Origin: Candidatus Heimdallarchaeota archaeon
Lineage (GTDB): Archaea > Asgardarchaeota > Heimdallarchaeia > Heimdallarchaeales > Heimdallarchaeaceae
Direction: 5' to 3'
DNA length: 35,963 nt
Assembly: GCA_023705945.1 (NCBI GenBank)
Contig: BPTM01000010.1
Location: 1-35,963 of the forward strand
In this document: positions 1 to 35,963 of the stretch, piece by piece
Layout of the letters: every line of letters starts with the position of its first letter
Position numbering within the stretch: the first letter of the stretch is position 1
Position numbers and translations under genes: made by a program
Notes under the pieces: model-generated
What the model was told of the DNA's origin: nothing
The model's database searches: none
Seen by the model: only the letters and a program-made list of their open reading frames with translations

Positions 1-2
1 TT

Positions 3-203
3 AGTGTATCTAGTAGCAAAATACACTTTGGAATAAATCTGAGTTGTACAGGTTTCCCACAGCATGTTAAAGCAACATGTTTATTTGATTTGGACATAAA
101 GGAAGCTGATATGGAAGAAATTGTAGTTCAAATAACAGAGAAATATGTGGAAGAAATGCAACGAATAAAGGAAGATGTTTCAAAGACACGTTACATACAC
201 TAG
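3..203 (+). CDS. 3' end of an unidentified gene (partial)
   Basis: An open frame enters from the left edge and stops at TAG 201-203, giving the last 66 residues of a protein that ends in SKTRYIH. No ATG is needed because the gene begins outside the window. The tail holds a short beta-like stretch with two Cys (around SCTGF and ATCLF) and then an acidic amphipathic helix. I do not recognise the family. The stop lies 8 bases before queD, and GGTGA at 204-208 (immediately after the stop) serves as the queD ribosome binding site, so the gene is probably co-transcribed with queD and queC. A role in deazaguanine or pterin metabolism is only a guess from this position. Confidence 0.6.
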   Translation, partial: SVSSSKIHFGINLSCTGFPQHVKATCLFDLDIKEADMEEIVVQITEKYVEEMQRIKEDVSKTRYIH

Positions 204-211
204 GTGATTAA

Positions 212-667
212 ATGAAATTGAGGATTGCTGGTGACAAACTTACAATTGCATGTGCTCATATGCTTTCGAAACACGATAAATGTGCTCGTATACATGGTCA
301 TAATTATCAAATTGAAGTTGAAATAGAAGGAGATCTAAATGAGAGCAATATGATTATTGATTTTGGTCTTTTCAAAAAAGGTGTGAGCGAGATTCTTAAA
401 GAATTAGATCACAAAACATTACTTCCTGAAAATAGCAAGGATTTTAGCATAAAAACTAACGAGAAAGAAGTAGTGGTTACAACGTGTGAGGATAAAAGAT
501 ATAGATTCCCTAGAGAAGATGTCAAATTACTTCCAATAGAAGCAACTACAGCTGAACTTATGGTCATATATTTTCATGATTTAATTAAAAAACAATTTCC
601 AGAATTTAAAATTACAGTTATTATGTCGGAAACGCCTACAAGTAAGGTCATCTATACAGGTGATTGA
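212..667 (+). CDS. queD: 6-carboxytetrahydropterin synthase QueD / 6-pyruvoyl-tetrahydropterin synthase family
   Basis: The 151-residue protein has the full signature of the PTPS/QueD fold. Zinc-binding histidines are H16, H28 and H30 (the last two in HGHNY), the catalytic cysteine C24 lies four residues before HGH (CARIHGH), a LDHKTLL motif supplies the Asp/His pair, and SETPTSK near the C-terminus carries the pterin-binding glutamate. The family converts 7,8-dihydroneopterin triphosphate to 6-carboxy-tetrahydropterin, the first committed step to 7-deazaguanines. queC follows 61 bases downstream, so the expected end product is preQ0 for archaeosine in tRNA. GGTGA lies just before the start. 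The reaction is assigned from the family and from the neighbour; a pyruvoyl-tetrahydropterin activity cannot be excluded from sequence. Confidence 0.9.
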   Translation: MKLRIAGDKLTIACAHMLSKHDKCARIHGHNYQIEVEIEGDLNESNMIIDFGLFKKGVSEILKELDHKTLLPENSKDFSIKTNEKEVVVTTCEDKRYRFPREDVKLLPIEATTAELMVIYFHDLIKKQFPEFKITVIMSETPTSKVIYTGD

Positions 668-728
668 TTTTCGATAATACGAAAATAATATGTTGAACCT
701 ACGGGCTATTTAGAGAAGAGGATTAATA

Positions 729-1448
729 ATGAGTATAGCAATAGTATTATTCTCTGGAGGATTAGATTCTTCCGCTTGCCTTTACTGGGCTTTGGAACAA
801 TATGAAGAGATAACACTGTTAAGTTTCAAATATGGTAGCAAAGAAGATGAAGTCATTCAAAGATTGAATCTGCTATTTGCAGAAATTTACAATTTGGAAA
901 GCAAGATTATCTCTCTAGATTTCCTTGAAGAACTCTCCTCAAAAAGAGGTTCAAAACTCGCATTGTCTGAATTGGATCCTCCTGAATTTTCTAGTTTTAA
1001 GCAACTTGATGAAAGCAAATTGACAAAAGAAACTGCAAATCAAGTATGGGTTCCAGCAAGAAACATCCTATTTATATCGGTAGCTTCAGCTTTTGCAGAT
1101 AGTTACAAAGAACCGGTTCACATCTTATTCGGTGCAAACAAAGAAGAAGCATCAACATTTCCAGACAATACTCCCGAGTTTGTAGAACGGATGAATGATG
1201 CCATTAATCTAGGTTGTTTAAACGAGGTTTCTGTTCTTGCACCTTTCAATACACAAGTAAAAAGAGAGATTATTGAGTTTTTGATTGAAAAAGAGGCAAA
1301 ATTTGAGTATATGTCTTCTTGTTATCAAGTCAAAAAATGGACCAAGGAGGGATATCCTATCCATTGTGGAATTTGTGAGTCATGCCAAAGAAAAAAGAGA
1401 GCTTTTCAAGAATCAGGGGTTTCGGATCCAACATTTTATAAGAAATAA
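729..1448 (+). CDS. queC: 7-cyano-7-deazaguanine synthase QueC
   Basis: The 239-residue protein opens with the PP-loop SGGLDSS at residues 9-15, which binds and pyrophosphorolyses ATP. It ends with the zinc site typical of QueC: C198, C213, C216 and C219 in the pattern SSC...HCGICESCQRKK. QueC converts 7-carboxy-7-deazaguanine to preQ0 using ATP and ammonia. In archaea preQ0 is inserted into tRNA by archaeosine tRNA-guanine transglycosylase. The gene lies downstream of queD on the same strand; queE is not visible in the window. Length and motifs match the family. A rightward frame at 1285-1482 is only a shadow of this gene. Confidence 0.93.
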   Translation: MSIAIVLFSGGLDSSACLYWALEQYEEITLLSFKYGSKEDEVIQRLNLLFAEIYNLESKIISLDFLEELSSKRGSKLALSELDPPEFSSFKQLDESKLTKETANQVWVPARNILFISVASAFADSYKEPVHILFGANKEEASTFPDNTPEFVERMNDAINLGCLNEVSVLAPFNTQVKREIIEFLIEKEAKFEYMSSCYQVKKWTKEGYPIHCGICESCQRKKRAFQESGVSDPTFYKK

Positions 1449-1512
1449 GGCCATTTGGAAAGCAAATAGTTTTTATTTGTAGTTCGCCTCTGTATACAAT
1501 GGGGTGAAATGT

Positions 1513-2157
1513 ATGGGCCTACGTATCTTTTCAGTTAACAAAGATGGTAGTTTTTTCGAAGTTCCATCTGAGAAAGATAGTTTTCTTCGTGGTGATGGAG
1601 CTTATTTGATTGTAGATAGAAAAGAAAAGAAGATATTCATCTATCGAAAAATGGGCATATCAAGTGTTTTGGCTTATTCAGCAGCTAGAGCAGCAACCAA
1701 CCTAAATACACAGAAGGGGTCAAGATATAGAGTCATCAATATAGAGGAGGAAGAGAAGGATCGGATACTTCCGTCACTTTATAAGAAGCTAGATGTTTCG
1801 ATTTCAAGTGAGATTAAAGAAAACAAGGAATCAGAGAGAATCTCGAGAAACATTGTTTACGGTGAAAAAACCATTCCAGTTTTTGAAACGCAAAACTATT
1901 CTCCAAGCGTCCAGACTACGAAACAAGAAAGGAAAATACAACCTATAAGAAAAATTCTTCATGTAGAGAAAGAAGAGGAGAGTTACAAAACCCAAAATAT
2001 TGATGAATTAGTTAAAACGTTAGCAAATCAGATTCTTTTTGAAACTAAATTGGACAAAGCTAAAAAAATGAAAAAACCAGCTAGACATATTCTAAAAGCT
2101 GAGATGGTTAAAAAAATAGATTCGCTATTAGATAGTATATATGAGGAAGAAAGCTAA
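1513..2157 (+). CDS. Gelsolin-like domain protein (candidate)
   Basis: I start this gene at ATG 1513 (214 aa), because GGTGA at 1503-1507 then sits five bases upstream; the GTG at 1504 lies inside that site. Residues about 27-95 have the layout of a gelsolin homology domain: a strand ending in aspartate (GAYLIVD), a second strand (KIFIYRK), a long alanine-rich helix (SVLAYSAARAATNL), then a strand (RYRVINIEEEE) and a helix. The rest is charged, probably disordered, with a basic helical end (from about NIDELVKTLA onwards). Gelsolin-domain proteins are known from Asgard archaea, where they act on actin homologues. The match is by eye and the repeat is single, so actin binding is a hypothesis. 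Its stop overlaps the stop of the convergent methyltransferase gene by four bases. Confidence 0.6.
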   Translation: MGLRIFSVNKDGSFFEVPSEKDSFLRGDGAYLIVDRKEKKIFIYRKMGISSVLAYSAARAATNLNTQKGSRYRVINIEEEEKDRILPSLYKKLDVSISSEIKENKESERISRNIVYGEKTIPVFETQNYSPSVQTTKQERKIQPIRKILHVEKEEESYKTQNIDELVKTLANQILFETKLDKAKKMKKPARHILKAEMVKKIDSLLDSIYEEES

Positions 2158-3482
2158 CTACTCTCTTTCTTCATTCTCGCAATGAAAAAACCTTCAGTTT
2201 TATGAATGTGAGGATATAACGTTTGAGTTCTATTATTCAATAGATCAGATGGTATACCAATCATTGGTGAAGCTAGCATTAAGGAAAAGTTTGAGTTGTT
2301 CTTGAGAAATTGTGAAATGATCTCATGATTTTCGTCTTCAAAAAGTGAACAGGTTGAATAAACAATACATCCATCCACTTCAAGAAGCTTGGAGGCTTCA
2401 CTAAGTAAATCATTCTGTAATTTAATATACCAGTTAAGATCTCTTTGTTTAATTCTCCATTTAATGTCAGGTCTTGAAGAATAAGTCCCTGAACCAGAGC
2501 ATGGGGGATCAAGTAGAATTTTATCAAAAGTCGATTTAACAGCAGTTTTTAGATTTCTTGCGTCTGCTGATAGAATTTTAACTTCTTCAGCACCTAACAA
2601 TTTTAATCGATTAGTTAATATTTTCACCCTTTCCTTGTTTAAATCAACTGCCAAAATATTTTTCGCAGTACCAGCTAGAGCTACAATATGTGAAGTTTTT
2701 CCCCCAGGCGATGCACACATATCAAGTATTTCCTCGTCTGGTTGTGGGTCCAGAACAAGTGAAACCAAAGCAGAAGCTTTCTGTTGCACAACAAGCTTAC
2801 CATCCTTAAATTCATCTAAGCGTGGAATTGGTACAGGTGTTTCATCAATACGTATAAGATCCGGTATAGTATCAACAGGTGTATATTTAATTTCATAGTC
2901 TGTAAGATTACCAGTAATCTCATCAAAAGATGCTTTTAGGATATTAATTCTTACATACATCGGGATACTTTCAAGGAAAGATTGTAATACTTTTTCTGTG
3001 AAATCTTCTCCCCATTGCTTGATGAATTTCCTAATTATCCAAGTGTAAGTAAAATACTTCAGAGAATATTTTGAGGGTAAATCTTCTCGGTTCTCATATA
3101 GATTTTCCTCAGTCACTGATTGGATTAATTCTAACAAAGTACAAAAAGAAATATGGGCAATGGAATGATAGTGGGGTTCAAGTATTGTAGCTACTTCATT
3201 AACTGACTTATTGTTTACTTTCAACATGTGTGTAGCTATGCGTAATAATGCCCTCATATCACTCTTTATTTTTTTAAGAGAAAAATTTGATGAACTGGTT
3301 TTTATAAAAAGATCAATCCAGTTAAGTTTTCTATAAATCTCATGAACATAATAATATAGAGTAGATTCTTCTTCTCTATCTAACTTATATTGATTAACGT
3401 GAAAGCGTAAAACATTGCGTAGAGATTTCCCTTTGTCTATATCCTCTAATGCAGATATAACTATAGGAATAATAGAATCCAT
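2154..3482 (-). CDS. RsmB/NOP2/NSUN-type RNA m5C methyltransferase
   Basis: This 442-residue protein has an N-terminal NusB-like helical region (about 1-150) and a C-terminal SAM-dependent Rossmann domain. Diagnostic motifs are LDMCASPGGKTSHI (motif I, SAM binding), LLDPPCSGSGTYS (motif IV with the PPC cysteine) and YSTCSLFEDEN (motif VI with the TC catalytic cysteine). Two cysteines in motifs IV and VI are the hallmark of RNA cytosine-C5 methyltransferases. The exact target (rRNA or tRNA) cannot be read from sequence; the NusB-like front end resembles bacterial RsmB. It is transcribed leftwards, convergent with the gelsolin-like gene, and 53 bases downstream of the Nif3-like gene on the same strand. 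Confidence 0.88.
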   Translation of the reverse strand: MDSIIPIVISALEDIDKGKSLRNVLRFHVNQYKLDREEESTLYYYVHEIYRKLNWIDLFIKTSSSNFSLKKIKSDMRALLRIATHMLKVNNKSVNEVATILEPHYHSIAHISFCTLLELIQSVTEENLYENREDLPSKYSLKYFTYTWIIRKFIKQWGEDFTEKVLQSFLESIPMYVRINILKASFDEITGNLTDYEIKYTPVDTIPDLIRIDETPVPIPRLDEFKDGKLVVQQKASALVSLVLDPQPDEEILDMCASPGGKTSHIVALAGTAKNILAVDLNKERVKILTNRLKLLGAEEVKILSADARNLKTAVKSTFDKILLDPPCSGSGTYSSRPDIKWRIKQRDLNWYIKLQNDLLSEASKLLEVDGCIVYSTCSLFEDENHEIISQFLKNNSNFSLMLASPMIGIPSDLLNNRTQTLYPHIHKTEGFFIARMKKESS

Positions 3483-3535
3483 TTCATCCCAACTCTCTTC
3501 TCAGGAAGCATAGTTTTTTTTCACTATATATTGGT

Positions 3536-4342
3536 TTAGTTGGTTAAATCATTGTTAGAAATCCAGTTTACTATCTCTTGCGGATAGAAGATTACTTTCT
3601 GCTCTACTTTCATTTGTAATAACTGTGAAAACTTTCTAAGAGCGATATTACAGAAATCCTGTATTGGCAGAAATAGGAAATTCATTTTGTTTTGTTGATA
3701 ATCCTTTAATCGTTTTGAATCTAAATTGAAACTAATCACTGTAGTAACCCCTTCCTTCTTGAGTTTCTTTAGTTCTTCCAAAGATAGTTCTTGCCTCTCC
3801 AGTGCAAAACATTCAGACTCATCCATGGATGTGTTGTTAAAAGCAGTCCATCTCTTTGTGAGATGAGAAAGATTTGCTAGGAAATCTTTGAAAGAAATTC
3901 CACTAGTCTTCCAGCTATAAATGTTGTTACTTGGAGATACGGAAACTTTGTCTTGTTTAAAGTGATTGATACCAAGAGTTTGAAGAAAGTACGCAAAAGC
4001 ACCATTTTGTGAGTACAACCAACTATTAGATAGGCTCATTGTTTTGATATTATTGGTAGTTAAAGAGCGTAATAATTCAAAATCTCGCTCAGATAATGGA
4101 AAACCATTTTCAATAATTGATAAAGGCATAATAGTGATAACCAAATTAGATTTGTTTTCATTCATCGAGTGCATAAGTCTAAGATTAGCAAATGTGGAAA
4201 CGAAAATCGTTTTTATTTTAGTAGATTTTGTAACTTTCTCAGCATAAGTTCCAAACTCAATCCCAAAATCCTTACTTCGTATAACGTCTTTATCACACAT
4301 TGAACTAAGCAATGTCAGTATCTCGTCTAAAGTTTTTGTCAT
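3536..4342 (-). CDS. Degenerate Nif3/DUF34-like protein
   Basis: The 268-residue protein follows the Nif3 (DUF34) pattern: a start resembling the family's first helix (LDEILTLLSSM), a strand that in the family reads LLITHHP (here NLVITIMPLSI), a segment like the family's Ia-vyahHt block (NNIKTMSLSNSWLYSQNGAFAYFLQTLGI), and a C-terminal half that again alternates strands and helices. The metal-binding HH of THHP is replaced by IM, and the later conserved His is Ser/Asn, so the di-metal site appears lost. The fold assignment is by motif comparison only. It precedes the m5C methyltransferase on the same strand; the function is unknown. An alternative is a diverged, unrelated alpha/beta protein. 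Confidence 0.5.
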   Translation of the reverse strand: MTKTLDEILTLLSSMCDKDVIRSKDFGIEFGTYAEKVTKSTKIKTIFVSTFANLRLMHSMNENKSNLVITIMPLSIIENGFPLSERDFELLRSLTTNNIKTMSLSNSWLYSQNGAFAYFLQTLGINHFKQDKVSVSPSNNIYSWKTSGISFKDFLANLSHLTKRWTAFNNTSMDESECFALERQELSLEELKKLKKEGVTTVISFNLDSKRLKDYQQNKMNFLFLPIQDFCNIALRKFSQLLQMKVEQKVIFYPQEIVNWISNNDLTN

Positions 4343-4558
4343 TCTAACGACATTTATGATTACAACTTAAAAAAGGATTTGGGGACTTTACTAAAAGTAA
4401 AATACTTTAAAAATGAAGAAGAGAAAAAATGGTTCTCACTTCTTTGAAACAATGGTATTAGTACATATTATCAATTTGGAATAAAGCTAAAAGAAAAGTT
4501 TTAAAACAAAAGTAAGGAAGAAAAGACGTAAGCCTAATTTGTAAGATTTACAAAGAGT
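4343..4558. other. Intergenic region between Nif3-like gene and tRNA-Ser
   Basis: This 216-base A/T-rich stretch separates the leftward Nif3-like gene from the rightward tRNA. It should hold both promoters. A candidate box for the leftward gene is the A/T run near 4366-4376, and a run TTTTAAAAC lies at about 4499-4507 upstream of the tRNA. I see no open frame of note and no strong hairpin. Confidence 0.35.
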
Positions 4559-4643
4559 GCCAGGATATCCAAGCGGTTACGGAGATGCATTGGAAATGCA
4601 TTGCCCTTGAGGCGCCGGGGTTCAAATCCCCGTCCTGGCTCCA
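4559..4643 (+). tRNA. tRNA-Ser (anticodon GGA), CCA encoded
   Basis: A full class II tRNA can be folded by hand. The acceptor stem GCCAGGA (4559-4565) pairs perfectly with TCCTGGC (4633-4639). The D arm has a three-pair stem with a loop containing GG. The anticodon stem ATGCA/TGCAT encloses loop TTGGAAA, giving anticodon GGA for serine codons UCC/UCU. The variable arm is long (GCC/GGC stem), as expected for Ser. The T arm is CGGGG/CCCCG with loop TTCAAAT. CCA is encoded at 4641-4643. There is no intron. The discriminator at 4640 is T, which is odd, since G73 is usual for archaeal tRNA-Ser. Confidence 0.95.
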
Positions 4644-4694
4644 TATTTTCTTAAACATGCTCTTGAATGATGAATATATTTTTCTCTTTTAAGC

Positions 4695-4707
4695 AAATAC
4701 TTAAAAA
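4695..4707 (+). promoter_or_regulatory. Candidate BRE/TATA for the uS13 operon
   Basis: AAATA (4695-4699) followed by CTTAAAAA (4700-4707) resembles an archaeal BRE plus TATA element. Transcription would start near 4730, leaving a leader of roughly 130 bases before uS13 that includes the folded region 4741-4839. Position is inferred from spacing only. Confidence 0.45.
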
Positions 4708-4740
4708 AATATTATCTTCTCCCTTCTTGAAGTCATTAGT

Positions 4741-4839
4741 ATCTACTATGTATAGATGCTAGGCGAAGCTCAAAGGAGATAGATATTCTCCCTTTCTACA
4801 AACTGGTAGAAAGATGAGCACCACAACTCTGGGTTGTGG
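4741..4839 (+). ncRNA. Structured leader RNA with a three-way junction upstream of uS13
   Basis: Four perfect or near-perfect helices are packed into 99 bases. P1 pairs GCTCA 4768-4772 with TGAGC 4815-4819 and closes a three-way junction. P2 pairs GGAGA 4775-4779 with TCTCC 4787-4791 (7-base loop). P3 pairs TTTCTAC 4793-4799 with GTAGAAA 4806-4812 (loop AAACTG). P4 pairs CCACAAC 4821-4827 with GTTGTGG 4833-4839 (loop TCTGG). A weaker upstream hairpin pairs ATCTA 4741-4745 with TAGAT 4753-4757. It lies between the promoter and the uS13 start. A cis-acting control element for the S13-S4-S11 operon, analogous in place to the bacterial alpha-operon leader, is the likeliest role. A separate small RNA is possible. 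Confidence 0.6.
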
Positions 4840-4865
4840 AAGAGAAAAACAAACAAAGTGATAAT

Positions 4866-5312
4866 ATGTCATTTCGCCATTTAGTTAGGATAAAGTCTAC
4901 CGATTTAGAGGGTTATTTACCTGTTTCTTTAGGACTTTCTAAGATCGCGGGTGTTAACAGAAGGTTAGCACAGACAATTGTAAAAACATTGAATATTCCT
5001 TATTCTGAGCGTATTGGTACTCTTACCGATGTAAAAGTTAAGGAAATAGAAGGAGTTATTTCTGATCCTGTTGCTGCAGGTATCCCTGTATGGATGATTA
5101 ATCGAAGAAAAGATCGCCTGACTGGTGATAATTTACACATAACAGAGGCCAAACTCATTCTTCAAACAAAACAAGATATTGAGAGATATATCAAGATTCG
5201 ATGCCGTCGAGGAATTCGCCATCAGTTTAAATTAAAAGTTAGAGGTCAAAAAACCCGAACTCATGGTAAAAGCGGTGCAACTATAGGTGTATCTAAGAGA
5301 AGACAAAGGTGA
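4866..5312 (+). CDS. rps13: Ribosomal protein uS13
   Basis: This is a small-subunit head protein that contacts the 16S rRNA and the P-site tRNA region. The 148-residue sequence has the archaeal S13 pattern: FRHLVRIKSTDLEGYLPV at the front, the HhH-like SKIAGVNRRLAQTIV, and the basic tail CRRGIRHQFKLKVRGQKTRTHG. I start at ATG 4866, with GTGAT 4858-4862 as ribosome binding site; the in-frame GTG at 4836 lies inside helix P4 of the leader and has no such site. It is the first gene of an operon with uS4 and uS11. Its stop (TGA 5310-5312) overlaps the binding site of uS4, which suggests translational coupling. Confidence 0.93.
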   Translation: MSFRHLVRIKSTDLEGYLPVSLGLSKIAGVNRRLAQTIVKTLNIPYSERIGTLTDVKVKEIEGVISDPVAAGIPVWMINRRKDRLTGDNLHITEAKLILQTKQDIERYIKIRCRRGIRHQFKLKVRGQKTRTHGKSGATIGVSKRRQR

Positions 5313-5313
5313 T
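5308..5313 (+). promoter_or_regulatory. Shine-Dalgarno GGTGAT that fixes the uS4 start
   Basis: GGTGAT ends five bases before ATG 5318 and contains the in-frame GTG 5309, which is therefore the binding site rather than the start codon. The same arrangement (GTG within GGTGA, ATG about five bases on) recurs at 1503, 26684 and 33303, and marks the species' preferred site. Confidence 0.7.
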
Positions 5314-5317
5314 TATA

Positions 5318-6424
5318 ATGGGTGGAATTAAAAGACAAAGAAAGAAAATTGAAACTCCTGGTCATCCTTATGATAAAGCTCGTTTAGAGAGAGAGCTCCC
5401 TCTTGTTGGTGATTATGGTTTAAGAAATAAACGAGAATTATGGAAAGCAAGAACTATTCTTTCTACAGCTAGACAACAAGCTAGAGGCTTACTTGCTCTT
5501 GATCCTGAAGCTAGAAAAATTCGAGAAGAAGAACTTCTTTCAAGACTCTCTCGTTTTGGCATGTTACCTCAGCATAGCAACCTTGATTCTGTTTTAGCAC
5601 TTGAAATTAAAGTCATTCTTGAAAGAAGACTTCAAACAATTGTATTCAGAAAAGGTTTAGCCTCCTCTCCTTACCAAGCTCGTCAGTTTATTACTCACAG
5701 ACACATAGCTATTGGTACTGGTATCGCAACGTCTCCTAGCAGATTAATTACAGTAGCTGAAGAGGATTTAATCAACTACGCCCCTCGTTCTCCACTGAAT
5801 GATCAAAGTCATCCCTCTCGACCTCAAGCACCTCCTGCTTTTGATGCGGGACAGCCTGAGAAAAAGGAGGAACACAAACCTAGGAGAACTAGAAGAGATG
5901 GTAAACCCAGAAGGAAAGAAGCTCCAAGGAAAGAAGCTCCAAGGAAAGAAGTTCCAAAGAAAGATGCTAAACCAGAGGTAAAGAAGGAAGTTCCAAAACC
6001 AGAGGTAAAGAAGGAAGTTCCAAAACCAGAGGTAAAGAAGGAAGTTCCAAAACCAGAAGCTAAAGCAATACCAGAAGTGAAGAAAGAGGTTCCAAAGAAA
6101 GAAGCTCCAAAACCATCAGCTAAAACAATTTCAGAAGTAAAGAAGGAAGCTCCAAAGAAGGAAGCTCCAAAGAAGGAAGCTCCAAAGAAAGAAGCTCCAA
6201 AGAAGGAAGCTAAAATCCCTGACCTTGACATCTCTTTGATAAAAGGTATTGGTGCAAAAACTGCCATGCTTCTCAAAGAAAGTGGTTTTGATACTGTTAG
6301 TAAGATTGCTAATGCAACTACTGAAGAACTTTCCAAAGTTCCAGGTGTTGGTCCCGCTACTGCAACAGCTATGAATAATGAGGCTAAAGTTTTGCTTTCA
6401 AAGAAAGCGGAGAATAAGAAGTAG
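5318..6424 (+). CDS. rps4: Ribosomal protein uS4 with Lys/Pro repeat linker and C-terminal HhH domain
   Basis: Residues 1-165 are a normal archaeal S4: MGGIKRQRKKIETPGHPYD start, then the RNA-binding S4 fold (LERRLQTIVFRKGLASSPYQARQFITHRHIAIG). S4 nucleates assembly of the 30S body. Archaeal S4 usually ends near 180 residues, but this one runs to 368. Residues about 186-298 are low-complexity KKEAPKKEVPKPEVKK repeats. Residues 299-365 form two helix-hairpin-helix motifs (IKGIGAKTAMLL and VPGVGPATATAM), a nucleic-acid-binding module. Nearly the same module ends uL24 in this window. The linker is probably disordered and basic, and the HhH may reach rRNA expansion segments or DNA; that is inference. 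It is co-transcribed with uS13 and uS11. Confidence 0.92.
   Translation: MGGIKRQRKKIETPGHPYDKARLERELPLVGDYGLRNKRELWKARTILSTARQQARGLLALDPEARKIREEELLSRLSRFGMLPQHSNLDSVLALEIKVILERRLQTIVFRKGLASSPYQARQFITHRHIAIGTGIATSPSRLITVAEEDLINYAPRSPLNDQSHPSRPQAPPAFDAGQPEKKEEHKPRRTRRDGKPRRKEAPRKEAPRKEVPKKDAKPEVKKEVPKPEVKKEVPKPEVKKEVPKPEAKAIPEVKKEVPKKEAPKPSAKTISEVKKEAPKKEAPKKEAPKKEAPKKEAKIPDLDISLIKGIGAKTAMLLKESGFDTVSKIANATTEELSKVPGVGPATATAMNNEAKVLLSKKAENKK
5972..6052 (+). repeat. Three perfect 27-base tandem repeats in the uS4 linker
   Basis: The unit 5972-5998 is repeated exactly at 5999-6025 and 6026-6052. Each encodes nine residues (PEVKKEVPK). The flanks, from 5916 to 6210, hold further imperfect copies based on KKEAP. 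Perfect identity at synonymous positions implies recent slippage or unequal exchange, and repeat number may vary between strains. Confidence 0.9.
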
Positions 6425-6431
6425 GTGAAGT

Positions 6432-7034
6432 ATGATGAGTAAAAAAGAAGAAACTAAAACTGAGGAAAAATCTAAAGATAAATCTAAAGCAAAATCTAAA
6501 GATAAAACTGAAGTAAAAGAAGAAACTAAAACTGAAGAAAAGTCTAAAGATAAATCTAAAGCAAAAGAAGAAACTAAAACTGAGGAAAAGTCTAAAGATA
6601 AAACTGAAAAAGAAGAATCTACTCAACCTACTGCCCGTCCTAGAAGAAGAGAATCTAAACACGGGATAGCACACATCTTTTCAAGCTATAATGATACAAT
6701 CATTCACATAACTGACATCTCCGGAGCTGAAACATTCAGCCGTAAAAGTGGAGGAATGTTTGTGAAAGCAGACAGAAATGAATCAAGTCCTTATGCAGCA
6801 ATGAAAGCAGCAAACGCAGCAGCACAAGAATCGCAAGCAAAAGGGATATATCAACTGTATGTAAGATATAGGGCACCAGGAGGACATAAAAATAGAACTC
6901 CAGGACCAGGAACACAAGCAGCATTAAGAGCACTGAAAAGATCAGGAATGAGAATAATAAGACTAGAAGACGTGACTCCCTTACCCCACAATGGTTGTAG
7001 GAGAAAGGGTGGTCGTAGAGGCCGCAGAATGTAA
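6432..7034 (+). CDS. rps11: Ribosomal protein uS11 with charged N-terminal repeat extension
   Basis: From about residue 74 this is an archaeal uS11 of normal length: [33 protein letters not shown] through the basic C-terminus [13 protein letters not shown]. It lines the platform of the small subunit near the mRNA exit. Residues 1-70 are an extension of repeats such as [17 protein letters not shown], highly charged and presumably disordered; typical archaeal uS11 lacks it or has about 10-20 residues. The start is ATG 6432 or ATG 6435, with GGTGA at 6424-6428. Codons change from T-ending and A-ending in the tail to strongly A-ending (gca, gga, aga) in the core. RpoD (Rpb3/Rpb11-like), the usual next gene in archaea, is absent here. 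Confidence 0.93.
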
Positions 7035-7106
7035 GAGAATTCTCTTTCATTTTTCTATTTATTTTTTATTTTAGGTTTTTAATTCAATTTCAGTATTAAA
7101 TATATA
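7035..7106 (+). promoter_or_regulatory. uS11 terminator-like T-rich tract and zinc-finger gene promoter
   Basis: AAGAGAATTCTCTT straddles the uS11 stop and is a 14-base palindrome. It is followed by a long T-rich run (7045-7073) of the kind archaeal RNA polymerase terminates on. GTTTTTAATTC at 7075-7085 lies about 26 bases before ATG 7107, which fits a TATA box for a leaderless zinc-finger transcript; no Shine-Dalgarno site is present. Confidence 0.4.
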
Positions 7107-8261
7107 ATGAAAGTAGATGAATTCAAGTGTGATTCATGTGGTAAACATTTTACCAGAAAATATGGATTAACTCGTCACATTAAAACAGTTCATAACAAAG
7201 AGAAGAAGCATAAATGCCCTCAGTGTGGTCTCGCATTCTCAAGAAAAGACATGGTATACCGTCATGTTAGAGACGTTCATCTCGGAATTAAAAAACACAA
7301 ATGCACAGTTTGTGGTTTAAGTTTTGCTCATCTAGCACACCTTGAACGTCACATATCATCAGTTCATGATGTGGATAGAAAATTCAAATGTAGCTACTGT
7401 GGAGATGCTTTCTCAAGAGAAGATACATTAAACAGACATATAAGAACTATTCATTTAAATCTTCGACCTTATACTTGCAAGGAATGTGGAAAAAGCTTTA
7501 AGCTCCTACAACATTTACAAGAGCACTTTATTTCTCTTCATACTAACCAACGTCAATATATCTGCGAAGAGTGTGGTTTTGCCTTCAAACTTCGTCATCA
7601 CTTAAACGATCATGTCAAAGTTGTTCATCAAAATCATCGTCCTTATGCTTGTGAGGAATGTGATTCTGCATTCCCCCATTCTCGTGGGTTGAAACTTCAT
7701 ATAATTGCTATGCATACTGATGAGAAACCTTTTGTCTGCAAGGATTGTGGGAGAGGTTTTGCTGATCCTAGTCATTTGTATAAACATAAACAAGCTGAAG
7801 CTTGTTGGTTTACTACTACTACTGCATACAAGTGGGAAGAGCTTTGTAAAGAGATAGCTGAGGTTCTTTTAAAAGGTAAGAACTGGGAGTGGAAACCTAC
7901 TATAGAAACACCTGAGTTGGTTGAGCAGACTAGAGTGCAACCTGAGATAGTTATCTATAATGATGATGGTACGATGGATTTTATCGATGCTAAGAGGTCT
8001 ACTTATGCTATCTACAAGGAAAAGGATCTGGTAGTTTATCCAAAAGTGGCTAGGAAGGTGGAGTTCTGGTGTCTCTATGGCAAAACCAAGGGATTGTTTG
8101 AAGAGGAGGAAATGATAGAAGGAAAATCAAGTAAAGAGATAATAAATGAACTAAAACAACAAAGATCTGAAGAAAAAAAGAAAGAAATAGACGCAATAAT
8201 TATGAAAATTTTGCTCCTTAAAAAAGGAATTGAATATAATAATCAAACACAACTGATCTAA
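7107..8261 (+). CDS. Eight-finger C2H2 zinc-finger protein fused to a PD-(D/E)XK-like nuclease domain
   Basis: The 384-residue protein begins with eight tandem fingers at an exact 29-residue period: residues 8-29, 37-58, 66-87, 95-116, 124-145, 153-174, 182-203 and 211-233. Fingers 1-7 are classic C-x2-C-x12-H-x4-H with the conserved Phe and Leu; finger 8 ends in Cys (C2HC). The linkers are seven residues and the last reads TDEKPFV, close to the eukaryotic TGEKP linker. After a helix (KWEELCKEIAEVL), residues about 265-330 look like a restriction-endonuclease core: QPEIVI (E280), a turn, FIDAKRS (D294, K296 as the D-x-K site), then KVEFWCLYGK. A charged coiled tail (333-375) follows. Sequence-specific DNA cleavage, like an engineered zinc-finger nuclease, is a hypothesis. 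The alternative is a regulator with an inactive nuclease fold. Confidence 0.82.
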   Translation: MKVDEFKCDSCGKHFTRKYGLTRHIKTVHNKEKKHKCPQCGLAFSRKDMVYRHVRDVHLGIKKHKCTVCGLSFAHLAHLERHISSVHDVDRKFKCSYCGDAFSREDTLNRHIRTIHLNLRPYTCKECGKSFKLLQHLQEHFISLHTNQRQYICEECGFAFKLRHHLNDHVKVVHQNHRPYACEECDSAFPHSRGLKLHIIAMHTDEKPFVCKDCGRGFADPSHLYKHKQAEACWFTTTTAYKWEELCKEIAEVLLKGKNWEWKPTIETPELVEQTRVQPEIVIYNDDGTMDFIDAKRSTYAIYKEKDLVVYPKVARKVEFWCLYGKTKGLFEEEEMIEGKSSKEIINELKQQRSEEKKKEIDAIIMKILLLKKGIEYNNQTQLI

Positions 8262-8280
8262 AGCCTCCAGTATCGCTCTA

Positions 8281-9105
8281 TTATACCTCAACTATCTTTC
8301 TTATTTGTCTGTAACATGAAATACAAGCAGGTTTGTCTGTTGACGTTTTTATAGTGTATCCACAAATATGACAAAATTGACCTTTAACAGCTCCTTTTTT
8401 CTTGTCTTCCCAACAATCCTTGCATCGAACAACATGAAGCTTTTTCGGTTTATTGATGTCTATCTTTATTTCATTTCTACAAACGATACAAAAACCAAGG
8501 TGCTCTTGATTCTCTGATTTCAGAGTATATTTGCCATTAGTTTCAGAATATTTTAGTTTAATAGAACCAGAAGTCTTTGTACCAGCTAAGATTTCCTCAC
8601 CCATATCCATTAGCAAATTGATATAATTCTGGATATATCGAAGACTTTCTTCATCACTCTCACCTTGGAAATCTACACCAATTTCAAAATTTTCACTTGC
8701 TGAATGATAATAGAGATTCATTGAAGATACTAATGCTCTATTTCCATTGAAGTAACACTTAGCATGAAGATCAGGAACCAGCCACACCTTATCCGCATAT
8801 TTTTTCAACTTGTTCTTAATTTCTGTTATTTCGGTTTTGTTTTTTGGTTTCCTAGTAATAAAAACAATATTAATACCGTTTTTCTTTGTTAATTCTAAAC
8901 CTTGTATCAGGGTAGACCATATCTTATCATTCTTTTTTGTAAATTTGATATATGGACTAACCAGAAATAACTCCTTTTCCGCGTTTAAAACAATTTCTTC
9001 AATTGCACCAGTTAATGAGCTTGTACTTGAGCATACTTTCAAACATATCACCATTCCCTTAAAGGCTTTAACACATGCAAATATAAGTTCTTTGGTTAAT
9101 TTCAT
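8281..9105 (-). CDS. PLD-like (HKD) protein with two C-terminal zinc ribbons
   Basis: Residues about 30-165 match the phospholipase D nuclease fold: ELFLVSPYIKF, then INIVFITRKP, then the single HKD-type site LHAKCYFNGNRALVSSMN (H114, K116, N130) and NFEIGVDF (E141). One HKD per chain means the active form should be a dimer, as in the Nuc and BfiI nucleases. Residues about 205-262 carry four CxxC pairs (CIVC, CKDC, CHIC, CISC), two zinc ribbons likely to bind DNA or RNA. It is convergent with the zinc-finger nuclease gene, 19 bases apart, and divergent from the next nuclease-like gene. The start is ATG 9105; M18 is an alternative. Phospholipid hydrolysis is unlikely given the zinc ribbons and context. 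Confidence 0.75.
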   Translation of the reverse strand: MKLTKELIFACVKAFKGMVICLKVCSSTSSLTGAIEEIVLNAEKELFLVSPYIKFTKKNDKIWSTLIQGLELTKKNGINIVFITRKPKNKTEITEIKNKLKKYADKVWLVPDLHAKCYFNGNRALVSSMNLYYHSASENFEIGVDFQGESDEESLRYIQNYINLLMDMGEEILAGTKTSGSIKLKYSETNGKYTLKSENQEHLGFCIVCRNEIKIDINKPKKLHVVRCKDCWEDKKKGAVKGQFCHICGYTIKTSTDKPACISCYRQIRKIVEV

Positions 9106-9177
9106 TAGAGCTTATTAAAAGATAAGAACCAAAAAATCTACCAAAAATTCTTATTTGTGATAACATAATTCTAATCG
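9106..9177. promoter_or_regulatory. Short bidirectional promoter region
   Basis: Seventy-two A/T-rich bases separate the divergent PLD-like and PD-(D/E)XK-like genes, so their promoters must overlap. TTCTTATTT (9147-9155) is about 26 bases before ATG 9178 and would suit a leaderless transcript. Neither gene has a clear Shine-Dalgarno site. Confidence 0.35.
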
Positions 9178-10074
9178 ATGGAAAATAAACCGTTTATAAT
9201 TGAAGAAATAATTGAAGAGAAAAAGGAAGAATATATTAAGAAAATTGCAAGACAAGCTGGTTCAACTGAATATAAAAGTAGAAAGATATTCGATAATTTA
9301 GGTTATAGTGTAGATGAATTAATTTATGAAGACAAGGAATGGGAAACCATAAGGGTGGTGAAGAAAAATAGACAGTTAGATGTTTTTGCACAAAAAGAAT
9401 TCAAGCATGAAGAATTTGAACCAGGACATACGGGATATTTAATGACGGGGTTAACATTTTATGGAGATGTAAAGTACAATGATCGGTATGATAAACAGGA
9501 AAAAGAACCAATAATTGGTTTTAATCCTATTGAACTCTACAATTATAGTGTAATGAATATTTTCAAGAATTGGACAGGTTTTGATCGGATCTATGAGTTT
9601 ATGTATGGAAATTTAACTGAAAAATTCGCGTCATTGATTTGTAAAGATATAATCTATCCATCTAAGGAAAATGAGATTAAAAATAAAATAAAGAAAGGAT
9701 TCAATCAAGTAGTATCCAGCATAAACTGGCATATGAAGGTGAGATATGGTAATAGATATCCAATAAGCAGACAAAAATCCCTTACAGTAGCAGGTGATTT
9801 ATGTATTCCAATTATTATTCTTGGACGTAAATTTGACTTATTGTCCTATGTTTTTGAAGAAGATATTGATTCTGGAAATCTTTACAAAACCAAATTTTTA
9901 ATTCATCCTTATCAATTAGTAGAAATTAGAGATAATGTATTATCGAAAAGATCACCATATGTTCCAATGGTTATAACAACTCTAGAATGTCTTGAAGACA
10001 CAATAAAAATAATTGAAAACACAGTGATACCCCTTGCTATGAAATTTCATGATTGGCAATGTAGCAAATCTTGA
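9178..10074 (+). CDS. Unknown protein, possible PD-(D/E)XK nuclease fold
   Basis: I do not recognise the family of this 298-residue protein. The first 110 residues read like a restriction-endonuclease core: a helix (EEYIKKIARQAGSTEYKSRKIFDNLGY), a strand, RQLDVFAQ with D68, and a strand YGDVKYND with D97-V-K99, giving the D...D-x-K pattern with a 28-residue gap. The rest (110-298) is helical with aromatic clusters and has no motif I can name. It starts 72 bases from the divergent PLD-like gene and faces the NERD gene. Its place among nuclease-like genes supports, but does not prove, a role on DNA. Base composition is as AT-rich as its neighbours. Confidence 0.5.
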   Translation: MENKPFIIEEIIEEKKEEYIKKIARQAGSTEYKSRKIFDNLGYSVDELIYEDKEWETIRVVKKNRQLDVFAQKEFKHEEFEPGHTGYLMTGLTFYGDVKYNDRYDKQEKEPIIGFNPIELYNYSVMNIFKNWTGFDRIYEFMYGNLTEKFASLICKDIIYPSKENEIKNKIKKGFNQVVSSINWHMKVRYGNRYPISRQKSLTVAGDLCIPIIILGRKFDLLSYVFEEDIDSGNLYKTKFLIHPYQLVEIRDNVLSKRSPYVPMVITTLECLEDTIKIIENTVIPLAMKFHDWQCSKS

Positions 10075-10150
10075 ATAACATATGTAAAATAAAGATAGTA
10101 AGATTTTTTACTTCTATTTTTGTAAGTTATTCAAGGGAGATAGATTGCGC

Positions 10151-11221
10151 TTACCTTCTTCGAATATAATTTGCAATTCTCTCAACTTCTTTTGATGAAA
10201 ACGTTTCTTCGAAATAAAGGATATAACTAACTATCTCCTTTAGATGAAGCACCTTAACAAATTGAAATTGTTCCTTAGGCTTAGCATTGGTCATAAGAAG
10301 AATGTTACGGAGAGTTATCTTCTTTTTACCCCAATGATGAGAATTAAGACGAAGAGAACCATTATTGACTAATTTATTTAGGTGGAAAAAAAGCGCAAAA
10401 TTAGCTCTTCTTATTTGCTGTACCGGTGAAAAAAGGTTTAGGTTTTGCAGAGATTCCTTGCTCCAGTTTTTTGTTTCAATTAGAAATAGACCAGGAGGAC
10501 CAATGAAAATATGATCAACTTGAATAGAATTTATTTTTTTCAATTCTTTACTATAAGGAATGTATTTATCTGGGAATGTTTTCTTAAAATCGTTGATTAG
10601 AATAAAAGAATCTGGTAATTTGGTTAATTCCTTAATAGCTTCTTGTTCCCCTATAGCTCCAGCAAGAAGAGTGTATTTAGCATCTAATGTGATTTTGATA
10701 TGATTTATTTTCTCTACGTGAGCTCTTGAACGTCTTGTTACTAGTTGATCAAAATTAGTTTCACGATAAATTGCATCCTGTTCAAGCTTCTTAATTTTTT
10801 TATTCCGATTTCGAAAAGGTTTCTCAACTTCATCTGTAAAACTATGTGTCAATCTAGCAAGCCTTTTGAAAGTCTGATAGAGCTTAATCTTATTGTAGAC
10901 GAATTTGAAGGGGTTCTTTGTATTACTGGAATACTGAATAATTTTTGATGGAAGCTGTTCTTTTTCCTCATGTAGCTCCTTGGTTCTATCTGAAATCAGC
11001 TGTTGATATTCATTTAAACGAGAATTATGATCGGATTTAATCTTTTCAATTTCATTGAGGAGTTTCTTTTCCTGCTCTTCTTGATGTTGCTTTATTAAAC
11101 TCTTCCAATTCTTTTTGAAATCAAGAATGGGTTCAAGAGTAGCAAAGTCGTCAATTCCCTTCTGTCTTAATTCCAGTAACAAATCTTTTAGAACACCAGA
11201 ACCACCATACATTCTAACCAA
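10151..11221 (-). CDS. NERD-domain protein with long N-terminal coiled coil
   Basis: Residues about 185-300 of this 356-residue protein carry the nuclease-related domain: AGAIGEQEAIKEL (the GxxGE start of NERD), FILINDF, IQVDHIFIGPPGLFLIETKNW (Asp, then E-x-K, the nuclease-like acidic triad). NERD is a PD-(D/E)XK-related fold. Residues about 40-180 are charged heptads (QEEQEKKLLNEIEKIKSDHNSRL and so on), a probable coiled coil. The start TTG 11221 is supported by GGAGA at 11227-11231, five bases upstream; ATG 11212 is the alternative. It is convergent with the preceding unknown gene. NERD proteins are frequent on plasmids and in defence islands, but no precise activity can be given. Confidence 0.8.
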   Translation of the reverse strand: MVRMYGGSGVLKDLLLELRQKGIDDFATLEPILDFKKNWKSLIKQHQEEQEKKLLNEIEKIKSDHNSRLNEYQQLISDRTKELHEEKEQLPSKIIQYSSNTKNPFKFVYNKIKLYQTFKRLARLTHSFTDEVEKPFRNRNKKIKKLEQDAIYRETNFDQLVTRRSRAHVEKINHIKITLDAKYTLLAGAIGEQEAIKELTKLPDSFILINDFKKTFPDKYIPYSKELKKINSIQVDHIFIGPPGLFLIETKNWSKESLQNLNLFSPVQQIRRANFALFFHLNKLVNNGSLRLNSHHWGKKKITLRNILLMTNAKPKEQFQFVKVLHLKEIVSYILYFEETFSSKEVERIANYIRRR

Positions 11222-11433
11222 ATTAATCTCCTATCCAACACAAAGGAAAGCAATCTATCTTAATAAAACTTGTCGTGAGCCGTTAATATGGTAATTTTGG
11301 GGGGAGACTGCAAAACGTAGATCCTTCTTTTATCATTTCTTTATTTTTTTACTTTCATTTTTGTAATATTTGGGTTTTTAATTTAGTTCGCTAGTATGCA
11401 AAAAGATACGCTCGAAAAAGCAATAAAACAAAG
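11222..11433. other. Intergenic region upstream of the NERD gene
   Basis: These 212 bases hold the NERD ribosome binding site at the left end and, at 11340-11380, a T-rich tract (on the plus strand) resembling the tracts after 7045, 10105 and 12005. A G6 run lies near 11298-11303. I see no open frame or strong fold. Confidence 0.3.
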
Positions 11434-11868
11434 TTAGAACCTATGCTTGATTGTCTCTATTATTGTCTGTCCTACTATTTCTCCCTCCGGTCCATTAACT
11501 ATAACGTGGATTGTAAATTCAAACGTATACCTTACTCCTTTCTCAAAGTTCCCTTCTAATTCAATGGTTCTTAGACTAGTGTAACTAACATTCAAAGGTA
11601 GACTGGGGGAAGCAGTGAATGTAGCTAGCGGATCACAGTTTATTTCAACAATAGAGATGAAATTATTAAAACTCACTATTTGAAAACTTATTCTTCTGCT
11701 AGTTCCTAAATCCTCAGAATCTTCAACAGATATATCCAAAGTATCAGGTTCACTAGCTAGCCATGTCTTAATACCTAACCAGGTACCTAGTCCTATACCT
11801 GTAGCAACTAAAATAACAATAAAAAAGATGAGTAGTTCCTTTTTCCCTATCTTTATGTTAATCTCCAT
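11434..11868 (-). CDS. Small membrane-anchored protein, unknown
   Basis: The 144-residue protein has a short basic N-terminus (MEINIKIGKKE), one hydrophobic segment at residues about 12-33 (LLIFFIVILVATGIGLGTWLGI) and a soluble part of about 105 residues rich in beta-strand residues (SFNNFISIVEINCDP, NVSYTSLRTIELEG, YTFEFTIHVIVNG). The basic-in pattern places the beta domain outside the cell. An Ig-like or similar beta-sandwich is plausible, but I cannot name a family. GAGGA precedes the ATG. It lies on the same strand as the Imm5-like gene, 189 bases away, so co-transcription is uncertain. Confidence 0.65.
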   Translation of the reverse strand: MEINIKIGKKELLIFFIVILVATGIGLGTWLGIKTWLASEPDTLDISVEDSEDLGTSRRISFQIVSFNNFISIVEINCDPLATFTASPSLPLNVSYTSLRTIELEGNFEKGVRYTFEFTIHVIVNGPEGEIVGQTIIETIKHRF

Positions 11869-12057
11869 TGTCCTCTGTAGCTGTTTGAAATTTCTCCTTT
11901 AAAGATTTTTTGAATAAAATTCAGAAACTTAAATGATTTGTATATAGGATGGTTTACCAGACAGGTATGAAATTTCTTGCGTGAATACAATTATTAGACG
12001 TCGTAGAATGTAAGTTTTTTACATTTTTACTCTTTTTTATTTCATTTTTGTTAGTTG
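11869..12057. other. Intergenic region between the membrane protein and Imm5-like genes
   Basis: 189 bases, A/T-rich. A T-rich tract at 12009-12055 reads as a rightward terminator although no rightward gene lies before it. A short rightward frame ending in RRRRM-stop near 11995-12012 recalls the end of uS11 but shows no further similarity. No other feature seen. Confidence 0.3.
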
Positions 12058-12513
12058 TTACTGGTTTATCATTTCAAGTAATTTTTCGTATTGCCAAACA
12101 CGTTCCTTAGGATTAGCTTTGACAGCATAATTTGCAGCGTGAACTGCGTGATTAGCAACATGAGCTGTAGCAGCAGCATGACCGGCAGCACGAGCAACCG
12201 CACTAGCGATATCTTCTTCAGCAGCACGAGCATCTCGAGCTGCTGCATGAGCTGCAAATGCGGCAGAGCGCGCTTCACCTACAGATATCTCTCCATTCAC
12301 CCATGCTCGAGCTGCTTCTACAGCTTTCCTCGGTCTGTCATCATTTGGATACTTCTCCTCAAAATAGGATAACACATGTTCCACACAATCACTAGCCCAG
12401 ATTGCTAATACTCTTTGATTAATCTTGCTCGTAATCTCTGAAATCTTCTTTATAATGTCCGTATCGATTTCGTTATCAAAATTGGCGAGATTCATTTCAA
12501 CCAGCTTAATCAT
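12058..12513 (-). CDS. Imm5-like putative immunity protein
   Basis: This 151-residue protein matches what I recall of the 'putative immunity protein' (Imm-5-like) family: a front helix region, then FEEKYPNDDRPRKAVEAARAWVNGEISVGEARSAAFAAHAAARDA, then an alanine/histidine-rich helical repeat (ARAAGHAAATAHVANHAVHAANYAV) and a short acidic end. The family name comes from polymorphic toxin systems, where such proteins neutralise a partner toxin, but many members occur alone and their role is unproven. No toxin gene is visible beside it. The start is ATG 12513. Its GC-richer Ala codons (gca/gct) reflect composition of the protein rather than clear transfer. Confidence 0.65.
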   Translation of the reverse strand: MIKLVEMNLANFDNEIDTDIIKKISEITSKINQRVLAIWASDCVEHVLSYFEEKYPNDDRPRKAVEAARAWVNGEISVGEARSAAFAAHAAARDARAAEEDIASAVARAAGHAAATAHVANHAVHAANYAVKANPKERVWQYEKLLEMINQ

Positions 12514-12781
12514 TGTCTAAAGTAGATAGGTAAAGAAAGTATCATACCAATTTAAATCTAATTAAGAAAAAAATATTAGTTATGGTTGAAGGAATGAGAA
12601 GAAAGTTATTATGAACATAATAGAAATAGTAATCATTGAATATAGACACGCTCTCCTCTTACCTAAATAATGTCTCCAATAATTATCACTTGTCACAATT
12701 TGTGATATATCTATTTATTATTGATTTACTTCTTCTTTTTACCCATTAAGGATACTTACTTTATTGTACATAGGTGGAAAC
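12514..12781. promoter_or_regulatory. Intergenic region with an operator-like palindrome
   Basis: 268 bases between divergent genes. TCACAA 12693-12698 and TTGTGA 12700-12705 form a perfect inverted repeat around one base, inside a larger TATCAC...GTGATA pairing (12684-12707). It lies about 80 bases upstream of the M29-like start and could be a regulator site. GGTGG 12773-12777 is the ribosome binding site of that gene. Nothing else is evident. Confidence 0.35.
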
Positions 12782-14848
12782 ATGATATTTGATATTAAGA
12801 ACTATTATAAAGAAGATAATTTACAAGCCGAACAGAAATACTCTGAAACATTACAGGAAATCAAAACAATATTCGAAAGACTGGATAAAGAAGTAGAGAG
12901 CAAAAATAGAGAGATATTTAACCTACTTATAGAGGTTGCTAGATTCATTATTATATCCTCTAATTTAGCAGAAAGATTAGATGATAACTATTTTAAGAAC
13001 AAGAGCTTGGTAGAATTGCAGACAGAGAATGGATCTTTGTTTGAAGAATTAGTTCCAGAAAATTATATTACAAGTTATCTCAATCCAACTTATAGTGTAA
13101 AAATCTTTGGTGAAGAATTAGGGAGACTTCTTGCATTTTTCTGTAATAGATACAGAACTTATGTTACATTCGTATTTCAACATAAATTGTTCAAGATGAG
13201 TGAATATAATCAACTGTTCATTGATGTGTATAACTACGTTATGGCAAATGAAATCGAGTATGAAGAATTAAGAGAGATCATAACAAGCATTGAAACAGGA
13301 GATAGAACAAGAGATTTAACACGCCTTCTAAAAGAATATAATGACCCTGAATTTCAATTTTATACAAATATTGTAATGAACTCAAATCTAGAAGACTTGA
13401 GATATCTATTCAAATATGGAAAATACGTATCAGTTAATGAACTTCGATTAGCTGAATTCTTGAAAAATTACCCAAAAGAAAAAATTTCACTAATAGCCAA
13501 AGAATTGTACAAAGCATTTCTAGCAGGATTTGAGAGAGACGGGAAGAAACTTGAGAACAAAACAACTATACAGTTTGAATACAGTATAGGGATAGAACCA
13601 TTATTGCGAGAGATGATAAAAGAATTTGAAAAGAATGGGTTGAAAGCATCAGTTGGAGATGTAAAATCAACTAATATAAATCAACAGGTGGACTATGATC
13701 ATAAATTCTATCGTACACTATTTCTAAATAAAGAAATAACAGAAGGGCTAATCCAATCGTACAATAAAGCTTTAGAGAATAATAGAAAACACATAAGATC
13801 TATGGCAGGGGTTGTATATATCATTAGTTTTGGTGAAAAACCATTCAATCCAGAAAACAAACCAGAAGCATTAAAGTTATCAGAGGAACAAACACAGCTC
13901 TTCCAGAAATATTACGCTTCAGTAAACCAAAATCATACAAAGTATCAACCTATAGCTGAAACCAGTTTTTGTGTGGTTTCGTTCCCGTCTCCTGATATAG
14001 GGGAGAAATTTGAAGACCTTTTTGATGAAATTGTCAAGATTAACATGTTAGATTCAGCAGAGTATGAACAAATACAACAAATTATGATAGATGAACTAGA
14101 TAAAGCAGATCATGTTATCATCAAAGGGAAACAAGATAATCAAACATATCTACAAGTTAAGTTGCAGAATCTTAAAGATCCAGCAAAAGAGACAAATTTT
14201 GTTAATTCCGAAGCAAATGTTAACATCCCGTTGGGAGAGATATATACAACACCTCAATTAAAAGGAACTAATGGAGTGTTACATGTTAAAGAAACATATC
14301 AAAATTCTGTTAAAATAGAAAATTTGACAATAGATTTCAAGGACGGCTATGTAGAAGACTTTAGCTGTTCAAACTTTGAAACTCAAGAAGAAAATAGGAA
14401 GTTTGTTGAGCAAAACTTGTTATTTCCACACAAAACTCTTCCAATGGGGGAATTTGCAATAGGAACTAATACTTTAGCATATGTGGTCTCTAGAAAGTAT
14501 GAGATTTTGGATGTTCTACCAATTCTTATTGCAGAAAAAACAGCTCCCCATTTTGCTGTTGGAGACACATGTTTTCAAATGCGAGAGGACGTTAAAAGTT
14601 ATAACAAGTATAACAGGAAACTCATAACAGCATGTGACAATGAGAAATCTATTCTAAGGAAAACGGATAGAAAAGATGAAGCATATACATTCAAACATAA
14701 CGATATAGTTCTACCATTTGATGAAATTGAATATATCTCTGCAGTTACAAGAGAAGGAAAGAAAATAGATATCATTCGAGAAGGTAAATTTGTATTGCAT
14801 GGTACTCAAAAATTAAATGAACCATTATTAGATTTGAAAAAGAATTAG
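12782..14848 (+). CDS. M29-family (AmpT-like) metallo-aminopeptidase with a large extra N-terminal domain
   Basis: The C-terminal half of this 688-residue protein has the M29 motifs in order: NIPLGEIYTTP (Glu), GVLHV, MGEFAIGTN (Glu), APHFAVGDTC (His) and FKHNDIVLPF (H-x-D). All expected metal ligands appear present, so it is probably an active dinuclear metallo-aminopeptidase in the cytosol. M29 enzymes are usually about 360-410 residues; here about 330 extra residues precede, helical and charged (for example KYSETLQEIKTIFERLDKEVESK), with no family I know. The start is ATG 12782 with GGTGG four bases before; the upstream TTG 12764 is not needed. The gene stands alone, convergent with the short AAA gene. 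Confidence 0.72.
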   Translation: MIFDIKNYYKEDNLQAEQKYSETLQEIKTIFERLDKEVESKNREIFNLLIEVARFIIISSNLAERLDDNYFKNKSLVELQTENGSLFEELVPENYITSYLNPTYSVKIFGEELGRLLAFFCNRYRTYVTFVFQHKLFKMSEYNQLFIDVYNYVMANEIEYEELREIITSIETGDRTRDLTRLLKEYNDPEFQFYTNIVMNSNLEDLRYLFKYGKYVSVNELRLAEFLKNYPKEKISLIAKELYKAFLAGFERDGKKLENKTTIQFEYSIGIEPLLREMIKEFEKNGLKASVGDVKSTNINQQVDYDHKFYRTLFLNKEITEGLIQSYNKALENNRKHIRSMAGVVYIISFGEKPFNPENKPEALKLSEEQTQLFQKYYASVNQNHTKYQPIAETSFCVVSFPSPDIGEKFEDLFDEIVKINMLDSAEYEQIQQIMIDELDKADHVIIKGKQDNQTYLQVKLQNLKDPAKETNFVNSEANVNIPLGEIYTTPQLKGTNGVLHVKETYQNSVKIENLTIDFKDGYVEDFSCSNFETQEENRKFVEQNLLFPHKTLPMGEFAIGTNTLAYVVSRKYEILDVLPILIAEKTAPHFAVGDTCFQMREDVKSYNKYNRKLITACDNEKSILRKTDRKDEAYTFKHNDIVLPFDEIEYISAVTREGKKIDIIREGKFVLHGTQKLNEPLLDLKKN

Positions 14849-14887
14849 AATAACGCAATCATTTGGAATGACGTTTAATGCTATTTC

Positions 14888-15439
14888 CTATTTTTCTTCA
14901 TCCTCATCTTCTTCTTCTATTTCTATAGTTACTTTGATTCCTAATTGTTCTAATACCTCATCAGATATTCTTCCTTTTTCATTTGAAGCAAGAACAACCA
15001 TTCCCTCATAATCTTCTATTCTCTGAAGTAACCAACTAACCTCAAGATTTGCAAACTTATCATGTGCATCTGATACATCTGTTCTTTTTCCAAAGAGCGC
15101 ATCCGCCTCATCAAATAATAAAATCAAATTGTTACTATCTGCATAATCTAGAACTTTCTTAAGATTTTTTTCAGTCTCGCCAATATATTTACTCACTACT
15201 GCACCAACATCGATACGAAACATGGGGGAATCTAAGAACGAATCTATAACTTGAGCAGTCAAGGTTTTTTGAGAGTGCGATCCAATAATCAGGATTCTTT
15301 TATTTTTATCAAACTGTTCTGATAAATTTTCACTAAGTTCAGTAATTTGTTTCTGGGTTTTTGATGGTAAAACGATTTTTCTAACAGTGCATCTCTTCCA
15401 GAAAGGAGTAACTCTTCTTAAGAATCGTCTTTGAATCAT
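14888..15439 (-). CDS. Short AAA ATPase-like protein with a degenerate Walker A
   Basis: The 183-residue protein aligns well by eye with the AAA core of Cdc48-like ATPases: RIDVGAVVSKYIGETEKNLKKVLDYA, Walker B LILLFDEADALFGKRT (D110, E111), DAHDKFANLEVSWLLQRIEDYEG, and the sensor-1 Asn in LASN (N153). Walker A should read GPPGTGKT but here is GSHSQKT (53-59): Lys and Thr remain, the middle Gly is Gln. The arginine fingers (RRF/RRI) and the small lid domain are missing; after EKGRISDEV the chain ends with a purely acidic tail (EIEEEDEDEEK). It may bind nucleotide weakly or act as a regulator or decoy subunit of a larger AAA ring. Truncation by mutation is the alternative. It is convergent with the M29 gene. 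Confidence 0.7.
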   Translation of the reverse strand: MIQRRFLRRVTPFWKRCTVRKIVLPSKTQKQITELSENLSEQFDKNKRILIIGSHSQKTLTAQVIDSFLDSPMFRIDVGAVVSKYIGETEKNLKKVLDYADSNNLILLFDEADALFGKRTDVSDAHDKFANLEVSWLLQRIEDYEGMVVLASNEKGRISDEVLEQLGIKVTIEIEEEDEDEEK

Positions 15440-15583
15440 AGATGAATGTTATACTGATTACATTTAAATCTAAGCAAAATGCAAGAAAATGAGCGGTTTG
15501 TCTGATAAAGATAAATCCAGCTTACCAAATTTAGCCATAAGTTTTTTCTAATAGCAGCATTGTTGTCAACTTAGGTACAATCG

Positions 15584-16420
15584 ATGTCTATTGAGAAAGT
15601 TAAGGATAATGTTTATGCAATTACTGATGGCAGCACACGCGGGAATGTAACTGCTTATGTTTTACCTACACAGGTCGTATTTGTTGATTCAGGGATGCAT
15701 ATACCAATGATAAAGAAATTTAGGGAACATGTTGAAAAAGAAACTGGGAAAAAGGCTTCTACTCTTTTTATAACACATGAGCATGGAGATCATGTTTTTG
15801 GTAATCAAATTTTTGAGGATTGTGAGATAATTACATCAGAATTAACAAATGAAGCGATGGTTGAATCACTAGAGAATAACTGGACCCCTGAAAACATAGA
15901 AGAATGGAAGAAAAATGCAGAAGATCCGACTGCATTAGAAGGTTTGAGGATTGTTATGCCAACAAAAACCTTTGTAGACGAGTATGAATTAACTGATGGT
16001 GATGTTAAGGTTATAGTCAGACGAACGGGAGGTCATACAGAAGGTTCAAGTTATGTTTATTGCCCCCAATACAAAGTACTTTTTGCAGGGGACAACCTGT
16101 TTAATCATAGTTTTCCATGGGGCGGTACTCCGACTGCCGATCCTTTAAAATGGATAAGGGCGTTGCAAGAATATCTATATCTATCAATAAATATAGAACA
16201 TTATATCCCCGGTCATGGGTCAATATCAGGAACTGAACCTTTGGAAGAGTTTCTAGAGTATCTTAACAAAGTTATCACTCTTATGAAAGATATGATAACA
16301 GAAGGGAAAACTGAAGAAGAGATTTTGAAACAAGCTGATGACATAGAGTATTATCCTCCTAGAAGAGAGGGATGGAAAGCCTTGACGCTTAAGAAATGGT
16401 ATGATGTTTTATCAAAATAG
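15584..16420 (+). CDS. Metallo-beta-lactamase-fold hydrolase
   Basis: The 278-residue protein has the full MBL metal site: THEHGDH (H65, H67, D69, H70), GGHTEGS (third His), LFAGDNLF (bridging Asp) and YIPGHGSISG (last His). The fold covers thiolesterases such as glyoxalase II, lactonases, sulfur dioxygenases and others. The substrate cannot be told from sequence; the relatively long insertion after the first motif (LTNEAMVESLENNWTPENIEEWKKNA) and the C-terminal helix pair resemble the SoxH/quinoprotein-hydrolase-like MBL group. It stands alone on its strand with no conserved partner. Confidence 0.85.
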   Translation: MSIEKVKDNVYAITDGSTRGNVTAYVLPTQVVFVDSGMHIPMIKKFREHVEKETGKKASTLFITHEHGDHVFGNQIFEDCEIITSELTNEAMVESLENNWTPENIEEWKKNAEDPTALEGLRIVMPTKTFVDEYELTDGDVKVIVRRTGGHTEGSSYVYCPQYKVLFAGDNLFNHSFPWGGTPTADPLKWIRALQEYLYLSINIEHYIPGHGSISGTEPLEEFLEYLNKVITLMKDMITEGKTEEEILKQADDIEYYPPRREGWKALTLKKWYDVLSK

Positions 16421-16579
16421 TTTCCATTTTTTCACTATTCATTTTACCAAGTTGGGTCTTCGCGGAGATAACACTTAGAAAAAAGAAAATTTTGTCAGAT
16501 TTTTATTTGCGGTCTTTTAGTTGTTATTCACAATATAATAGATAATCTGATAAGAGTGATGCAAACAGATGACCCTAAA

Positions 16580-16636
16580 GAAGAGGACCAATGAAGAATC
16601 CTTTCCCTTCAGCAACCCACAATGGGGGTCCTCTTC
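16580..16636. ncRNA. Possible structured RNA or terminator with three helices
   Basis: GAAGAGGACC 16580-16589 pairs perfectly over ten bases with GGTCCTCTTC 16627-16636. Inside it are two further helices: TGAAG 16592-16596 with CTTCA 16607-16611, and CCCA 16616-16619 with TGGG 16623-16626. Together they form a compact three-way junction in an otherwise A/T-rich, non-coding stretch of 280 bases between the MBL and thioesterase genes. It is much richer in G+C than its surroundings, as functional RNAs are in AT-rich archaea. The TATA-like TTTTAAATAG (16657-16666) for the next gene lies after it, so it is not part of that gene's leader. The strand is undecided. Confidence 0.45.
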
Positions 16637-16700
16637 CTTCTTCCACCATAAAAAAATTTTAAATAGAAGCAAGATAGGTCGATTTTATTCGTGGTAAACT

Positions 16701-17450
16701 ATGTATGAAATAGAGTTTGTACCTAAAATTAGCGAAATTGGGCTCGATGAAAAAATCAAGTTTTCTTCTCTAATTGATTATATGCAACACGCAGCATATA
16801 TGCATGCAGATCAATTAGGAGTGGGGCACCATCAGATTTTTCATAAAAATTTAACTTGGTTGCTTCTAAGATATGCAGTAGAAGTTCTTCGTTATCCCAC
16901 CTTAGATGAAAAACTTAGGGTAGTTACATGGGTAGCTGAATCTGAAAGCCCAAAATTCACCTTAAGAGATTTTGAAATCTATGATGAGAAGGATAATATC
17001 ATTTGTAAAGCAACAACAAGCTGGTTGCTATATAATTACAGAAAAAGACAAATTGTGAATTTCGTAGATTATTGGTCAAATTACGATGCAAAAGAAAAAA
17101 GAGCTTTAGATTATGATTTTCCAAAATTAGGATTACCTGAAAAAGTTTCTACAAAAAGAGCTATAAAGGTCAGACTACATGATTTAGATATTAATCAACA
17201 TGTAAATCATCGAATGTATATAGAGTGGATAATAGAGGGATTACATCAAAAAATATTCAAGAAATATGAATTGGAAAAACTGGAAATTAGTTTTAAGGAT
17301 CAAGCACTCTATGAAGATGAAGTTCTGGTGGAAACTGAAACAGAAAAGATTCAGAACACAGAACAAATTAAAGCGATTCATCAAATAACAAAAGGGAAGA
17401 AAAAGGTCCTTGTTTCCAAAGCTGTTACTTATTGGAGAGCGCGGGACTGA
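16701..17450 (+). CDS. Acyl-ACP thioesterase-like protein (double hotdog)
   Basis: The 249-residue protein contains two hotdog domains. The first opens with EIEFVPKISEIGLDEKIKFSSLIDYMQHAAYMHADQLG and includes FTLRDFEIYD; the second starts near residue 155 and carries VRLHDLDINQHVNHRMYIEWIIEGL, the FatA/FatB-like D-x-N-x-HVN motif. The family releases fatty acids from ACP (plants, bacteria) or hydrolyses acyl-CoA. Archaeal membrane lipids are isoprenoid, so an acyl-CoA or other aryl/acyl thioester substrate is likely. A TATA-like TTTTAAATAG lies at 16657-16666. The gene is single, with a membrane protein gene 61 bases further on. Confidence 0.75.
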   Translation: MYEIEFVPKISEIGLDEKIKFSSLIDYMQHAAYMHADQLGVGHHQIFHKNLTWLLLRYAVEVLRYPTLDEKLRVVTWVAESESPKFTLRDFEIYDEKDNIICKATTSWLLYNYRKRQIVNFVDYWSNYDAKEKRALDYDFPKLGLPEKVSTKRAIKVRLHDLDINQHVNHRMYIEWIIEGLHQKIFKKYELEKLEISFKDQALYEDEVLVETETEKIQNTEQIKAIHQITKGKKKVLVSKAVTYWRARD

Positions 17451-17511
17451 AGAGAAAAGACTCCTAACTAATATGAAGTAGATTTATATTATAGATTGTC
17501 ATAAACAAGTT

Positions 17512-19305
17512 ATGGGTTACGAAGCAATCACTTTCCTATTATTTGCCGCTTATTTGCCGCTTGTTTGGATTCCAATCCGTTTAGCAATCAAAAAACAAGC
17601 AGGATACAAAATCGCTCCCGCAGTTCTTGCTCTCTTTCTGATGAGTGTATGGGTAGTTGGTTTTATCTTTCGAACAATGTTAGTTACAGCTATTGAGCAC
17701 CTAATTTTTGCTGGATCACTCTCTATTTTAGCAGTAATTGTCTTCGAGATAGTTCGAGGTAAAACTAGGTTTCTAGGGAAATTCAAGACAAGAAGGCGTT
17801 TGACAGGACTTATCATAATTATTCTTATAATTGTCGTTGGTGGGAATTCATTATTAGGTATAAACAAAACCATGCAAAGTGCAAGATATTTTGAGAACAT
17901 GATAACTTATGATTCCACTAATTTGCCATTTGTTGTTCTTGATGAAGTAAACGAGATAGATAAGAATATACGACTTGTTACTAAAGAATTTGCAATAAGC
18001 AAAGCAGAACAAAACAAAGCAATTTTTGGTTCTAATGCTGAATTAATGGAAGCTAATGTCATATATGTTAATGACTCTATTTACTGGTGTATGATTTACG
18101 CTCCGAAAAGTTCGGCACAATTCTGGACACCTGGACAATTCAACCACGCTTGGGGGTTGATTCTAGTTGAAGTTAACAATCCAAACGCTGAACCAGTAAC
18201 AATTAACTTTCCGGAAGGAGAGTTTAATTATGCTGATGGGTTATGGCGCAACCACAATGTTGTTCTTAAAAATTACCGACGAGACCAAGGAGCTAAATAC
18301 TGGCGTTCCTATCCAGCTTGGACAGGTACCGAATGGGTCTACGTTGTTACTCGAACTACAAGAAATGTGTATGGAGCATGGTATTCCGATGGAATAGATA
18401 TTCTTGATATTACAACAGGCGGTTTAATCACGCATTATACTGCTGCACAATTAGAAACAACGCCTGACTATATTCTGCAAATTTACTCTGAAAGATTGGT
18501 TGAAGAAAAATGGATCTGGAACTGGGGTGATAAACGAGATACAACAGTTGAAGGAAATATTCGCTTCTTTACTGGTTTTCCATTTTATAGTTCAGATAGG
18601 ATTGGTTTTTATGGAGACGGAGTTGAAGATATTCGTTATGTAAAATATCAAAATACCACTTTAGCTTTCTTTGCAACACACCCATATGACTCGACAGAAA
18701 CATTAGCTGGTATTGGTGTTATGACTAAAAGTGATGTCACGTATTATGATCTTAGGAGTAGAGGATATATATCTGCTATAACTGCAGCTACGCTAGCTGA
18801 GGGTCAACTTACTGCACCAAATGAAGGTGGTTATATTGTTCAAATGCCAGTTCCATATACACTTAACACTTCTATAGGATCGAGATTGGCTTGGTTCATA
18901 CCCATCTATTGGCAGAGTGGTACTATACAAAGATTATCTCACGTATGTGTCATCGATGCTTTAGACTCAAGTTATATTGCTATAGCTGAGGCAGAGGGAC
19001 TATCGGGTTCTCAAGTAGTCAAAGAAGCACGATTACAATTCAAGTCCTTTTTCACAAGTGAAATTGTTGAAGACCAATATGAAATTGCACAAATAGAAGA
19101 TGTTGGAAGCTACGTAGAAAATGGTTACAGTATCTTTGTTTTTCAATTGAATGATAGTCGAACAATACGTTGTTCCCAAGATTATTTGAATAATACTCAT
19201 TGGAATCATGTTGTTCTAGCTGATATAGGAGACGATATACGATACACATTCACAGAAGATGACGAAGGAATATTCTGGGCTACAGAGTTCTTTATTTTAA
19301 CTTAA
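17512..19305 (+). CDS. Large membrane protein with four N-terminal membrane segments, unknown
   Basis: This 597-residue protein has four hydrophobic segments at about residues 5-25, 34-54, 62-82 and 98-118, and then about 480 residues without further membrane segments. The long part is rich in Trp, Tyr and beta-forming residues (for example AKYWRSYPAWTGTEWVYVVTRTTRNVYGAWYSDG), suggesting an external beta domain. I do not recognise it. With an even number of segments and the positive stretch GKFKTRRR before the fourth, the large domain most likely faces outside. Repeated short YG/WG elements may be propeller blades, but this is speculative. No partner gene is evident. Confidence 0.6.
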   Translation: MGYEAITFLLFAAYLPLVWIPIRLAIKKQAGYKIAPAVLALFLMSVWVVGFIFRTMLVTAIEHLIFAGSLSILAVIVFEIVRGKTRFLGKFKTRRRLTGLIIIILIIVVGGNSLLGINKTMQSARYFENMITYDSTNLPFVVLDEVNEIDKNIRLVTKEFAISKAEQNKAIFGSNAELMEANVIYVNDSIYWCMIYAPKSSAQFWTPGQFNHAWGLILVEVNNPNAEPVTINFPEGEFNYADGLWRNHNVVLKNYRRDQGAKYWRSYPAWTGTEWVYVVTRTTRNVYGAWYSDGIDILDITTGGLITHYTAAQLETTPDYILQIYSERLVEEKWIWNWGDKRDTTVEGNIRFFTGFPFYSSDRIGFYGDGVEDIRYVKYQNTTLAFFATHPYDSTETLAGIGVMTKSDVTYYDLRSRGYISAITAATLAEGQLTAPNEGGYIVQMPVPYTLNTSIGSRLAWFIPIYWQSGTIQRLSHVCVIDALDSSYIAIAEAEGLSGSQVVKEARLQFKSFFTSEIVEDQYEIAQIEDVGSYVENGYSIFVFQLNDSRTIRCSQDYLNNTHWNHVVLADIGDDIRYTFTEDDEGIFWATEFFILT

Positions 19306-19414
19306 TCGTTTGAGTGTATCAATTATTTTTTCTTTTTTTATCACTTAACTTTTTTATATTTCTAATCTAAATTAGACCATAAAAAGTGTTAACAAAACAG
19401 GATGTTGAAAATCG

Positions 19415-20437
19415 ATGAACGAAGAAAAGAAGACATATGATTTGGTGAGCCTTGGATCTTGCACTATGGATATGATTGTTTCCGTTGAAGATGTATTAAG
19501 AATGGAACTTGTTGATAAGAACCTAATTGATAAAAAATATTTAGCAATTGAACATTCTTCAAAATTAAATGTTAGCAATATTAAATTTCATCCTGGCGGT
19601 TCTGCAGCAAATATCTCCTGTGATCTATCTAGCATTGGTTTTAATACAGCATATATAGGAGGAGTTGGAGAGGACTTCAATGGTAAAGCGTGTTTAGAAG
19701 ACATGCAAAATCATGGAGTTGATACTTCAGGTGTTAAAATATTTGATGAGGATGTAACAGCTGTTTCTGTTATTATTCTAACTCCTTGGGGTAGAGATAG
19801 TTCGATATTAGCTTACAAAGGAGCAAACAACCTCTTCTCCGAAGAACACATACTAGATGAGATGTTATTATCTACAAGATGTTTTGTTTGGACATCATTA
19901 ACTTCTAACAACGGCATTAAAGCAATAGAAAAATGCATAAAACTGACCAAATCTAGTAATGGTTTAATTGTGGGAGCACCATCGATTTCTATCATAAAGA
20001 ATCGTTCAGAGGAAGTAATTAACTTGCTTCAACAAAGTGATATTGCAAGTTTAAACGAAGAAGAACTTACTGCTCTAACTAATGAAACTGATATAGATAA
20101 AGGGATGGGACGATTATTTGACTTAGGTATTCAGATTGTCAATGTCACATTTGGAAAAGAAGGTCAATGGTTGAGCGATGGAAAGACAATAATTAAGACC
20201 AAACCTCCAAAGGTCTTTGCAGCTGACACAACAGGCGCAGGTGATGCAACTATCAGTGGCATTATTTATGGCACATTAGAAAAGAAGAGTCTTGCTGAGA
20301 CTGCTAGAATAGCTTCTTCATTAAGTGCTATGGAAATTGAATCACCAGGTGTGAGAGTAGGAACACCAGTAGAATATTCAGAACTCGAAGAATTCATGAA
20401 AAATCATCCGATTACTCAAACAATAGTTGATTTCTGA
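19415..20437 (+). CDS. PfkB-family carbohydrate/nucleoside kinase
   Basis: The 340-residue protein has the two PfkB signatures: the N-terminal HPGGSAANISCDLSSIG...AYIGGVGEDFNGK and the C-terminal AADTTGAGDATISGIIYG, where D277 is the catalytic base and GAG forms the anion hole. The family phosphorylates sugars (ribose, fructose) or nucleosides (adenosine, cytidine) with ATP. Archaeal members often act on nucleosides or ADP-ribose-type substrates, but the specificity-determining residues cannot be judged here. A T/A-rich box (TTTTTTATAT, about 19350-19359) could be its promoter. The neighbour on the other side is a HAD phosphatase, convergent; a metabolic link is possible but not shown. Confidence 0.85.
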   Translation: MNEEKKTYDLVSLGSCTMDMIVSVEDVLRMELVDKNLIDKKYLAIEHSSKLNVSNIKFHPGGSAANISCDLSSIGFNTAYIGGVGEDFNGKACLEDMQNHGVDTSGVKIFDEDVTAVSVIILTPWGRDSSILAYKGANNLFSEEHILDEMLLSTRCFVWTSLTSNNGIKAIEKCIKLTKSSNGLIVGAPSISIIKNRSEEVINLLQQSDIASLNEEELTALTNETDIDKGMGRLFDLGIQIVNVTFGKEGQWLSDGKTIIKTKPPKVFAADTTGAGDATISGIIYGTLEKKSLAETARIASSLSAMEIESPGVRVGTPVEYSELEEFMKNHPITQTIVDF

Positions 20438-20571
20438 ATGGATAAAAATGCAAAAAAGTAAGGACCATAGCACATTTCACCTGAAATTTATTGTACATCT
20501 TCAGAAGTTTATCTATATGAAATTTGGCATTTCCATTAGAAATGAGAGAAGATTTTCTGACTTCGATGCAT

Positions 20572-21285
20572 TCAATTCCCAGGGAACAGATTCATCAAAT
20601 CTACCAGTGATGAAATTATAAAATCAGGCTTTTCTAGCTCAAGACTCGATCGAGTAAAATTTCCAAGATCCCCTAAAATCCCAACAGTTTTTGTTCCTGC
20701 AGCTTTACCAGCTCTGATATCTTGAGGAAAATCTCCAATCATAGCACACATTGAAGGAGCCTTACCTAGTTCCATACAAGCTAGTAATAAAGATTCAGGA
20801 TAAGGTTTGATTTTCTTAACTTTATTTCGTGTAATTATGACATCAAAGTTGTTTAAGAATTCAATGTGTTTCTTAACTCTGTTAACAGTCTTGTCACCAG
20901 CATTTGTAACAATAGCTAAATCGTAACCTTGGGAATGAAGAACTTCCAGAATATCGTTTACACCATCAAGTGGAACTATGTTTTTAAAAGCCATTGGATC
21001 AGATTTGACATTTCTTAAAATCTTAACAACATCGAGAAAAGATAATTTTAATGCTCGGGCTGACTTCCACACCATTTGTAGTTTTAATAGTTTTGAACTA
21101 CCTTGTGAGGTTTCCATTACTTGAGTTATCATGTCTTCTAGAACTTCTTGCCGTTTTTGTTTATCATAATCTGGTTTAACCTTGTCAAAAGCTCTTATAA
21201 ACGGATTCCACCATCTTTCACCAAGATCAATAAGTGTACCATCCATATCAAAAAGCAGAGCATCCACTTCATCTATTGGAATCAT
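20572..21285 (-). CDS. HAD-superfamily phosphatase (PGP/PpaX-like)
   Basis: I start at ATG 21285 (237 aa), about 27 bases from a TATA-like TATTATAATC on the minus strand, as for a leaderless gene; the upstream TTG 21300 is less likely. HAD motifs are complete: DMDGTLID (D13 nucleophile, D15 acid/base), IVTNAGD (motif II), Lys in KKIKPYPES (motif III) and MIGDFPQDI (motif IV). The helical cap lies between motifs I and II (C1 type), as in phosphoglycolate phosphatase and PpaX. Substrate is unknown. The gene is divergent from the Cys-rich membrane protein gene and shares a 106-base promoter region with it. Confidence 0.85.
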   Translation of the reverse strand: MIPIDEVDALLFDMDGTLIDLGERWWNPFIRAFDKVKPDYDKQKRQEVLEDMITQVMETSQGSSKLLKLQMVWKSARALKLSFLDVVKILRNVKSDPMAFKNIVPLDGVNDILEVLHSQGYDLAIVTNAGDKTVNRVKKHIEFLNNFDVIITRNKVKKIKPYPESLLLACMELGKAPSMCAMIGDFPQDIRAGKAAGTKTVGILGDLGNFTRSSLELEKPDFIISSLVDLMNLFPGN

Positions 21286-21391
21286 ATCTAACTGAACCAA
21301 AAGTATGATTATAATAATGTTATTAATCTATCAAAGTCATCTGATTTGGTATCCAGAAATCTTTTTAGATAACAATGTTTGTGTTGGAATA
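21286..21391. promoter_or_regulatory. Bidirectional promoter for HAD and membrane-protein genes
   Basis: On the minus strand TATTATAATC (21307-21316) lies about 27 bases from ATG 21285. On the plus strand CTTTTTAGATA (21361-21371) lies about 26 bases from ATG 21392. Both spacings match leaderless archaeal transcripts, and they guided both start choices here. No Shine-Dalgarno site precedes either gene. Confidence 0.45.
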
Positions 21392-22090
21392 ATGTCAGAT
21401 TCTTCAGAGAGGCCTAAAAATAGTGAATTAAAAAACTGTATTGCGGATGAAAATTCAAACTGCGTTGTGTGTGAGTTGAATGGAAAACTAATCTGCGTGG
21501 TTAATAAGAAATTTGCTAACAGGTTTCTAATTGGGAATATTACCTACCGTGTATTAGCATTAACCATATTAATTTTTTCTGGATTATTAATTGGACACTG
21601 GTGGATGTTGATTTCATATGCAATTATTTTACCTTTAACTTTTCTAGTTATTGAACCACGATTATTGTGCAGCCACTGTCCATTTTATGAAAAAGAGGGT
21701 AAATGTCTGAAGTGTTGGGCTCTAAGAGGGATGCCAAAATTATGGGAATATAAACCAGGTCCAGCAACAAGAACTGAAAAAACTGTAATGTTGATTTTTG
21801 GTATGTTTATTGATGTATTTCCTCTTGTTGGATCAATTTGGGGAATTATTCATTTTGCATTAAACACAATTAATAATTTATTTGCGGGTATTGGTTTAAT
21901 AGTTATCACAATTCTTTTCTTAATTGTGGCAGCTTACTTCAGTAAGATACTTTTAGGAAACGCCTGTAAAAAATGTGCCAACTTCTCTTGTTCTATGAAC
22001 AAAGTTCTCGAGGAAATTGTGAAAAAATTTTTAGAGAAAAACCCAAAAATGAAGGACGCTTGGATTAAAGCAGGATGGAAAGAAGAATAA
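21392..22090 (+). CDS. Cys-rich four-helix membrane protein, unknown
   Basis: Starting at ATG 21392 (232 aa) removes an unlikely hydrophobic leader of 29 residues. The protein has Cys pairs before, between and after membrane segments: CVVC near residue 20, CSHC...CLKC around residues 94-110, and CKKCANFSC near 195. Four hydrophobic segments are visible at about 48-66, 68-86, 131-152 and 161-182. The pattern of paired cysteines on the same face suggests metal or Fe-S binding or thiol redox at the membrane. I know no named family that I can assign with confidence. Alternatives include a membrane-bound metal carrier. Confidence 0.6.
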   Translation: MSDSSERPKNSELKNCIADENSNCVVCELNGKLICVVNKKFANRFLIGNITYRVLALTILIFSGLLIGHWWMLISYAIILPLTFLVIEPRLLCSHCPFYEKEGKCLKCWALRGMPKLWEYKPGPATRTEKTVMLIFGMFIDVFPLVGSIWGIIHFALNTINNLFAGIGLIVITILFLIVAAYFSKILLGNACKKCANFSCSMNKVLEEIVKKFLEKNPKMKDAWIKAGWKEE

Positions 22091-22172
22091 TCTAGATATA
22101 ATTAACAAAATAATAAGAAGTTTTTTATCCGAAAAACTTTTTTGCTTGCTTTTAATTTTGAATTGTAAAACA

Positions 22173-22793
22173 ATGAAAATCTTTATTCTGGTAGGATTAC
22201 AATTAAGTGGTAAATCGTCTCATGGCTATAGACTAAGAGAAGAAGAAGGCATACCAATGGTAGAAACAGGACATGCGGTTTATCATGAGCTGAAACGATT
22301 GAAACTAGTGGTCAATCATAAGAATAGTAGTAAAGTCATCATTGGCTTGTTAGCCCAAGACCCTACAGCTTTTACACGTACAATACTAGATTATGAAAAA
22401 GAAACGTATGAAGAATCTAAGTGTCTTATTTTAAATGGTGTAAAATCTCCAGCTGAAGTTGAGTATGCGCAGAATCGTTTCGGTAAAGAGAACGTAACAG
22501 TATTTGGATTTCATTGTGGTCAACAGACACGTTTTAGCAGGGTAACTAACCCTGATAGGTTCATGGTTTCTGGTCAATATCACGAAAAAACGCAAGAAGA
22601 TCAAGATTTAGCAAAATGGGAGAATTTCAAAAGTAGAGATATAAGAGAGATTGGTTTAGGGATAGGAAATGCTCTCGCTTTTTCGAATGAAATAATCTGT
22701 ACAGAGGATAATTTCTGGCCATATAATTCATTTGAGAATTCGTATAAACAGTTTCATAAGAATATTTTTGACAGATTAACAGAGTCTACATAG
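22173..22793 (+). CDS. P-loop kinase-like protein (AAA_18/UPF0200-like)
   Basis: From ATG 22173 (206 aa) the protein starts directly with a kinase fold: MKIFILVGLQLSGKSS, a Walker A of the form G-x4-GKS, followed by GIPMVETGHAVYHEL, which has the layout of archaeal UPF0200/dephospho-CoA-kinase-like proteins (strand, then GD/GH). A later strand CLILNGVKSPAEVEYAQNRFG matches the family's third strand and helix. The C-terminal half (EKTQEDQDLAKWENFKSRDIREIGLGIG) resembles the lid region with Asp and Arg. Substrate is unknown; a nucleotide or nucleoside is the likely guess. The TTG 22146 upstream is an unlikely start, since a T-rich run lies between. Confidence 0.6.
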   Translation: MKIFILVGLQLSGKSSHGYRLREEEGIPMVETGHAVYHELKRLKLVVNHKNSSKVIIGLLAQDPTAFTRTILDYEKETYEESKCLILNGVKSPAEVEYAQNRFGKENVTVFGFHCGQQTRFSRVTNPDRFMVSGQYHEKTQEDQDLAKWENFKSRDIREIGLGIGNALAFSNEIICTEDNFWPYNSFENSYKQFHKNIFDRLTEST

Positions 22794-22814
22794 CAATGTT
22801 ATTATCTTAGAGCA

Positions 22815-23825
22815 CTATTTTTTTGGAGAACTTGGATAAGTTCCAATAGGCATTAACACGCGCTTTATACTAGAGACTATACCGTGTTCCTTTTCAGGAA
22901 GAGTTATTGCATCAATCTGTGCTTCACCTAATGCAACCAATTCATTCTTCAAGGTACAAATTGCCACCATTTCTCCTGCTTTAAATTCTTCTGAATACTT
23001 TGAAACGCCCGGTAAAGCTAATGGGGCACCATGGCAAAGAGGATTAACCGAACTGTCTTTGATAATAATTTTTGGAATGTGTTTTACCCCATATTCCATT
23101 GGTAAAATTATATTTCTCAAAGGATTTTCATCTTTTTCTTCTTTGTACCATGCATAAGCATCATATAAATTTTGGAGAGTTGATAGAAAATCAGTTTCTG
23201 AAAATGGACCAGAGCGTGTTCGTCTAAGCTCCTTCATATGCGCACCACACGATAAACTTTGACCAATATCATGGCAATACTTTCTCACATAAAATCCTGC
23301 TTGGCTGCTTATCCGAAAAAGAACTTCTCTTTCCTTTATATCAAGAATCTCTGAATTATAGATGGTTCGAATTCTCAATACTCTTTTAACACTTGCCCGT
23401 AATGGTGGTCTTTGATACAAATCGCCAACATAATCTCCCACAATAGATCTTATTCTTTGTTCATCAATATCTGCATGTACTCGCATATTTCCAACATATT
23501 CCTTTCCTGCGAGAAGAAGCGTATCCAATATTCTAGTTGCTTTTCCTAAAGCTGTGGGAAGAACTCCAGTTACTTGTGGATCTAATGTTCCAGAATGACC
23601 CGCCTTTGGAATTCCAAGAATCTTCTTTACATAACTAACCACTTCATGGCTAGTTGGATTAGGAGGTTTATCCAAGTTGATAATACCAAAATTCAATAAT
23701 TCTGCAATCGTTCGATTTGAAGGCATTTTTCCCCATTTAAAATCAGTTGTATCTCGGGAAAGTAGTTTTAATGGTTGTTTATTGTCATCAAATGACAACT
23801 TTGGGGGGGAAAAAACTAATGTCAT
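22815..23825 (-). CDS. cbf5: tRNA/rRNA pseudouridine synthase Cbf5 (dyskerin homologue)
   Basis: The 336-residue protein is the archaeal Cbf5 of H/ACA ribonucleoproteins. It has the TruB motif HSGTLDPQVTGVLP with catalytic Asp 82, INLDKPPNPTSHEVV before it, GFYVRKYCHDIGQ (motif III), and a C-terminal PUA domain (about 245-330: VNPLCHGAPLALPGVSKYSEEFKAGEMVAICTLKNELVALGEA). Guided by H/ACA RNAs it makes pseudouridines in rRNA, and alone it can modify tRNA U55. It is the last gene of a leftward operon after eL14, cmk, eL34 and the DUF106 gene, the common archaeal order. The start is ATG 23825. Confidence 0.95.
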   Translation of the reverse strand: MTLVFSPPKLSFDDNKQPLKLLSRDTTDFKWGKMPSNRTIAELLNFGIINLDKPPNPTSHEVVSYVKKILGIPKAGHSGTLDPQVTGVLPTALGKATRILDTLLLAGKEYVGNMRVHADIDEQRIRSIVGDYVGDLYQRPPLRASVKRVLRIRTIYNSEILDIKEREVLFRISSQAGFYVRKYCHDIGQSLSCGAHMKELRRTRSGPFSETDFLSTLQNLYDAYAWYKEEKDENPLRNIILPMEYGVKHIPKIIIKDSSVNPLCHGAPLALPGVSKYSEEFKAGEMVAICTLKNELVALGEAQIDAITLPEKEHGIVSSIKRVLMPIGTYPSSPKK

Positions 23826-23874
23826 GATATATCACGGAATACTAAGAAAAATAGAGATATAAGGTTTGAGGAAC

Positions 23875-24156
23875 TTAAATCTGTGGAACTACTACTTTTT
23901 CCATGAATTCCTTTAAACCCGCTTCATCGATAGCTGCAGAAACATCACCATCACTTGCATCTCGTTTTACTGAAACCAATTTATCAGTTGGTTCCAAATG
24001 CATAACATTGCATTTTCTTCTTCTAACTGATGTTAGTGTTTTTGGGCCTGTAACTAAAACATAATTTTGATTAATTAAATCCACAATCACTGCTTTCTTT
24101 CCTGCTTCTCTTCCGTTTGTTTTTACTATAATTCTTCCAATTTGAATTGCAGTCAC
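23875..24156 (-). CDS. rpl14e: Ribosomal protein eL14
   Basis: The 93-residue protein is a typical archaeal L14e, an SH3-like KOW-fold protein of the large subunit: QIGRIIVKTNGREAGKKAVIVDLINQNYVLVTGP, then the conserved VRRRKCNVMHLEPTDK. The start is GTG 24156, with GGTGA about six bases upstream lying over the end of cmk. It sits between cmk and cbf5 in the conserved leftward operon. The length is normal for archaea, with no added extension, in contrast to uS4 and uL24 here. Confidence 0.93.
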   Translation of the reverse strand: MTAIQIGRIIVKTNGREAGKKAVIVDLINQNYVLVTGPKTLTSVRRRKCNVMHLEPTDKLVSVKRDASDGDVSAAIDEAGLKEFMEKVVVPQI

Positions 24157-24158
24157 TT

Positions 24159-24707
24159 TTATTCACCTTTTGTTATTTTCTTAACTGATGTCATTATTAT
24201 ATCAACACACTCAGCTGCATCATATTTTTTAGTGTTGATTATTACATCATAGATGGACAAATCAGAGATGTCAATATTATAGAGTTTTTGATATCTGTCT
24301 CTTTCCGATTCTTCTCTCATCAACGTTTCTTTTTTGATTTCTTCTATAGATCTGTTTTCTCTTTCAGCAATGCGTTGAATTCTTGTCTTTACAGGTGCCG
24401 TAATATAGATTATTAAATCGGCGACCTTTCTTAGAATCCATCCACCTAACTGAGCATCAACTATAATACCGTTTTCTGTTTGTGCAAGTTCTAATGTTTT
24501 ATTATCGATGTATCGATCAATTTCTTCATCAAATTCTGCACGTTCACTAAATTCTTCAAGGTTCATCCCTTTTTCTCTAGCCATTTCTCTAAATAGTTGC
24601 CCAGCTGATACATATGTATAATCCAATAGCTCTGCTACAGTTTTTGCGGCAGTGCTTTTTCCTGAACCATGTGGACCTGAAATAGCAATTATTGGTAAAA
24701 TCGCCAC
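24159..24707 (-). CDS. cmk: Cytidylate kinase (archaeal Cmk)
   Basis: This 182-residue P-loop kinase opens with IIAISGPHGSGKSTAAKTVAELLDY (Walker A GPHGSGKS) and continues with YVSAGQLFREMAREKGMNLEEFSERAE, the CMP-binding layout of archaeal cytidylate kinases, and a lid with paired arginines (RIAERENRS, REESERDRYQKLYNI). It phosphorylates CMP and dCMP with ATP. The start is GTG 24707 with AAAGGAAG upstream, and it ends two bases before the eL14 start. In archaea cmk commonly lies between the eL34 and eL14 genes, as here. Confidence 0.92.
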   Translation of the reverse strand: MAILPIIAISGPHGSGKSTAAKTVAELLDYTYVSAGQLFREMAREKGMNLEEFSERAEFDEEIDRYIDNKTLELAQTENGIIVDAQLGGWILRKVADLIIYITAPVKTRIQRIAERENRSIEEIKKETLMREESERDRYQKLYNIDISDLSIYDVIINTKKYDAAECVDIIMTSVKKITKGE

Positions 24708-24712
24708 TTCCT

Positions 24713-24970
24713 TTAGCTTCGAACATTCGCCTTAATTGCACTTTTTAAACATCGAGAGCACAAATGACCTGCATGTTGTCTACTAGGGAGATGTTCAGAA
24801 CGGGACATTTTTCTCACTTTACTCTGAGGTCCAAATGCAACACCATGGAGGATAGCCCCACATTGTGAGCAATGAGGTTTTTTAGTTCGTTTGGAAATTT
24901 TCTTTAATCTAGTTTCAGATGGGGTTCGTACTAATCTTGTTTTTGAAACACGTAATGATGGTCTAACCAT
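24713..24970 (-). CDS. rpl34e: Ribosomal protein eL34
   Basis: I start at ATG 24970 (85 aa), because GGAGAT lies just upstream and MVRPSLRVSKTRLVRTPSETRL is the family N-terminus; the longer frame from 25018 runs through the end of the DUF106 gene. Zinc-binding pairs CSQC and CSRC give the L34e zinc ribbon. The protein belongs to the large subunit and is limited to archaea and eukaryotes. The gene follows the DUF106 gene by ten bases and precedes cmk by five, so all are one transcript. Confidence 0.93.
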   Translation of the reverse strand: MVRPSLRVSKTRLVRTPSETRLKKISKRTKKPHCSQCGAILHGVAFGPQSKVRKMSRSEHLPSRQHAGHLCSRCLKSAIKANVRS

Positions 24971-24980
24971 AAATATCTCC

Positions 24981-25694
24981 TCATTTGTTTGATTTAGATT
25001 GAAGTTTGTTCTTTGCAAGTTGTTCTTTTCTGGAAACAGTAGCTTGCTTTAAAGGTTCAATTTTCTTGCTCTTTTTCCTTGTATGAGTTGCTCCAGAGGG
25101 AGTTGCGCCAAATATTCTACTAAGCAATGAACCAAAAGCAAAAGATACCATAAAATACCAGAGAGTAAAAGGTGCTTTTGAAAAACCTTCGTAAGCTGGA
25201 TTGTATCCATAATAATTTGGATCGTTTGCAGGAGATGTTTGGAACCATGGTGTTCCTATCCAGGGAAAGCCACCTATATTAAAAGGTAACCATGCAAAAT
25301 TATGGCCATTATCTCCAGTACTTGGAAACGCGGTTCTAAGTATGGCAAATAAAAGCAGGAATGGTATGGTTGTGAAAAGCATTGGTTTCATTCTTTTGAA
25401 CATCATTGAGGATTGTAATTTCTTTACTCTTTCTTCATCTCTTTTGACACTCAGCCATAATTTCTTATCAGCAGTTTGCATTGCTGTTTTTCTCTTTTGA
25501 TTCCAATCGTTAACTTTTTGCATGCTTTCCTTTAATGCATCAGTATCAAGAATCAATCTGGTAGCAAATGTAGAGATACTTGCAAGAAAAATTGCAGTTA
25601 GTGCTATAAATAGTGCAGATGTAGGAAGTTCATTCCAGTTATTACTGGATATCCAGTCTGCAATTCCCGAAAACCAATCATCCCAGAATGCCAT
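24981..25694 (-). CDS. DUF106/EMC3-TMCO1-like membrane insertase (Oxa1 superfamily)
   Basis: The 237-residue protein has an N-terminal membrane segment (SALFIALTAIFLASISTFATRLI), a cytosolic coiled coil (KESMQKVNDWNQKRKTAMQTADKKLWLSVKRDEERVKKLQ), then two further segments (MLFTTIPFLLLFAILRTAF and FTLWYFMVSFAFGSLLSRIFG) and a basic tail. That is the YidC/Oxa1-type core found in archaeal DUF106 proteins, the homologues of EMC3 and TMCO1. They are thought to insert membrane proteins beside ribosomes and SecY. The extracellular loop between the segments is long and aromatic (about 45 residues). The start is ATG 25694. It leads the operon eL34-cmk-eL14-cbf5, the usual archaeal arrangement downstream of secY. 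Confidence 0.85.
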   Translation of the reverse strand: MAFWDDWFSGIADWISSNNWNELPTSALFIALTAIFLASISTFATRLILDTDALKESMQKVNDWNQKRKTAMQTADKKLWLSVKRDEERVKKLQSSMMFKRMKPMLFTTIPFLLLFAILRTAFPSTGDNGHNFAWLPFNIGGFPWIGTPWFQTSPANDPNYYGYNPAYEGFSKAPFTLWYFMVSFAFGSLLSRIFGATPSGATHTRKKSKKIEPLKQATVSRKEQLAKNKLQSKSNK

Positions 25695-25779
25695 ATAAAC
25701 CACTTCTTTTGCTTACTTACACCAAAAATAACTTACTTTTAAAAGCTTTTGTAACTAGAGTTTTTAATAATTGAATCCT

Positions 25780-26526
25780 TTAAACACTAGACAGAGAATC
25801 CTTTTTCAGTAAAACAAAGAAGTTATCTTTTCCACCTTTCCCACCGCATGTCGAGAAATCAATTATGTCCAGATCAGTTTTTTTTATTACAGAAACAAGT
25901 TCTCTTTTAGTGAAAAGATGATAATATCTCCTTGCAATGACAGTTTTGTTTTCATCGCGCCAAGGGAGATAAATATCACCATGTCGCCAATACTTGTTTT
26001 TCAATTTCTTGATAGGGTAGGTAAAAAAATCTTCGATCAGTTTTTTTCGAGTACCGGGCTTCCATCGTCTCCAACAGGACAAAATAAGATATCCATCTTC
26101 TTTTAGCAAAGTCGAAAGAAGTTGAAGACATAAAATTGTTTCTTCCTTTTTTCTTAAATGATGTATAGTTGCAATAGATAAAACTAAGTTGGCGAAATTA
26201 CTACGCAAACTTAGAGATTTCATGTCATTATTTATTGTGAAATGATTCCCCGTTTGGATTTCAACTGAAGCTTGCAATAATTCAAAGGATATATCAGTAA
26301 CAATAAATTGCATGCTAGAACTATCAAAATGGAGAAGGTTTCTGCTGTTGCCTGCACCAATATCAACAAGGATGCCTGAGGAAGGCAATGAATAAAACTT
26401 AGAAATCTTATTCATGTAAGTTTGAAAATCTTTCCATGGCTTTCGTTTAACTCTTGCGTACTTTGGAGAAATTTTCTTGTAAGCTTCTATTAGCTCCTTA
26501 TCACTATTCACGTTACTATTAGACAA
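25780..26526 (-). CDS. Trm9/ALKBH8-like tRNA methyltransferase
   Basis: The 248-residue class I SAM-dependent enzyme has motif I LVDIGAGNSRNLL, a motif-II Asp in FIVTDISFELL and the characteristic Trm9 sequence LVLSIATIHHLRKKEETILCLQLLSTLLKEDGYLILSCW. It continues with DIYLPWR and RYYHLFTKRELVSVIKKTDLDII, the segment Trm9 and ALKBH8 share. In eukaryotes Trm9 with Trm112 makes mcm5U at the tRNA wobble uridine, so a wobble-uridine methylester activity is a reasonable guess. The gene is divergent from secY and 85 bases upstream of the DUF106 gene on the same strand. A different small-molecule methyltransferase cannot be excluded. Confidence 0.75.
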   Translation of the reverse strand: MSNSNVNSDKELIEAYKKISPKYARVKRKPWKDFQTYMNKISKFYSLPSSGILVDIGAGNSRNLLHFDSSSMQFIVTDISFELLQASVEIQTGNHFTINNDMKSLSLRSNFANLVLSIATIHHLRKKEETILCLQLLSTLLKEDGYLILSCWRRWKPGTRKKLIEDFFTYPIKKLKNKYWRHGDIYLPWRDENKTVIARRYYHLFTKRELVSVIKKTDLDIIDFSTCGGKGGKDNFFVLLKKDSLSSV

Positions 26527-26643
26527 TGCATAAAATTTAGATATACAAAGTATTTCAATTTTCTTCTTATTTACGAAATATAAACAATGATTATTATACT
26601 CAATAATAAATCAAAATTTGTGTTTATGTTGAAGGCAAAAATG

Positions 26644-26653
26644 CTTATAAATA
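26644..26653 (+). promoter_or_regulatory. TATA box of secY
   Basis: CTTATAAATA with an A-rich BRE-like run before it. Transcription would begin about 25 bases on, near 26675, and GGTGA at 26684-26688 lies five bases before ATG 26694. This is the clearest promoter in the window. Confidence 0.65.
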
Positions 26654-26693
26654 GAAGCACATCATACACATTAAAGCCACGCCGGTGAATTTC

Positions 26694-28139
26694 ATGGTTT
26701 CAAAGTTCTTGATGCTATTCAAACCGTTTCAACGTTTTACCTTTGAGGTAAAAAAGCCAGCAAGAAAGCCTTCTTTTAAAAGAAAGTTAGCTTGGACCTT
26801 CGGAATCTTAGCCCTCTATTTAGCCATGCTAAACATCCCTATTTTCGGCATACCTGAAACAGGTGGAACCGATCCTTTCTTTGCCATGAGGGCAATATTA
26901 GCTTCACAAAGAGGAAGCTTAGCAGAATTGGGTATAGGACCCATTGTAACTGCTGGTTTGATTATGCAATTACTTGTGGGATCACAAATTATTAAAGTTG
27001 ATTTTACTAATCCTGAAGAACGTGCTCTCTACACCGGATCACAAAAAATACTTGCTATATTGATGACCCTATTTGAATCTTTAGCATATATTCTTGGTGG
27101 AGCTTATGGAGAATTAACTTTCCAAGCACAAATTATTGTTTTATTACAATTAGTTATTGCAGGATTTACTATTCTTCTGATGGATGAAGTTATCCAGAAA
27201 GGTTATGGACTTGGAAGCGGTATTAGTTTATTCATCGCTGCAAGTGTATCATATACTATCTTTGATGGTATGTTCAGTCTATCTCAAGAACAAATTGGCG
27301 GGTTTAATTGGTACAGAGGTTGTGTTCTCGCATTCTTTCAAGGTCTCTTCAAAGAACCTACAGATATACTAACACCACTCAGTAGACCTGGTAGAACCCC
27401 AGATATAATCGGTTTATTGGCAACAATAGTCGTTTTTGCTATGGTTATTTATGTAGACTCTATGAAAATAGAGATACCTGTACAACATAGTCAATATAAG
27501 ATGCCAGCCAGATATCCAATAAAATTCCTATATACATCAAACATTCCTGTAATCCTTGTAAGTGCTTTATTTGCAAACATTTACTTCATTTCAAACCTAA
27601 TGCACAATTCTTGGAGCACTATAACAACGGGTTATAAAGGATTCTTGGTCGACTTCTTTGGTAGATGGGATACGATAGAAGGCACGGAACAGCTAGCACC
27701 AGTTTCGGGGCTAGCATCTTTTACAACGGCACCGTATGGTCCAGAGCAAATTGCGGAGCAACCGTGGCATGCTTTGGTATATTTACTATTAATGGTTGCA
27801 CTGTGTGGTACGTTCTCGCGCATCTGGATAGATACGGCAGGGATGAGCTCAAAGAATGTTGCGAAGCAACTGTTAGATGCAAATATGCAAATACCTGGTT
27901 TTAGACGTAATCCAAGGATTGTAGAAAGATATCTAGAGAGGTACATTCCTACAGCAGCTTGGGTGGGAGGTTTCTTCATAGGTGTCTTAGCAGCAGTAGC
28001 GGACTTTCTGGGAGCACTCGGCACAGGTACGGGTATTCTGTTAACAACGGGTATTCTCCGTCAGTACTATGAGATTTTCGCTAGTGAGCAAATCAGTGAA
28101 ACAGTTCCAGCTTTAGCCGGAATGTTAGGAATAAAATAA
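26694..28139 (+). CDS. secY: Protein translocase channel SecY (Sec61 alpha)
   Basis: At 481 residues this is a full archaeal SecY: basic front (KPARKPSFKRKLAWTFG), ten hydrophobic segments, plug region after the first segment (IPETGGTDPFFAMR), and the QKGYGLGSGISLFI and KIEIPVQHSQYKMPARYPIKFLYTSNIPVIL signatures. It is the membrane channel for co-translational export. The start is ATG 26694, not the GTG at 26685 that belongs to the Shine-Dalgarno site. It has its own promoter and faces right, while the ribosomal operons on both sides run left; in most archaea secY follows uL15 on the same strand. From about 27640 codons become G/C-ending (acg, gcg, ggg), unlike the first half. Confidence 0.95.
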   Translation: MVSKFLMLFKPFQRFTFEVKKPARKPSFKRKLAWTFGILALYLAMLNIPIFGIPETGGTDPFFAMRAILASQRGSLAELGIGPIVTAGLIMQLLVGSQIIKVDFTNPEERALYTGSQKILAILMTLFESLAYILGGAYGELTFQAQIIVLLQLVIAGFTILLMDEVIQKGYGLGSGISLFIAASVSYTIFDGMFSLSQEQIGGFNWYRGCVLAFFQGLFKEPTDILTPLSRPGRTPDIIGLLATIVVFAMVIYVDSMKIEIPVQHSQYKMPARYPIKFLYTSNIPVILVSALFANIYFISNLMHNSWSTITTGYKGFLVDFFGRWDTIEGTEQLAPVSGLASFTTAPYGPEQIAEQPWHALVYLLLMVALCGTFSRIWIDTAGMSSKNVAKQLLDANMQIPGFRRNPRIVERYLERYIPTAAWVGGFFIGVLAAVADFLGALGTGTGILLTTGILRQYYEIFASEQISETVPALAGMLGIK

Positions 28140-28176
28140 AATTCCTTCCCTTTTTACTTTTATTTTAATATCCCTA

Positions 28177-29127
28177 CTAAAGATGTAGGTCTATAATTTT
28201 GTTTTTCTCGACACTCTCAATAGAAGCGAGAGCAATCTTTAAAGCTTTAAGTCCATCAGCTGAAGTTACAACTGGTTGTTTATTTTCTAGGCACGCTTCT
28301 GCAAAAGCATTCATTTCTCTGCTTAATGGTTCTTGCCAAGTTGATTTTGTATTTCGTAACCACTCATCATCCTCAATAATATATTCTTGTGTTATATAAT
28401 CAGCTTCCACTATTCCTCGCTCGCAAGTAAGCATCAACTTTCTATGTCTATGTGGTGTTAAATAATTAGATTCAATGAAACCAGTCAACCCATTATCAAA
28501 ATCAATCAATATTTCGGCGTAATCAAGGTAGCTATGACGTAATTTTCCTCCACGAGCATACACGGAGATAGGATCTTTTGAAGTTAAATATCTGAAAACA
28601 TCAATATCATGGATACTCACATCACGAATAACATCAACATCTTTTAACCTGTCAGGCCAATATGGACCTAGCCTTCTTGCGCTTAACAATACAAGTTCAC
28701 CTAGTTCCTCACTTTCTATGAGAGTTAGTGATTTACTTACTATTGGGTTGAATCGTTCGATAAAGCCTACAGATACAATAACGTTTGAACTCTTAGCTAC
28801 ATCAATAATTTTCTCTGCTTCCTCTAAAGTACTTGTCATAGGTTTCTCTATCAAAACATGTTTTCCATGTTCTATAGCTTTGAGCGCTATTTCTGCGTGA
28901 GTAGAGGTAGGAGAGGCTATGCTAACCGCATCGATTTCCTCTAAACTCAATAGCTCATCTAAATCTGAGAAAGCTCTAGCTCGATGCATTGTTGCTAGCT
29001 CTTTAGCCTTTTCAAGCTGAATATCATAGATACCAATAAGGTTCGTTTTTTCCATTTCTTTAAAGACCCTTGCGTGGTTTTTACCCCAGCTTCCCACTCC
29101 AATAACTGCAATATTGAGTTTTTTCAT
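28177..29127 (-). CDS. Gfo/Idh/MocA-family NAD(P)-dependent oxidoreductase
   Basis: The 316-residue protein has an N-terminal Rossmann fold with IAVIGVGSWGKNHARVF (GxGxxG) and VSIASPTSTHAEIALKAIEHGKHVLIEKPMTST, the EKP motif whose Lys is catalytic in the family. Then GFIERFNPIV, and RDVSIHDIDVFRYL with the conserved Asp and His of the C-terminal domain. Members act on sugars; the closest functional type by these motifs is UDP-N-acetylglucosamine 3-dehydrogenase, a step to diamino sugars in glycan or nucleotide-sugar synthesis, but that is inferred. It is inserted between uL15 and secY, has a GTGAT-like site before its ATG, and no sugar-enzyme neighbour is seen. Confidence 0.85.
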   Translation of the reverse strand: MKKLNIAVIGVGSWGKNHARVFKEMEKTNLIGIYDIQLEKAKELATMHRARAFSDLDELLSLEEIDAVSIASPTSTHAEIALKAIEHGKHVLIEKPMTSTLEEAEKIIDVAKSSNVIVSVGFIERFNPIVSKSLTLIESEELGELVLLSARRLGPYWPDRLKDVDVIRDVSIHDIDVFRYLTSKDPISVYARGGKLRHSYLDYAEILIDFDNGLTGFIESNYLTPHRHRKLMLTCERGIVEADYITQEYIIEDDEWLRNTKSTWQEPLSREMNAFAEACLENKQPVVTSADGLKALKIALASIESVEKNKIIDLHL

Positions 29128-29255
29128 CCAATCACTACCAATTACATTAAGTAATTTTACTCGTTTTGAGTAAACAAAAGTGAATATTTAAAATTTCTTA
29201 TATGATTATTCTAAAAAGTAAAATGAAATAAAATAAATAAAAAGAAAAGAAAGAA

Positions 29256-29705
29256 TTAATCAGAGCTGCTTAGTTGGACTTTACCACCCGCAGACTCTAT
29301 CTTCTTTATTGCTCTTTCACTAGCTTCAGCAACTACAATGTTCATTGAAGTGTTGACTTCACCTTGAGCAAGAAGTTTTGTATAACCAAGCTCAGTCAAA
29401 TTGACTTCGTATTTAGCACCCTTCTTTGAGATTTTTCCTTCGCTTTCAAGGGTTGCAATCATTGAGTCTAAATGAGAGACATTGATAACATTGTTATCCT
29501 TTATGGATTCTCGAGGACGGATGAAACCATGTTTTCCAATTGGAGGACGCATACCTTTAATCGTTTGAATCCAGTGATGTGACTTAGGACCGGCTTTACC
29601 TACTCCACCACGCATACCACTTTTTCTGTGTGTTCGTACAACTCCCCACCCATGGGTTCTGTATCCACGACGTTTTCCGTGTTTCTTTTTAGTTCTAACT
29701 GTCAT
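29256..29705 (-). CDS. rpl15: Ribosomal protein uL15
   Basis: I start at ATG 29705 (149 aa), since the in-frame TTG 29714 overlaps the uL30 end. The protein shows the archaeal L15 front TVRTKKKHGKRRGYRTHGWGVVRTHRKSGMRGGVGKAGPKSHHW, rich in Arg/Gly/Lys, which winds through 23S rRNA domains, and a compact C-terminal fold (VNVSHLDSMIATLE...LGYTKLLAQGEV...ASERAIKKIESAGGKVQL). It is the last gene of the leftward spc-type operon. The expected next gene, secY, is present about 1.1 kb on but in the opposite direction. Confidence 0.95.
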   Translation of the reverse strand: MTVRTKKKHGKRRGYRTHGWGVVRTHRKSGMRGGVGKAGPKSHHWIQTIKGMRPPIGKHGFIRPRESIKDNNVINVSHLDSMIATLESEGKISKKGAKYEVNLTELGYTKLLAQGEVNTSMNIVVAEASERAIKKIESAGGKVQLSSSD

Positions 29706-29710
29706 TTTAA

Positions 29711-30199
29711 TCAAGCCATCCTCACAATAAGTTCATTTATAGCTGAGCCTCTATAACCTAAGTCTCCACCATCTGCGAAGTTTCTTTTAACAGATTTGTA
29801 ACCCTTTCTTGCAGGATGTAGTCTGAAAAACTTCTTCAGTTTAGGAACCTTTTGAATTATAGTTTCTCCTTTAATTAGAGCTTTTGAAAGTGACTTTATA
29901 GTTGGATATTCAGTATTTTCCTTAACAACTTTATCGGTCAGTCTAGTTTTTCCTTCAATCTCGCCTCTTTTTCTTAGGACATGCTCTAAAGCTTCTTGGT
30001 TTATTTCACCCCAAGTGACATGATCTTTTGCACGCTTTAGCATACCAAGGGTGGAAGGAGTATTGGGAAATAATGACATGTAGTTCGTCCTTCGAATGTT
30101 TAACATATCCAAAGTATGTTGAACCTTATAGAAGACATTAATTCTTCCTCTAATTCTAATGATTGCTAACAATTCGGGAGTATCTTGTTTTTCACTCAT
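29711..30199 (-). CDS. rpl30: Ribosomal protein uL30
   Basis: I start at ATG 30199 (162 aa), placed after GTGATTAAC; the longer frame from 30229 overlaps uS5. LLAIIRIRGRINVFYKVQHTLDMLNIRRTNYMSLFPNTPSTLGMLKRAKDHVTWG is the L30 ferredoxin-like domain, and the added archaeal/eukaryotic tail ends in FFRLHPARKGYKSVKRNFADGGDLGYRGSAINELIVRM, like eukaryotic L7. The gene overlaps the end of neither neighbour except for uS5's last codons lying upstream. Large-subunit component between uS5 and uL15, as in archaea generally. Confidence 0.94.
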   Translation of the reverse strand: MSEKQDTPELLAIIRIRGRINVFYKVQHTLDMLNIRRTNYMSLFPNTPSTLGMLKRAKDHVTWGEINQEALEHVLRKRGEIEGKTRLTDKVVKENTEYPTIKSLSKALIKGETIIQKVPKLKKFFRLHPARKGYKSVKRNFADGGDLGYRGSAINELIVRMA

Positions 30200-30213
30200 G
30201 TTAATCACTTTCC

Positions 30214-30855
30214 TTATCTTCTTGTCCAATCGTATGGAGCCATGATAGAATAAGTATTCTTCAAAGCTTCAAAAGTTGCTTTTGCAAAGTTTGAAGTAGT
30301 ACGTGTTTCACCAAATGTTTTGCTCCAAACATCAGATATTCCTGCTAATTCTAGAACAGTTTTAGCAGTGTTTCCAACGACTAATCCTAAACCCCTAGGT
30401 GCTGAATAAAGAATAACTTTTGTAGAACCAACTTTACCTATTACTTTGAAAGGGACAGTGTGTGGTTCTCCACAGTTGCATTCCCACGAACCGCATCCTC
30501 TTCTAACAGGTCTGATGTTTAATTTTGCATTAACCATCGCTTTCTTAATAGCTGGACCTATTTCTTTGAGTTTTGCTTCACCTACACCAACATAACCGTT
30601 TTTGTTTCCAACAACAACAGTTGCACGGAATTTACGTTTTCGACCTGCATCTGTTTGTCTTTGAACAAGGCTTATATCAATAACATCGTCTTCTAGGGTG
30701 TCACCAAGCAGAATGTCAACTATTTCAGGTTCTGCTAAAGGAAGACCTTGTTGGAATAGTTCATCGATAGTTGTAATTCTACCTTCCTTTACTAATCTTC
30801 CAACACGAGTTCGAGGTTCCCATTCTTCTAAATCTAAAAACATATTTCTACTCAT
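30214..30855 (-). CDS. rps5: Ribosomal protein uS5
   Basis: The 213-residue protein matches archaeal S5: [23 protein letters not shown] front, the double-stranded RNA-binding core [44 protein letters not shown], and the Cys-rich archaeal motif [16 protein letters not shown], then [32 protein letters not shown]. It sits at the mRNA entry site and acts in decoding fidelity. The start is ATG 30855 (ATG 30843 is a close alternative). It lies between uL18 and uL30. Confidence 0.95.
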
Positions 30856-30865
30856 TTTTTATGCC

Positions 30866-31513
30866 TCATTCCATTGAATCAATTTTTGATTTTGTCTCTT
30901 CAAAATACTCGGTTATCTTTTCAGGTTTCTTACTTGCTGCTAAGTATTTAGCAAAGTATCTGTCATACTTGTCTTTATCTTCTTTAGCTAAAAGTTTTGC
31001 ATATGATTGAATATGATCACCTCTTATTCTATCTTCAGAAGGCAACATAACTTCATTGCAAGGAACATTAACACCTGCGTCTACAACGCCTTTAAGTGTT
31101 GCAAAGATTTTTGTTCCAGAGTATGCGGTGTGTGTTCCGATATCCAGAATAGCTTCTTTGATTTTAGCTTTCAAAGCTCTTTTCCCAGCAAGATAACCTG
31201 TTAGGTACGATGCAGGTAAATTAGATGTTGCAATGTCCCATCCATATTTTTTGAGATCGCCTGATCTTATATGAATGTAAGTTTGATCTCCACCAATTTT
31301 TGACATAACAAATTGTACTAAGACTTGTTTATTTGATGCTCTTGCTACAACTCTTATTTTACCTGATTTCAATAATCTCTTACGCTGACCATAATCAGTT
31401 TTAAGCTCTCTTCGTCTTCTAAAAGGCACTCTATAGAGAGGTCCTTGTCGTTTCATCTTTGGTTGTAATTTTCTTCTCTTCTTTGGTCCTCTTTTTCTTC
31501 TTCGACTTGACAT
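30866..31513 (-). CDS. rpl18: Ribosomal protein uL18
   Basis: The 215-residue protein is an archaeal/eukaryotic-type uL18 that binds 5S rRNA: GPLYRVPFRRRRELKTDYGQRKRLLKSGKIRVVARASNKQVLVQFV, ...SNLPASYLTGYLAGKRAL..., TGTKIFATLKGVVDAGVNVPCNE-type segment (here YSGTKIFATLKGVVDAGVNVPC). The first 20 residues (MSSRRRKRGPKKRRKLQPKM) are an unusually basic lead-in. GGTG lies before ATG 31513. Gene order eL19-uL18-uS5 is the archaeal standard. Confidence 0.95.
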   Translation of the reverse strand: MSSRRRKRGPKKRRKLQPKMKRQGPLYRVPFRRRRELKTDYGQRKRLLKSGKIRVVARASNKQVLVQFVMSKIGGDQTYIHIRSGDLKKYGWDIATSNLPASYLTGYLAGKRALKAKIKEAILDIGTHTAYSGTKIFATLKGVVDAGVNVPCNEVMLPSEDRIRGDHIQSYAKLLAKEDKDKYDRYFAKYLAASKKPEKITEYFEETKSKIDSME

Positions 31514-31526
31514 AACTTAACACCTC

Positions 31527-31991
31527 TTATAATTCAGGAAGTCTCTTCTTAGCGAGACCGTGTTCGGCTATATAGTTTCGGAGATATCTCACAGAACGGA
31601 ATAAACCACCTTTTGACTGTAGATACAGTTTTCGGTAGGTTGTGGTGTCTATGTAACCTTCGTCCCTTAATTTCTTCAAGAACTTTCTCTGTGCACGGAT
31701 TTTACTAATCCATCTGTCTTTCTTTGAAAGTCTGGAATATTTTGAACCTTTGCGGCTACCAGTACCAATTCTTTGACCTCTCTTCTTTTTAGCTGCTACA
31801 GCTCGAGCTCGTCCTCTACTAACACCTTGAATTTTCCTTTTCTTAATATCGCCGTCATCAATATGACGTCTTACATCTTCTCTAGTAATAGCTAGAGATA
31901 GATCGTATAGACTATCAGGATTAATTTTGACTCTATTGGATCCCACTTTGAGGATTTTTGCTGCTAATCTTCTTTGTGTTTTAACGTCCAT
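31527..31991 (-). CDS. rpl19e: Ribosomal protein eL19
   Basis: The 154-residue protein is typical L19e: MDVKTQRRLAAKILKVGSNRVKINPDSLYDLSLAITREDVRRHIDDGDIKKRKIQGVSRGRARA, then the basic helix-rich end RKGSKYSRLSKKDRWISKIRAQRKFLKKLRDEGYIDTTTYRKLYLQSKGG. It is found only in archaea and eukaryotes and helps bridge the subunits. GAGGTTAG lies before ATG 31991. It follows eL32 by 14 bases and precedes uL18 by 13. Confidence 0.95.
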   Translation of the reverse strand: MDVKTQRRLAAKILKVGSNRVKINPDSLYDLSLAITREDVRRHIDDGDIKKRKIQGVSRGRARAVAAKKKRGQRIGTGSRKGSKYSRLSKKDRWISKIRAQRKFLKKLRDEGYIDTTTYRKLYLQSKGGLFRSVRYLRNYIAEHGLAKKRLPEL

Positions 31992-32005
31992 ATTCTAACC
32001 TCACA

Positions 32006-32545
32006 TTAATCTTCTGTATTGTCAGAATCTGCTAATTCATCGAGATCAAGATCCTCATCTAATTCGAAATCGTCTTCGAAATCGTCACCAATATCATCTT
32101 CAAGTAATTCGTATTCTTCCTCAAGCGATGTTGCGTCAAGCATGTCACCAATTTCATCTATACTTGCAGGTGGGTTCAAAATCTTAAGTCCCAAATCAGC
32201 TGCATTATCTAGAATCATTTGTCTCTTACGAGCACCAACGGTGTGCTTAATCATAACTGCTTCAGTTTCTTTATCTATTTCTTCAAGTTCATAGATATTA
32301 GCAACATGAACTACTTGATAACCCGAAGGATGCAGACCTCTGACAGCTTTTGGTCCTCGGTATCCGATACTGACCATATGAGGATAACCTTTGCGCTTTT
32401 CTTTCATTTTGTTATCAATACCCTTAGGTTTACGCCAGCTTTTCTTTACTCTCTTGTAACGCCAGCTTTCTTGCCTAACAAATTTAGGTCTTCGAGCATT
32501 GATTTCTTTACGTTTTTTTAGTAAACGTTTCTTTTCGTCTGTCAT
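32006..32545 (-). CDS. rpl32e: Ribosomal protein eL32 with acidic C-terminal tail
   Basis: From ATG 32545 (179 aa), residues 1-135 are ordinary L32e: ARRPKFVRQESWRYKRVKKSWRKPKGIDNKMKEKRKGYPHMVSIGYRGPKAVRGLHPSGYQVVHVANIYELEEID. The last 40 residues are almost purely acidic (EEEYELLEDDIGDDFEDDFELDEDLDLDELADS), an odd extension for a ribosomal protein that usually ends basic. I recall an HhH domain at the N-terminus of haloarchaeal L32e; it is absent here, and instead HhH domains end uS4 and uL24. A gap of 197 bases separates it from uL6, with its own likely promoter. Confidence 0.93.
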   Translation of the reverse strand: MTDEKKRLLKKRKEINARRPKFVRQESWRYKRVKKSWRKPKGIDNKMKEKRKGYPHMVSIGYRGPKAVRGLHPSGYQVVHVANIYELEEIDKETEAVMIKHTVGARKRQMILDNAADLGLKILNPPASIDEIGDMLDATSLEEEYELLEDDIGDDFEDDFELDEDLDLDELADSDNTED

Positions 32546-32582
32546 AGGCACTCACAGTAGAATGTTACCTTATTTTGGTTGT

Positions 32583-32620
32583 AAGCTATCATCTAGCTTG
32601 AGTTTTTAATACTTTTTATT
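32583..32620 (-). promoter_or_regulatory. Candidate internal promoter and palindrome before eL32
   Basis: On the minus strand ATTAAAAAC (about 32602-32610) could be a TATA box. Between it and the eL32 start lies an inverted repeat AAGCTA 32583-32588 / TAGCTT 32594-32599 around five bases, at or just upstream of the expected transcription start. It could be an operator or a leader hairpin. It breaks the operon at the one large gap between ribosomal genes. Confidence 0.4.
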
Positions 32621-32742
32621 GTTAAGAAGTTTTAATTTAGTGGACAGTTAAATAGAACCAAGTGTTAAAGCATTTTTTGGTAGACGTAACAAATATCTGA
32701 AATGAAAAATTGAAATAAAAATAAAAAAGAAGGATTGGAAAT

Positions 32743-33294
32743 TTACTCGCTTGCCCACTTCCAAATTCCATCCATAAATGTTTCAGGATCTTTCTTTCTT
32801 TTACCTCTTAATCGACAGATTTCTTTCATATTGGTAGTGGTTTGTCCAACAGCTTCTTTGTCGATGCCTTCGATAATAACATCGTCTTTGTTAACCTTAA
32901 CAGTTGTGTCATCTCCTACAATAGGAACAGTCAAATGTTTTCTACCTCCATAGAGGTTTTTGATCGTTATTTGGCGTTTTTTGTTATCAGGTTCAACTGT
33001 AATTGGAAAGTGACTGAAGATTATTTTTGATTTATAGATATAACCTTGAGTTACACCTATCATCATGTTTTGAAGATAACCTACAACGGCAAGCATCTTT
33101 GCCTTTTTCTTTTTGGTAACGAAATAGGATTTGACATTGATTTTGTCTTTTGATTTCTTTAAATCTACTTGGAAACTTTCGAAGTCTTTGGTAAGTTTAC
33201 CTTTTTTACCTTCTACGGTAACAACAGTTCCATCAATAGTTATTTTCAAATCTTCAAGTAATTTAACATCTCGTTCAATATATACTCGCTTCAT
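32743..33294 (-). CDS. rpl6: Ribosomal protein uL6
   Basis: From ATG 33294 (183 aa) with GGTGAT just before it. Two L6 domains are present: KITIDGTVVTVEGKKGKLTKDFESFQVDLKKSK at the front and FPITVEPDNKKRQITIKNLYGGRKHLTVPIVGDDTTVKVNKDDVIIEGIDKEAVGQTTTNMKEICRLRGKRKKDPETFMDGIW at the back, which reaches the factor-binding site. The frame's GTG at 33303 is the binding site, not the start. It follows uS8 with a ten-base gap. Confidence 0.95.
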   Translation of the reverse strand: MKRVYIERDVKLLEDLKITIDGTVVTVEGKKGKLTKDFESFQVDLKKSKDKINVKSYFVTKKKKAKMLAVVGYLQNMMIGVTQGYIYKSKIIFSHFPITVEPDNKKRQITIKNLYGGRKHLTVPIVGDDTTVKVNKDDVIIEGIDKEAVGQTTTNMKEICRLRGKRKKDPETFMDGIWKWASE

Positions 33295-33303
33295 TATTAT
33301 CAC

Positions 33304-33693
33304 CTAATAAATGTAAGCTAATAGCCTTCCACCTATTCCACGTTCTCTTGCATCATCATGGGTTATTACTCCTTCAGATGTCGTCATTACAAGGATACCA
33401 AAACCTCTTGCAGGTAGGTATTTTCTTTCTTCATCTTCTAATTTATCATGTTTAACTGGAAATCGAGGCTTGATAACACCACATTTGTTAATTCTGCCCA
33501 ATAGTTGTATTTCGAACATTCCTCCACGATGATCTTCTATATATTCAAGTTCACCTAGATATCCTGCTCTTTGGACAGTTCTGAAAACGTTCGCAATTAT
33601 TTTACTAGCGGGTTTAACAGTGAGGGTTTTTTTACCTGTTTTTTCAGCGTTAAGTAGTGCATTTAAAGCATCTGCTAATGGATCCATTTGCAT
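33304..33693 (-). CDS. rps8: Ribosomal protein uS8
   Basis: The 129-residue protein is an archaeal S8: DPLADALNALLNAEKTGKKTLTVKPASKIIANVFRTVQRAGYLGELEYIEDHRGGMFEIQLLGRINKCGVIKPRFPV, ending RGFGILVMTTSEGVITHDDARERGIGGRLLAYIY. It binds helix 21 of 16S rRNA early in assembly. AGGAGG lies before ATG 33693 and also overlaps the end of uS14; translational coupling is likely. Confidence 0.95.
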   Translation of the reverse strand: MQMDPLADALNALLNAEKTGKKTLTVKPASKIIANVFRTVQRAGYLGELEYIEDHRGGMFEIQLLGRINKCGVIKPRFPVKHDKLEDEERKYLPARGFGILVMTTSEGVITHDDARERGIGGRLLAYIY

Positions 33694-33707
33694 TTTTCTT
33701 TACCTCC

Positions 33708-33875
33708 TTAGCCTCCTCGACTTCCTGTTTTCTTGAAGCCGATTTTGGAATATATTTCTCTAATACAACGTCTGCAAACATACAAACCACCACGTCTAAT
33801 GATAGCTTGATGTGTTCCACAGCGTCTGCATTTTCTTGAGCCTTTTCCATATTTTATTACTCTTCGTTCTTGCAT
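33708..33875 (-). CDS. rps14: Ribosomal protein uS14 (short zinc-binding form)
   Basis: A 55-residue frame too short for many ORF filters, read from ATG 33875 to TAA 33708. It encodes a typical archaeal S14: MQERRVIKYGKGSRKCRRCG, a zinc-binding pair C16/C19 with C34/C37 (CRRC twice), and ending IGFKKTGSRGG. It lies between uL5 and uS8, as the archaeal order demands, with GGTGAT upstream. A longer frame in another phase (33650-33850) is a shadow of it. Confidence 0.95.
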   Translation of the reverse strand: MQERRVIKYGKGSRKCRRCGTHQAIIRRGGLYVCRRCIREIYSKIGFKKTGSRGG

Positions 33876-33884
33876 TTACATCAC

Positions 33885-34451
33885 CTAAATTATCTGTACC
33901 TCAAACTCTGTTCTAACAAATTCCATAGACTCTGAGGGGGTAAGTAAGTGCTTCTTTGGAATTTTTCGTCGTTTGTGTTGTCTGTATTTTAATCTGTATC
34001 CTGGTCGTTCTAGCTTAACGACCACATTGAAACCAATTGTCCCTAGCATTGGATCAAAAGGAGCATTTTCAATATCAACGTGCTCAGTTATACCAAAAGC
34101 AAAATTACCTTGTTGGTCAAATGATGATGCTTTCAATTGATAATCATGAGCATAGAGAAGACGTTTCAACATTTTCTTGGCTTCTTCTCCACGTAATGTG
34201 ATTAAAGCTGCGATAGGTTCTCCTTCTCTTATACCAAAACCTCTTTCAGATCTTTTTGCAACGCGTTCAACTGGTTGGCAATTGGTAATTTGACGAAGAA
34301 TCTCTTTTGTTCTTTCAAATCTTGGACCGGATTCACCAACACAACTATTGATAATCAAAGCCTTCAATAGAGGTCTTCGCATTGGATTCTTTTTCCACTC
34401 ATCAGCATATTGCAAAGGAATTGGTTCTTGTTCAATTACTTCATCACTCAT
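33885..34451 (-). CDS. rpl5: Ribosomal protein uL5
   Basis: The 188-residue protein is an archaeal/eukaryotic L5: NPMRRPLLKALIINSCVGESGPRFERTKEILRQITNCQPVERVAKRSERGFGIREGEPIAALITLRGEEAKKMLKRLL, ...FDPMLGTIGFNVVVKLERPGYRLKYRQHKRRKIPKKHLLTPSESMEFVRTEFEVQI. It binds 5S rRNA in the central protuberance. It overlaps the eS4 stop by four bases (ATGA type), with GGTGAT before it; such overlap favours coupled translation. Confidence 0.95.
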   Translation of the reverse strand: MSDEVIEQEPIPLQYADEWKKNPMRRPLLKALIINSCVGESGPRFERTKEILRQITNCQPVERVAKRSERGFGIREGEPIAALITLRGEEAKKMLKRLLYAHDYQLKASSFDQQGNFAFGITEHVDIENAPFDPMLGTIGFNVVVKLERPGYRLKYRQHKRRKIPKKHLLTPSESMEFVRTEFEVQII

Positions 34452-35206
34452 TTCTTATCACCTTCGTTACCAGCAATCGTCACACTTGGAACATCATTAC
34501 CTACAATGAAAATATATCTGAACAATGTTACGAAAATCGCACCATCAGGAGTTCTTATGGTCGCTGTTTTAGTTTTTTGTTTTCCATGAGAACTGATTTC
34601 TTCAATGGTTCCATGTTTACCCATCCACCTACCACTAGTTACAATACCATAATTACCGATTTTCAATTCATATTTTTCTAAAATCTTTTGATCGGGTAAA
34701 GATATCTTAACTGTGTCATGTGTATGGTAAGGAACACTATCACTTTCTGTTTTCTGTAAGATGATGTTTCTACCATCATGGAGATTTAATTGTGTTAAAC
34801 CTCCTTTGAGTGTGGTCTTATTCGTAATCTGGCAGAGTTTAACTTTTCTCTCATCATCCTTAATCGGAATTGTCCTTAGGCCTCTCTTTGGTGTATATAC
34901 TAGTCTATAATGTTCTTTTATTTTGGGGAAGGAAATAACATCCATGAAACCTAGTGGGTATTTTCTGTTTGTTTTTATTCTTCCATCTACGAGAACATTT
35001 CGTTCAACCAGTATACGTTTAACTTCACTCATGTTTCGGGCCACTTGGAACATATCACGGAGCATAATAGCCATAGGGATACATTCATGTGCAGCATGAG
35101 GACCAGGGGAGGGTCTAACGGTATAAGTATTGGCTTTCTTTTCAATAGGTATGTGTTTTGAAACAACAAACCTCTTTAAGTGTCGCTTTCCACCGCCTTT
35201 TGTCAT
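34448..35206 (-). CDS. rps4e: Ribosomal protein eS4
   Basis: The 252-residue protein matches archaeal S4e: HLKRFVVSKHIPIEKKANTYTVRPSPGPHAAHECIPMAIMLRDMFQVARNMSEVKRILVERNVLVDGRIKTNRKYPLGFMDVISF (S4-like RNA-binding part), central domain, then a KOW region (KIGNYGIVTSGRWMGKHGTIEEIS). It overlaps both neighbours by four bases, linking uL24 and uL5. Length is normal, with no extra extension. Confidence 0.95.
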   Translation of the reverse strand: MTKGGGKRHLKRFVVSKHIPIEKKANTYTVRPSPGPHAAHECIPMAIMLRDMFQVARNMSEVKRILVERNVLVDGRIKTNRKYPLGFMDVISFPKIKEHYRLVYTPKRGLRTIPIKDDERKVKLCQITNKTTLKGGLTQLNLHDGRNIILQKTESDSVPYHTHDTVKISLPDQKILEKYELKIGNYGIVTSGRWMGKHGTIEEISSHGKQKTKTATIRTPDGAIFVTLFRYIFIVGNDVPSVTIAGNEGDKK

Positions 35207-35963
35207 GCTGATTCCTCCTTTTCATGTGCCTTCTTAGAAAGCAGATCTTTTGCATTAATACTCATGGTTTCTGCTGTACCAGGACCGATACCAGGTACTT
35301 TTGAAAGTTCTTCAGAGGTTGCTTTGGCAATCTTGTCAACAGTATCAAAACCATTTTCTTTGAGAAGCATTGCGGTTTTAGCACCTATGCCCTTAATCAT
35401 AGATATGTCGAGGCCAGGTACTTTAGTCTCCTTCTTGGGAGCTGCTTCTACAACATCTTCAGTAACATCAGTTTCATCAAGATCTTCGAATTCTTCAAAA
35501 ACATCCTCTTCAAGGTCCTCATCTTCAACTTCAACATCGGATTCTTCTAAAGGTTCATCGAATTCATCAAATAGATCTTCAGTCAATTCTTCTTCGGTAA
35601 CTTCTTTTCTAGAACGTCTTTTAATAATCTCTCTTCTCTTTTTGTCACGTAAATTCAGAGAAGTGATTATGATGTTGCTTGGATGAATAGGATAGCTAGA
35701 GATTGTACCATCAGCTTTTTCCTTACTATGTCCTTCAATATGAACTGAATATTTCTGAGGCAAAACACGGAGTACTTTACCTTTAATCTCTTGATCTTCA
35801 GATTTAGCTCTGAATACTATTACTTTATCATCTTTATGTACAGGAAGACGTCGAACGCCATATTTATCTCTCAACTCGCGTGAGAGAAGAGCGGTCATTT
35901 GACGATTACGGAGATGTAAAGGAGCATTATAATACCTCTTACGTTGTTTGCGAGGTTGTTTTG
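35203..35963 (-). CDS. rpl24: Ribosomal protein uL24 with acidic linker and C-terminal HhH domain (5' partial)
   Basis: The frame stays open to the window edge. Reading on upstream of M at 35898 gives KQPRKQRKRYYNAPLHLRNRQM, the normal archaeal L24 N-terminus, so the true start lies just outside and the gene is cut. The L24 body follows (ALLSRELRDKYGVRRLPVHKDDKVIVFRAKSED...KGKVLRVLPQKYSVHIEG, KOW). After it come a long acidic stretch (about 35430-35590, rich in Glu/Asp) and an HhH domain (35221-35424) almost the same as the one on uS4: IKGIGAKTAMLLKE, VPGIGPGTAETM. Archaeal L24 normally stops after the KOW body. It overlaps eS4 by four bases. Confidence 0.92.
   Translation of the reverse strand, partial: KQPRKQRKRYYNAPLHLRNRQMTALLSRELRDKYGVRRLPVHKDDKVIVFRAKSEDQEIKGKVLRVLPQKYSVHIEGHSKEKADGTISSYPIHPSNIIITSLNLRDKKRREIIKRRSRKEVTEEELTEDLFDEFDEPLEESDVEVEDEDLEEDVFEEFEDLDETDVTEDVVEAAPKKETKVPGLDISMIKGIGAKTAMLLKENGFDTVDKIAKATSEELSKVPGIGPGTAETMSINAKDLLSKKAHEKEESA

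Follow-up and report, generated by a model that had tools for sequence, protein, structure and literature searches.

Why does a Heimdall-group archaeon carry a gene for a gelsolin-like protein beside genes for preQ0 synthesis, and what would such a protein do there? The question is raised by a window of 35,963 nucleotides (the whole stretch of DNA that was analysed), which comes from a genome of 3.0 Mb that is 79% complete. QueC, QueD, QueE and MptA-type enzymes make preQ0, the precursor of archaeosine. A sequence-only reading of this DNA had placed at 1513-2157, on the plus strand, a single gelsolin-like domain with a basic tail next to queosine-type genes, and had proposed a small actin-severing or actin-binding factor. 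The 214-aa frame lies where it was claimed, all four peptide strings quoted from it are present in its translation, and the queosine-type neighbours were recognised as PTPS/QueD and QueC. The features on which the argument depends are as follows.

3..203, plus strand: DUF366 gene, truncated by the contig end so that its 3' part remains (PF04017 match G000:C10:3-191)
212..667, plus strand: QueD-type 6-carboxytetrahydropterin synthase (PF01242, 1.4e-23; TIGR03367, 2.5e-21, below cut-off)
729..1448, plus strand: QueC, 7-cyano-7-deazaguanine synthase (PF06508, 1.5e-50; TIGR00364, 1.6e-42, just below cut-off)
1494..1512, plus strand: ribosome-binding region, GGGGTGAAA directly 5' of ATG 1513, read from sequence
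1513..2157, plus strand: gene for the single gelsolin-domain protein, 214 aa, from ATG 1513 to the stop at 2157
1513..1797, plus strand: predicted domain of gelsolin type (residues 1-95), strands and helices in the sequence E E H E E H E H (AlphaFold, VIA, hhalign)
1663..1713, plus strand: predicted long helix, residues 51-67, SVLAYSAARAATNLNTQ (AlphaFold helix H51-67)
1801..1986, plus strand: linker modelled at low confidence, approximately residues 97-158, containing YGEK at 116-119 (AlphaFold)
1984..2154, plus strand: C-terminal helical module, residues 158-214 (tail folded alone; conservation)
2154..3482, minus strand: RsmB/NOL1-type rRNA cytosine methyltransferase, the convergent neighbour (PF01189, 2.1e-56)

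The open reading frame at 1513-2157 is a real gene under purifying selection. It is not a chance frame: each of the 22 other genomes in its family (f1) carries a relative, and comparison with four close relatives gives a dN/dS of 0.13-0.16. The family relatives, found by profile search, span the whole profile; the close ones, from Candidatus Heimdallarchaeota, are 84.6-89% identical to the 214-aa protein. Full-length relatives also occur in four genomes of two further families, f2 (G023) and f4 (G025, G027 and G029). Across the phylum, profile matches were obtained in 127 of 227 genomes at E <=1e-6, 27 of them with the full-length form. In the 27-sequence alignment (A1), one row (L028) begins at an internal codon (195 of about 228 aa) and another (L025) is four residues shorter than its longer frame. 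A search for a viral source returned 22 stretches that fit a peptide pattern, none of which encodes a relative of the protein. As for the start, GTG 1504, the first start in the frame listing, was rejected; ATG 1513 is the better choice because GTG 1504 falls inside the Shine-Dalgarno-like GGGGTGAAA. In 21 of the 23 family rows (all but L023 and L024), the string GGGGT occurs within the 20 bases 5' of the start.

Is the N-terminal domain a gelsolin domain? Searched as a single sequence, the 214-aa protein did not match PF00626 in Pfam up to E 10, and no gelsolin was found in NCBIfam or PDB; among the close relatives scanned only one (L015) showed a PF00626 match, at E 0.1, below cut-off. The likeness was reached in steps. 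The first search with the protein found two class-level proteins, L026 (E 1.5e-7) and L031 (1.3e-5), which pass the PF00626 cut-off of 21 bits with 23.1 and 23.5 bits, respectively; a third class-level protein (L030) falls below it. In PDB, the matches of L031 include Asgard 2DGel structures (4.2e-10) and villin (4.9e-4). The 27-sequence profile found Thorarchaeota ProGel (7c2f_B) first in PDB, at E 0.0039, and the next gelsolin was a Loki 2DGel (7whg) at E 0.23. Profile-profile comparison by hhalign with 13 two-domain gelsolins of the class, which had been collected with PF00626 and not with the 214-aa protein, gave a probability of 79.9 (E 1.4e-5) for the full profile and 91.0 (score 44.9) for the N-domain alone; the best of 100 column shuffles scored 21.4 and the reversed profile 17.7. 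Comparison with 12 Asgard 1DGelX proteins gave 98.8 (E 4.5e-17, residues 3-95), a figure that is not independent because those 12 were found with the protein's own profile. Homology of residues 1-95 to gelsolin domains is supported at the level of profiles. The phmmer match to antithrombin (E 0.021) and the match to BRX_N (0.041) were taken as chance, as were those of the tail half to ubiquilin (0.48-0.59) and to an amino-acid-binding protein (0.08), because all four are weak and unsupported by the fold result.

The predicted structure points the same way. The AlphaFold model arranges strands and helices in gelsolin order at residues 3-98, with pLDDT of 73-92 per ten-residue block up to residue 90 and 57 for residues 91-100; pTM of the whole protein is 0.42. 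Foldseek placed ProGel bound to rabbit actin (7c2f_B) first at 5.7e-5, among four matches at E <=0.001, and VIA aligned 88 residues of it with Z 12.7, rmsd 2.2 and 18% identity. Among the 50 VIA matches listed, 41 bear the name of a gelsolin-family protein in their title; nine are chains that partner actin in its entries, and we take these for gelsolin segments or hybrids. The gelsolin fold predicted for residues 1-95 is close to certain. The single gelsolin-type domain of the sequence-only reading is therefore borne out by profile, profile-profile and fold comparison, and neither a lack of gelsolin or ADF matches nor a different best fold was found. The model contains no second gelsolin domain of the kind that a two-domain gelsolin (2DGel) would have.

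Gelsolin-domain proteins bind with a long helix in the actin cleft that lies between subdomains 1 and 3. The helix at residues 51-67 aligns with the long helix of ProGel and is the candidate actin-facing helix. It is conserved at Y55 and A57 (27/27 each), T62 (26/27) and R59 (23/27), and its presumably exposed residues differ from those of human gelsolin G1 at most positions. D135 and E157 (numbering of L036), two acidic residues that do not vary among the 13 two-domain gelsolins of the class, occupy what we take to be type II calcium-ligand positions. In the hhalign alignment, G29 and L53 of the 214-aa protein stand opposite them; residue 29 is acidic in 4/27 sequences (with one gap) and residue 53 in 0/27. 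The usual calcium control seems unlikely, since these presumed ligand positions are mostly non-acidic. The WH2-like LKKT/V pattern does not occur in the 214-aa protein and is scattered in 5/27 sequences; even among the 13 two-domain gelsolins it stands at the expected place in only one.

The rest of the protein differs from what had been proposed for it. The linker, with pLDDT below 50 at residues 97-117 and 119-158, is probably flexible; its YGE[KT] is kept in 21 of 22 family loci. In the whole-protein model, helices follow at 153-177 and 191-211, and when folded alone the tail forms helices at 6-18, 23-27 and 34-54 (tail numbering) with a mean pLDDT of 81.6. The tail had been described as basic. 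However, residues 159-214 hold 12 K+R and 10 D+E, a net charge of +2, and the net charge of the last 56 residues ranges from -6 to +3 over the 27 sequences. What is conserved in the tail is a helical module with a charge close to neutral, and the proposal of a conserved basic helix that binds a membrane or filament is left without support; these charges are the reason for rejecting a basic membrane helix. A model of the tail matches 26 of the 58 gelsolin-like loci examined, all of them in families f1, f2 and f4; one further sequence (L097), which the tail model did not find, was added by eye when the tails were aligned (A4). Foldseek with the tail alone gave no match in PDB, a result that does not show its fold to be new.

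Other gelsolin-like proteins met in the searches carry different extensions. Twelve Asgard single-gelsolin proteins (alignment A2; L111, L113, L115, L116, L117, L118 and others) have another conserved C-terminal region, about REL.I.GN followed by PEG.F.AE.Y.PR..V.NG.V.AIE, with L119 shorter; no Pfam model rose above chance for the region of this type in L026 and L031. A 923-aa protein (L110:2233-5001) has an N-terminal gelsolin-like domain and then an apparent P-loop ATPase (FVVGDFGAGKS). In family f3 (L092, L093 and L094), the gelsolin-like genes adjoin genes whose products have about 105 aa; one of these products matches TerB weakly (PF05099, 3.3e-4, below cut-off), and no Que gene was found in these loci. 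The tail of a gelsolin-like protein from another Asgard family (L112:767-1453) contains a near repeat, ELMVEAFVKGILENPEIRKRV / ELLVEAFAKAIVEDPEIRKRF.

The source genome encodes one actin (454 bits) and two 2DGels. A search with PF00235 found no profilin there, which at 79% completeness is weak evidence. Actin binding by the 214-aa protein is plausible given this same-genome actin, the two 2DGels and the closest modelled fold, that of ProGel on actin; most likely, it would bind without calcium. The helix at residues 51-67 would occupy this actin cleft and hold actin monomers or barbed ends without calcium, and the tail may bind a partner that sets the place or time at which actin is held. Sequestering or capping is to be expected rather than the severing of multidomain gelsolins, because there is only one gelsolin domain. 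The proposal of actin severing is unsupported on this ground and because the two presumed calcium-ligand positions are mostly non-acidic. Taken together, the account that we favour, and consider rather probable, is that of a one-domain actin factor of the 1DGelX kind, probably calcium-independent, with a partner-binding tail.

The gene neighbourhood counts against this account, since a purely cytoskeletal role does not predict stable placement beside preQ0 genes; so do the lack of gelsolin matches in single-sequence searches, the exposed helix residues that differ from human gelsolin G1 and the missing profilin match. In family f1, a cluster for preQ0, the archaeosine precursor, ends with the gelsolin-domain gene. 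It follows QueC on the same strand in 22/22 genomes, 48-82 bases behind the QueC stop except at one locus whose first possible start is 5 bases behind, and it shares the locus with QueE, MptA/FolE2 and QueD in 22/22. From spacing and direction, it is probably co-transcribed with the cluster. In NCBIfam, MptA scores above its cut-off, while the QueD, QueC and QueE models match below theirs. A DUF366 gene is found in all 22 family genomes; in L033 and L043 its place is between MptA and QueD. At one locus (L055), QueD is separated from QueC by RsmB and its neighbour, and the gelsolin-domain gene stays beside QueC. Outside the family, it is divergent from QueE-MptA in G023 (f2), and from MptA and a weakly matched QueD in G025 and G029 (f4). 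In the literature searched, with subscription papers mostly outside its scope, no report was found that links gelsolin with archaeosine, or with queuosine in archaea; within the same scope no paper joined DUF366 with archaeosine, and papers on archaeosine and Asgard archaea concerned other topics. What is new here is that the tail module and preQ0/archaeosine genes keep company across three families.

Two other products of the window may be recorded. The gene at 3536-4342 on the minus strand (orf3536) is a conserved neighbour of RsmB and stands beside it in 21/22 family loci, L054 being too short to reach it, with weak similarity in G023; its best Pfam match is TadZ-like_ARD at 0.004, below cut-off, and it has no NCBIfam match. 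The protein at 7107-8261 on the plus strand has eight C2H2 zinc-finger stretches (zf-C2H2, 4.2e-39) and about 150 further residues without a Pfam or PDB sequence match; these contain DDGTMDFIDAKRS, which we presume could be a nuclease-like D..DxK motif, and a relative is found in L033.

The neighbourhood gives reason to consider that the gelsolin fold was kept without actin service, and that the protein is an adaptor or regulator of preQ0/archaeosine synthesis, for example with its tail bound to a Que enzyme. A preQ0 gene lies near 25 of the 26 examined loci that bear the tail versus 0 of the 32 gelsolin-like loci that lack it, and the link has survived the rearrangement in L055 and the divergent arrangements in G023, G025 and G029, with the order from QueC to the gelsolin-domain gene kept throughout the family. 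However, the 26 tail-bearing loci come from only three families, 22 of them from one, and are hence not independent. The 32 tail-less loci are part of many more that were listed, some of them on short contigs (e.g. L060 and L097) and some from family f5, and divergent Que genes elsewhere could be missed because the Que queries came from these families. Gene order may also be inherited passively. One genome (G027, f4) has the tail module with no Que gene nearby, the QueD assignment in G025 depends on a weak TIGR03367 match (1.3e-4, below cut-off), and the 214-aa protein itself matched no enzyme or RNA-binding family. Furthermore, gelsolin-like proteins that lack the module occur in genomes that gave no QueC match: at E 1e-10, QueC was detected in 0/12 genomes of family f5, whereas 42 of the 58 class genomes searched have it. 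We regard such an adaptor as unlikely on balance, though as the most probable of the alternatives.

The one-domain actin factor is preferred with much more assurance over a protein that works in the manner of ADF/cofilin, whose fold is related to that of gelsolin. The best solved match is ProGel, treated as the Asgard counterpart of cofilin in PMC9433394, and the presumed calcium ligands, mostly missing, would suit such a role. The 214-aa protein gave no Pfam match to ADF-H. On the other hand, profile comparison favours PF00626-matching proteins, and no title among the 50 VIA matches listed names ADF or cofilin, although absence from such a list says little; we consider this role improbable. 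It is slightly more doubtful still that the likeness is one of fold only and that the domain has some unrelated role: the failure of single-sequence searches to find a gelsolin would agree with this, but a chain of profile matches leads to gelsolins with solved actin complexes and the shuffle control lies far below the observed score. Equally doubtful is an actin-fold regulator wired into tRNA modification, by which a gelsolin-type product of the preQ0/archaeosine operon, with a helical tail of its own, would couple cytoskeletal state to preQ0 synthesis or place Que enzymes on actin.

How, then, does the 214-aa protein compare with known gelsolin systems? In PMC9433394, proteins of two Lokiarchaeota are named as ProGels and 1DGelXs, and a Thorarchaeota ProGel is reported to be functional. 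We file the protein under the 1DGelX kind, a name from that paper which, to judge by its wording, denotes a gelsolin domain with a non-gelsolin extension. Like the Asgard 1DGelX proteins, it has one gelsolin-type domain followed by such an extension (98.8 against a set found with its own profile). Unlike the 12 aligned ones, in which the extension is another conserved domain, it has a helical module and preQ0 gene neighbours. With Thorarchaeota ProGel (PDB 7c2f, on rabbit actin) it shares the predicted domain fold (Z 12.7) and a similar long helix, but the solved ProGel chain has 94 residues and is a short domain without extension, whereas the protein here has 214 residues and a conserved tail. 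It aligns with the second domain of the 2DGels (PDB 7c2g, 7whf and 7whg; two are encoded in the source genome) and differs from them in having one domain, not two, and in its mostly non-acidic residues at the two presumed calcium-ligand positions. With eukaryotic gelsolin, villin and severin it shares the predicted domain fold (VIA Z about 10-12); these proteins have three to six domains under calcium control according to PMC9433394, whereas the 214-aa protein has one domain. Single-domain gelsolin proteins bear on the origin of eukaryotic gelsolin and cofilin, and this locus adds a Heimdall-group case that can be tested: a probable one-domain actin factor that would work without calcium, with a possible link to tRNA modification.

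Follow-up and report, generated by a model that had tools for sequence, protein, structure and literature searches.

Introduction

T4 carries 12 free-standing homing endonuclease genes that lie between conserved genes, and their spread has been termed 'intronless homing' (PMC2988022). PD-(D/E)XK is one of the six known homing endonuclease families (PMC6083498), and an intron-encoded homing endonuclease hosted by the cytochrome b gene is known to tolerate variation at wobble positions (PMC3943268). A survey of mobile elements in Heimdallarchaeum describes a homing endonuclease element next to the 16S rRNA; zinc fingers are not mentioned in it, as judged by a word search (PMC8813620). No description of a natural zinc-finger nuclease (ZFN) homing element was found in the literature that we searched, with most subscription journals lying outside its scope.

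The DNA analysed here, referred to as the window, is a stretch of 35,963 nucleotides from a Candidatus Heimdallarchaeota archaeon (contig BPTM01000010.1). An initial annotation, made from the letters alone, had proposed that one of its open reading frames encodes a natural ZFN with a restriction-endonuclease-like core and a site suited to sparing the host. We find that the gene most probably (with a rough probability of 0.8) encodes a homing-type, free-standing nuclease that belongs to a mobile element and from which its host is protected by recoding of the target and by a shield protein.

Results

Eight zinc fingers joined to a probable nuclease domain

The open reading frame encodes 384 amino acids, eight C2H2 fingers followed by a C-terminal domain. 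Its coordinates are those given in the initial annotation, and the eight fingers on a 29-residue period, also noted there, are borne out by Pfam matches (zf-H2C2_2, E 1.4e-46; zf-C2H2, E 4.2e-39) and by the spacing of the C1 residues (8, 37, 66, 95, 124, 153, 182 and 211; a period of exactly 29). The fingers show the C-x2-C-x12-H-x3-5-H pattern with its Phe/Leu core; finger 8 is C2HC-like (HLYKHKQAEAC). The features of the gene are as follows.

7107..8261, + strand: zinc-finger nuclease (ZFN), eight C2H2 fingers (residues 6-235) and a PD-(D/E)XK-like C-terminal domain (residues ~240-384)
7122..7811, + strand: finger array F1-F8, contacts at -1/2/3/6 RYGR RDMR HAHR RDTR LQHE LHHD HRGL DSHK
7836..7838, + strand: E244 (helix A, WEELC), unchanged across 23 homologues; codon placed by counting along the reading frame
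7941..7997, + strand: putative catalytic core QPE(280)IVIYNDDGTMDFID(294)AK(296)RS, from homologue conservation

Given that the gene follows uS13-uS4-uS11 on an Asgard contig and has orthologues at the same place in independent Heimdallarchaeota MAGs, it is not eukaryotic contamination. The reading frame encodes no reverse transcriptase. Arg at contact positions -1 and/or 6 of fingers 1-4 had been pointed out in the window, and across 16 orthologues these residues prove invariant apart from position -1 of finger 3, which is Gln (His in the window), and a single Thr at position 6 (finger 2, G015). Position 3 of these fingers is variable, and no positive selection is detected at finger position 3, where pN/pS is at most 0.91 and never above 1.

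In the C-terminal domain, E280, D294 and K296, singled out earlier as candidate catalytic residues, are present, and a conservation check across 23 homologues recovers the motif E...(P)(D/E)-x(10-30)-(D/E)xK to which they belong. E244, P279, E/D280, D/E294 and an invariant K296 are kept (E8, P43, E/D44, D/E58 and K60 of alignment A1), and FWCL is invariant. Single homologues match RmuC (E 0.0016) and VRR_NUC (E 0.075), and full-protein alignments place these matches on the putative catalytic segment. AlphaFold model 1, of low confidence (pLDDT 60), yields mostly PD-(D/E)XK matches; its top PDB matches are EcoO109I, Bax1, McrC, R2 (structure 8iby, Foldseek match 5) and EndoMS, with a best E of 0.014. 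A trimmed second model gives no nuclease match and no match at all, and a PDB sequence search gave nothing useful. The same nuclease domain also stands behind DUF4379 treble-clef arrays (L025, L027, L023) and behind HNH_repeat arrays (L028), HNH_repeat being named for homing endonucleases. The natural fusion to a C2H2 array holds, and for its partner the term 'probable' PD-(D/E)XK nuclease is apt, with the motifs in favour and weak fold evidence from the models. The assignment, which rests on motifs and weak matches, is likely but not proven, and we consider it very probable that the domain has nuclease activity.

Other members of the family vary in their arrays. DUF4379 arrays are also fused to the nuclease domain at L045, L046, L047 and L048. 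In a third array type (L028 / L108:2133-3845, G011:C64) the domain comes after six or so HNH_repeat (PF18780) units; the target of this version (L028) was not found. A 386-aa protein of G043 (L068:1357-2514) is a very distant relative of the nuclease domain, with PDF..VEAK and a match to DUF790 (E 0.0066), which we take to be the Bax1 nuclease family.

Distribution and gene order at the uS11 locus

Whether the fusion recurs in other Asgard genomes, a point raised in the initial annotation, is answered by a search of 228 of them: orthologues are found, and of the 21 genomes in the genus of the window 19 have the C-terminal domain, as do three others of the Heimdall class. The named records are all Candidatus Heimdallarchaeota MAGs, AB_125 among them, and no relative was found on viral contigs. 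The comparison set comprises 17 genomes with the ZFN. Nine of these also have the gene of a small protein (125-149 aa) with 4-5 C2H2 fingers and no nuclease domain; the other eight, that of the window among them, are without it. Wherever the contig reaches upstream, the order is uS11, the small finger protein gene (in the nine genomes), ZFN; the genes downstream vary. Two members of the genus, G003 and G017, have neither gene and present empty sites, with other genes directly after uS11. The inserted block of the window contains the following.

6432..7034, + strand: uS11 (rpsK), the target gene, which by gene order bounds the inserted block on the left
8281..9105, - strand: cargo, PLD-family protein with zinc ribbon, DrmC-like by profile match (DrmC E 2.8e-12)
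9178..10074, + strand: cargo, 298-aa protein, PD-(D/E)XK-like by eye (..QLDVFA..GDVKYN), with a homologue that adjoins the ZFN in the G012 element
10151..11221, - strand: cargo, protein with a NERD domain (E 3.4e-10), present in the G007 element too
11434..11868, - strand: cargo, 144-aa protein with a homologue inside the G015 element

The PLD protein resembles DrmC of DISARM, is convergent with the ZFN gene, and is found again in several elements. The uS11 element of G007 also contains an rve-family transposase (L032:8168-9094) alongside PLD and NERD cargo. Reading of the neighbouring genes and a partial Pfam scan found no cognate methyltransferase among them. Elsewhere in the window, uS4 (5309-6424) and an ORF that looks like uL24 (35203-35898) share a near-identical C-terminal helix-hairpin-helix extension (SxIKGIGAKTAMLLKExGFDTVxKIA...).

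The best predicted target is a run of conserved uS11 codons

By the textbook finger code, fingers 1-4 predict 5'-GNG GNA GNG GNG-3'. The code as used here is approximate. The fixed contacts of the 16 orthologues yield the pattern GNGGNAGNGGNG, which was recorded and searched before uS11 was examined, and this pattern is the antisense of ACN CCN CTN CCN C, the conserved uS11 codons T-P-L-P-H. Because finger triplets and codons run in a common 3-bp register, helix position 3 always faces the wobble base. In F5, F6 and F8, where the wobble base is a purine on the antisense strand, position 3 is nearly always His; at F1-F4 and F7, where the wobble is four-fold, it is variable. The Asp at -1 of finger 8 faces C.

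6976..6999, - strand: predicted recognition site of the ZFN within uS11 (antisense of the T-P-L-P-H-N-G-C codons; F8..F1), rank 1 of 71,880 window positions

The site lies ~107 bp upstream of the start of the window ZFN. In a scan with the simple code the resident uS11 site takes rank 1 at 13 of the 14 loci and rank 2 at the remaining one, G007; in a control with shuffled finger order the site falls to median ranks of 774-5,608. One scoring rule (Leu at -1 reads T) was picked post hoc, and without it the ranks are 1-8 in all loci. By this prediction, the best target of the ZFN is a run of conserved codons in the essential gene that it adjoins. The initial annotation had expected a G-rich site, rare in the genome and hence suited to sparing the host. 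The G-rich site is supported; the rarity is not, with about 10-40 framework sites in each genome and the host's own uS11 as the best match at the locus. Whole-genome counts of the framework site are lower in the forward than in the reversed control orientation, but the control contains the recurrent GCGGGGAGGGAG and we make no claim of avoidance.

Duplicated gene ends mark the insertions

Comparison of the occupied site of G012 with the empty site of its sister G017 reveals an overlap of 60 bp, with a second copy of the uS11 tail and flank on the far side of the ZFN and a 300-aa gene. Remnants of the uS11 tail lie downstream in G010, G015, G002, G007, G011, G005 (two), G009 and G008, and further ones in G012, G001 (two) and G018, which makes 11 genomes besides the window. 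The window itself has two degenerate copies.

11326..11386, + strand: copy of the uS11 3' flank, 89% over 57 bp (E 6e-15 against the G003 empty site), candidate inner right end
11996..12051, + strand: degenerate copy of uS11 tail and flank (AGACGTCGTAGAATGTAA..), E 8e-7 against the G017 empty site, candidate outer right end

No uS11 remnant is found in G019, G004 and G006, nor in G014 and G020, where the sequence examined ends soon after the ZFN. The aligned remnants begin 5-27 nt past the finger-8 edge and never include the predicted site; the break is always on the nuclease side, which would fit cleavage at that point by the domain that follows finger 8. The uS11 tail itself (GGYCGTAGAGGCCGYAGAATGTA, window 7011-7034) is conserved at the nucleotide level, wobble positions included, across most of the genus, except for recoded tails in G001, G014, G006, G018 and G020.

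The element is polymorphic for presence and absence, with intact empty sites at uS11 in G003 and G017. In AU tests of clades that were chosen after the trees had been seen, the ZFN tree rejects G012+G020 (p 2.6e-5) and the SecY tree rejects G014+G006 (p 4e-4). This conflict between the ZFN and SecY trees indicates that the element moved between species.

Related insertions at fixX and PIG-L

At the fixX 3' end, G011 has a second ZFN (L105:4371-5525), in which the same nuclease is joined to fingers of the TGEKP type; the protein encoded next to it (415 aa) is of no known family. About 88 bp of the fixX end are repeated at the opposite end of the insert. In a code scan of 10.5 kb of G011 (20,956 positions), the 4Fe-4S codons of fixX (CLECATC) take rank 1 and the remnant copy takes rank 2, and here too the duplication breaks off at the finger-8 end of the predicted site. 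In G008, a DUF4379 version with an in-frame stop adjoins a PIG-L gene whose 5' end, including the AHPDDE motif, is duplicated. In the sequence examined, no flanking duplication is found at the DUF4379 copies of G012 and G001 or at the HNH_repeat copy. The finger proteins of G055 and G057 lie on contigs that are too short for such comparisons.

The duplicated ends bear on the possibility that an unlinked integrase recognising the uS11 tail placed the element, the ZFN being a passenger. Direct repeats of 17-60 bp do resemble att sites. Yet the ZFN is the sole gene common to all elements, the window block is without a visible integrase gene, and in both uS11 and fixX the breaks flank the predicted site at its finger-8 end, which leaves placement by an integrase highly improbable.

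Resident sites are avoided by the nuclease and matched by the small protein

Matches at the wobble bases were counted by a strict position-3 code (N-A, H-G, K-G, S/A/V-T, D-C). Small finger proteins match the wobble bases of their own genome at 31 of 34 positions, compared with 14.1 in permuted pairings (p 0.00015), and when each of five clusters is reduced to one representative, none of the 120 possible pairings beats the true one (p 0.008). For the small proteins of G019, G010 and G002, the predicted 12-mer is found a single time in the genome concerned, in uS11. The ZFNs, on the other hand, match their own wobble bases at only 2 of 36 positions, where 10.6 are expected (p 1e-4), which is avoidance. 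In other sampled genomes the wobble haplotypes predicted for the ZFNs show no excess above chance. Judged by this depletion of own matches, the resident uS11 allele is predicted to resist its own ZFN. The small finger protein, by its matches, would seem to shield the resident site.

The Leu codon of the target is a second candidate for self-protection.

6981..6983, + strand: uS11 Leu codon TTA; the 5' base of the finger-2 triplet changes from G to A, with loss of the predicted Arg6-G contact; self-protection candidate

This codon is TTR in 7 of the 8 ZFN genomes without the small gene and CTN in 8 of the 9 with it (Fisher p 0.003), an association that on the SecY tree is found in only 3 of 4 independent pairs, with G012 and G007 as exceptions. 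In G007, uS11 has TTG, and finger 2 of the small protein carries Lys in place of Arg at position 6. No unlinked shield of the right make-up was found in genomes without the small gene, the matches being ZFN arrays and one 30-residue fragment. Self-protection appears to come about by synonymous recoding of uS11 and, in half of the genomes, by a small protein matching the self site.

A toxin nuclease directed at the resident uS11, with the small protein as antidote, would form an addiction module in which homing is secondary or absent. The shield matches self in nine genomes and its loss tends to accompany the TTR codon, as such a module would have it. But the ZFN already mismatches self, the shield is missing from half of the genomes, and insertion scars and tree conflict point to movement, so that we regard addiction as unlikely. 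It is quite improbable that the ZFN and the small protein instead regulate the uS11 operon, with a C-terminal domain that is structural or inactive. Strict placement after uS11, a best site within it and a small protein that co-varies with its own site would suit an autoregulator, whereas avoidance of the own site by the ZFN (2/36) is the opposite of what a regulator should do; in addition, the catalytic-type residues are kept in 23 homologues over three kinds of DNA-binding array, and the insertion is marked by duplicated gene ends.

Defence against foreign DNA by a restriction-like enzyme, for which uS11 would be one site among many, is the reading closest to the initial annotation. PLD/DrmC-like and NERD proteins, both present as cargo, occur in defence contexts. 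A restriction enzyme is nevertheless the least credible reading, given the missing methylase next to it, a 24-bp specificity for a single conserved run of host codons, the finger-order control together with the unique 12-mers, and a second family member that aims at its own neighbour, fixX. The evidence favours a homing or mobile element, with protection apparently through uS11 recoding and the finger protein.

Discussion

The architecture of the ZFN, its predicted site, the matched and avoided wobble bases, the duplicated gene ends and the movement between species are read from the sequences. From these we infer how a homing-type element would cut, spread through repair and be shielded from itself. 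The eight fingers would bind about 24 bp, the antisense of the uS11 codons T-P-L-P-H-N-G-C, with helix residues -1 and 6 reading the first two bases of each codon and residue 3 reading the wobble base. The PD-(D/E)XK-like domain, beside finger 8, would then cut uS11 just 3' of the site, and repair from the element-bearing chromosome would copy in an intact uS11 end, the nuclease and the cargo. The old uS11 tail from the original insertion would be left as a remnant at the far end. Resident uS11 would be spared because its wobble bases, and often a CTN to TTR change of the Leu codon, give a mismatch with the nuclease; a finger protein that has no nuclease and matches the resident site almost exactly probably shields uS11 as well in nine genomes.

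A broader reading, to which we give slightly better than even odds, is that of a natural cleave-and-rescue system, in which a ZFN cutting the codons of an essential gene is joined by a linked, recoded copy and by an antidote that tracks the wobble bases, and in which the family swaps C2H2, DUF4379 and HNH_repeat arrays against different conserved genes. If the homing reading is true, Asgard archaea possess a natural zinc-finger nuclease whose target can be read off; finger code, codon register and wobble arms race would allow that target to be tested base by base. A compact nuclease domain would be at work behind three kinds of DNA-reading array, archaeal C2H2 arrays would gain a concrete role in genetic conflict, and evolution would have used the logic of synthetic gene-drive designs.

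Several known systems share part of this arrangement. Like the PD-(D/E)XK homing endonucleases, the ZFN has their probable catalytic class and role. The known members of that family are small, intron-associated proteins without finger arrays, and the ZFN differs from them in having one. R2-type retrotransposons join N-terminal C2H2 fingers to a restriction-like endonuclease, and the ZFN resembles them in its fingers, its restriction-like nuclease and its insertion in a conserved host gene; it differs in being without a reverse transcriptase, in its protein-coding target and in reading in codon register. Artificial ZFNs (a C2H2 array with FokI) have the same domain order and logic, whereas the present protein is natural, uses another nuclease family and is paired with a nuclease-free twin. 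The synthetic Cleave-and-Rescue design also sets a nuclease against an essential gene with a linked recoded copy (PMC7951863); here the arrangement is natural, the nuclease is a single gene, and the insertion is of homing type. As in the free-standing homing endonucleases Seg and Mob of T4, the gene is intergenic beside its target, its distribution is patchy, the resident allele is unmatched and the target is conserved (PMC2988022). Unlike Seg and Mob, the ZFN element combines a C2H2 reader with a PD-(D/E)XK-like cutter and a shield protein, and it resides on an archaeal chromosome where the old gene end is kept as a remnant.
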